DNA from: Ignavibacteria bacterium GWF2_33_9
Lineage (GTDB): Bacteria; Bacteroidota; Ignavibacteria; Kapaibacteriales; UBA2268
NCBI GenBank assembly: GCA_001804565.1
Contig: MHAC01000010.1
Coordinates: 1,000-40,742, forward strand
Length of the DNA stretch: 39,743 bases
Direction: 5' to 3'
Shown piece after piece: positions 1 through 39,743 of this stretch (within the stretch, counting starts at the first letter, position 1; each line of letters begins with the position of its first letter). The notes below the pieces were generated by a model. The model did not search any database and was not told the origin of the DNA. It was given only the letters and a program-made list of their open reading frames with translations. The translations under genes were made by a program, and so were the position numbers.

Positions 1-10
1 TTCCTCCTTT
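1..10 (-). promoter_or_regulatory. Ribosome binding site of a gene off the left edge
   Basis: On the minus strand the first bases of the window read AAAGGAGGAA, a near-perfect Shine-Dalgarno sequence pointing to a start codon just left of position 1. A TAAATTTG element (minus strand, 27-34) fits the -7 box TAnnTTTG and would serve that gene. The gene itself lies outside the window, so this is an inference from the motif alone. Confidence 0.45.
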
Positions 11-281
11 GATTCATTGGTTTTTACAAATTTATTAATAATTTTTTTATAATTATGAATAATTAATAATTATTCTTTTTTTAACCAGATGGAATATTTT
101 TTTTCGAGTAAGCAAAACAATGATTTTTAGAATTTTTGCTAAATTGTTATACTTCATAATTTTAATAGAATTAGAAAAATATTACTTAAATGTATTCCGT
201 ATCATTATAGTATATAATATCAAGATTATTATTAGTTATTCCTAATTATTAAATATTTATTCATCATAATTGAATATTTTT

Positions 282-312
282 TTTGTTAATTATTTAGGTT
301 TGACTAATTTTG
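282..312 (+). promoter_or_regulatory. Bacteroidota-type promoter of the 352-1083 gene
   Basis: TTTG at 282-285, then exactly 19 bases, then TAATTTTG at 305-312. This matches the Bacteroidota primary sigma consensus (-33 TTTG, 19-21 bases, -7 TAnnTTTG). The -7 box ends 39 bases before the ATG at 352, which rules out the in-frame TTG at 310 as a start because that codon sits inside the box. Confidence 0.7.
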
Positions 313-351
313 TATTTAGCTTTTTCAACTTATTTAAAAAAAGGTATACAA

Positions 352-1083
352 ATGAATAATATTATTCAAAAAATCAAAAATTTACTAGTTTTTTCTATTG
401 CAATTCTATTCTTTTATTCAACAGAATTATCTGCCGACCATAGGAATTTTGTTTGGACCTATGAATATATGATTATGGATAAAGGAAAAGCAGAATTAGA
501 AACCTATAATACTTTCAGTACCATTAATATGGATAGTATCTCTAATACTACTTCAGCAGAATTCAATTTAGAATTCGAAGTAGGTATGAATTCATTTTGG
601 GATGTTGCTGTTTATCAAAACTTCAAGCAAGCTCCTGAAGGTTCTCTGAGATATGATGGTTTCAAAATCAGAAACCGCTTCAAAATTGGTGAAAGTAATC
701 AATTCTTTTTGGATCCACTTATTTACATTGAATTTATTTCTAATTCAAATTTCTCGAAACAAAAAATCGAGCCAAAATTAATATTGGCAAAAACATTGGA
801 CAAATTCACTTTTTCACTAAACCCCTATTGCGAGTTTGAATATGAAAATGAAGAATGGGAGTTTGTACCAAAGTATTCGATTGGGGCAGGTTATAAATTT
901 ACTAAACTTCTCAATCTGGGAGTAGAAATGAATGGAGGTGAGGACGGTAATTACATAGGGCCAACAATATCTCACGGCAGCTCTCAATTCTGGTTTGCAT
1001 GGGGAACACTTTGGGGAATTGGTACAATTACTGAAGGTAAACCTGAATTTAAAACTCGTTTTATTATGGGTTTGGAATTATAA
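352..1083 (+). CDS. Predicted outer-membrane beta-barrel protein, uncharacterised
   Basis: The protein has 243 residues from the ATG at 352. An AAAGG ribosome binding site lies just upstream; an in-frame TTG at 310 is rejected because it falls in the promoter -7 box. Residues 1-28 form a signal peptide (hydrophobic LVFSIAILFFYSTELSA). The mature part begins with DHRNFVWTYEYM and continues as alternating polar/hydrophobic strands rich in aromatic residues, with short turns, as in small outer-membrane barrels. It does not end in the usual C-terminal Phe but in GLEL. The family is not recognised; the role (channel, transporter or structural barrel) is open. Its last 100 bases overlap, tail to tail, the minus-strand nuclease gene. 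Confidence 0.65.
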   Translation: MNNIIQKIKNLLVFSIAILFFYSTELSADHRNFVWTYEYMIMDKGKAELETYNTFSTINMDSISNTTSAEFNLEFEVGMNSFWDVAVYQNFKQAPEGSLRYDGFKIRNRFKIGESNQFFLDPLIYIEFISNSNFSKQKIEPKLILAKTLDKFTFSLNPYCEFEYENEEWEFVPKYSIGAGYKFTKLLNLGVEMNGGEDGNYIGPTISHGSSQFWFAWGTLWGIGTITEGKPEFKTRFIMGLEL

Positions 1084-2753
1084 TTTGTGGAATTTAAAAT
1101 TAGGAAATAAATTCCATCGGTAAGTAAGATTAATTTTTGTGATTGATTAGAATAGATTATTCCGTCATGTATCTTTTGACCAAGTATATTAAATATCGAA
1201 ATTTGAAAATCAATATCTGAATTATTTTCTATTATCTTATCGGTGGAATTTATTATTATTTTATTATTAATTTCATCCTCTAATGAATTTATGGGGTGAA
1301 TTTCAAAATCTGCAATAATTGGTAAATGATCAGAAGATAACGTTGAAGCATTTTTTGCAAGACTAAATTTTTCCAAATCTTCTTCACTCAATTTTTCTGT
1401 ATTGAATGTATATGACTTTTTCATTTGAGATGAAAAATCGCTAAATACAATATAATCCATTTTAGCAGGCCAATATGATGAATAATATTTACTCCAAGTG
1501 TAACAAAATGGTGAGTTAGAGTTCCTAGCATTGACTTCGGCAAATGCTGAATTATCCCAATCAATATTTTTGTCTGTAATCACTTTTTCACCATTAAGCA
1601 AAAGTTTCCATTGTTCTGAATTACCAACCAGATTCATATCTCCGACAATGAAAATTGGAGAATTTCTGTCAAGTGATAATTCTGCACTCCCTTCTTTTAT
1701 TTCTTTAACAAAATCAATAATATTTTGTATCTCATTCAACCTCTTTACATTTTCATTACCTGCAGGAAGATGGCAATTTATCACAATACAATTCTGATTA
1801 TATTTTGCATGCAAATCAAGAAGATATGCGCAATTTCCATTCAATTGTTTTGTAGCTTTTATTGGGTATTTTGATGCAAGGATTATGTCTGTATATTCTT
1901 GCTTTTTGACATACCAATTCTTATCTTGAAAGGTATTGTTTATTAAATTTTTAATAAATACTTCATCTGTTTCATAAAGTTCCTGAAAGCACATTATATC
2001 AGGTTGATTTAACTTAATTATTTCACAAAAATATGCCGTAAGATTTGTGTCAGCAATGTTATCCTGCAAACAATTCCATGTGAAAATTCGTAAATATTCA
2101 TCATTTTCTTTTGTAATATCAATTGGAATTAAAGGAATTTGGTCGCAATTAGCAAAATTGAATTGAAGAAAGTCAATTTTTTCATCAGGACAAACATCGC
2201 TTTCATTTTGTACTGAAAACGCAAATTTGACACCATCGGAAGAGAAAATGACGGAATCTTTAAATTTTGCAAATTTTGATATGGTGAATTCGAATTCATT
2301 GGATGAATAACTTGGCATTCCACATAATTCGATAAAGGATGGCCTAATTATAAGAGAATCATTTCCAAAATAAAATTTTCCGGACTTTTCAGAGCAGTCA
2401 TAAACAATATCTGCACCAATATTGCTAAAATTGAATCCGGTTTGATTATTCAAATCACAATCGATATATATTTTGAAATTCCCCTCTTCCTGAATCAATA
2501 ATTCTTCATTGAATTTGATATTAAAGAAAAGGTAATTATCATTTTGTGAAAATTTTATTGATAAAATATCAAATTTTCCTTTTGAGTCTGTATCTTCGTC
2601 TAGAATTGAGGGTACCTCATTCCAGTCATCAAAATATCCATCCAAAACTATATTACTGCAAAAAGAGTATTCATTCGATAATGATGTATAATTTGGAAAG
2701 AGTTCCAATATTAAAAATATAGATAAATAATATTTAATTTCTGAAAAAATCAT
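984..2753 (-). CDS. Secreted endonuclease/exonuclease/phosphatase-family protein with T9SS sorting domain
   Basis: The protein has 589 residues from the ATG at 2753; a TTG two codons earlier is also open. Order: signal peptide (about 1-26); a beta-sandwich resembling CBM9/DOMON-like modules (about 35-200, starting LDGYFDDWNEVP); an endonuclease/exonuclease/phosphatase domain (about 220-485); a T9SS type A sorting domain (about 490-568). Family hallmarks visible are the TWN Asn (227), QE (257-258), NCHLP His (328), GDMN (371-374), MDY Asp (433) and SSDH (473-476), so the catalytic set looks complete. It probably cleaves nucleic acid or a phosphodiester outside the cell; the substrate is not readable from sequence. 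It overlaps the upstream hydrolase by 20 bases, suggesting coupling. Its last 21 residues run past the normal sorting-domain end into the antisense of the barrel gene. Confidence 0.82.
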   Translation of the reverse strand: MIFSEIKYYLSIFLILELFPNYTSLSNEYSFCSNIVLDGYFDDWNEVPSILDEDTDSKGKFDILSIKFSQNDNYLFFNIKFNEELLIQEEGNFKIYIDCDLNNQTGFNFSNIGADIVYDCSEKSGKFYFGNDSLIIRPSFIELCGMPSYSSNEFEFTISKFAKFKDSVIFSSDGVKFAFSVQNESDVCPDEKIDFLQFNFANCDQIPLIPIDITKENDEYLRIFTWNCLQDNIADTNLTAYFCEIIKLNQPDIMCFQELYETDEVFIKNLINNTFQDKNWYVKKQEYTDIILASKYPIKATKQLNGNCAYLLDLHAKYNQNCIVINCHLPAGNENVKRLNEIQNIIDFVKEIKEGSAELSLDRNSPIFIVGDMNLVGNSEQWKLLLNGEKVITDKNIDWDNSAFAEVNARNSNSPFCYTWSKYYSSYWPAKMDYIVFSDFSSQMKKSYTFNTEKLSEEDLEKFSLAKNASTLSSDHLPIIADFEIHPINSLEDEINNKIIINSTDKIIENNSDIDFQISIFNILGQKIHDGIIYSNQSQKLILLTDGIYFLILNSTNYNSKPIIKRVLNSGLPSVIVPIPQSVPHANQN

Positions 2754-3498
2754 TTGCAATATCCCTGAAAACCTCCTTTTGGGTTGTCATAAATGGATGT
2801 TTACCAAAATCAAAAATTTGATACTGCGAATTTTGTATTTGAGAGCACACTTCAATCAAGCGTTTATCTATATTTGGAATTAATTCATCCTCTGTTGATG
2901 CAATACCTAACACTTTCGATTTAATAGATTTCAAATCACCAATTATGAGTGGTAATCCTTCATATCCTACTCTTAGCATCAAGTCTAAATCATTATCTAA
3001 AACTTTTTCCCAATCGCTCCCATGTTGTGATTTCCAAAACTGCTGTGACAAAAAATTTGATTGTTTTGACCTTACTCTTTTTTCAACAATCGAATCAGCT
3101 TCTTCAGGAAGTAAATAGGTGCCTAAAAAACTATCCACTATTAATTTTTCAATCAAATCCTGCTTTAAAATAGCTAAATTCAGACCAACTAAAGCTCCGC
3201 CACTAGTTCCAATTGCAAAACAAGATGAGATACCCAGAAAATTACATAATTCTGAGGCTGCTTTTGCATTGAAATTCCAAAAGTCATCCCTAAATCGCTT
3301 CACTCGTCCGCTTTTTCCATGACCGGGATAATCAAAGGAAATAACTTTAAAGTGTGAAGAAAAAAAATTAAAATCAAAACGAAACATTTCTGAAGAAACA
3401 CTATTCCCATGTAATAAAAGGAGAGGTTGCCCCTCTCCTTTTATCTTAAAAAATACTTCTTGATTATTAAAATCAAAATAATCAGTTACAGATTGCAT
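2734..3498 (-). CDS. Alpha/beta-hydrolase fold protein
   Basis: 254 residues, about normal for a single-domain alpha/beta hydrolase. Visible signatures: the oxyanion LLLLHGNS (26-33), FDYPGHGKS (55-63), nucleophile elbow GTSGG with Ser99, acid Asp204 in STEDELIP and His234 in GKHPFM, giving a complete catalytic triad. No signal peptide, so probably cytoplasmic. Likely an esterase or related hydrolase; the substrate cannot be inferred. It starts two bases after the stop of the secreted 188-residue protein, and its 3' end overlaps the nuclease gene, so the three form a tight transcription unit. A strong hairpin lies inside its 5' part (3416-3442). Confidence 0.88.
   Translation of the reverse strand: MQSVTDYFDFNNQEVFFKIKGEGQPLLLLHGNSVSSEMFRFDFNFFSSHFKVISFDYPGHGKSGRVKRFRDDFWNFNAKAASELCNFLGISSCFAIGTSGGALVGLNLAILKQDLIEKLIVDSFLGTYLLPEEADSIVEKRVRSKQSNFLSQQFWKSQHGSDWEKVLDNDLDLMLRVGYEGLPLIIGDLKSIKSKVLGIASTEDELIPNIDKRLIEVCSQIQNSQYQIFDFGKHPFMTTQKEVFRDIANDFFRN
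3416..3442 (-). other. Intragenic 11-bp hairpin followed by a short T tract
   Basis: AAAAGGAGAGG at 3416-3426 and its exact complement CCTCTCCTTTT at 3432-3442, five-base loop. On the transcribed minus strand it ends in TTTT and lies about 57 bases after the hydrolase start codon. It could act as an attenuator or RNA stability element, or be a coding coincidence (it encodes part of KIKGEGQPLLLL). Confidence 0.45.
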
Positions 3499-3500
3499 TT

Positions 3501-4067
3501 TTAGTCACCAGCAAGAATTGACTTAATTTTTTCAATAATATCATGTTCAAAAATACCGCAGGATTCCCAAAAATGAACTTTGGCAGTTACATAATCTTCT
3601 CTACCGCTAATTTCGCCTTTTAATTTCAAATGAGTATTACCGTTTTCTAATTCTTTTAAAACGAATTTATATTGAATTCGACCATTAACCCAAACTCCGC
3701 CACGTATCGTAGGCTCTTTAACAGAATAGCGTTTTATTGCATCTAAAGTTGTATCGCACTTACCAATGAAAACACAATAATCTGAAAATACTTTTCCTTT
3801 ATAAAGTCCTTCATCTGTTTGATTATATGATTCCTGCATAATCTGGCATCCATTTTCCTCAATTGCTTTTACGCATGCTCTGTAAACTTTCTCGAACGCA
3901 TATGGCAAATCGATATCATATCCATCCTTATTGTAATACTGCATTTTTGCATCTTGTTTGAATGGATTGAATTTATCGTTATCTTCTGTTTGAGCAAGCG
4001 TTGAATTTGTAAAATACAGAATTCCAAAAACTATGATAAAAAGTTTTTTTAGAGATAAATTTTTCAT
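3501..4067 (-). CDS. Secreted protein of unknown function
   Basis: 188 residues. Signal peptide at 1-25 (LFIIVFGILYFTNSTLAQ, cleavage near AQ/TE), so exported to the periplasm or beyond; there is no lipobox. The mature part reads as one small alpha/beta domain: a helix around YAFEKVYRACVKAIEENG followed by strands, with four cysteines. I do not recognise the family; the pattern recalls small envelope proteins with a BamC/DUF3568-like fold, but only weakly. A clear ribosome binding site (AAAGGAAT) precedes the ATG, and a perfect TTTG-N19-TAAGTTTG promoter lies just upstream. It is first in a three-gene unit with the hydrolase and the secreted nuclease. Confidence 0.75.
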   Translation of the reverse strand: MKNLSLKKLFIIVFGILYFTNSTLAQTEDNDKFNPFKQDAKMQYYNKDGYDIDLPYAFEKVYRACVKAIEENGCQIMQESYNQTDEGLYKGKVFSDYCVFIGKCDTTLDAIKRYSVKEPTIRGGVWVNGRIQYKFVLKELENGNTHLKLKGEISGREDYVTAKVHFWESCGIFEHDIIEKIKSILAGD

Positions 4068-4088
4068 TTTTTTATTCCTTTAAAAAAT

Positions 4089-4119
4089 CAAACTTAACAA
4101 TTTCCTATCAATTATCAAA
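4089..4119 (-). promoter_or_regulatory. Bacteroidota-type promoter for the 984-4067 unit
   Basis: Minus-strand TTTG (4116-4119), 19-base spacer, TAAGTTTG (4089-4096). Exact match to the -33/-7 consensus, ending 21 bases before the ATG at 4067. It separates this unit from cdsA upstream. Confidence 0.68.
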
Positions 4120-4178
4120 AGAATAGTAATTGTATTTATATTAATTTATTAGTCCCTTCAATCAATTAAAAGGTTTAA

Positions 4179-5024
4179 TCACATTGAAAATATTATATTT
4201 ACTAAAAGGATAGCAGGTGCTGTAAACATTATACTGTCAAATCTATCCAATATTCCGCCATGTTCGGAAAGTAGACTTGAACTATCCTTTACCCCTGCAT
4301 CACGTTTGAAACCTGATTCGATAAAATCACCCATCTGTCCTAAAACTCCAATGATTAATCCATAAGTTATTAATTCTACTATTGGAAAATGAAGATTCAT
4401 CATTACTGATATTAATACAAATGAAAGAACTGAAGCTATTAGTCCTGCAATGCCTCCTTCCCAGCTCTTCTTCGGGCTAATTTTTGGAGCAATTTTATGT
4501 TGACCCCATTTTCTTCCAATGAAATAAGCTGCTGAGTCGCATATCCAAATTGATGCGAAATAGGCAATTATAAAAAGTCCCCTTTCATTTACATTTATAA
4601 TTTCTGCATAACGTAAAAAAAGTAAACTACCGAATGAGATATAAACATAGAATAGCCCTGACAGAGTGGTCGAAAAATTATTTATTGCATTCTTTTTTGA
4701 AGAAAACAGATTCCATACAAGAAAAACAATATAGGCTGCAAGTATTTCATAAATTGTTGTACTCAATATTCCTAATAATCCCAAAAATTCCGTAGAATTC
4801 AGATAATAATACAAAGTTGTTATAAAAATTGCAAGAAAAATAAGTCCGGGGAACACCATTGGACTATCCCCCTTTGCTTTTGCCATTTTGTAAAATTCCC
4901 ATAATCCAATTAAGGAAATGATAAAAATTGCAGCAAAGAAATAAAACTTACCAAGGTAAATAACTCCTAAACCTACCGGTATTCCAATAACTCCAACTAT
5001 TACTCTTTTTAATAATTCATTCAT
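4179..5024 (-). CDS. cdsA: Phosphatidate cytidylyltransferase
   Basis: 281 residues, integral inner-membrane enzyme making CDP-diacylglycerol from phosphatidate and CTP, the precursor for phospholipids. About eight hydrophobic segments are visible. The family signature is complete near the C terminus: GDFIESGFKRD (232-242), KD (246-247) and HGGILDRFD (255-263); upstream ICDSAAY (161-167) and SPKKSWEG (183-190) are also typical. Its ATG overlaps the TGA of the thiamine pyrophosphokinase gene (ATGA), and a GGAG site precedes it inside that gene, so the two are translationally coupled. Confidence 0.96.
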   Translation of the reverse strand: MNELLKRVIVGVIGIPVGLGVIYLGKFYFFAAIFIISLIGLWEFYKMAKAKGDSPMVFPGLIFLAIFITTLYYYLNSTEFLGLLGILSTTIYEILAAYIVFLVWNLFSSKKNAINNFSTTLSGLFYVYISFGSLLFLRYAEIINVNERGLFIIAYFASIWICDSAAYFIGRKWGQHKIAPKISPKKSWEGGIAGLIASVLSFVLISVMMNLHFPIVELITYGLIIGVLGQMGDFIESGFKRDAGVKDSSSLLSEHGGILDRFDSIMFTAPAILLVNIIFSM

Positions 5025-5707
5025 TTATTTTCTCCGATATGTACTTTTTTCAATTTAGGAAATCTGGAATTGCAAAATACAAATATTTCGCCTGATAATA
5101 TCTCAATTTCAATCTCATTGGTTACTGAAATATTCGCATGCCCTTCCCTACTACCTATTTCAAGATATTCATTAAACAAATTCCATTTCAAGCCTTTGGT
5201 TTTCAATAAGGATTTGGATATAGGAAATAAAGATATTTTTTCGTTAATTTTTGTATTCATTTGGAAGGATTGATTCACACAAAATCCATAACGATTTGTT
5301 TCAACAATTGTTAAATTCATTTTTTTTGAAAATTTACTGAAAACAGACATATTATTCAAAGAATGTTCGTAAAGTCCACCATGAATTCCAATGATCAATA
5401 CATTGTCTAAAGTATTATCCTGGCAATATTGAAGGACCTTTTCGAAATCATTGGTTTCCTGCTCCGAAATGTGAATTATATTCTTTGGATTAAAATCAAA
5501 TTCTTGTAATAGTTGAAGATTAATTGAATCTAAATCACCAATTACTTTATCTGGAACAATTCCTTTTTTGAGTATGGATATTCCTGCACCATCTGCTGCA
5601 ATAATAGGTATATTCGGAATATTTCTAATTAGTTCAAAGTCTTCGGTATCAGTATTCAGTGCGATTATAGCGTCATACTGTCTGTTTTCAAATGTGATTT
5701 TCAGCAT
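5021..5707 (-). CDS. Thiamine pyrophosphokinase family protein
   Basis: 228 residues, usual length for the family. It would transfer pyrophosphate from ATP to thiamine, giving the cofactor TPP in the cytoplasm. Visible: AADGA (37-41), VIGDLDS (55-61), ETNDFEKVL (84-92), then GGLYEHSLNN (110-119). The last motif normally reads GGRxDHxLxN; here Arg is Leu and the first Asp is Glu, so substrate binding may differ. No clear Shine-Dalgarno is present; the gene starts 24 bases after the TamA-like gene and overlaps cdsA by four bases. The fold assignment is secure; activity is likely but not certain given the motif changes. Confidence 0.85.
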   Translation of the reverse strand: MLKITFENRQYDAIIALNTDTEDFELIRNIPNIPIIAADGAGISILKKGIVPDKVIGDLDSINLQLLQEFDFNPKNIIHISEQETNDFEKVLQYCQDNTLDNVLIIGIHGGLYEHSLNNMSVFSKFSKKMNLTIVETNRYGFCVNQSFQMNTKINEKISLFPISKSLLKTKGLKWNLFNEYLEIGSREGHANISVTNEIEIEILSGEIFVFCNSRFPKLKKVHIGENK

Positions 5708-5731
5708 ATCATTTAAATTTAAAAATTATAA

Positions 5732-8110
5732 TTAAAAGGCTTGTCCTATGCCGAAATTGAATTGCATTGTTGAAAATGGCTTTCTTTCCTTTAATGGATC
5801 GATTAGTGGAAAAGCAAAATCCAATCTCACAGGACCAATTGGGGTTTCGTATCTTAAACCAATCCCGGTACCAAGAGCTAGTTTTGTAAAATAATCTGTG
5901 AATTTCAATTCATTGGGAGAATCTTCAACAAACCAATGAAAAGCATTTCCAAAATCCAAAAACAAAGTTGTTTTGAAATTTTCCATGGCAGATTGCAGAC
6001 TACGATTCAAACCGGGGATACGAGCAAAACCAAATCTGAATTCAATACTTCCTTCAACCAAAGCACCATTTCCAACAAAATTCTCAAGAAATTTATAAAG
6101 TGTACCGGAATTTATAGAGTCAGATTTGAATTGAGTATATCTCAATTGTCTGGAAGGCCATGCCCTTACACTATTTGGTCCTCCACAGAAAAATTGACGG
6201 TCAATGGGAACATAATTATTCCCATTTTCCAGCAACTCTATTCCACCAAATTTTCCTTTTAGTGCCAATACCGTTGTAGGAGTTAATTTGAAAAAATGAT
6301 TGTGATTAAATTGAAATTTGAAAAACCTTGCTAATCCGGAAACTTCATCCATAAAGAAGAGTGGGTTCCATCCATCAATACCAATTAATGTGAAATATCC
6401 ACTTGTTGGTGAAAAAGGATTATTGCGTGTATCACCTGTTAAGGAAAGACCAATTGTATTGGAAGTGAAAAAGTAAAATTTAGAACCTTGTATATATTTA
6501 CTTAAATCTCCATAAAGTAGGAGTGCCTGGAATATATTATTTGAATCCTGTTCTGTTTTTGCAGATTTAAAAGCAATTCTTTGAGCTTCATCAAAATTCA
6601 CAGGATTTTCTCTTAAAAAATTGAAATCTACATTTGCCCTATTAAAATATGTGATTTTTGCAAATTTAACTGGAAAGCTAACTGGAAATATGAAACTTGA
6701 GATTTTAAAGTAATTATTTAATAATTTGTAAGAAAATAAAAAACTGGACAGAAAAGAAACTTTGGAACTTCCAATATTCCAAAGCAGCGGTTGTGCATAC
6801 TTAAAACCTGCTTGTGCTTCATATTCATATGTATTATTGGAAATAAAAGTTCCTAAATCTTTCAAATATACATTGGCAAAAGGAGAAAATTCTTGTGCTG
6901 CTCCAAATAAATTTCGATGCCTGTAATATGTTTCAAATCCTAGATTCACATAATTGTCAATTCGTGTTTGGTTCAAAGAAATACCAAAATTCATTTCCTG
7001 TTCCTTCCGATATAGCAAATATGACTGAAAATTCAATACTGAATCATTCTGTGGAGCATACTGTGAAGTAGTGTCTATTGCAACAATCTCAAATGTACCC
7101 AATGTAAGTAAATTATCCTTCGTTCTTTCAATTTTCGTGTAATTCACCCATTCACCAGAATGGAAATCCAATTGCTTCTTCTTCATTTCTCTTGAAATTA
7201 ATTGTTGACCGTTTGAGCTGTCAACAAAATCAATTCTACCAACTTTGAATCTGTTCCCAATTTCATAATCTACGTAAATTTTGTCCGTTTTGCTCACAGT
7301 ATCAAGTTCGACCTTAGGACGTGAATAGCTAGAATAATAATAACCTTTTGTTCTTAGAAATTGATTGATTCTTTCAAATTTTGCATCTAATTTTACTTCA
7401 TTAAAATCTGAGCCCTTGTTAAAGGAAGTATATCTGATTAAATTATCAGTTATTTCCGGTGCTACCTTATCTAGTCCATTATAAACTATTGAATCAAGAA
7501 CATATTTATCACCTTCCTGAATGTGGAAAACAAGAATATTTTCTATTTTTTTGGGATTTGGTTTAAATTCATATGTGATTTTTGCGAAATGAAACCCATT
7601 AATTTCGTAAAAATTTTGGATTGAAATTAAATCGCCCTCTGCAGTCAATTTATCGAAAAATGGTACTTCATCACGTAATTCAAGAAGTCCTTTTTTAAAT
7701 TGTTTGTTCAATGCTTTAATCATTGATGGATTTTTCTCGAATTCTCGATAAAAAGAAACGAAAAGTTGATAAGGCAGGTTATTTTCAGTTGCTTTGGAAG
7801 CAATTATATCTGAAAGAAGTTCAGAATCTAATTTATCAACACCCTCAAATTCAATTTTATTAATTTCATTAAATTCAGGATTTATGATTGACTTATAGAG
7901 GTTAGTTCTAATTATATTCGCATTATCAGCAAATGATAAATTAGCAGAAAAGAAAAATGACAAAAATAAAAGAAAATAAAGAAAATCTATTTTCCGTATT
8001 AATTTATATATTATTTGAAAAATCAGGAAGAAGTTATGCTTTATGTCGAAATAGTAAAACCTATTAATAAAATTGGTCTTCCTGATCATCATTGTAAAGA
8101 TATTCATCAT
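5732..8110 (-). CDS. TamA-like Omp85 outer-membrane assembly protein
   Basis: 792 residues from the outermost ATG at 8110; an ATG at 8089 is equally possible. A long basic N-terminus leads into a signal-like hydrophobic stretch ending SANLSFA at about residue 61, an unusually late signal that leaves the true start uncertain. About three POTRA-like repeats follow (roughly 80-180, 180-290, 290-370), then a beta-barrel of about 400 residues. Omp85 hallmark: GGPNSVRAW (about 641), where the conserved RGW/RGF Gly is Ala. The protein ends in a strand with terminal Phe. Three POTRAs suggest TamA/TamL rather than BamA, which usually has five. It inserts or assembles outer-membrane proteins. The start overlaps the DUF2795 gene by 47 bases. 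Confidence 0.88.
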   Translation of the reverse strand: MMNIFTMMIRKTNFINRFYYFDIKHNFFLIFQIIYKLIRKIDFLYFLLFLSFFFSANLSFADNANIIRTNLYKSIINPEFNEINKIEFEGVDKLDSELLSDIIASKATENNLPYQLFVSFYREFEKNPSMIKALNKQFKKGLLELRDEVPFFDKLTAEGDLISIQNFYEINGFHFAKITYEFKPNPKKIENILVFHIQEGDKYVLDSIVYNGLDKVAPEITDNLIRYTSFNKGSDFNEVKLDAKFERINQFLRTKGYYYSSYSRPKVELDTVSKTDKIYVDYEIGNRFKVGRIDFVDSSNGQQLISREMKKKQLDFHSGEWVNYTKIERTKDNLLTLGTFEIVAIDTTSQYAPQNDSVLNFQSYLLYRKEQEMNFGISLNQTRIDNYVNLGFETYYRHRNLFGAAQEFSPFANVYLKDLGTFISNNTYEYEAQAGFKYAQPLLWNIGSSKVSFLSSFLFSYKLLNNYFKISSFIFPVSFPVKFAKITYFNRANVDFNFLRENPVNFDEAQRIAFKSAKTEQDSNNIFQALLLYGDLSKYIQGSKFYFFTSNTIGLSLTGDTRNNPFSPTSGYFTLIGIDGWNPLFFMDEVSGLARFFKFQFNHNHFFKLTPTTVLALKGKFGGIELLENGNNYVPIDRQFFCGGPNSVRAWPSRQLRYTQFKSDSINSGTLYKFLENFVGNGALVEGSIEFRFGFARIPGLNRSLQSAMENFKTTLFLDFGNAFHWFVEDSPNELKFTDYFTKLALGTGIGLRYETPIGPVRLDFAFPLIDPLKERKPFSTMQFNFGIGQAF

Positions 8111-8303
8111 TTATCACATCTTCGTATTCAGGCCAAAGGTCTTCAATTCCTTCAATTAATACTTCAGAATCTTCAATTTCTAAGATATTGTCTAGAACTT
8201 GTTGCGGGCAACCGGCACGCATAGCATAGTCGAATAATTCTTCTTTTGTTGCAGGATAAGGTGCATCCTCAAGAAAAACCGCAAGTTCAGGAGTCCAAAA
8301 CAT
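8064..8303 (-). CDS. DUF2795-like small acidic protein
   Basis: 79 residues. The central part, PATKEELFDYAMRAGCPQQV followed by LDNILEI, matches the DUF2795 pattern (fP.tkeeL...A...g....vl..l). The C-terminal third is strongly acidic. DUF2795 has no firm function; it is probably a small cytoplasmic helical domain. An AGAGG site nine bases upstream supports the ATG at 8303. It heads the group leading to the TamA-like gene, TPK and cdsA, and its 3' end overlaps the TamA-like gene by 47 bases in another frame. Confidence 0.72.
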   Translation of the reverse strand: MFWTPELAVFLEDAPYPATKEELFDYAMRAGCPQQVLDNILEIEDSEVLIEGIEDLWPEYEDVINDEYLYNDDQEDQFY

Positions 8304-8335
8304 TTATTTCCTCTTTTTATCATTTTTTTAAAATG

Positions 8336-8343
8336 CAAAAATA
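8336..8343 (-). promoter_or_regulatory. Candidate -7 box upstream of the DUF2795 gene
   Basis: Minus-strand TATTTTTG, a TAnnTTTG match, 32 bases before the ATG at 8303. No good TTTG at the expected -33 distance, so support is partial. Confidence 0.4.
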
Positions 8344-8383
8344 TATTCTTTTAATTTAATAATTGCAATTATTAACATTTTTT

Positions 8384-11300
8384 TTACGGAACTATTGCAA
8401 ATTTCTTTAAAATTGTGCTGATTTCTTTCCCATCTGCTGTTATTCCTTCAACTCTGAAGAAATAAATACCAATTTCCAATTTTTGTCCGGTATTATCCAT
8501 TAAATCCCAAGAAACACCACCATCAGCACTTTTATCTTCAATCGTTTTTAGAATTTTCCCATTTAAATCCGAAATTTCAATTTTACTTTCTTTAGTAAGA
8601 TTTCCAAATTTTAAAATTTCATCCTTAGCTAGTGAAAATGGATTCGGAAAAGCAAATGCATTATCTAAATTTGACTTACTTAGTACAAATGAAAGAGTAT
8701 TCCCTCTTCCATCAACCATTTTATTACCGGATAATGCTTTCACATTCAAAACAGTAACTGAGTATGTGTTTCCAACGATATTACTGTTTTTTATTTCATT
8801 ATCAAGCATTATTTTTACCTTGTTGCTTTCTATCCGTTGAACATCAAGAATATCACCTAGTGGATTTATAGAATAATTCCCAGTTAATTCTGAAGAAGAC
8901 TCATCTATATCCTCCGAGAATGCTAATAACAACTCATTCAATGAAACTATTTCAAGAGAAGCAAGACTAAGAATACTTTCATTACTTTCATTAATAGTGA
9001 AGCTTAATTCACTCCCTAATACTGGTGTTCCCCAATAGTCATCGAATGGTCCAATTTTGATAATGTATTCTCCATTTAGTAGTGTATATGCAAATGTCAA
9101 AATATAAGTAGAATCATTTACAGATTGAATTGTCGAAGGAGAAAATTCCTCAAAACTCATATTACTGCTAACTTGAAATGTTGAAATATCCTTCAGATTT
9201 TCTTTTATCCTACCATTAAAAGTAACAAACAAATGATTTTCATTCAATACTTCGACATTTATTGCTTTAATAGGATTATGAGCAAAAACTGTAATTAATT
9301 CGGAAAAATCACTTTCAAGCATGCTTTGATTTTCGTCAAAAGCTTTAATTAAATAATAATTTAAGTCATCAACTTTAATATCTGAAAGGGAACAAAAATT
9401 ATCAGTCACTTCTGTCTTAAAATAAAGAGTATCATCTCCATTTGGGTTGAATCTCAAATCATAAATTTTGTATTTGTCGGCATTAGGAACTTCGAACCAT
9501 TGTAAAAAAACTTCATTTTCATTTATCGAAAATGCCTTGTTCACAATGGGAGCATCTAATTTATTTTGAGCAGAATTTATCTCAAAAAATGCAGTGGAAT
9601 CCCAAGTCCCAAAACCAATTTCATTAATCCCATTACCATCAAAATCATGAATGATGGCTGAATTTGCAAAGGAATACGGATATTGCCAAACTGGTTTAAA
9701 CGAATTTTCTACCCATTTCCAAACTAAAATGTTTGGGAACTCTGAAATAATCAACTCTTCCCCTTCATCATTATCTATATTTCCGATAGTAACGCCGTTT
9801 CTGTATGAAATCTTTAACCTTGGGTCAATTCCCGCTCTAACACCTAGTATGTTTTCGAAATTATCAACTGTATAAATATCAGCATTGTTTGATTGAATTA
9901 ATCTATAGCTCCAGATAACATCATTAGACTCTGATTTATCGAAAAGTATTTTGGATCCAAAGGTTCCAATTACTATTGCAGGATTATTTTTACCGGGAAG
10001 ATTAATCGAAGTTACAACCGGATTGGAATAACCATAATTTGTTAAGTCACTCCATTCCAAACTGAATCGCCCTTCTTTAAATTCAAACATGAATAAATTC
10101 CCATAATAATTACTATGGAAAACCTCGATATTACCGTCTCCATCAAAATCTCCAATTGCAGAACCTTTTGTAACACCTTTTTTGGAGATAGAATCTAGTT
10201 CCAATACTTTAAATTGTCGGAAGTCGCCATTGTAATTTTTAAAAATGAAATACGTAGTATCATTGTATCCCAAAATTTCATCAAGCCCATCTCCATCGAA
10301 ATCTTTAAAACCCTCAGCCCAAAATGAATGTCCCAATTCACTGGAAAAAATCAATTTTGTCAGAGGTGATTCTCCACCCTGACTTGCACTTGTAACAATA
10401 CTCTTTGCATTTTGTGTGTAAAGAACATCTGTATTTTCATCATAATTGATTTTACCATATTCTATCGGTATCCAACCTTCTGCAGAACTATCCCTTAAAA
10501 TAAATTTATTATTCTCGAACTCATATACTTCAGTATTGCCTATATAATACTCCTGAAGATTATTGATAATTACTGTTTTTTTACCATTCTTAAATAAATC
10601 CTCTACATGATTATTAACAAAGGCTCTTGGCAATTTATAAGGTTTTTCTGTGAAATTCATACTTGGAAATTTCAGAGGCATATAATCAAATGTAAACTCT
10701 CTTTTTAGAGTATCATATTTTTGTTCATTTTGTGAAAATGGGATGAAATATGCTGTAGCAGTATATTTTCCCTGTTGCATAAAGTCATCCAATATGATTG
10801 TGTGTTCAGTATCATTTTTTTCTAATTCATATACTTTCTTCTTCAATTGCGGTTGATTGTCGCAACTATATTCTACCCAAAAACTACAAGGGATATTTGT
10901 TACAGCAGTAATTAACCAGACTCTATTTCCATTCTTAAGAGCAGAAAGAGATTTTAATGTTTTTAGGGTTAGAATTCGATTAGTATCATCTAAGGAAGTT
11001 ACTCTCATAGCTTTATTCTTCCTTAAAATCTGACCATTTTGTAAATTTAGTTTGAGTGATAGAATAAAATCTTTATTAGGTACAAATTCAGTTTCTATTT
11101 TTAAAGGATTAACTTGTTGTTTTTGGAAGACATTGCTAATTGCTGAAAATCCTTTTGTTAAATCATATGAATACTCTAATTGAAAAGATTCAAACAGAGG
11201 GGTTTGAGAGATTATCACAGGTTCCAATTTGTTTGTAGAATCAGCAAGGAAATCATAATTCGTCATTCCTGAAATATCGTAATCACTAATCCCAACATTC

Positions 11301-12631
11301 TGTAGAGCTTGGCTTATATTCAGCAATCCCGCTCCAGTCAATCTATCCCATCCTTCTGCTTTCAATTTTGAAGCATTTGCTTCCAATGTAGAACGAATTT
11401 GAGAAGATGTTAGATTTGGATACTTTTGCAATAATAAAGCTGCTGCTCCCGATACAAATGGTGCAGAAAAAGATGTTCCACTTATTCTATGATAAGAATT
11501 TCCGGTTTCCAATGTTAAAACATTTTCTCCGGGGGCAACTAGAGATAAATTCACTCCATAATTACTAATTGATGAACGAACATTGTCACTTGTTGAAGCT
11601 CCGACTGAAATTACGCAATCGTAATCTGAAGGGAAATGAGGTATTCCTGTATTTTCATTTCCTGATGAGGCAACCATTATGCAACCTGAGGCGTTTGCAT
11701 ATGAAATTACATCCTGCAAAAGAAGAGATTTGAATGGATCTCCGAAACTCATATTAATCACTTTAGCACCATTCGCAATACAATATAAAATTCCGTTTGC
11801 AATATCATCCATTTCTGCATTTCCTGTCGCATCAAAAACTCTTGTAGTCATAACTTTACTCTTGTGCGCAATTCCAATTATTCCTAATTTATTGTTCCCC
11901 TCTGCAGCAATAATCCCGGCAACTCCAGTACCATGCCTTCCCTGATCATCTGGTATAGGGTCAGGGTCAGTCCAATCTCCAAAATTAGCATAATCCTGAT
12001 TAACAAAATCATAACCAATTACATCATCAGTAAATCCATTCCCATCATCATCCAATCCGTTGAAATCACCATAAATACCGTCAATTTGAACATTTTCACT
12101 CCATGGTTCAAAAGTACCGTTATGATTTAAATCTTCATCTGAATTAATCCATAGTTCATTTTTCAAGTCTTCGTGATTGAAATCGATACCTGTATCCACA
12201 AGTCCGATTACTATTCCTTCTCCTGAATATGTTTTCCATAGATCATTTGCATGGACAGCATTTCTTGCCCATTGAAAATTAACAAAAGAATCATTTGGCA
12301 TTTCAGTTTTATTGATATGAAATATATGATTTTCTTCAATGTACTCAATTGATTCATCTTGCTTAAGATTATTCAGAAATTGGGAATTGTTATCATCGGC
12401 TAGAAATGTAAAGTACAAATCTTCATCAAATTTAATTTTTTTTGATTGGATTCTGCTCACAAATTTATTATCATTTGAATTGAAGAGTTTTTTCAAACCA
12501 AATTTATTTTGGATAATTTCTGTATTTTCTTTTTTAAATTTCTTGAATTTAATTATATAATTTTTCTGTGCATATAAACCACTCATTAAAAAAAACATAA
12601 GGCACAGCAAAACTGAAAACTTCTTAATCAT
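8384..12631 (-). CDS. Secreted subtilisin-like (S8) serine protease with FG-GAP-like repeats and T9SS sorting domain
   Basis: 1415 residues. Signal peptide 1-21 (ends LYAQ), an inhibitor-like propeptide (about 24-108), then an S8 catalytic domain (about 125-445) with complete triad: Asp146 in LVDTGID, His233 in GRHGTG, Ser387 in GTSFSAP, and oxyanion Asn325 in SSGNENTG. Between Asp and His an insert rich in Asp/Asn/Gly (about 163-205) looks calcium-binding. Then a beta-rich linker, FG-GAP/VCBS-type repeats with DFDGDG-like loops at about 777, 826, 952 and 996, a fibronectin-III-like domain near 1026, SbsA-like Ig domains near 1122 and 1222, and a T9SS type A sorting domain from about 1326 (AFPNPFS) to the end. 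Exported by Sec, then the T9SS; likely a cell-surface or released protease. Confidence 0.93.
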   Translation of the reverse strand: MIKKFSVLLCLMFFLMSGLYAQKNYIIKFKKFKKENTEIIQNKFGLKKLFNSNDNKFVSRIQSKKIKFDEDLYFTFLADDNNSQFLNNLKQDESIEYIEENHIFHINKTEMPNDSFVNFQWARNAVHANDLWKTYSGEGIVIGLVDTGIDFNHEDLKNELWINSDEDLNHNGTFEPWSENVQIDGIYGDFNGLDDDGNGFTDDVIGYDFVNQDYANFGDWTDPDPIPDDQGRHGTGVAGIIAAEGNNKLGIIGIAHKSKVMTTRVFDATGNAEMDDIANGILYCIANGAKVINMSFGDPFKSLLLQDVISYANASGCIMVASSGNENTGIPHFPSDYDCVISVGASTSDNVRSSISNYGVNLSLVAPGENVLTLETGNSYHRISGTSFSAPFVSGAAALLLQKYPNLTSSQIRSTLEANASKLKAEGWDRLTGAGLLNISQALQNVGISDYDISGMTNYDFLADSTNKLEPVIISQTPLFESFQLEYSYDLTKGFSAISNVFQKQQVNPLKIETEFVPNKDFILSLKLNLQNGQILRKNKAMRVTSLDDTNRILTLKTLKSLSALKNGNRVWLITAVTNIPCSFWVEYSCDNQPQLKKKVYELEKNDTEHTIILDDFMQQGKYTATAYFIPFSQNEQKYDTLKREFTFDYMPLKFPSMNFTEKPYKLPRAFVNNHVEDLFKNGKKTVIINNLQEYYIGNTEVYEFENNKFILRDSSAEGWIPIEYGKINYDENTDVLYTQNAKSIVTSASQGGESPLTKLIFSSELGHSFWAEGFKDFDGDGLDEILGYNDTTYFIFKNYNGDFRQFKVLELDSISKKGVTKGSAIGDFDGDGNIEVFHSNYYGNLFMFEFKEGRFSLEWSDLTNYGYSNPVVTSINLPGKNNPAIVIGTFGSKILFDKSESNDVIWSYRLIQSNNADIYTVDNFENILGVRAGIDPRLKISYRNGVTIGNIDNDEGEELIISEFPNILVWKWVENSFKPVWQYPYSFANSAIIHDFDGNGINEIGFGTWDSTAFFEINSAQNKLDAPIVNKAFSINENEVFLQWFEVPNADKYKIYDLRFNPNGDDTLYFKTEVTDNFCSLSDIKVDDLNYYLIKAFDENQSMLESDFSELITVFAHNPIKAINVEVLNENHLFVTFNGRIKENLKDISTFQVSSNMSFEEFSPSTIQSVNDSTYILTFAYTLLNGEYIIKIGPFDDYWGTPVLGSELSFTINESNESILSLASLEIVSLNELLLAFSEDIDESSSELTGNYSINPLGDILDVQRIESNKVKIMLDNEIKNSNIVGNTYSVTVLNVKALSGNKMVDGRGNTLSFVLSKSNLDNAFAFPNPFSLAKDEILKFGNLTKESKIEISDLNGKILKTIEDKSADGGVSWDLMDNTGQKLEIGIYFFRVEGITADGKEISTILKKFAIVP

Positions 12632-12797
12632 TATAAATTTAAATTATTTTTGTAATATAACTTTTTTCGAAGTAATTTATTTGATTTTAATATAAAAATG
12701 GCGATAATCGTCAAATTGGCTAAAAATTCATCAAAAGTGGCATAGTATTTGTGAGAATAATGCTTTCTTTAAACATATTTTTATTGCTGAGGAATTA

Positions 12798-13751
12798 ATG
12801 TTGAATCAAGCAGATTATACCATTGTCGGTATTGATGGTGGTGGCACTCACACTCGTGGGGTTTTATACAGAAATAATGAAATAGTAGCAACAGCGATGG
12901 CAGGAACATCCAGAATAGGTTCAGTAGGTATTGGTGAATCCTGCGAAAGAACACTTAATGTAATTCAGGATTTGTGTAATCAGACTCAAATTGAAACAAC
13001 AGAAATTGATGCATTGGTTGTTGGTTTGGCGGGTATTTGGCTTGAAGAAGAAAAGAAAAGAGCAGTTTCATTGATGAGAACACTTTCTAAATCTCAAAAT
13101 ATGCATTTTAATGATATATTTGTTATGAGTGATGCTGAAATAGCTCTGGAAGGCTCTTTGGGAGATGATGACGGCATTATAATAATAGTTGGTACAGGTT
13201 CAATCGGAATTGCCCGAAAAGGAGAAGGCAAACTCTTGAGATGCGGAGGCTGGGGAATCGAACTCGACGATGAAGGCAGTGGTGCATGGATAGGAAGAGA
13301 AGGTCTGACAGCAGTAGTTCGTGATTTAGACGGAAGAGGTCAAAAAACTAAATTAACACAAAAATTCGCAAAAATTACACCAATTATTGATTTAGAAAAT
13401 CCTCGCACAATTGTTAAAGCATTTTCGGAAAAAAGTTTTGAATATTATATGATATCCCCTCTTGTCATGGAATGTGCAGTTGAAGGTGATGAAGTTTGCC
13501 TTGAAATAATAAATCGTTCTGCGGTGCATTTGAGTGAATTACCTACTACATTGGCAAAGAATTTTGGGAAGAAAAAAGTTAAAGTGGCATTGATGGGTGG
13601 TATTATTGATAATGATACTCTCCTATCTCGAAAATTAATAGCCGAACTTAAAACAAAGAACAATCTCGAATTAATCAAGCCAAATGGTAATGCTCTAGAT
13701 GGAGCAATAAGGATAGGAAAGAAAAAGATTGCTCAGAGTGAAGAAATGTAA
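12798..13751 (+). CDS. N-acetylglucosamine kinase-like ATPase (BadF/BadG family)
   Basis: 317 residues, typical length. It has the ASKHA sugar-kinase fold: phosphate-1 loop GIDGGGTHT (11-19), SDAEIALEG (111-119), phosphate-2 VGTGSIGI (131-138), and GGWGIELDDEGSGAWIG (150-166), all characteristic of GlcNAc kinase-type members of the BadF/BadG/BcrA/BcrD family. The likely reaction is ATP-dependent phosphorylation of N-acetylglucosamine in the cytoplasm, for example in cell-wall amino-sugar recycling; the exact sugar is inferred. GAGG precedes the ATG. It stands alone, between the protease (divergent) and nuoD (convergent), and ends in a strong terminator. Confidence 0.88.
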   Translation: MLNQADYTIVGIDGGGTHTRGVLYRNNEIVATAMAGTSRIGSVGIGESCERTLNVIQDLCNQTQIETTEIDALVVGLAGIWLEEEKKRAVSLMRTLSKSQNMHFNDIFVMSDAEIALEGSLGDDDGIIIIVGTGSIGIARKGEGKLLRCGGWGIELDDEGSGAWIGREGLTAVVRDLDGRGQKTKLTQKFAKITPIIDLENPRTIVKAFSEKSFEYYMISPLVMECAVEGDEVCLEIINRSAVHLSELPTTLAKNFGKKKVKVALMGGIIDNDTLLSRKLIAELKTKNNLELIKPNGNALDGAIRIGKKKIAQSEEM

Positions 13752-13758
13752 AAAAAAA

Positions 13759-13787
13759 GGACGATTTTGATCGTCCATTTTTTTTTT
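13759..13787. terminator. Bidirectional intrinsic terminator between the kinase gene and nuoD
   Basis: GGACGAT (13759-13765), loop TTTG, ATCGTCC (13770-13776), then a run of T. Poly-A precedes the stem, so it can also serve nuoD on the minus strand. Confidence 0.88.
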
Positions 13788-13804
13788 GAAATCAATATTT
13801 AATT

Positions 13805-15079
13805 TTATTTGTCTGCTTCACCCATGACAGGATCAATTGAACCAATAATAACTACCATATCGGCTATCATTGAACCTCTTGCCATTTCAGGTAAAGTTTG
13901 CAAATTGGAAGTTGATGGTGAACGGAATTTCAACTTCCATGGATTACCTGTTCCATCGGAAATAATATAAAATCCTAATTCCCCTTTTGGACTTTCAATA
14001 GCAGTGTATGTTTCACCTTTTGGAGGAATTGCACCGTAATTTATCAGCATAAAGTCGTGAATCAATTCTTCCATTTTTGTATAAATTTCATTTTTACCTG
14101 GTAAAGTGGTTTTCGGATCATTCAATCGAAATTCACCTTGAGGCATTTTGTCTAATATTTGATGCATTAATTTTGCACTTTCATGGCACTCCCGATATCT
14201 TATTAAATATCGTGCAAGACAATCTCCATCATTTTCAGTAATTATGTCAAAATCAAGTTGGTCATAAACTAAATACGGACTTGATTTCCTCAAATCACGT
14301 GCTACTCCTGATGCTCGAAGTACAGGACCTGTTGCACCTAAATCGATAGCTTTTTCGGGTGATAAATATCCAATTCCGGCCATTCTGTCAATAAAGATTC
14401 TGTTTCTATGAACTAATGCTTCTGCTTTGTCTAAAAGTGGTGGGAATTCAATTAACCATTGTTTGATTTTATCCAATATTTCATCAGAAATATCATTTGC
14501 AACACCGCCAATTCTTGTATAACTTGTTGTAAATCGTGCTCCGCATATTTCCTGGAATAAATCGTAAAGTTTTTCTCTTTCGATAAAAGTCCAAAGAAAT
14601 ACTGTCATAGCACCCAAATCAAGGCAAGTAGAACCGATAGCCATCAAATGTGAAGAAATTCTCGCCATTTCTGAAATTAAAGTTCTGATCCATTGAGCAC
14701 GTGGTGGTGCTTCAATCCCCAAAGCATTTTCGATAGCCAGTGCAATTGCCACATTATTAGACATTGGAGCAAGATAATCCAGTCTGTCTGTATGAGGGAT
14801 AAATTCATGATATGTCAAATTTTCAGCTAACTTTTCATATCCACGATGCAAATATCCTAATTCAGGAACTGCATTCACAATTGTTTCGCCATCCAAGCGA
14901 AGTACTACTCGCAAAACACCATGAGTTGCAGGATGCTGTGGTCCCATGTTGAGAATCATATCATTATCCAAAGCAGTATCCATTAACAATGATACGTCCT
15001 GCTGCATTAATTCTTTATATAATTTACTATTCCTAATTCTATTAATTTCTTCGACTTGTGTTTTAGTCTTAACAGTCAT
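13805..15079 (-). CDS. nuoD: NADH-quinone oxidoreductase subunit D (49-kDa subunit)
   Basis: 424 residues. Subunit of the peripheral arm of complex I that helps form the quinone site. Diagnostic stretches: GPQHPATHGVLR (46-57), LGYLHRGYEKL (74-84), DYLAPMSN (101-108), and a C terminus ending VVIIGSIDPVMGE, very close to the family norm. The N-terminal 35 residues are an extra charged lead-in. A GGAG site precedes the ATG. No other nuo gene is in the window: it is flanked by an unrelated kinase gene and lipoproteins, so complex I genes are at least partly dispersed in this genome. Confidence 0.96.
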   Translation of the reverse strand: MTVKTKTQVEEINRIRNSKLYKELMQQDVSLLMDTALDNDMILNMGPQHPATHGVLRVVLRLDGETIVNAVPELGYLHRGYEKLAENLTYHEFIPHTDRLDYLAPMSNNVAIALAIENALGIEAPPRAQWIRTLISEMARISSHLMAIGSTCLDLGAMTVFLWTFIEREKLYDLFQEICGARFTTSYTRIGGVANDISDEILDKIKQWLIEFPPLLDKAEALVHRNRIFIDRMAGIGYLSPEKAIDLGATGPVLRASGVARDLRKSSPYLVYDQLDFDIITENDGDCLARYLIRYRECHESAKLMHQILDKMPQGEFRLNDPKTTLPGKNEIYTKMEELIHDFMLINYGAIPPKGETYTAIESPKGELGFYIISDGTGNPWKLKFRSPSTSNLQTLPEMARGSMIADMVVIIGSIDPVMGEADK

Positions 15080-15246
15080 TCTAAACTCCGGGAATTCGAA
15101 TTAATCAAATATCAATTTCTAAAACTTGTAAATTAACTAATCTATGTTAAATTGCAAAAATCTTTTTAATTTATTTTTAATTTTCTTTAATTACCAGACA
15201 ATTTATTTTTGTCAAATTTGTTTCCACTTATTACCAAAATAATCAT

Positions 15247-15254
15247 TAATTTTG
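15247..15254 (+). promoter_or_regulatory. Candidate -7 box of the lipoprotein pair
   Basis: TAATTTTG, 25 bases before the GTG at 15280. The nearest TTTG upstream (15217-15220) is spaced 26 bases, longer than the consensus, so only the -7 element is firm. Confidence 0.45.
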
Positions 15255-15279
15255 AAAATTAAATGGATTTCATATAACG

Positions 15280-15876
15280 GTGAACATTAAATCAGTATAT
15301 TTCTTTTTTATTTTTAGCATCTTTATTGTTGGATGTGAATTATTTACAACAAGAACTCCTGAAGATCCTAATACTTCCTCTTTAAATTATCCTCCGGCAA
15401 CTTCATACGAGATATTACTAAATAATTTTTCAAATTCAATTAACGAATTGAGTTCTGAAAATTATTATAATTGCTTTTTATCAGATGATGAAGTCGAATC
15501 AATTTCCTACACTTTCTTCCCTTCCCCAGATGCAGTTGCTCGTTATGGGATTGTATTTGAGAATTGGACTTCTTTTTCCGAAAAGAATTTCCTCTTAGGC
15601 CTTAAGTCAAAGGTTGAAAGCGGAATTATGCCTTCATTCAAATGGACATCAGGAAATTTCGAGATTATGACTTTAGATTCAACAGTATATGTTGGACAGT
15701 ATGAACTTTCCATGAATTTGCAAAAAGAATTGGAAACCTTTTCCGGCATAAGTAGAATGACATTCATACACAATAGTTCAGGGTTATGGAAAATTAAAAC
15801 ATGGCAGGATTTCCAATTGAATAGCAGTGATTCGGCCAAAACTTTCAGTATTCTTAAAGGACAAATCGCAAATTGA
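15280..15876 (+). CDS. Small lipoprotein, possibly NTF2-like
   Basis: 198 residues from a GTG start; no in-frame ATG is available. The N terminus has a lipobox, FIVGC, with Cys19 as the lipidated residue, so it is anchored in the envelope. The mature domain (about 45-190) begins with a helical stretch (YEILLNNFSNSINELSSENY) and ends in strands including LWKIKTWQD. This helix-then-curved-sheet order and size fit an NTF2/SnoaL-like fold, but no family is recognised with confidence. The next gene appears to be a diverged copy, ending WRIFTWRDE. The stop overlaps the next start (TTGA). Confidence 0.7.
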   Translation: MNIKSVYFFFIFSIFIVGCELFTTRTPEDPNTSSLNYPPATSYEILLNNFSNSINELSSENYYNCFLSDDEVESISYTFFPSPDAVARYGIVFENWTSFSEKNFLLGLKSKVESGIMPSFKWTSGNFEIMTLDSTVYVGQYELSMNLQKELETFSGISRMTFIHNSSGLWKIKTWQDFQLNSSDSAKTFSILKGQIAN

Positions 15877-16397
15877 GAAAACCGTTTAAATATTTTATCT
15901 CGATTTTGATTTTATCAGTTTTTACTGTTTTAGTTAATTCATGTGAAAATCCCTTTGCTCCAAGATATCGCTCTCCTGAAGATTCTGATGGAATGCTTTC
16001 CGACCAAAAGGACATTGACGGAGTTTTCGATAATTTCCGTTATGCATACATCTTCAAAGATACACTTGTTTACGGTGATTTGCTTGAACCTGATTTCATT
16101 TTCATCTACAGAAATTATGAAAAAGGAACTGATGAATCATGGGGACGTGACCAGGAAATGCTTACAAGTTATCGTTTATTCCAAGCGACTCAAAGTCTGG
16201 AACTTGTATGGAATGAAATTTTGGTAAACGTTGGTGATTCTCTCACAAGAGATGTATCTCGCAGTTTTAATCTTAATATAGTATTCAATCCTTCTGACAT
16301 AGTTCGAATAAATGGAATTGCAAATTTCAGATTAAAGAAGAATCCTGAAGACCAAAAATGGAGAATTTTCACTTGGCGAGATGAATCTAATTTCTAA
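15873..16397 (+). CDS. Small lipoprotein, companion of the preceding gene
   Basis: 174 residues from a TTG start whose last two bases are the first two of the upstream TGA stop, with AAAGGA ten bases upstream; this is strong evidence of translational coupling. Signal peptide with lipobox VNSC (Cys24). The mature part starts CENPFAPRYRSPED, comparable to CELFTTRTPEDP in the upstream protein, and ends in KWRIFTWRDES, comparable to LWKIKTWQD. The pair is therefore probably an old tandem duplication of an NTF2-like lipoprotein. Function unknown; perhaps the two act together in one envelope complex. The stop overlaps that of folP, convergent, by four bases. Confidence 0.72.
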   Translation: MRKPFKYFISILILSVFTVLVNSCENPFAPRYRSPEDSDGMLSDQKDIDGVFDNFRYAYIFKDTLVYGDLLEPDFIFIYRNYEKGTDESWGRDQEMLTSYRLFQATQSLELVWNEILVNVGDSLTRDVSRSFNLNIVFNPSDIVRINGIANFRLKKNPEDQKWRIFTWRDESNF

Positions 16398-17191
16398 ATT
16401 ATTTCCCTAATCAATTTGCGCAATGTATTTAAATTTTGCACATTATGTACTCTTAAAATGTCAATCCCTTTTGTAAGTAATAACGTATGCAACAATACTG
16501 TCCCCAAATCTCTTTCTTTTGGATTATCAATCTCGAGAATATTTTTCAGGAATGATTTTCGGGAAATTCCTAAAAGCTGTGGCACACCTATTTTATTGAA
16601 TTTATCCAGGTTTTTTAATAATTGAATATTGTGTTCAAAGGTCTTTCCAAAACCAATACCGACATCACTCCAAATCTTCTTCACACCAAAAGACTTTGCC
16701 AATTCTACTTTTTCATTTAAAAAGTAATATACTTCCTCTACAACATCAAAGTAGTATGGTTTACTCTGCATAATTTTCGGATTTCCCTGCATATGCATTA
16801 TAACTAACCCTGCATTATATTGAGCTGCTAATTCTGCAAATTTTGGTTCAAATTGTAACCCTGAAACATCATTAATTATATCCACTCCATTATCCAGAGC
16901 CATTTTTGCAACATCATACTTTGTTGTATCAATAGATAATTGTATTTTAGGATATATTTTTTTGAGAATTTTTATTATCGGAATAACACGGTTTATTTCT
17001 TCCTTAATATCAACTGCTTGAGCGGAAGGTCTGGTCGATTCACCACCAATATCAATTATATCGACTGAATTGGTCACCATATCTTCTACATTTGCAATAA
17101 CATTGGACATTTCGAAATTATCACCCCCATCCGAAAAAGAATCGGGAGTGATATTCAAAATGCCCATTATCTTAAAATTGTGATATTTCAT
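16394..17191 (-). CDS. folP: Dihydropteroate synthase
   Basis: 265 residues, usual length. Condenses p-aminobenzoate with hydroxymethyl-dihydropterin pyrophosphate in folate synthesis; cytoplasmic; target of sulfonamides. Visible signatures: MGILNITPDSFSDGG (9-23), IDIGGESTRPSA (46-57), SIDTTK (86-91), INDVSG (106-111), SDVGIGFGK (175-183), GISRKSF (208-214) and LRVHN (246-250), covering all known pterin and sulfate binding positions. No Shine-Dalgarno is seen. It begins nine bases after the YfhO-like gene and is probably cotranscribed with it. Confidence 0.96.
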   Translation of the reverse strand: MKYHNFKIMGILNITPDSFSDGGDNFEMSNVIANVEDMVTNSVDIIDIGGESTRPSAQAVDIKEEINRVIPIIKILKKIYPKIQLSIDTTKYDVAKMALDNGVDIINDVSGLQFEPKFAELAAQYNAGLVIMHMQGNPKIMQSKPYYFDVVEEVYYFLNEKVELAKSFGVKKIWSDVGIGFGKTFEHNIQLLKNLDKFNKIGVPQLLGISRKSFLKNILEIDNPKERDLGTVLLHTLLLTKGIDILRVHNVQNLNTLRKLIREII

Positions 17192-17200
17192 TTAATTAAC

Positions 17201-19726
17201 TTATTCACTTTTAATTTCCTGAATAGCAGGATTTTTTGTTTTTTTCTTTTTAATTTCAATAAAAATCGATAGAATTAGTAAAAAAGTTAAAAAGATATTT
17301 GAACTCAAACTCAAAATTTTGCCTGTAGCAAAAGATTTTGATATATACTTGAATTCAAGTTTATGATTTCCGGATGGTATCATTACACCACGTAATAGAA
17401 AATCAACTTTATAAACATCAACTTCTTTCCCATCTAAAAATGCATACCAGTCAGGATAATAAACTTCTGATACTACAAGCATTTTTTCAGTTTTAGTATT
17501 CACATTGAAGGAAATATATTCATTTTGGAAATTTGTAACTTTTGCGGATGCTGATAAATCCATATGAGTCACTTTCAAATTCACATCTTTTTCAATAAAA
17601 GCAGTTGTAGTAGGATTGAAATCTCCTTTTGCCAAATGGTTTAATATTGTCTTTGGTTCTTCTTTAACCAAAGTATCCACAAAAAATGCACGTGGTAAAT
17701 AAGATGGATTTAAATAAACCATAGTGCCTGTTACGTTTGATTTATAAACCGGTTGTATACCCATATCCTGTTTTGCCAGTATATATTTCACATTAAGAAG
17801 ATTCCACATAAAAGGACTGTTAAGATTACTTGTGCTTCCCTGCGAAGTTGCATCAAGCATATCCTGATATAACCTTAATTTGGCGGATTGGTAACCATTT
17901 ACATTCTGCAAACCGTAATAAGCAGCAGCATTCGGGGATTGAGATGCAAAATCAGCGACACGATAAACTGAATTATCTTGTTTTACAAAATCAATGGCAT
18001 CGTCTTGAACAAAAACATTTTCTGAAAGTTTTTGTTCTGGAATGTCCATTGGTCTCCAGCCAACTCTCCACAAATCAAAAATTGCTAATAAGATAATTGC
18101 AAAAATGAATGCATTGAATTTCAACTTCTTAGTTACAAAGAAATAAACAAGGCCTGCAGAAATAATGAGGATAATTGCATTAACAATCCAATCTGAAACC
18201 ATTGCATCCCAAACAAATCCGTAAAAACTTTCAGGTAATCTGAAACTTTGACTAGATTTCAATGCATCAAAATAAGAGTTCTGGAATGTCCCGATAAAAA
18301 TAATGCCAATGAGCAGAAATAATCCTGAACCAAAGAGAAAATAGAGACTTTTTTTCTTTGCGATGCTAACGTCACCTTTATTCCATTTAATAAATGTGGC
18401 AATTCCATATCCCGCAAGTATTGGCATTGTGAAATGAATAATAGCCAGAACCATACTGGGGGCTCTAAATTTATTAAAGAATGGAAAATTATAATAAAAG
18501 AAATTATATAAAACAGGAAATGTATTACCGAACGAAAGTATTAACGCAATAATCGAAACAAAAATCAAAAACTGAACAAATACATCCTTTCGGAAGGAAT
18601 AAGCACCAATTATTGCAAAGAAAAATATGAAAATTCCAAAGTATGGTGCAGCATCTTCGAATGGTTTTTGTCCCCAGTAAGTTGGGATTAGTGTCTCAGT
18701 ATTGTTAGTTTCAGGCCCAATATATTTCAGTTTTCCAAAACCATAATAACTAGGTACTAAAAATGTGATTGTTTCACCCGGAGAAAATGACCACATAGTT
18801 GCATATTGATAATCGTTACCACCGTCTTTAGTCTGATGTTGCTGGTCTGAAAGCATCATTGGTGCTGAGCCACGTGTTGAATAAGGTGTGTATTCCTGAA
18901 TGCTCAAATATCTGTCTGCAGAAAGCAAAAATGATATCCCAAATGCAGCCACCAAAGTTATTCCGGGTTTAAGTACTGCCAAGAAATTTTCTTTTTTGAG
19001 TAATCTTACGAAAAATTCATACAGCAAATACAATCCAAACATCAAGCCACCATAAAATATCATTTGCACGTGCGTTGCTTCAAGCATTATATGCACAGCT
19101 AAAACAAACAAGGCAGCCCATAAAAATGAAAATTTCTTCAACAATTTTTCCATGAAAAGGAAGATCCATGGGTACATCGAGAATACAACTGGTTTTGTAA
19201 AGTGACCTATCATTATCCAAATAACTATACCTGTGGAAAAAACTGCAGCTACTGAAGTGAAAAAAGCAATCAGATGATTTTGTTTCTTTTCTCTCATTAG
19301 CAGAAACATACCAATTGCAAACATAACATAATGCAATGCAACTCTCGCTTCATCTCCACCTAATAATAATCCTAATTGTTCAAAAATCTGGAAATAGAAA
19401 ACTCCTAGAAAATCCCAGAGTCTTTGTCCTGTTACGAGCAATGAAGCAAAACTCGGCATACCGCTGAAAATGTATGGTATCCACTGTGGGAAATTACCGG
19501 AATCTTTTGCAGCTTTTAAATAATTATCAAAGGACATCGATGCGACTGTATCTGATGAGTTAAATCCATTGCCGAATATTCCCTGTCCGAAGAAGATGAA
19601 GACTAAAACAAAAAGAGCAATGAAATAAATCCAATTTTTTTGCAAAAAATCAGGAATCTGATTCTCATTAAACTCCCCATTGGATGTACTTTGCTTCGAC
19701 TTCACTATTACTTTTTTCTTTGACAT
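17201..19726 (-). CDS. YfhO-family polytopic membrane protein
   Basis: 841 residues. The N-terminal cytoplasmic Lys-rich stretch leads into about a dozen hydrophobic segments (from about 31 to 555), a large soluble domain (about 565-800), and a final membrane helix before a Lys-rich tail. Motifs such as FNKFRAPSMVLAIIHF and the C-terminal VSEVYYPDWYAFLDGKEV are typical of YfhO (PF09586). YfhO proteins are GT-C-like membrane proteins linked in Firmicutes to glycosylation of wall polymers; in this group the role is unknown, presumably lipid-linked sugar transfer at the cell envelope. It leads a two-gene unit with folP. Confidence 0.85.
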   Translation of the reverse strand: MSKKKVIVKSKQSTSNGEFNENQIPDFLQKNWIYFIALFVLVFIFFGQGIFGNGFNSSDTVASMSFDNYLKAAKDSGNFPQWIPYIFSGMPSFASLLVTGQRLWDFLGVFYFQIFEQLGLLLGGDEARVALHYVMFAIGMFLLMREKKQNHLIAFFTSVAAVFSTGIVIWIMIGHFTKPVVFSMYPWIFLFMEKLLKKFSFLWAALFVLAVHIMLEATHVQMIFYGGLMFGLYLLYEFFVRLLKKENFLAVLKPGITLVAAFGISFLLSADRYLSIQEYTPYSTRGSAPMMLSDQQHQTKDGGNDYQYATMWSFSPGETITFLVPSYYGFGKLKYIGPETNNTETLIPTYWGQKPFEDAAPYFGIFIFFFAIIGAYSFRKDVFVQFLIFVSIIALILSFGNTFPVLYNFFYYNFPFFNKFRAPSMVLAIIHFTMPILAGYGIATFIKWNKGDVSIAKKKSLYFLFGSGLFLLIGIIFIGTFQNSYFDALKSSQSFRLPESFYGFVWDAMVSDWIVNAIILIISAGLVYFFVTKKLKFNAFIFAIILLAIFDLWRVGWRPMDIPEQKLSENVFVQDDAIDFVKQDNSVYRVADFASQSPNAAAYYGLQNVNGYQSAKLRLYQDMLDATSQGSTSNLNSPFMWNLLNVKYILAKQDMGIQPVYKSNVTGTMVYLNPSYLPRAFFVDTLVKEEPKTILNHLAKGDFNPTTTAFIEKDVNLKVTHMDLSASAKVTNFQNEYISFNVNTKTEKMLVVSEVYYPDWYAFLDGKEVDVYKVDFLLRGVMIPSGNHKLEFKYISKSFATGKILSLSSNIFLTFLLILSIFIEIKKKKTKNPAIQEIKSE

Positions 19727-19776
19727 ATATTTCCCAAATATTAATTTTCATAAATTATGATACTAATCATAAAATT

Positions 19777-19784
19777 CAAAATTA
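19777..19784 (-). promoter_or_regulatory. Candidate -7 box upstream of the YfhO-like gene
   Basis: Minus-strand TAATTTTG, 50 bases before the ATG at 19726. No matching -33 TTTG. Confidence 0.38.
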
Positions 19785-19827
19785 AAATAAAAATAACTTA
19801 AAAAAAAATTTTTCATTAAAAAATCCG

Positions 19828-19835
19828 TAATTTTG
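19828..19835 (+). promoter_or_regulatory. Candidate -7 box of the rsfS-argS unit
   Basis: CCGTAATTTTGTA around 19826-19837. Identical core to the boxes upstream of rplM and tatA. It lies 70 bases before the rsfS start; no clear -33 TTTG. Confidence 0.5.
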
Positions 19836-19905
19836 TATATAATAAAATGTAAAAAGTAAAAACTTTTTTATTTTTAGTTTTTTTGTAAATTAAATACTAA
19901 CAAAA

Positions 19906-20337
19906 TTGGCGAAATTAATAAAACCCAGAAGTTCAAAAACACTTGCAATTAATATTGCAAAAATTGCATCCGAAAAATTAGCATCAACTATTTTAATCTT
20001 GGAATTAAAAAATGTAGAATCAGCTCCTGCAGATTACTTTGTAATTTGTTCAACACATTCACAACCTCAGACAAAATCTGTTTTTGATGAGATTTATTAC
20101 CAAATTAAAAATTTGGGAATAACATTACCCAAAATTGAAGGCTTGGATTCATTAGATTGGATTCTATTGGATTACTTTGACGTGGTTGTACATGTAATGA
20201 CTGAAGAAGCACGTAACTTCTATAAATTAGAAAAATTGTGGTCTGATGCTAAATTTTTCACATTAGATGAAGAAAATAAACCTATTTCATTCAAAAGAGA
20301 GAATTTGAAGAAAATGTTCTCTGCTCCCACTGTTTAA
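19906..20337 (+). CDS. rsfS: Ribosome silencing factor
   Basis: 143 residues. RsfS binds ribosomal protein uL14 and blocks joining of the subunits when nutrients are short. Conserved stretches: ADYFVICSTHS (42-52), WILLDYFDVVVHV (85-97), then RNFYKLEKLW (103-112). The start is the TTG at 19906; there is no ATG alternative and no Shine-Dalgarno. It lies 18 bases ahead of argS, so the two are likely cotranscribed, giving a small translation-related unit. Confidence 0.93.
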   Translation: MAKLIKPRSSKTLAINIAKIASEKLASTILILELKNVESAPADYFVICSTHSQPQTKSVFDEIYYQIKNLGITLPKIEGLDSLDWILLDYFDVVVHVMTEEARNFYKLEKLWSDAKFFTLDEENKPISFKRENLKKMFSAPTV

Positions 20338-20355
20338 TCACAAAATTGAAAAAAA

Positions 20356-21996
20356 ATGATTTATAATTTTACAAGAACAATTTTGATGGATGCACTATCA
20401 AAATTGGGAGTTGATAATGTTCAAATTATTTTGGAAAAGCCAAAAAATTCTGATTTTGGTGATTTATCAACAAATATTGCAATGCAGTTAGCTAAACAAT
20501 TAAAAAAAGCTCCAAGATTAATAGCACAGGACCTCATTGACAATCTTAATATTGATAATAATTTTGTCCAAAAAGTGGAAATTGCAGGTGCAGGTTTCAT
20601 TAATTTTTGGTTTTCTCCATTTTTTTTCCAAAAAATGCTATCCGATATTTCAATAGCATCTGAAAATTATGGAAAGCAAACTATTGGTAATGGTCAGAAG
20701 GTACTTGTTGAATATGTAAGTGCAAATCCAACAGGTATGTTGCATATCGGGCATGGAAGAAATGGTGTAATTGGTGATACATTAGCAAATTTATATGATT
20801 TCCTTGGTTATGATGTTACTCGTGAATATTATTTCAATAATGCAGGAAATCAAATGCGTAATTTGGCAAAATCAGTTTATGTGCGATATCGTCAACTGAC
20901 AGATGCTCCAGACTTCGAAATGCCGGAGGACGGATATTTTGCTGAATATATAATTGAAATTGCTAAAAAATATATCGTAGAAAATGGTACTGAATTTATT
21001 GAACAAAATGATAAGAATTTACAAAAATTTCAGAAATTTGCCGAAATAATAAATTTTGAAAATATAAAGAAAACGTTAATTGACTTAAATATACACCAGG
21101 ATACTTATTTCAATGAAAATCATCTTTATGAATCAGGTAAGATTCAGGCTTTATTGGATAAACTTAAAGTAAAGGATTTAATTTACGAAAAAGAAGATGC
21201 TCTTTGGCTTAGATTGAGTGCTCTTGGATTGGAAAATGACAGAGTTGCAGTGAAATCAACCGGTGAACCTACTTATAGATTGCCTGATATTGCTTATCAT
21301 ATAGAAAAATTCGAAAGAGGTTATGACAAAATAGTAGATATTTTTGGCAGCGACCATATTGCTACTATTCCCGATGTTATTGCAGTTGTGAAGGCACTTG
21401 GATATGATACCGACAGAATTGATGTTGTTATACACCAGTTTATCACGCTCACAGAAAATGGCCAACAGGTAAAAATGAGTAAACGTTCCGGTAAGAGTTA
21501 CACACTGGATGAATTGATTGAAGAAGTCGGAGCTGATGTTGTAAGGTTCTTCTTGTTGATGAGAGGAGTAAATACTCATTTGGAATTTGACTTGAATCTT
21601 GCAAAGGAACAAAGTGATAAAAATCCTGTTTTCTATCTTCAATACGCACATGCCAGGATTTGTTCAATTTTCGAAAAAATTGAGAAAGGAAATATTCAAG
21701 TAAAATTTTCTAATAATTTATCGGGAATTAATGAAAGTGTAGAATTTGAGTTAATAAAGAAATTGGCTGAATTTCCATATATCATTCAAGATGCTACTAA
21801 GAATGCAGAACCTCATATTTTATCGGATTATTTACGTGAATTAGCATCGATTTTCCATAATTTCTACCATAATTGCAGAATTATCGGTGAGGAAGCTCTC
21901 ATTATGTCTGGTCGTTTGGCATTGGCAACAGCAACTAAAAATATTATTGCGAACGGTTTGAATATTTTAGGAATATCATCACCGGAAAAGATGTAA
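20356..21996 (+). CDS. argS: Arginyl-tRNA synthetase
   Basis: 546 residues. Class I synthetase charging tRNA-Arg. N-terminal Add-1 domain (about 1-105), then VEYVSANPTGMLHIGHGRN (118-136) containing the HIGH signature (130-133), and KMSKRSGKSYT near residue 373 as the KMSKS-equivalent loop (Arg instead of the last Ser). The DALR anticodon-binding domain (about 425-546) includes LQYAHARICSI. Length and motif spacing are normal. It follows rsfS by 18 bases without an obvious ribosome binding site. Confidence 0.97.
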   Translation: MIYNFTRTILMDALSKLGVDNVQIILEKPKNSDFGDLSTNIAMQLAKQLKKAPRLIAQDLIDNLNIDNNFVQKVEIAGAGFINFWFSPFFFQKMLSDISIASENYGKQTIGNGQKVLVEYVSANPTGMLHIGHGRNGVIGDTLANLYDFLGYDVTREYYFNNAGNQMRNLAKSVYVRYRQLTDAPDFEMPEDGYFAEYIIEIAKKYIVENGTEFIEQNDKNLQKFQKFAEIINFENIKKTLIDLNIHQDTYFNENHLYESGKIQALLDKLKVKDLIYEKEDALWLRLSALGLENDRVAVKSTGEPTYRLPDIAYHIEKFERGYDKIVDIFGSDHIATIPDVIAVVKALGYDTDRIDVVIHQFITLTENGQQVKMSKRSGKSYTLDELIEEVGADVVRFFLLMRGVNTHLEFDLNLAKEQSDKNPVFYLQYAHARICSIFEKIEKGNIQVKFSNNLSGINESVEFELIKKLAEFPYIIQDATKNAEPHILSDYLRELASIFHNFYHNCRIIGEEALIMSGRLALATATKNIIANGLNILGISSPEKM

Positions 21997-22069
21997 GTAT
22001 TAAGTTCAGGTTTAATTTTCAACTTTCTTTAAATATATTCGTCAAAAATTCTTTCAAAGATATTTTTAT

Positions 22070-24055
22070 ATGAAATTTACACGACAAATAACGATATATT
22101 TACTTAGTTTCATAACTTTAATGCTTTCCGGCTGCATTGAGGAAAATCCGGACTTAGTGAATCCCCCTTCAAATGTTGAAACAATTAATATTCGATTTGT
22201 AAATTTAGCATCTGATTTTCAGTCAAGAGATTTATTATTTGACGGTGGTAATCCTTTATCTGCTGGTTACTCGCAAATTTCAGGAACAGTTCATCCTCCT
22301 GCAGATTCATCCTTTTTATCTATTTCCAAATCAAGTATAAAAGAATTTGCATTTAACCGAATAACAAAATTTTCAAGAAATATTAATTTTACATATTTTG
22401 CTTTACCTTCACCTAAAGGTGATTCTGCGTACAAAGATGTCGACACATTAATAGTACTAACAACTTCACTTGCAATGCCGTCTTATTCAACTCAGGCTTA
22501 TATGAAGTTATTCAATGCATATCCAGATTCAACTGTCACTTTTTCATTAATGGTAGGGTGTCCAAATACTCCTCCCTTGATTGCAGCTGTGGGATATCGT
22601 CAGACTTCTAGCCCTGAATTTATCAGAACAGGAATAGTCCCAATTTCTATCATTAAACACTCCATTGGCGGGAACGAATTGGTAGGTACATACCAAACGA
22701 ACTTGGAAGTGAAGGGACAATATGCTTGTGTAGTTTTGGAGAAACAGGATGGCAGCATTGGTATTTTCTTTTTGGATGAGATGAATACAACCACTACCAC
22801 TTTCGATAAAGCTCAGGAAATTAATGAAAGATTTGCAACTATCCGAACTGTAAATTTATCAAATTCATCGCTTACTGCAATCAAATTGCCCGGAGATGTT
22901 ATAGCTCAAGATTTTCAATCTAATTACATTGGAAATTATTCTCAAATATCAGCATGCTCGTCCAATACCGTAGATTCGTTGATTATCTTGGATGGTAATT
23001 CGACGACTACTTCATTAACAAGTTCTCTTGAAGTTTTACGAAATTACACTTTGGTAATTGCCGATTCATTAAGTGTAATTGGTAAAAAAGCTGTACTTGT
23101 TCCTCCATCGGATGAAATAATTGAAAGTGGTTACTCTTCTATCAGAGTAATTAATCTTGCAGCAAATTATCCAACAATTGATCTATCAATTTCTTCTAAA
23201 AGTAATCCATTGGACTCTCTTGGTTATTCTGCAGGAATCTCTCTGGCAAAAAAACTAAATTACGGAACTGTATCTTCGTCGGTACAAATTTCTTCCGGAA
23301 ATATCCCACTTGCACTTTTCACTACATTTTCACCTGTTCAATTACTGAAAACATTGAATGGATACGTTGAAGCCGATAAAAATTATTTAATAGTTATTTC
23401 CAATGATTTTAGTGGAAATTTAAGATTAAATTTAATTGAAGATTCTCAAGTTAATCAACCATTACAAAATTTAAATGAGACTTCATTTATTCAAATCATA
23501 AACTCTATAGCCAGAACTCAGAAAATTAATCTTACCATTGGTGATAAAATTCCTGCAGCTAAGTTACATTATGCCAATACAATTGCAACGAATTTAGAGA
23601 CAACCCAGCAACAAATTTCAGTAGACGTAAATGGTAAACAATTAAATATTAATTTCACTCCTGAAATTGATAAAAGGTATTGCCTTGTTTTGACTGGAGA
23701 TATTGATAATCCTGATTATCTTTTAATTGGAAATACATTATCAGAACCAAATTTCAGTGTTGCACAAAGAAGATTTGTAAATGCATCGAATGATTTGCCT
23801 TCTGTATGGGTAGTTGATGATGTAAGTAACGAGGAAATTATACCATTTGCAAATTTAATTTACAAGGATTATACATTTTACGATATAATGGATAAAGCAA
23901 AGCGATATACCTATTATTTCTATAATCCTGATACAAAGGAGGAAATAGTAAGTTTCGACATTGACGTTACTCTTGGTAAAAGATATATACTGATTTTTGC
24001 AGGAACTAGCAAAAATAAATTCGGATATTCTGTAATGCAAATTCAAGAATATTAA
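22070..24055 (+). CDS. Lipoprotein with DUF4397-like repeats
   Basis: 661 residues. Signal peptide with lipobox LSGC (Cys22). The mature protein is a string of about six diverged repeats, each opening with a strand like (I/M)RxVNLA or (M)KLFNAYPD: NIRFVNLASDF, MKLFNAYPDSTV, IRTVNLSNSS, IRVINLAANYPTID, IQIINSIARTQK and RRFVNASNDLPS. This opening and the following beta-rich stretch are typical of DUF4397, a beta-sandwich of unknown role in Bacteroidota lipoproteins. Probably on the outer-membrane surface or periplasmic side. It lies 73 bases after argS and 44 bases before def. Confidence 0.82.
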   Translation: MKFTRQITIYLLSFITLMLSGCIEENPDLVNPPSNVETINIRFVNLASDFQSRDLLFDGGNPLSAGYSQISGTVHPPADSSFLSISKSSIKEFAFNRITKFSRNINFTYFALPSPKGDSAYKDVDTLIVLTTSLAMPSYSTQAYMKLFNAYPDSTVTFSLMVGCPNTPPLIAAVGYRQTSSPEFIRTGIVPISIIKHSIGGNELVGTYQTNLEVKGQYACVVLEKQDGSIGIFFLDEMNTTTTTFDKAQEINERFATIRTVNLSNSSLTAIKLPGDVIAQDFQSNYIGNYSQISACSSNTVDSLIILDGNSTTTSLTSSLEVLRNYTLVIADSLSVIGKKAVLVPPSDEIIESGYSSIRVINLAANYPTIDLSISSKSNPLDSLGYSAGISLAKKLNYGTVSSSVQISSGNIPLALFTTFSPVQLLKTLNGYVEADKNYLIVISNDFSGNLRLNLIEDSQVNQPLQNLNETSFIQIINSIARTQKINLTIGDKIPAAKLHYANTIATNLETTQQQISVDVNGKQLNINFTPEIDKRYCLVLTGDIDNPDYLLIGNTLSEPNFSVAQRRFVNASNDLPSVWVVDDVSNEEIIPFANLIYKDYTFYDIMDKAKRYTYYFYNPDTKEEIVSFDIDVTLGKRYILIFAGTSKNKFGYSVMQIQEY

Positions 24056-24099
24056 TCATATAAAATCGTCTAAAACCTAATAATTTTAAAGAGAAATTC

Positions 24100-24669
24100 A
24101 TGGCAGTAAAACCTATTTATAATTGCTATCACCCTGTTTTGAACAATCCCACAATTCCATTTGAAAATATTGATGGAGAAGCTATACAAGTTGTGCAAGA
24201 TTTATTTGATACATTAAAATCAATATCTAATGGAGTTGGTTTGGCAGCAAACCAAATTGGAATAAATCGCTCAGCACTTGTAATAGATTTAATGCAGGTA
24301 AAAGAATACCGCAGTATGAAACCTTTAGCAATGATTAATCCTGTTATTGAACATTTTTCAGATAATATTGTCGAAATGGAAGAAGGTTGCTTGTCAGTTC
24401 CAGATTTATATGAAGGAGTTAATAGACCAGAATCAATAGTTGTATCATACTATGATGTTCATCAAAAGCATCACAGAGAAGAAGTTTCCGGATACTTAGC
24501 AAGAGTAATGCAGCATGAAATTGACCATTTAAATGGTATATTATTTTATCAGAGATTTACACCCCTAAAGAAAACTCTCACAAAAAATAAATTAAAGAAA
24601 ATTCAGAAAGGTCTTCTCCTCCCGGATTACCCATTTGTAACTGCGGAAGGAGAATTAATCAATCCTTAA
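24100..24669 (+). CDS. def: Peptide deformylase
   Basis: 189 residues. Removes the formyl group from the N-terminal Met of new proteins. All three class I motifs are present: GVGLAANQ (45-52), EGCLS (95-99, metal ligand Cys97) and QHEIDH (138-143) with metal-binding His139/His143 and catalytic Glu140. AAAGAG precedes the ATG. It ends convergently with the pseudouridine synthase gene, overlapping by four bases, and sits downstream of the DUF4397 lipoprotein. Confidence 0.97.
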   Translation: MAVKPIYNCYHPVLNNPTIPFENIDGEAIQVVQDLFDTLKSISNGVGLAANQIGINRSALVIDLMQVKEYRSMKPLAMINPVIEHFSDNIVEMEEGCLSVPDLYEGVNRPESIVVSYYDVHQKHHREEVSGYLARVMQHEIDHLNGILFYQRFTPLKKTLTKNKLKKIQKGLLLPDYPFVTAEGELINP

Positions 24670-25574
24670 AATTCAATTCCAACAAGTTTTTTAAGATAAT
24701 TCACTTCTTTTTTTGTTAATTGTCTGTATTCTCCTCTTTGCAAATGCATAGCGGAAATGTCTGCAAAGACTTTTCTATCCAATTGCCTCACATTATAACC
24801 CAAGTGCATAAAGATTCTTTTGACTTCATGATTACGACCTTCTTTTAATATCATAATCACTTTTTTATTACTTCTTGGATCATAAATTACTTTACATGGT
24901 GACGTTTTTCCATCTTCAAGTTCAACACCTTTCTCAATTTGAGCTGCATCTTTATGGGTTAGTTCTTTGTCCAGCAACACTGAATAAGTTCTTTCGATTT
25001 GGTAACTTGGATGAAGAAGTCTATGTGATAATTCACCGTCATTAGTCATTAACAGCACACCTGTAGTATTTCTATCCAAACGACCTACAGGAAATATTCT
25101 AGTGTTAACTTTCATTATGTCCAAAATTGTTTTTCTGTCTCTTTCATCTTTTACAGATACAATAATGTCTTTTGGTTTATTAATAACAAAATATACTTTT
25201 CTGTCATTTTCCGGAATGGGATTCCCATTAACAGAAATTCTGTCATCAACATTGACTTTTGTTCCCAAAGTAGTTACAACTCTTCCATTTACTTTAACTG
25301 CACCTGAAGTAATTAATTCATCAGCATTTCTTCTGGAAGTAATCCCTGAATCTGCAATTACTTTATTCAGCCTAATTGGTCTGTTTTCTAATTTCGATAC
25401 ACTTGGCTTAGGTTTAGTGTGAATAATTTCAGAAGATTTTCGACGGCTTGTACTTTTAATGGAATTTTTATCCTTTTTAAAAAATTTGTCTGAAGTAAAT
25501 TTATTTTTACTTACACTGGTTTTTCCGGAAAAAGAAGTTTTACTTTTTTCTCCGCTTTTTTTGAAAGTTTTCAT
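24666..25574 (-). CDS. RsuA/RluB-family pseudouridine synthase
   Basis: 302 residues. About 65 N-terminal residues are Lys/Ser-rich and probably disordered, a common add-on in this phylum. Then an S4 RNA-binding domain (about 68-115, RLNKVIADSGITSRRNADEL) and the catalytic domain with GRLDRNTTG (164-172) whose Asp167 is the nucleophile. It should convert a uridine in rRNA to pseudouridine; RluB-like (23S) or RsuA-like (16S) cannot be decided. Last gene of the minus-strand tatA unit, 12 bases after the thioredoxin-like gene. Confidence 0.9.
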   Translation of the reverse strand: MKTFKKSGEKSKTSFSGKTSVSKNKFTSDKFFKKDKNSIKSTSRRKSSEIIHTKPKPSVSKLENRPIRLNKVIADSGITSRRNADELITSGAVKVNGRVVTTLGTKVNVDDRISVNGNPIPENDRKVYFVINKPKDIIVSVKDERDRKTILDIMKVNTRIFPVGRLDRNTTGVLLMTNDGELSHRLLHPSYQIERTYSVLLDKELTHKDAAQIEKGVELEDGKTSPCKVIYDPRSNKKVIMILKEGRNHEVKRIFMHLGYNVRQLDRKVFADISAMHLQRGEYRQLTKKEVNYLKKLVGIEF

Positions 25575-25586
25575 TTTTTATTTGTT

Positions 25587-25910
25587 TTAAAATAATAAAT
25601 TATAATATCTTGCTATTTTCTCTTGGAATTCTCTCAGACTAATATTCCGGCTTTCACGTAAGGTTTCTTTTCCTTCAATAAACACGAGTATTGTAGGTAT
25701 AGAAAACACAGTAAAATATCCAGAGGCTTCAGTAAGTTTCTCTAAATCCACATAAAAAGATTTAACTTGAGGAAACTCCTCAAGCATTTCAATCACTTTG
25801 GGTTTCAAAGTCTTACAAACATTGCATTTTTCAGTTGAGAAATAAAACAAAGCAAAATTGTTATCATTTATTGCCTGATGTATATTCTCAATAAGTTCTA
25901 AATGTTTCAT
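25587..25910 (-). CDS. Small thioredoxin-family protein with a CNVC motif
   Basis: 107 residues from the ATG at 25910; a TTG at 25937 would add nine residues, but 107 is the usual thioredoxin length. Fold landmarks: strand FALFYFS, the redox motif CNVC at 29-32 (canonical CGPC), and cis-Pro72 in FSIPTILVF. No signal peptide, so cytoplasmic. The missing Gly-Pro between the cysteines should change the redox potential, and it may serve as a specialised oxidoreductase rather than the main thioredoxin. It sits between a TatA/B-like gene and the pseudouridine synthase in one unit. Confidence 0.85.
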   Translation of the reverse strand: MKHLELIENIHQAINDNNFALFYFSTEKCNVCKTLKPKVIEMLEEFPQVKSFYVDLEKLTEASGYFTVFSIPTILVFIEGKETLRESRNISLREFQEKIARYYNLLF

Positions 25911-25979
25911 ATTCAAATAATCTAAGTGAATACTCAAATTAAGTAGTAAAAAGGTTTCTCACGAAATATAGGGGAAAAT

Positions 25980-26183
25980 TTAAAGTTTTAAATTATTCTT
26001 TATATTTTTATCGAGATCGGAAGTGATAGATGTAATTTCCTTAGTAATTTCATTCTTTGCCTGATTAATCTTATTTGTTCCACTTCTGATAGTTTTTAGA
26101 ATATCAGGAAGTTTATCCGGACCAAATAAAATTAGAATCCCTAAAAGAATAACCATTAATTCACTTCCGCCAATGTCAAACAT
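25980..26183 (-). CDS. TatA/TatB-family twin-arginine translocase component
   Basis: 67 residues. One N-terminal membrane helix (ELMVILLGILILFGP), the FGPDKLPDILK hinge, then an amphipathic helix and a short charged tail. The FGP motif and Glu near the start of the helix (GGSELMV) are typical of TatA/TatB. It is the second Tat-like gene, 11 bases after tatA; it may act as TatB or a second TatA. No tatC is in the window. Confidence 0.85.
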   Translation of the reverse strand: MFDIGGSELMVILLGILILFGPDKLPDILKTIRSGTNKINQAKNEITKEITSITSDLDKNIKNNLKL

Positions 26184-26194
26184 AATTGAATCGC

Positions 26195-26401
26195 TTAATT
26201 ATTATTTATTTGGTTACTATTTGCTTGATTATCTTTTTTGATGATGCCATCGTCTTTGGATTCATCACCACTAATCGATTTTTTGAACTCCTTCATCCCG
26301 GAACCAAGGTTTTTCATTAATTCAGGAATCTTCTTAGCACCAAATAAAAGAAGAATTAAAAAAGCAATTACTAATATTTCAGGCCATCCTAATCGTGCCA
26401 T
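26195..26401 (-). CDS. tatA: Sec-independent protein translocase TatA
   Basis: 68 residues. Membrane helix [21 protein letters not shown] (6-26), the FGAKKIPEL hinge and an amphipathic helix [13 protein letters not shown], closing with a polar Asn-rich tail: a textbook TatA. TatA polymerises to form the path for folded proteins carrying twin-arginine signals across the inner membrane. GGAG lies about eight bases before the ATG. First gene of a unit with a second Tat protein, a thioredoxin-like protein and a pseudouridine synthase. Confidence 0.92.
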
Positions 26402-26462
26402 ATTTCACTCCAAAATACTTTTCTGTTAAAACGAAAAAATAATATTTAAGTTTTATTTTTTA

Positions 26463-26470
26463 CAAAATTA
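26463..26470 (-). promoter_or_regulatory. Candidate -7 box of the tatA unit
   Basis: Minus-strand CGTAATTTTGTA context, identical to that before rplM. It ends 61 bases before the ATG at 26401. No -33 TTTG at the standard distance. Confidence 0.5.
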
Positions 26471-26531
26471 CGAAGAAAATATGAACGAATAAGAATATAA
26501 TCGCTAAATTTTATGTTATACGTCTTATAAG

Positions 26532-26641
26532 TAATCTACGGTTTTATACAACAAATATAGATTATACTAAATACAAATCAGAAAAAATTATAATTAAAAT
26601 AAAAAAAATTCGTAATTTTGTAATCTATCTTTTTTAGATTT
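26532..26641. repeat. Repeated TAATCTA element in the tatA-rplM divergent region
   Basis: TAATCTA at 26532-26538 faces its exact inverse TAGATTA at 26558-26564 (19-base gap). A second TAATCTA at 26621-26627 faces TAGATTT at 26635-26641, one base off (7-base gap). The second pair spans the expected rplM transcription start, directly after the -7 box. These could be operator half-sites; no regulator is known. Confidence 0.4.
26613..26620 (+). promoter_or_regulatory. Promoter -7 box of the rplM operon
   Basis: TAATTTTG, in the context CGTAATTTTGTAA, 40 bases before the GTG at 26661. The -33 element is weak. Confidence 0.6.
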
Positions 26642-26660
26642 GAACTTAAAGGAGTTTAAA

Positions 26661-27113
26661 GTGAATATCTCAGCAAAAATCACCAAATCTCTGCGCAAAG
26701 AAGATGCTCAAAGAGATTGGTGGATTGTCGATGCCGAAGGCAAAACTGTAGGTAGAGTTGCTACCGAAGTTGCAGTTCTGCTCAGAGGCAAACACAAACC
26801 AAATTTCACTCCTCACGTTGACAATGGTGATTTCGTAGTCATCTTGAATGCAGAAAAAGTGAAATTGGAAGGTAAAAGAGTCGAGATGAAAGAATACTTC
26901 TCACACTCAGGTTATCCTGGTGGTGCTCGACTTCGCAAATTCAAAGATTTGCAAAATCAACATCCAGAGTTAATTTTGGAACGTGCAGTGAAGGGAATGA
27001 TTCCTAAGACACGCTTAGGAAGACAAATTTTCCGTAAGTTAAAAGTTTATCGTGGTAATACTCATAATCACGAAGCTCAACAACCAAAGAATTACGAATT
27101 TAAATTTTTCTAA
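26661..27113 (+). CDS. rplM: Ribosomal protein uL13 (L13)
   Basis: 150 residues from the GTG at 26661, which has a perfect AAAGGAG site seven bases upstream; the in-frame TTG at 26640 precedes that site and is rejected. Large-subunit protein, early assembly. Core motifs: WWIVDAEGKTVGRVAT (20-35), LLRGKHKPNFTPHVDNGD (40-57), AVKGMIPKTRLGRQ (108-121) and KVYRGNTHNHEAQQP near the end. First gene of rplM-rpsI, followed by rpsB-tsf-pyrH-frr. Confidence 0.97.
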   Translation: MNISAKITKSLRKEDAQRDWWIVDAEGKTVGRVATEVAVLLRGKHKPNFTPHVDNGDFVVILNAEKVKLEGKRVEMKEYFSHSGYPGGARLRKFKDLQNQHPELILERAVKGMIPKTRLGRQIFRKLKVYRGNTHNHEAQQPKNYEFKFF

Positions 27114-27125
27114 TTGGAGTTCTAT

Positions 27126-27512
27126 ATGAAAGAATATCAAGCAACAGGTAGAAGAAAAACTGCAGTTGCCCAAGTTAGAATGTCACTCGGATCAGGCAAA
27201 ATCATCGTGAATGATAAACCTTTCTTCGAGTATTTTCCTGTTGGATATAATCGTGACGTTGTTGTACGTCCCTTGCAGATTACAGATACTTTAGGAAAAT
27301 TCGATATTTCTATCAAAACAAATGGTGGTGGCCAATCTGGTCAGGCAGGTGCAATTCAATTAGGCATATCACGTGCATTAGTTGAATTTGAAGCTGAATT
27401 ACGTGGAAAACTAAAACCTGAAGGAATGCTCCGCAGAGATCCTCGTATGGTTGAAAGAAAGAAATATGGTCAAAAGAAAGCACGCAAGAGATTCCAATTC
27501 TCAAAACGTTAA
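27126..27512 (+). CDS. rpsI: Ribosomal protein uS9 (S9)
   Basis: 128 residues from the ATG at 27126, preceded by TGGAGT five bases upstream. An in-frame TTG at 27114 precedes that site and is not used. Small-subunit protein whose C-terminal tail reaches the P-site tRNA: here ARKRFQFSKR, ending in the conserved Lys-Arg. The N-terminal ATGRRKTAVAQVR and GGGQSGQAGAIQLGISRAL are family hallmarks. Twelve bases after rplM. Confidence 0.97.
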   Translation: MKEYQATGRRKTAVAQVRMSLGSGKIIVNDKPFFEYFPVGYNRDVVVRPLQITDTLGKFDISIKTNGGGQSGQAGAIQLGISRALVEFEAELRGKLKPEGMLRRDPRMVERKKYGQKKARKRFQFSKR

Positions 27513-27573
27513 TCTTTTTATTTTTACCCTTATTTGTTCTTTACATAAATTTAAAGAAAATATTAAAAAAATC

Positions 27574-27678
27574 ATGCTTTTTGATTGTCCGATTGTGTTC
27601 TTTACTGAATGTTCGGATGAAATGATAAAATGCAGGTGTAAAACATTGGAGAAAAAATGGAACATTATGTATCAATAG
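27574..27678 (+). CDS. Possible short upstream frame overlapping the rpsB start
   Basis: A 34-codon frame from the ATG at 27574, [17 protein letters not shown] followed by [17 protein letters not shown], runs through the rpsB start in another frame and stops 22 bases inside it. It has four cysteines and no good ribosome binding site. It may be chance in a 144-base gap, or a translated leader. Confidence 0.15.
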
Positions 27679-28526
27679 AAGCCCTATTAGAATCAGGCGC
27701 TCATTTTGGTCATCTTACCCGCCGCTGGAATCCAAAAATGTCTAAATTCATTTTTGACGAGAAAAACGGCATACATATCATTGACTTGAGAAAAACTCAA
27801 CTCTTGCTCGACTTTGCTCGCAATGCAGCATACGAGCTTGCTTCACAAGGAAAAAACATCCTTTTCGTGGGTACAAAACCACAAGCAAAAAACACTATTG
27901 AAAGCGAAGCTAAACGTGCTCATTCAAACTACGTATCAGAACGTTGGCTTGGCGGTATGCTTACTAATTTTGTTACAATTCGTAAGAGTATCAAAAGATT
28001 AAATGCTATCGACAAAATGGAAGTTGATGGCACTTTCGATCGTTTGACAAAGAAAGAAAAATTACTGTTGAATCGTGAAAGAGACCGCCTCAGAAAAGTA
28101 TTTGGCGGAATTGAAGATATGAACCGCACACCCGGCGCAATTTTTGTGGTTGATATCAAAAAAGAACACATTGCTTTGAAAGAAGCTAAAGTTCTTGGAA
28201 TTCCTATTATAGCCATGGTAGATACAAATACTAATCCCGACTTGGTTGATTTCCCTATACCGGCAAATGACGATTCAATCCGTTCAATTGAATTAATTTC
28301 AAAGAACATTGCAGATGCAATTCTCGAAGGAACAACACTTTCAAGAGCAAGAATGGCTGAGTTAGAAGCTTCTTCTGACCGAATTGCAAAAGAAAATGAA
28401 TCTGATGAACCCGTTAAAGTTCAAAGAAAATTCAGAGAAAGAAAACACCCTGCAAAATCAAACATCGAAGAAACTAAAAACGAAAATAATAACGCTGAAG
28501 AAAATACGGAAGTTTCAGCTGAATAA
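27657..28526 (+). CDS. rpsB: Ribosomal protein uS2 (S2)
   Basis: 289 residues. Small-subunit protein with the classic start [44 protein letters not shown], and [24 protein letters not shown]. The C terminus carries about 50 extra Lys/Glu/Asn-rich residues after the core, a low-complexity tail found in this phylum. GGAG lies five bases before the ATG. The 144-base gap after rpsI suggests its own leader or promoter; tsf follows by 39 bases. Confidence 0.97.
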
Positions 28527-28565
28527 TTATAAATTTGATAATTTAAATAATATTGAGATTTTAAA

Positions 28566-29438
28566 ATGGCAAATATAACTCCGCAAATGGTAAAAGAGCT
28601 TCGTGATATGACAGGTGCCGGCATGGGTGACTGCAAAAAAGCTCTTGTGGAATCTAATGGTGACATTAAGGAAGCAATTGAATATCTTCGTAAAAAAGGT
28701 GCTGCTTCCGCAGCTAAACGTGCTGCCAAAACAGCTAATGAAGGTATCATTCTTACAAAAACTAATGACAATAATGATAAAGCAGTTATCGTTGAAATTA
28801 ATTGTGAAACTGATTTCGTTGCTCGTAATGAAGAATTTGTAAAATATGTGGAAACAGTTCGTGACGCTTATTTTGCTAATGATATTCAAACTACTGAACA
28901 ACTAATGGGAACCTCAATTAATAATGATACAATTCAAGGTTTACATAATGAAATTTTGGCGAAATTTTCCGAAAATATAAGTGTGAAAAGATTTGACAAA
29001 GTTTGTGCGAACAATGGTTATATTGTTGATTATATTCACGGTGGCAATAAATTAGCTGTTTTAGTTGAATTTGAAGGAACAAATAACTTGACTGATGGAG
29101 CTAAAAACAAATCAAGGGACATTGCAATGCAAATCGCTGCTATGAGCCCTCGTTTTGTGGACAGAAGTGAAGTGAATCAAGATACTTTAGACAAAGAAAA
29201 GGAAATTTACACTCAATTAGCAATTGACGAAGGTAAAAAACCCGAAATCGCAGAAAGAATTGCTCAGGGTAAACTTGATAAGTTTTTTAGCGAATTTTGT
29301 CTGAATGAACAAACCTTTGTAAAAGATCCTAAGAAAGTTATTAATGATGTCGTAAAAGAAATCAGCAGCGAATTAGGTGCTGATGTTAAGATTAAATCCT
29401 TCCGCAGATTCGCACTTGGTGAATCAAACGAGGAGTAA
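28566..29438 (+). CDS. tsf: Elongation factor Ts
   Basis: 290 residues. Nucleotide exchange factor for EF-Tu. The N-terminal UBA-like domain has the signature VKELRDMTGAGMGDCKKAL (10-28), and the core shows NCETDFVARNEEF (77-89), which contacts EF-Tu (TDFV). The C-terminal part is the coiled coil/dimer region. Length is normal for the full-length form. Usual partner of rpsB; pyrH follows after six bases. Confidence 0.97.
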   Translation: MANITPQMVKELRDMTGAGMGDCKKALVESNGDIKEAIEYLRKKGAASAAKRAAKTANEGIILTKTNDNNDKAVIVEINCETDFVARNEEFVKYVETVRDAYFANDIQTTEQLMGTSINNDTIQGLHNEILAKFSENISVKRFDKVCANNGYIVDYIHGGNKLAVLVEFEGTNNLTDGAKNKSRDIAMQIAAMSPRFVDRSEVNQDTLDKEKEIYTQLAIDEGKKPEIAERIAQGKLDKFFSEFCLNEQTFVKDPKKVINDVVKEISSELGADVKIKSFRRFALGESNEE

Positions 29439-29444
29439 TTTAAA

Positions 29445-30158
29445 ATGAGTGAGCCTGCTTATAAGAGAATACTTCTTAAATTAAGTGGTGAAGCTTTAAT
29501 GGGTAAACGGGACTTCGGTATTGATGCCGAAGTCCTGAAAACCTTCGCCAATGAAGTATATAAAGTTTGGGAACTTGGTGTTCAGATTGGAATAGTAATT
29601 GGTGGCGGAAATATTTTCCGTGGCGTAGAAGCGAAAGCAATGGGCATAAACAAAGTTTCCGGCGATTATATGGGTATGCTTGCAACAGTAATTAATTCCA
29701 TGGCATTCCAAAATGCTTTGGAAGCACATGGAATCCCTACCAGACTTCAGACTGCAATTAAAATGGAGCAAATTGCTGAACCATTTATCCAAAGAAGGGC
29801 TATCCGTCATCTTGAAAAAGGTAGAGTTGTAATATTCGGTTCAGGTACCGGCAATCCATATTTCACCACTGATACTGCAGCAGTATTGCGAGCAATTGAA
29901 ATTGAAGCTGAAGTGATCATAAAAGGTACTCGTGTTGACGGAGTATTCGATTCAGATCCCGAAAAGAATCCAAAAGCAATAATGTTCGAAAATGTTACTT
30001 ACGATAAAGTCATTGAACATAATCTGAAAGTGATGGATCAAACTGCCTTTACACTATGCAAGGAAAATAATTTACCAATTAAAGTGTTTAATATTAATCA
30101 TAAAGGTAATTTATTGAAATTAGTTAATGGCGAAAAAATGGGGACAATTATCTCATAA
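29445..30158 (+). CDS. pyrH: UMP kinase
   Basis: 237 residues. Phosphorylates UMP to UDP with ATP; hexameric amino-acid-kinase fold. Visible: [14 protein letters not shown] (5-18), [13 protein letters not shown] (48-60), [17 protein letters not shown] and [20 protein letters not shown] site lies in the last codons of tsf, 11 bases before the ATG, so translation is probably coupled. It joins pyrimidine nucleotide supply to the translation operon, the common bacterial order. Confidence 0.97.
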
Positions 30159-30212
30159 TTTTCATCAGTTTTTCGTTTCCAATTGAATAAAATTTAATAT
30201 TTAGGTGATAAT

Positions 30213-30773
30213 ATGAATGTAACAGAAATTATCGACTCTTCAAAAAATCACATGGAAAAATCCCATGAACATTATAAATCACAAATTGAAAAGATAAGAA
30301 CAGGACGTGCTTCTGCTTCTATTTTGGATGGAGTTATGGTAGATTACTATGGTTCCCCTACTCCTTTGAATCAAACTGCAAATGTGTCAGTCCCTGATGC
30401 AAGGACAATCGTTATCAATCCTTATGATAAAGGAATTTTACAAGGTATAGAAAAAGCAATTCAGCAAGCAGACTTGGGATTTAATCCTCAAAATGATGGT
30501 GCAATTATCCGAATCAATGTTCCTCCATTAACCGAAGAAAGAAGAAAGGAATTTGTGAAATTAACGAAGAAAATTGCTGAAGAAGGTAAAGTTGCTATTA
30601 GAAATATACGGAGAGATATGATGGAAGCAATAAAGAAATCAGAAAAAAATAAAGAAATCACTGAAGATGATAAGAAAAAAGGTGAAGAACTTCTTCAGAA
30701 AGTTACTGATGAATATATAACCAAAATCGACAAAATAGTTGCGGAAAAAGAAAAAGAATTGCTCGATAATTAA
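30213..30773 (+). CDS. frr: Ribosome recycling factor
   Basis: 186 residues, exactly the usual size. With EF-G it splits post-termination ribosomes. Signatures: the KIRTGRAS stretch (27-34), VDYYGSPTPLNQTANVSVPD, INVPPLTEERRKE and the C-terminal helical region VTDEYITKIDKIVAEKEKEL. AGGTGATAAT precedes the ATG. Last gene of the operon, closed by a strong terminator. Confidence 0.97.
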   Translation: MNVTEIIDSSKNHMEKSHEHYKSQIEKIRTGRASASILDGVMVDYYGSPTPLNQTANVSVPDARTIVINPYDKGILQGIEKAIQQADLGFNPQNDGAIIRINVPPLTEERRKEFVKLTKKIAEEGKVAIRNIRRDMMEAIKKSEKNKEITEDDKKKGEELLQKVTDEYITKIDKIVAEKEKELLDN

Positions 30774-30789
30774 ATAGAAAATTAAAATT

Positions 30790-30830
30790 TTTAACAAAAA
30801 AGGGCTTTTTTCAAGCCCTTTTTTGTTAAA
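30790..30830. terminator. Bidirectional terminator between frr and gcvPA
   Basis: An 18-bp perfect inverted repeat: TTTAACAAAAAAGGGCTT (30790-30807), loop TTTTC, and its complement (30813-30830). The GC core GGGCTT/AAGCCC is flanked by A and T runs, so it works on both strands. Confidence 0.92.
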
Positions 30831-30844
30831 TTTATCTTTTCAGA

Positions 30845-32170
30845 TTATACATTCTTTAAAAATTCTACAAATTTATCCATTTCGGTTTTAGTTCTTTTTT
30901 CTGTCACAGCAATCAAAAGACCTTTGGAATCAGTAAATTGTTCTACATTGATTCCTGCTAAAAATCCTGCTGCAGCAGCTTTTTCAATGATACTATTCAC
31001 ATCGGTATTTGTTTTAACCAAAAATTCATTGAAGAATGTACCACTATTAATTTCAAAACCATCGATACCAGAAATTTCATTTGCAAGATAATGCGCTTTA
31101 TGGAAAGAATGTTCAGCTACTTCTCGCAAACCTTCTTTACCCATTGTTTCCATATATACAGTTGCAGCAAGCATTATCAAACCTTGATTCGTGCAAATAT
31201 TCGAAGTTGCTTTTTCTCTTTTGATTTGTTGTTCTCGAGTTTGTAAAGTAAGAACAAATGCACGATTTTCATCTGCATCAATAGTCATACCAACAATTCT
31301 TCCAGGTAAAGTTCTGATTAATTTTTCTTTGCAAGTGAAAAGACCTAAAACAGGTCCACCGAAACTTACATTTATTCCCAAAGATTGTCCTTCACCCAAA
31401 GCAATATCAGCATTATATTTTCCCGGAGGAGTTATTAAACCCAATGAAATCGGATTAAAAATTGAAACATAAAGAGCTTTATGAGTATGGACGATTTTTT
31501 CAATTTCAAAAACATCTTCGAAATTACCGAAGAAATTAGGATGCTGCACAATCACAGCTGCAGTATCATCAGAAATTGCATTTTTCAATCCTTCCAAATC
31601 TGCAGTACCATCTTCTTTTGCAAAAACTTTGAATTCCAAATCTCTTCCGACAACCAAAGATTTTGCAGTTTGCAAATAAAGAGGATTAATTGTTCCTGCA
31701 ATCAGAATTTCTTTGTTTTTTGTATTTGCATTTGCCATTAAACAGGCTTCAGCAAGTCCAGTACCTGCGTCATAAAGCGATGCATTGGAAATTTCCATCC
31801 CGGTAAGTCTTGTTATCATAGTTTGGAATTCATACATTACCTGCAATGTTCCTTGGGAAACTTCAGCCTGATAAGGAGTATAAGCAGTTTTGAATTCTGG
31901 TTTTTCAAGAATTGAGCCAACGATTGTAGGAATATAGTGATCATAAATCCCACCTCCCATAAAGGAAATATTTCCTGAATTAGTCAAATTCTTATCCGAT
32001 AATTTCTTAAGAAGTGAAAGTGCTTCCATTTCACTAATTGCATCAGCAATATCCAATTCATCAACTCTGGTTGATGAAGGAATTTCTTTTAATAAATCTT
32101 CAAAAGAATTTACACCAATTCTTTGAAGCATTTCATTTAATTCATTATTTGTATTTGGAACAAATGACAT
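30845..32170 (-). CDS. gcvPA: Glycine dehydrogenase (decarboxylating) subunit 1
   Basis: 441 residues. P-protein alpha half of the split glycine cleavage enzyme, which decarboxylates glycine with PLP together with GcvPB. Family markers: GGGIYDHYIPTIVG (72-85), FKTAYTPYQAEVSQGTLQVMYEFQ (about 93-116), and GLAEACLMANA. The PLP lysine resides on the other half, not expected here. gcvPB, gcvH and gcvT are not in the window, so the system is dispersed. It is convergent with frr and divergent from the giant surface protein. Confidence 0.95.
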   Translation of the reverse strand: MSFVPNTNNELNEMLQRIGVNSFEDLLKEIPSSTRVDELDIADAISEMEALSLLKKLSDKNLTNSGNISFMGGGIYDHYIPTIVGSILEKPEFKTAYTPYQAEVSQGTLQVMYEFQTMITRLTGMEISNASLYDAGTGLAEACLMANANTKNKEILIAGTINPLYLQTAKSLVVGRDLEFKVFAKEDGTADLEGLKNAISDDTAAVIVQHPNFFGNFEDVFEIEKIVHTHKALYVSIFNPISLGLITPPGKYNADIALGEGQSLGINVSFGGPVLGLFTCKEKLIRTLPGRIVGMTIDADENRAFVLTLQTREQQIKREKATSNICTNQGLIMLAATVYMETMGKEGLREVAEHSFHKAHYLANEISGIDGFEINSGTFFNEFLVKTNTDVNSIIEKAAAAGFLAGINVEQFTDSKGLLIAVTEKRTKTEMDKFVEFLKNV

Positions 32171-32611
32171 TGTTTACCTAAAAATTATATTTTGAGAAGT
32201 ACAAAATTACAAAAGTTGTCAAATTTGTGAAACAAGTTTATAAAAAATTTCTGAAATATCTAAAAAATATAATGATTGTTGAAAGTTTTTTTCGAATATT
32301 TACATATTTTTTATTAATATTGTAATTTATAAATAGTTAAATAACTAAAATAGTATATTAACAAAATAAGAGGTTTTGTAACATATTGACAATCAAAGAG
32401 TTAATGCAATTGTGAAATATTTTAAAAAATTTCCTAAAAAAAACAGGGATTTTTTATATATTATATAATAAAAAGTTATCAACAAACTTATATTTTTTTT
32501 TGAAAAAAAAACAAAAAAATTTGTAACAAATTAGACTTTGAGTTGTTTTATAGTTATAGAAACTGAAAAAAATGAAATTAACTGTATTAATATTTAAATT
32601 TTAGGTGTAAA
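32171..32611. other. Long AT-rich leader between gcvPA and the giant surface protein
   Basis: 441 bases with no gene. The left end has the gcvPA promoter. It contains two imperfect copies of TTTGTAACAnATTnGAC (32375-32390 and 32520-32536, about 145 bases apart), and long A/T runs. No confident promoter or terminator for the downstream gene is readable; the untranslated leader may be long. Confidence 0.5.
32202..32232 (-). promoter_or_regulatory. Promoter of gcvPA
   Basis: Minus-strand TAATTTTG (32202-32209) preceded after 19 bases by TTTC (32229-32232), one mismatch to the -33 TTTG. Ends 31 bases before the ATG at 32170. Confidence 0.58.
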
Positions 32612-35600
32612 ATGAGTAATAACAACACTTTAAAGAATTTTCTAAAATGGCAATTAGTTCTTGTATTCTTACTAGGAATGCTAATGCCAAAGGTTTCGTT
32701 TGCTCAAAATCCGCTCCCAGAGGGATATTGCGAACCTCAGAAACCACAACCAACCTGGCCGACAACATATTATTATTGTTACCCGGCTTATTATCCTGTT
32801 ATGTATGGTTATGACCCATACTACGGCTCGAGAATTGTTGATGTGAAAATCACAAAAACAGACGGCGAAGTAGTTATGGATAATCCTACATCAACATCAC
32901 AGTACAATAAATACAATACTGTGGATTGTTTTGAGTTCTTTAATGATCCCGCAAAGATTATTCAAGTAGCTCCAGGGGAAACATATAATTTCACCACTAC
33001 AATCCAACATATTTATGGATTTCAATCTTATAATTGTACAACATATTACTTTACTCAAAGATTATTTATTGACTGGAATTTAGATGCTGATTTCGTTGAC
33101 TCAGGTGAATGGATAAATGGACCCACAGGACCTAATCCTTCTCCTGCATGGCGTAACTATACTGCTTCATGGGCACCAACAGGCTGCCCAACATTAAAAA
33201 CATATACTTATCAAATAAAAATTCCTGAAACATTAGAACCTGGTTTTACAAGAATCCGATTCATGACTTCTTACTATTATCCCTATGTTGATGCTCCTTC
33301 AACTACTTATTCAGATTTTTCAGGTGCAAATCCATGTCATAATGCTTATTGGTATAATTATGCAGAACCTCCATATAACTATGGCTACGGTTACAAATAT
33401 TCTTATGGCGAAACAGAAGATTATATTATGGAATTCCAATTACCAATAAAAGAAATGTTTCCTTCAGATAAAGAACCCTACGATTTACTTCGTGCAGGTG
33501 TTTACTATGATGATACAAATGGAAATGAAAAACCTTGGGTAACATTTTATGGAGCTCAAGCTTCAGGCGTACAAATGCAGTATGAAATTTACGGACCATT
33601 ACCAGCTACTGATGTAGTTTACAAAGCTTATGACCCTAACACAAGCAATCCATGGATTGAACTAGCCGGTCTTGATAATATTCATATGAGTAATTCATCC
33701 GGTTTATTCTCAGTTGGTGGAAATGGTACATTTTATTCAACCATCGGCGGTGAATATATGGTGAAAGCAACTGTAAGGAAACCTGGTACTACAGATAAAA
33801 TTTTATATAAAAAATTCACTGTTTCCTGGCCTGAAGATTTAAGCGTTTTCCGTATTATTTCTCCTAGAGCTGCCGGTACTCCTGATTATTTCCAATATCC
33901 AAGAGATAATCCAATAGCTCTAACTGCTGAATTCCAAAATGTTGGTGAATTCGATATTACTAAATTCAAAGCAATTTTTGAAATTTACGATACTGATGGT
34001 TCGTTAATGCATGTTTATTCAAAAATCTACGATGTAGCTGATGGAAATCCTGCTCTCAAAAGAGGCGATAAAACCATCGTTATTTTAGATAATTCTTTCA
34101 TTACTAGTAATGTTGGATTTTATAAAGTTGTATGCAAAGGTGAACTACTCAGCGGCGATGACTATTATATGTTTAATAATGTTTCCCGCAGAACAACAGA
34201 AGAACCATTATTCGCTTCGGTTCAATTCGAATTCCAAGCTGGTGCAGAAGATATAACCTTCCCTAAGACTTCATCCGAAGTAATTGCTTATCGTCCTTTC
34301 CGCCCAATCGGTTATTTGGCAAATAAAGGTTTGAACGATATCAGTGATGTTCTTTGTACTTTCCAATATTATCTTAAGAGTAATCCAAGCATTGGAGGTA
34401 CTAAGGAAGTACTTGTAAAAGAAGTTGCATCAGGATTAAACAATAATAAGAAATACGCAATTTTCCCAAGTGTAACTCTTACTGAACCAGGTGAGTATCA
34501 TTGTGTGTTTACAGTAAATCTTGATGGTGATGGTGATCCTAGTGATGACGTAATGGAAGGTGACTTCACAGTTGTTTCCGGTATGAGCGGTACTTATACA
34601 ATCGGTAAATTAAATTCAGGAAGTCCACGTAATTACGGCTCAATAGATGAAGCTACTTCAGCTCTATACTTAAAAGGTTTGAGCGGTAATGTAACATTCG
34701 AATTTACTGACTCTCAATATGATGTTTATTCTCCATTCCTCGGTGAAGCTGCTTGGGATTTATCCAGTGCAATTCTTGGTTTGGGTTATGATGAACAAAA
34801 AGATGAATATCATACATTAACATTCCGCCCTAGTGCAGATATGGCTGCATCAGAAAACACCGTTGCTATTAACTTACATTCCCAAAACGGTAAAGGTATC
34901 GTGTTTGGTCAATCAAGTTCAAACGTAAATGCATTTGCAATTATCAATCAGGATATTGAACATGAATTGAAAGGACCTTTTGTAAATAGCGGTGGATATA
35001 TTACTTTCGATGGTGGTAATAATAAATCTTTGAATTTCACAATTTACAGTTTAACTAATGACCATGCTTCAGTATTCTACTTAGGTCGTGGTTCTTCAAA
35101 TATCACAATCAAGAACTGTTTGATTAATAATGGAACAGATGCTACATTCAACAAAGCATATATTCCAAGAGTTGGTTATAATGTTGCAGATGGTTTCAAA
35201 TTCCAGGATGATATTTATACTGATGTTAATGGTATGCATACATATAGCGCAGGTATTGTAAACCGTGCTTCAATTTCGTACGATGCTCAAGAAAAACAAT
35301 GGGGCGTACTTGCTGAAACCAACCATAATAATACCATTGAAGGTAACGTTATCAAAAACTTTGGTATTGGTATTATGAGTATGGGTATTGGTGCAAATCT
35401 GAATAGTCAAAATATATTCTATAAATTCTTCAACTCAAACAATGTTATTAAAAATAATGAAATCAGCAGAATTGCTTATGCTGGTATTTTCGTTGGTTTC
35501 GAAGACAATACAGAAGTAAGCTACAATAACATTTACAAAGTAGAAGGCAGTGTTGAAGGATATGGTATCCTTGCCGGTTATAATGGTGAAGGTAGTTATT

Positions 35601-38329
35601 TTGGTTACAATAATACTAATTTGACAATTGCCGGAAATCAGATTTATAATATTAATGCAAATTACCAAACAATGGGTATTGCTGTTGATCAGTCATTAAT
35701 ATCGCTTGCAAATTCTGATGCAACAGACTTTAAAATGCCAGATGGTTCAGATAATATCAATATTAATAGTAATGCAATTTGGGATATTAATGCAAATCAA
35801 GCAAGTACTATTCTTTGCGGTATCTATTGTGGAACTGAACGTAGTGACTTATTTACAACTCCGGTACATCCAAATTACAATATTGACAATGCTACCATTG
35901 CAAATAATACTGTAATAATTAATAATGATGAATTTTCAAATTCACAACCTTTGGCATGTATAGGAATTCAAAATACTAATAATTTGACTTTTGCAAATAA
36001 TGCATTAGCTAATTTGGATGAAGACAATACCAGCGGTATTAATGCATTAGTATTTTATGAAGGATCAGAAGTTCGCACAAACTCTAACTTAGTAATGGAT
36101 AACAATGCATACTATACTATTGAAGGTGTAGAAGTTGTTCGCTTCATTGAAACAGACCTTTCATCCAATATCCTTGAATTTGGTCAATACAATGAATTTG
36201 CTACTTTAGACCAATGGAAACTTTGGACCGGCCGAGATATAACATCAAGCTTTGGTTATAACTTTGTTAATGACTTAGTATTCCAAGGTGCTGATCCAAT
36301 GTTTGTATCCATGAAAACTAATCCTCAGCCAAAAGGTTCCGTTCTCAATAATCGTGGTAAGATTCTTAGTAATGTGACTAATGACATTTATCATAATGTT
36401 AGAGGTCAAAGTAATCAATATTATGATATTGGTGCAATTGAATTCAGTGGTCAGCCTTATATTAAGGATGTTGAACCATTTGGATTAATTAAAACAAATG
36501 TTAAGAAAAACACAGCACCGCAAGACTTCTCTGATGGATATTATGAAATGATTGACGAAATCACTAATTTCCAGGCAAGAGTTTATAATGGTGGTATAAA
36601 TACACAGTCACAAATTCCAGTAACAATTTCTATTTCTGTTGAAAATCCTGATGGTACTTTCAGCGGTTATATTAATGATACTAAATTTATACCTACATTG
36701 GCATCTTCAAGTTTTGCTGATGTTGATTTTGAATTGGCAGATGGCGTAGGTAATGAATTTGCTCCTAAGAGTTATTATGAAATTAATGCAGCACGTTCAG
36801 CACAAGGTCTTTCAACATTCTCAATTCCTTCTCAATTTATGCCAATGTATGCTAATGTAACTCCGCTTTACAAAGTAGAAGTTTCAACTCCATTGGATGA
36901 AAATAACAACAATAATACTAAGACTTATTACTTCAGATATTATGTAAGCAGAAGTCCAATTGACTTGATGACAATCGGTGGAAGTGATTTGACAGATATT
37001 TCTGAAAATGCCGGTATCAATGAAATTGCTACAAAAGAAAACTTGAATAAATTGAATTATGCACTCAAAGATTTAGGCTGGTACAATGACTATAGTGAAG
37101 GTAGATTCGATGTTGATTACATGTATTTCCCGGGATGGATGCCACAAGCACTCAACTTTAACCATTATACATCTGTAATTTGGTCAGATCAAGACTTCGA
37201 ACAATCTAGCAACAACTTAACAATTTATCAAGTTAATGCTCTCGGCAGATTCCTAGAAGAAGGTAACAATGGTGGTAAGAGAAATCTTATTATGGCATCT
37301 CAGGAAATTGCAAGATTAAACCGTCTTGGTTATGGTCAGACATTCCTGAATGATTACTTCAAGTTGAATAATAATTATCCATCAAATCCATTTGGTATTA
37401 ATGGTGATTATAATAACAACACAATTAAAGGTGTTGACATTGCTAAGAATTACATCTTTACTATCAAATCAACAGATATCACTGGTGATGATTATCCAAA
37501 ACCAGGTCTTTTGATGTTCAAAAATGAGACACCTGGTCAAACATTTATAGGTCATATTTATACAAAACTTGAACAAGGTAAAAATGGCGAAAATGATACT
37601 GAACCATATCCAAATAGTGAAAGAATTATGAGTGTTGCTACTAGTAACATTGCTTATAATGCTGTTTATCTTGGTGTGGATTGGCGTCACTTTGGTGATA
37701 TTATTTCCGTTGTTCGTGGTGTTAGTGACTTTATTGAATATCACGGAGGTAATTTATTACCTGTTGAATTGCTCAGCTTCAATCCTGAAGTTGCAGGTAA
37801 GAGAGTTGATATTAACTGGTCAACTTCTTCTGAAACTAATTTAGCTACATTTGAAATTGAAAAAGCTAATGGAACAAATACTGATTTCCGCACTATCGAA
37901 AAAATTCCTGCAAAAGGTAATAGCGTAGATGTTGTGAAATATGGTCCTGTTCAAGATTTGAATGTTGAATATGGTCAATCTTATTCATATCGCCTGAAAA
38001 TGACTGATAAAGACGGTTCTGTAAATTACAGTGATGTTAAAACAGTTGAAATTCGTGGCGAAGTTGGCTTTATCAACTTGAGCGATTTCACTCCAAGTCC
38101 TGCTTCTACTACAGCTAAAGCTGAATTAGTATTAGGTAATGAAATGCAGGTTCAAATTGCACTTTATGATATGAGCGGAAGATTAATAAACACCTTGATG
38201 TCAGGCAATCAAATTGCCGGTACTCAGGATGTGTTAATTGACGTGAAATCATTAACAAGTGGTACTTACACTATCATCCTCACTGCAGGTGATGTTGTAA
38301 TTACAAAGAACTTCCAAGTAGTCAAATAA
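32612..38329 (+). CDS. Giant surface protein: GEVED, Ig-like, beta-helix and T9SS sorting domains
   Basis: 1905 residues. Signal peptide about 1-31 (ends VSFAQ), then a Tyr/Pro-rich stretch (about 46-72), a GEVED domain (about 90-275, with LFIDWNLDADF near 148 and GETEDYIMEF near 266), beta-sandwich repeats (about 280-675), a right-handed beta-helix region (about 810-1160) with Asn-rich rungs such as NNTIEGNVIKN and NNVIKNNEISRI, a DUF11/Ig-like part, and an alpha/beta domain (about 1449-1710) that may be a flavodoxin- or GATase1-like fold. Then a fibronectin-like unit (about 1720-1815) and a T9SS type A sorting domain to 1905. Secreted via Sec then T9SS to the cell surface; probable adhesin or surface-layer role. 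AGG precedes the ATG only weakly; a strong terminator follows. Confidence 0.88.
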   Translation: MSNNNTLKNFLKWQLVLVFLLGMLMPKVSFAQNPLPEGYCEPQKPQPTWPTTYYYCYPAYYPVMYGYDPYYGSRIVDVKITKTDGEVVMDNPTSTSQYNKYNTVDCFEFFNDPAKIIQVAPGETYNFTTTIQHIYGFQSYNCTTYYFTQRLFIDWNLDADFVDSGEWINGPTGPNPSPAWRNYTASWAPTGCPTLKTYTYQIKIPETLEPGFTRIRFMTSYYYPYVDAPSTTYSDFSGANPCHNAYWYNYAEPPYNYGYGYKYSYGETEDYIMEFQLPIKEMFPSDKEPYDLLRAGVYYDDTNGNEKPWVTFYGAQASGVQMQYEIYGPLPATDVVYKAYDPNTSNPWIELAGLDNIHMSNSSGLFSVGGNGTFYSTIGGEYMVKATVRKPGTTDKILYKKFTVSWPEDLSVFRIISPRAAGTPDYFQYPRDNPIALTAEFQNVGEFDITKFKAIFEIYDTDGSLMHVYSKIYDVADGNPALKRGDKTIVILDNSFITSNVGFYKVVCKGELLSGDDYYMFNNVSRRTTEEPLFASVQFEFQAGAEDITFPKTSSEVIAYRPFRPIGYLANKGLNDISDVLCTFQYYLKSNPSIGGTKEVLVKEVASGLNNNKKYAIFPSVTLTEPGEYHCVFTVNLDGDGDPSDDVMEGDFTVVSGMSGTYTIGKLNSGSPRNYGSIDEATSALYLKGLSGNVTFEFTDSQYDVYSPFLGEAAWDLSSAILGLGYDEQKDEYHTLTFRPSADMAASENTVAINLHSQNGKGIVFGQSSSNVNAFAIINQDIEHELKGPFVNSGGYITFDGGNNKSLNFTIYSLTNDHASVFYLGRGSSNITIKNCLINNGTDATFNKAYIPRVGYNVADGFKFQDDIYTDVNGMHTYSAGIVNRASISYDAQEKQWGVLAETNHNNTIEGNVIKNFGIGIMSMGIGANLNSQNIFYKFFNSNNVIKNNEISRIAYAGIFVGFEDNTEVSYNNIYKVEGSVEGYGILAGYNGEGSYFGYNNTNLTIAGNQIYNINANYQTMGIAVDQSLISLANSDATDFKMPDGSDNININSNAIWDINANQASTILCGIYCGTERSDLFTTPVHPNYNIDNATIANNTVIINNDEFSNSQPLACIGIQNTNNLTFANNALANLDEDNTSGINALVFYEGSEVRTNSNLVMDNNAYYTIEGVEVVRFIETDLSSNILEFGQYNEFATLDQWKLWTGRDITSSFGYNFVNDLVFQGADPMFVSMKTNPQPKGSVLNNRGKILSNVTNDIYHNVRGQSNQYYDIGAIEFSGQPYIKDVEPFGLIKTNVKKNTAPQDFSDGYYEMIDEITNFQARVYNGGINTQSQIPVTISISVENPDGTFSGYINDTKFIPTLASSSFADVDFELADGVGNEFAPKSYYEINAARSAQGLSTFSIPSQFMPMYANVTPLYKVEVSTPLDENNNNNTKTYYFRYYVSRSPIDLMTIGGSDLTDISENAGINEIATKENLNKLNYALKDLGWYNDYSEGRFDVDYMYFPGWMPQALNFNHYTSVIWSDQDFEQSSNNLTIYQVNALGRFLEEGNNGGKRNLIMASQEIARLNRLGYGQTFLNDYFKLNNNYPSNPFGINGDYNNNTIKGVDIAKNYIFTIKSTDITGDDYPKPGLLMFKNETPGQTFIGHIYTKLEQGKNGENDTEPYPNSERIMSVATSNIAYNAVYLGVDWRHFGDIISVVRGVSDFIEYHGGNLLPVELLSFNPEVAGKRVDINWSTSSETNLATFEIEKANGTNTDFRTIEKIPAKGNSVDVVKYGPVQDLNVEYGQSYSYRLKMTDKDGSVNYSDVKTVEIRGEVGFINLSDFTPSPASTTAKAELVLGNEMQVQIALYDMSGRLINTLMSGNQIAGTQDVLIDVKSLTSGTYTIILTAGDVVITKNFQVVK

Positions 38330-38345
38330 TTGATTACTTTTCTAT

Positions 38346-38380
38346 AAAAAAAGGCTGTCCAAATTGGACAGCCTTTTTTT
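38346..38380. terminator. Intrinsic terminator after the giant surface protein
   Basis: GGCTGTCC (38353-38360), loop AAATT, GGACAGCC (38366-38373), flanked by seven A and seven T. Works on both strands, also ending the minus-strand gene that stops at 38397. Confidence 0.92.
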
Positions 38381-38396
38381 GTTTTTTAAAATTATT

Positions 38397-39743
38397 CTAC
38401 AATAACTTTTTGGATTTATGCATTAAAGGATTTAATAACTCCTGGAAATACTGAGACTGTTCAAAATCAATGTCATCAATAATTGTAATATCAAGTAATT
38501 TTTCCTTCCGGATTCCTGTACGATTATAATTTATCGAACTCAATGAGGCATTCCAACCCTCAGCCCATAGTAGAAAATCATCTTTCATTTCATTGTTTGC
38601 ATGCATTAGTATTAAGAAATCAATATCTGAATCGGGCATTGCATTTTCGTAGAAAACACTTCCTGTGAGATAAACTCCTTCAATATTAAACTTAGATGCA
38701 TTAATTGTATTCACAAAAGCTTCTGCCATCCTTAATCTCCATGTTTGCGATTCTGCAAGATTAATAATATTTGAATTTGAAGATGTGGATTCTTCAACAA
38801 TATCCTGGCTTAAAAAAGCAACAGCTTGTTCTTCATCAGAATTCATTAAAATTCTCAAGATTCTTCCATACGAAATTTCCCGAATATTAATTACTTTCAA
38901 TATGTGAGAAATATGCGAATATTGTTCCAGAAATCTTTCTAAAGTATTTGGTGCTTTTTCAAAAAATTCATAATTATAATTAACAGATGAATCTTCAGGA
39001 TATAGTGGTAAGTAAAAGATATTGGATTCGACTAAATCTTGGAAAAAATGAGTCCCAAAAGAAAGTTCCGGAACATAACCGTTTTTGTTCTGGGCAATTT
39101 CAATCAACATTGCAGTATTATTAATATCAGAATATGCTACTTTCACACCGAGACGAATATCATCTCTCGTACCCCATCTTCCTGGTCCCATAAGCACGAA
39201 AGTCTTTTTGGGCAGTATTCTGTTTAAATATCCAATTGCCCTTGCGACATCCTCTAATTCACTCAAATAAGAGGATTCTCCGTATTTTTTGGGGTCAACA
39301 TAAACAATATATGCAATATTTGGTACAATTGCATTTGAAACATGTTTACGAGCTGTAAAAAGTATATCATCGGCTGGAATATTTTTAGGTATTGGTTCAG
39401 GTTTAGTATCTATTCCAAAATAACTTTGCTGACGACATTGAAGCAAATATAAATTAGATCCATCGCAAGCAAATTCAATATCTACAGGTACCTGAAAATA
39501 ACTCTTTAAAGCCGTTAATAATGTACCGATTTGGCTGATATATTTAGTTCTGTTTATAAGATTATTAAAAGTTACAATGATATCGTCTCTTTTTGTATCA
39601 ATTCCTAATCCGACAGGTGCCTTAATATTCATAGGTTCTATAATCGAAAAAACTTCATTAATTAATGGGAAATTTGTTCCGATTTCTTCAATTAAAGAAC
39701 TAATTTCAACTGTTTCAAAGGTATTTGATTCCAAGTTTATTAA
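38397..39743 (-). CDS. PEP/pyruvate-binding domain protein fused to a nucleotidyltransferase domain (N-terminal part missing)
   Basis: Open to the right edge, so the start is outside; a TTG at 39734 would give 445 residues but is probably internal. Residues 1-105 (counted from 39734) are the end of an ATP-grasp PEP/pyruvate-binding domain (VDIEFACDGSNLYLLQCRQQ, like the PPDK N-domain close). A middle region has GPGRWGTRDDIRLGVKVAY (183-201) and SFGTHFFQDLVE. Residues about 330-445 form a nucleotidyltransferase: GS at 358-359, DSDID with Asp370 and Asp372, and a third Asp at 415 in LLDITII. All catalytic residues of the Polbeta-like fold are present. Known as uncharacterised PEP/pyruvate-binding domain proteins in Bacteroidota; substrate unknown. 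Confidence 0.82.
   Translation of the reverse strand, partial: LINLESNTFETVEISSLIEEIGTNFPLINEVFSIIEPMNIKAPVGLGIDTKRDDIIVTFNNLINRTKYISQIGTLLTALKSYFQVPVDIEFACDGSNLYLLQCRQQSYFGIDTKPEPIPKNIPADDILFTARKHVSNAIVPNIAYIVYVDPKKYGESSYLSELEDVARAIGYLNRILPKKTFVLMGPGRWGTRDDIRLGVKVAYSDINNTAMLIEIAQNKNGYVPELSFGTHFFQDLVESNIFYLPLYPEDSSVNYNYEFFEKAPNTLERFLEQYSHISHILKVINIREISYGRILRILMNSDEEQAVAFLSQDIVEESTSSNSNIINLAESQTWRLRMAEAFVNTINASKFNIEGVYLTGSVFYENAMPDSDIDFLILMHANNEMKDDFLLWAEGWNASLSSINYNRTGIRKEKLLDITIIDDIDFEQSQYFQELLNPLMHKSKKLL

Follow-up and report, generated by a model that had tools for sequence, protein, structure and literature searches.

The window analysed here is a stretch of 39,743 nucleotides (C10:1000-40742) from a genome of 2.65 Mb in 87 contigs, and it ends inside a gene. 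An open reading frame on the minus strand (38397-39743) encodes the C-terminal 448 residues of a PPDK_N–GPGRWG–nucleotidyltransferase (NT) protein, with its 5′ end open beyond the window. The window stops where a scaffold gap of 15 N begins (C10:40743-40757). On its far side the reading resumes in a different frame, giving about 100 more residues of the same protein before the contig ends. The change of frame is consistent with the nominal size of the gap, a position at which relatives have about 14 residues, and there was no sign of a broken gene. Fetching the missing N-terminus from the adjoining contig had been proposed in the preliminary description; its roughly 430 residues were located at the start of contig C62, leaving a short stretch unaligned. 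On C62, a glutamate dehydrogenase (GDH) gene (1502-2785, plus strand; Pfam ELFV dehydrogenase) adjoins the N-terminal part and is divergent from it. The convergent neighbour on the other side (window 32612-38329, plus strand) encodes a secreted protein of 1,905 residues, the C-terminus of which resembles, by appearance, a type IX secretion sorting domain.

PPDK_N, an ATP-grasp domain, is represented by its last part at 39423-39545 of the minus strand (residues 67-107, Pfam E 2.7e-5). With no more than this part in the window, the match fell slightly short of the cut-off; by alignment it contains the conserved ATP-site residues E90 (39474-39476), Q102 (39438-39440) and R104 (39432-39434). A GPGRWG/GTHFFQD domain with approximate borders (38808-39386, minus strand) follows. 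It carries the GPGRWG motif (residues 186-191, 39171-39188), which is invariant in 77 relatives, and the SFGTHFFQDLVE region (39027-39059), in which the alignment places an invariant His232 at 39048-39050. The last part, identified by Pfam and by a structure model, is a minimal NT domain of the Polbeta/NTP_transf_2 fold (residues about 329-448, 38400-38759, minus strand), with the active-site motif G361-S362-x10-D373-I-D375 at 38619-38663 and a third catalytic Asp, D418, at 38490-38492. NTP_transf_2 was matched at residues 347-393 with an E-value of 4.5e-5, above its cut-off, and Polbeta was matched as well. The preliminary description had read from the sequence both a fusion of a PPDK_N end with an NT and a GS-x(10)-D-x-D motif with a third Asp. 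The fusion is real, as seen by Pfam on the window frame and in complete form in relatives, and G361, S362, D373, D375 and D418 are all present in the window.

The complete architecture was obtained from full-length relatives of about 1,030-1,070 aa; the window's protein has roughly 1,040 residues. Relatives in four genomes of the same genus are 59-61% identical over the window part and have open frames of 1,034-1,044 residues. From N- to C-terminus, the relatives consist of a GAF-like domain, a helical domain, a complete PPDK_N ATP-grasp domain, the GPGRWG…GTHFFQD domain and the minimal NT. In one full-length same-genus relative, 61% identical over the window part, Pfam placed PPDK_N at 334-703 (E 1.2e-53) and the NT at 946-993 (NTP_transf_2, E 9e-7). 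The same architecture was present in 77 aligned sequences from many phyla, ruling out a chance fusion or a frameshift artefact. The preliminary description had framed its survey of such fusions on Bacteroidota; the family reaches well outside that phylum. An AlphaFold model (77 sequences) had a mean pLDDT of 84, and its N-terminus matched the GAF domains of NifA and Nlh1 in a Foldseek search of the PDB, with weak E-values; no Pfam family matched this domain in the window's own protein. Large proteins from elsewhere in the phylum, with lengths of up to 1,713 aa, also carry the GAF-like domain (profile positions 7-135; e.g. G112:C46:3728-4120 and G118:C23:144774-145157), and these carriers are possibly sensor kinases.

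The phospho-histidine (PEP-utilisers) and PEP/pyruvate TIM barrel domains gave no match in five full-length relatives and paralogs at E<=0.1, and none was found in the C-terminal parts of the 77 relatives at E<=0.01. Their absence from the window, already remarked in the preliminary description, is therefore not a result of the truncation. No complete gene with standard PPDK/PEP synthase domains occurred among the full-length relatives, and a standard enzyme of this kind with its remainder on the next contig was rejected, since the complete same-genus relatives have no such domains. The ATP-grasp part of the AlphaFold model matched rifampin phosphotransferase (RPH) and PEP synthase in the PDB with an E-value of 3e-13 (Foldseek). 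K331, R430, E677, Q689 and R691 (numbering of the relative L042), which from knowledge of PPDK, PEP synthase and RPH we take to be ATP-site residues, are kept in every one of the 77 aligned sequences that covers them. The NCBIfam equivalog cut-offs for PEP synthase and PPDK were not reached (67 bits versus 598 and 18 versus 843, respectively).

The GPGRWG motif is part of a conserved domain in its own right, about 190 residues long. What the preliminary description called a conserved linker region thus turned out to be an invariant domain common to several paralog classes. Pfam gave no match for it and the PDB no convincing one, and a Foldseek search of the PDB with a model of the last 336 residues matched the NT part only. 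In PPDK, a His of the following domain receives a phosphoryl group from the ATP-grasp domain. By analogy, the invariant His of G(S/T)HFF may be regarded as a candidate phosphoryl acceptor.

The last 336 residues of the window's own protein, modelled separately, had a pLDDT of 87, and the best PDB match was 2rff (E 1.2e-4, Foldseek), followed by the MntA antitoxins and aminoglycoside adenylyltransferases. The model thus places the C-terminal part inside the NT fold, as the preliminary description had predicted. The fold also very weakly matched the adenylylation domain of the glutamine synthetase adenylyltransferase GlnE (3k7d, E 0.15). The equivalog cut-off for MntA was not reached (21 bits versus 60). 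PADLOC matched the NT part alone, with weak scores, and the protein was not filed as a defence protein. Among the 77 aligned sequences (L042 numbering), G949 and D1006 were present in all 77, D961 in 76, D963 in 74 and S950 in 73, and GS-x10-DxD with the third Asp was found letter for letter in 70. Altered motifs (GSDND, GSNKD and GRDDD) were seen in a few members of the NT class, and in G038 the gene has a form with the NT domain largely missing.

The gene neighbourhoods of 80 relatives were compared; these were fetched from a genome collection of mostly metagenome-assembled genomes and span Kapabacteria, Ignavibacteria, Zixibacteria, Acidobacteriota, Aminicenantes, Calditrichota, Spirochaetes, Phycisphaerae and others. 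In 67 of them the locus includes a GDH gene. Eleven of the 13 loci without GDH end within about 3 kb upstream of the gene, leaving two real negatives (L039 and L062). The position of GDH varies: on the same strand it occupies -1, -2 or -3, and in other loci it is divergent. A calcineurin-like phosphoesterase gene follows the NT gene in 41 of 90 loci, a set in which a few genomes have their locus entered twice; it is usually convergent and thus outside the operon of the NT gene. Four long open reading frames (L049, L089, L097 and L111) were considered as possible GDH–regulator fusions of the Rosetta stone type and were rejected. Judged by eye, they contain no GDH domain, and their extra N-terminal residues resemble out-of-frame translation upstream of the start. 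In L046 and L147, from one lineage, the GDH–regulator cluster is directly followed by genes that by appearance are hisG-, hisD- and hisC-like, as in histidine biosynthesis.

The distribution of the gene was compared with that of GDH in 197 genomes of the class, 196 of which have some GDH. A GDH subtype was defined as at least 64% identical to the GDH of the window's own genome, the threshold lying at a visible gap between 64% and 53%. Counted from search listings, and with the core-only form in G007 and G013 and the G038 form scored as the gene and two contig-end fragments accepted as the GDH of G007, both gene and subtype were present in 54 genomes, the subtype alone in two, the gene alone in one and neither in 140. 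Fisher's test, which ignores phylogeny, gave a P value of 7e-45, and an exact test stratified by family, with variation in five families, gave 6e-12. The two genes lie within 12 kb of each other in 43 pairs, hundreds of kb apart on one contig in two, and on different contigs in eight; the window's own genome is counted in the last group solely on account of its gene being divided between two contigs. In G331 and G434, gene and subtype co-occur on one contig without being linked. The link to GDH is strong, and the protein is probably a functional partner of this enzyme. Linkage and co-occurrence show partnership, not its direction or chemistry. Residues specific to the GDH subtype, compared with eight sequences, include H115, H154 and S184, and no single candidate modification site stood out among them.

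The ATP-grasp and GxGRWG domains occur in four paralog classes, namely the 1,060-aa NT class, a response-regulator class of about 1,000 aa, and core-only classes of 787 aa and 585 aa. GxGRWG and the His of G(S/T)HFF are common to all four. In 41 of the 90 loci the gene immediately upstream of the NT gene encodes a 585-aa core-only paralog, in most cases placed so that it separates the NT gene from GDH. Of 20 loci with response-regulator paralogs, 17 have GDH genes alongside, and one such locus has three GDHs, two of the NADP-specific type and one of the archaeal type (NCBIfam). The relation between core and GDH is thus seen again where both the sensor module and the class of GDH differ. Since the 585-aa and response-regulator paralogs have no NT and still lie beside GDH, the general link does not depend on the NT. 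In the clusters of L150 and L153-L159 (e.g. L154:3029-15482), two or three different GDH genes lie interspersed with two response-regulator–PPDK_N–GxGRWG genes. At least one member of the response-regulator class (L031) has a DUF5752 domain between the receiver and the ATP-grasp domain; no paper on DUF5752 was found in the open-licence literature. For two 787-aa paralogs without NT from the window's family (L029:6602-8947 and L030:7802-10132), there was no GDH within about 15 kb, and these paralogs may have another partner.

Because the family adjoins and nearly always co-occurs with one type of GDH, its product is probably a dedicated regulator of that GDH; the fuller reading, a signal-sensing regulator that acts probably by covalent modification, is one to which we give about an even chance. 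In the proposed mechanism, the input would be a nitrogen/carbon or redox signal, sensed by the GAF-like N-terminus (in the paralogs, by the response-regulator domains) and gating the ATP-grasp core. The core, together with the GPGRWG/GTHFF domain, would bind ATP and probably transfer a phosphoryl group. Transfer of an NMP, with AMP the likeliest, would fall to the C-terminal NT, the most plausible acceptors being GDH and the regulator itself. This modification would switch GDH activity, and the calcineurin-like phosphoesterase is a candidate for reversing it. Regulation through some modification is again a roughly balanced proposition, and any particular chemistry is held with less confidence. 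The preliminary description had suggested either a protein-modifying regulator, which fits the tight link to GDH, or activation of a small acceptor combined with nucleotide transfer, for which no positive evidence emerged. A broader picture, in which a phylum-spanning system of PEP-synthase-type ATP-grasp proteins with swappable sensors (GAF-like or response-regulator), one class of them with an NT, covalently modifies GDHs, is put forward tentatively.

The link to GDH would also fit if the ATP-grasp and NT domains only bound adenine nucleotides and the protein were a non-covalent nucleotide sensor, an allosteric partner or scaffold of GDH with little or no turnover. Some members with degraded NT motifs and the rest kept, as well as the core-only paralogs that accompany GDH, are consistent with such a role. 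However, in both enzymatic domains the catalytic residues hardly vary across many phyla, a degree of conservation not needed for binding alone, and we consider a sensor of this kind rather unlikely.

A metabolic enzyme, that is, a dikinase-like kinase (with nucleotidyl transferase activity in addition) acting on a GDH-related small molecule such as a 2-oxo acid, in the manner of PEP synthase, was also considered. The ATP-grasp domain is indeed closest to PEP synthase and RPH, and the partner GDH makes a 2-oxo acid, but the acceptor and phospho-histidine domains of those enzymes are absent from the complete relatives, and the GAF-like and response-regulator inputs point to regulation; this role appears improbable. 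Shared nitrogen-control expression could in principle account for the GDH neighbourhood of an NT that acts elsewhere, by making a nucleotide second messenger or modifying RNA, and the fold is also near CdnE and RNA uridylyltransferases in Foldseek, with weak scores. Yet it is nearest to minimal NTs, and the co-occurrence with one GDH subtype, both unlinked and within families, exceeds what shared expression predicts, so that an NT of this sort is highly improbable.

In nearly every bacterium, GDH connects carbon metabolism with that of nitrogen. To our knowledge there is no dedicated modifying regulator of GDH in these phyla, and none was found in the open-licence literature. A full-text search of the same literature found no description of the family. 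The connection of this gene to GDH is new in the present analysis. A family with two intact ATP/NTP-using domains that is nearly always found with one GDH subtype is a testable candidate for a GDH regulator. Moreover, a likely role can now be assigned to proteins that match the PEP/pyruvate-binding Pfam domain and score far below the cut-offs for PEP synthase and PPDK. GlnE and GlnD (PII uridylyltransferase) are NTs that control nitrogen enzymes, and a modifying regulator of GDH, if confirmed, would be another NT-based node of bacterial nitrogen control beside them.

Compared with known systems, the family shares with PPDK, PEP synthase and RPH a PPDK_N ATP-grasp domain with conserved GGK, VRSSS, E and Q-x-R ATP-site motifs. 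Unlike them, it has neither the phospho-histidine swivelling domain nor a PEP/acceptor domain, and instead carries the GPGRWG/GTHFF domain, the NT and an N-terminal sensor-like region. Its own paralogs (the response regulator–DUF5752–PPDK_N–GxGRWG proteins and the 585-aa and 787-aa forms) have the same ATP-grasp and GxGRWG/G(S/T)HFF core, and the first two adjoin GDH as the NT class does; they differ in the absence of the NT and in having receiver domains or no N-terminal sensor. MntA, a protein adenylyltransferase of type VII toxin–antitoxin systems, has the same fold and the same GS-x10-DxD…D motif, and NTs of this type are known to AMPylate a protein partner (PMC7641770). In contrast, the NT described here is fused to a protein of more than 900 residues, and, in neighbourhoods surveyed for GDH, the paralogs and the phosphoesterase, its conserved neighbour is a GDH, where MntA has a toxin. 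Neither GlnE nor GlnD families were among the Pfam or NCBIfam matches, and control of GDH here would be analogous to, not homologous with, control by GlnE or GlnD. The idea of an NT that controls a central nitrogen enzyme is the same, whereas the partner of this family is GDH and the family carries an ATP-grasp domain.
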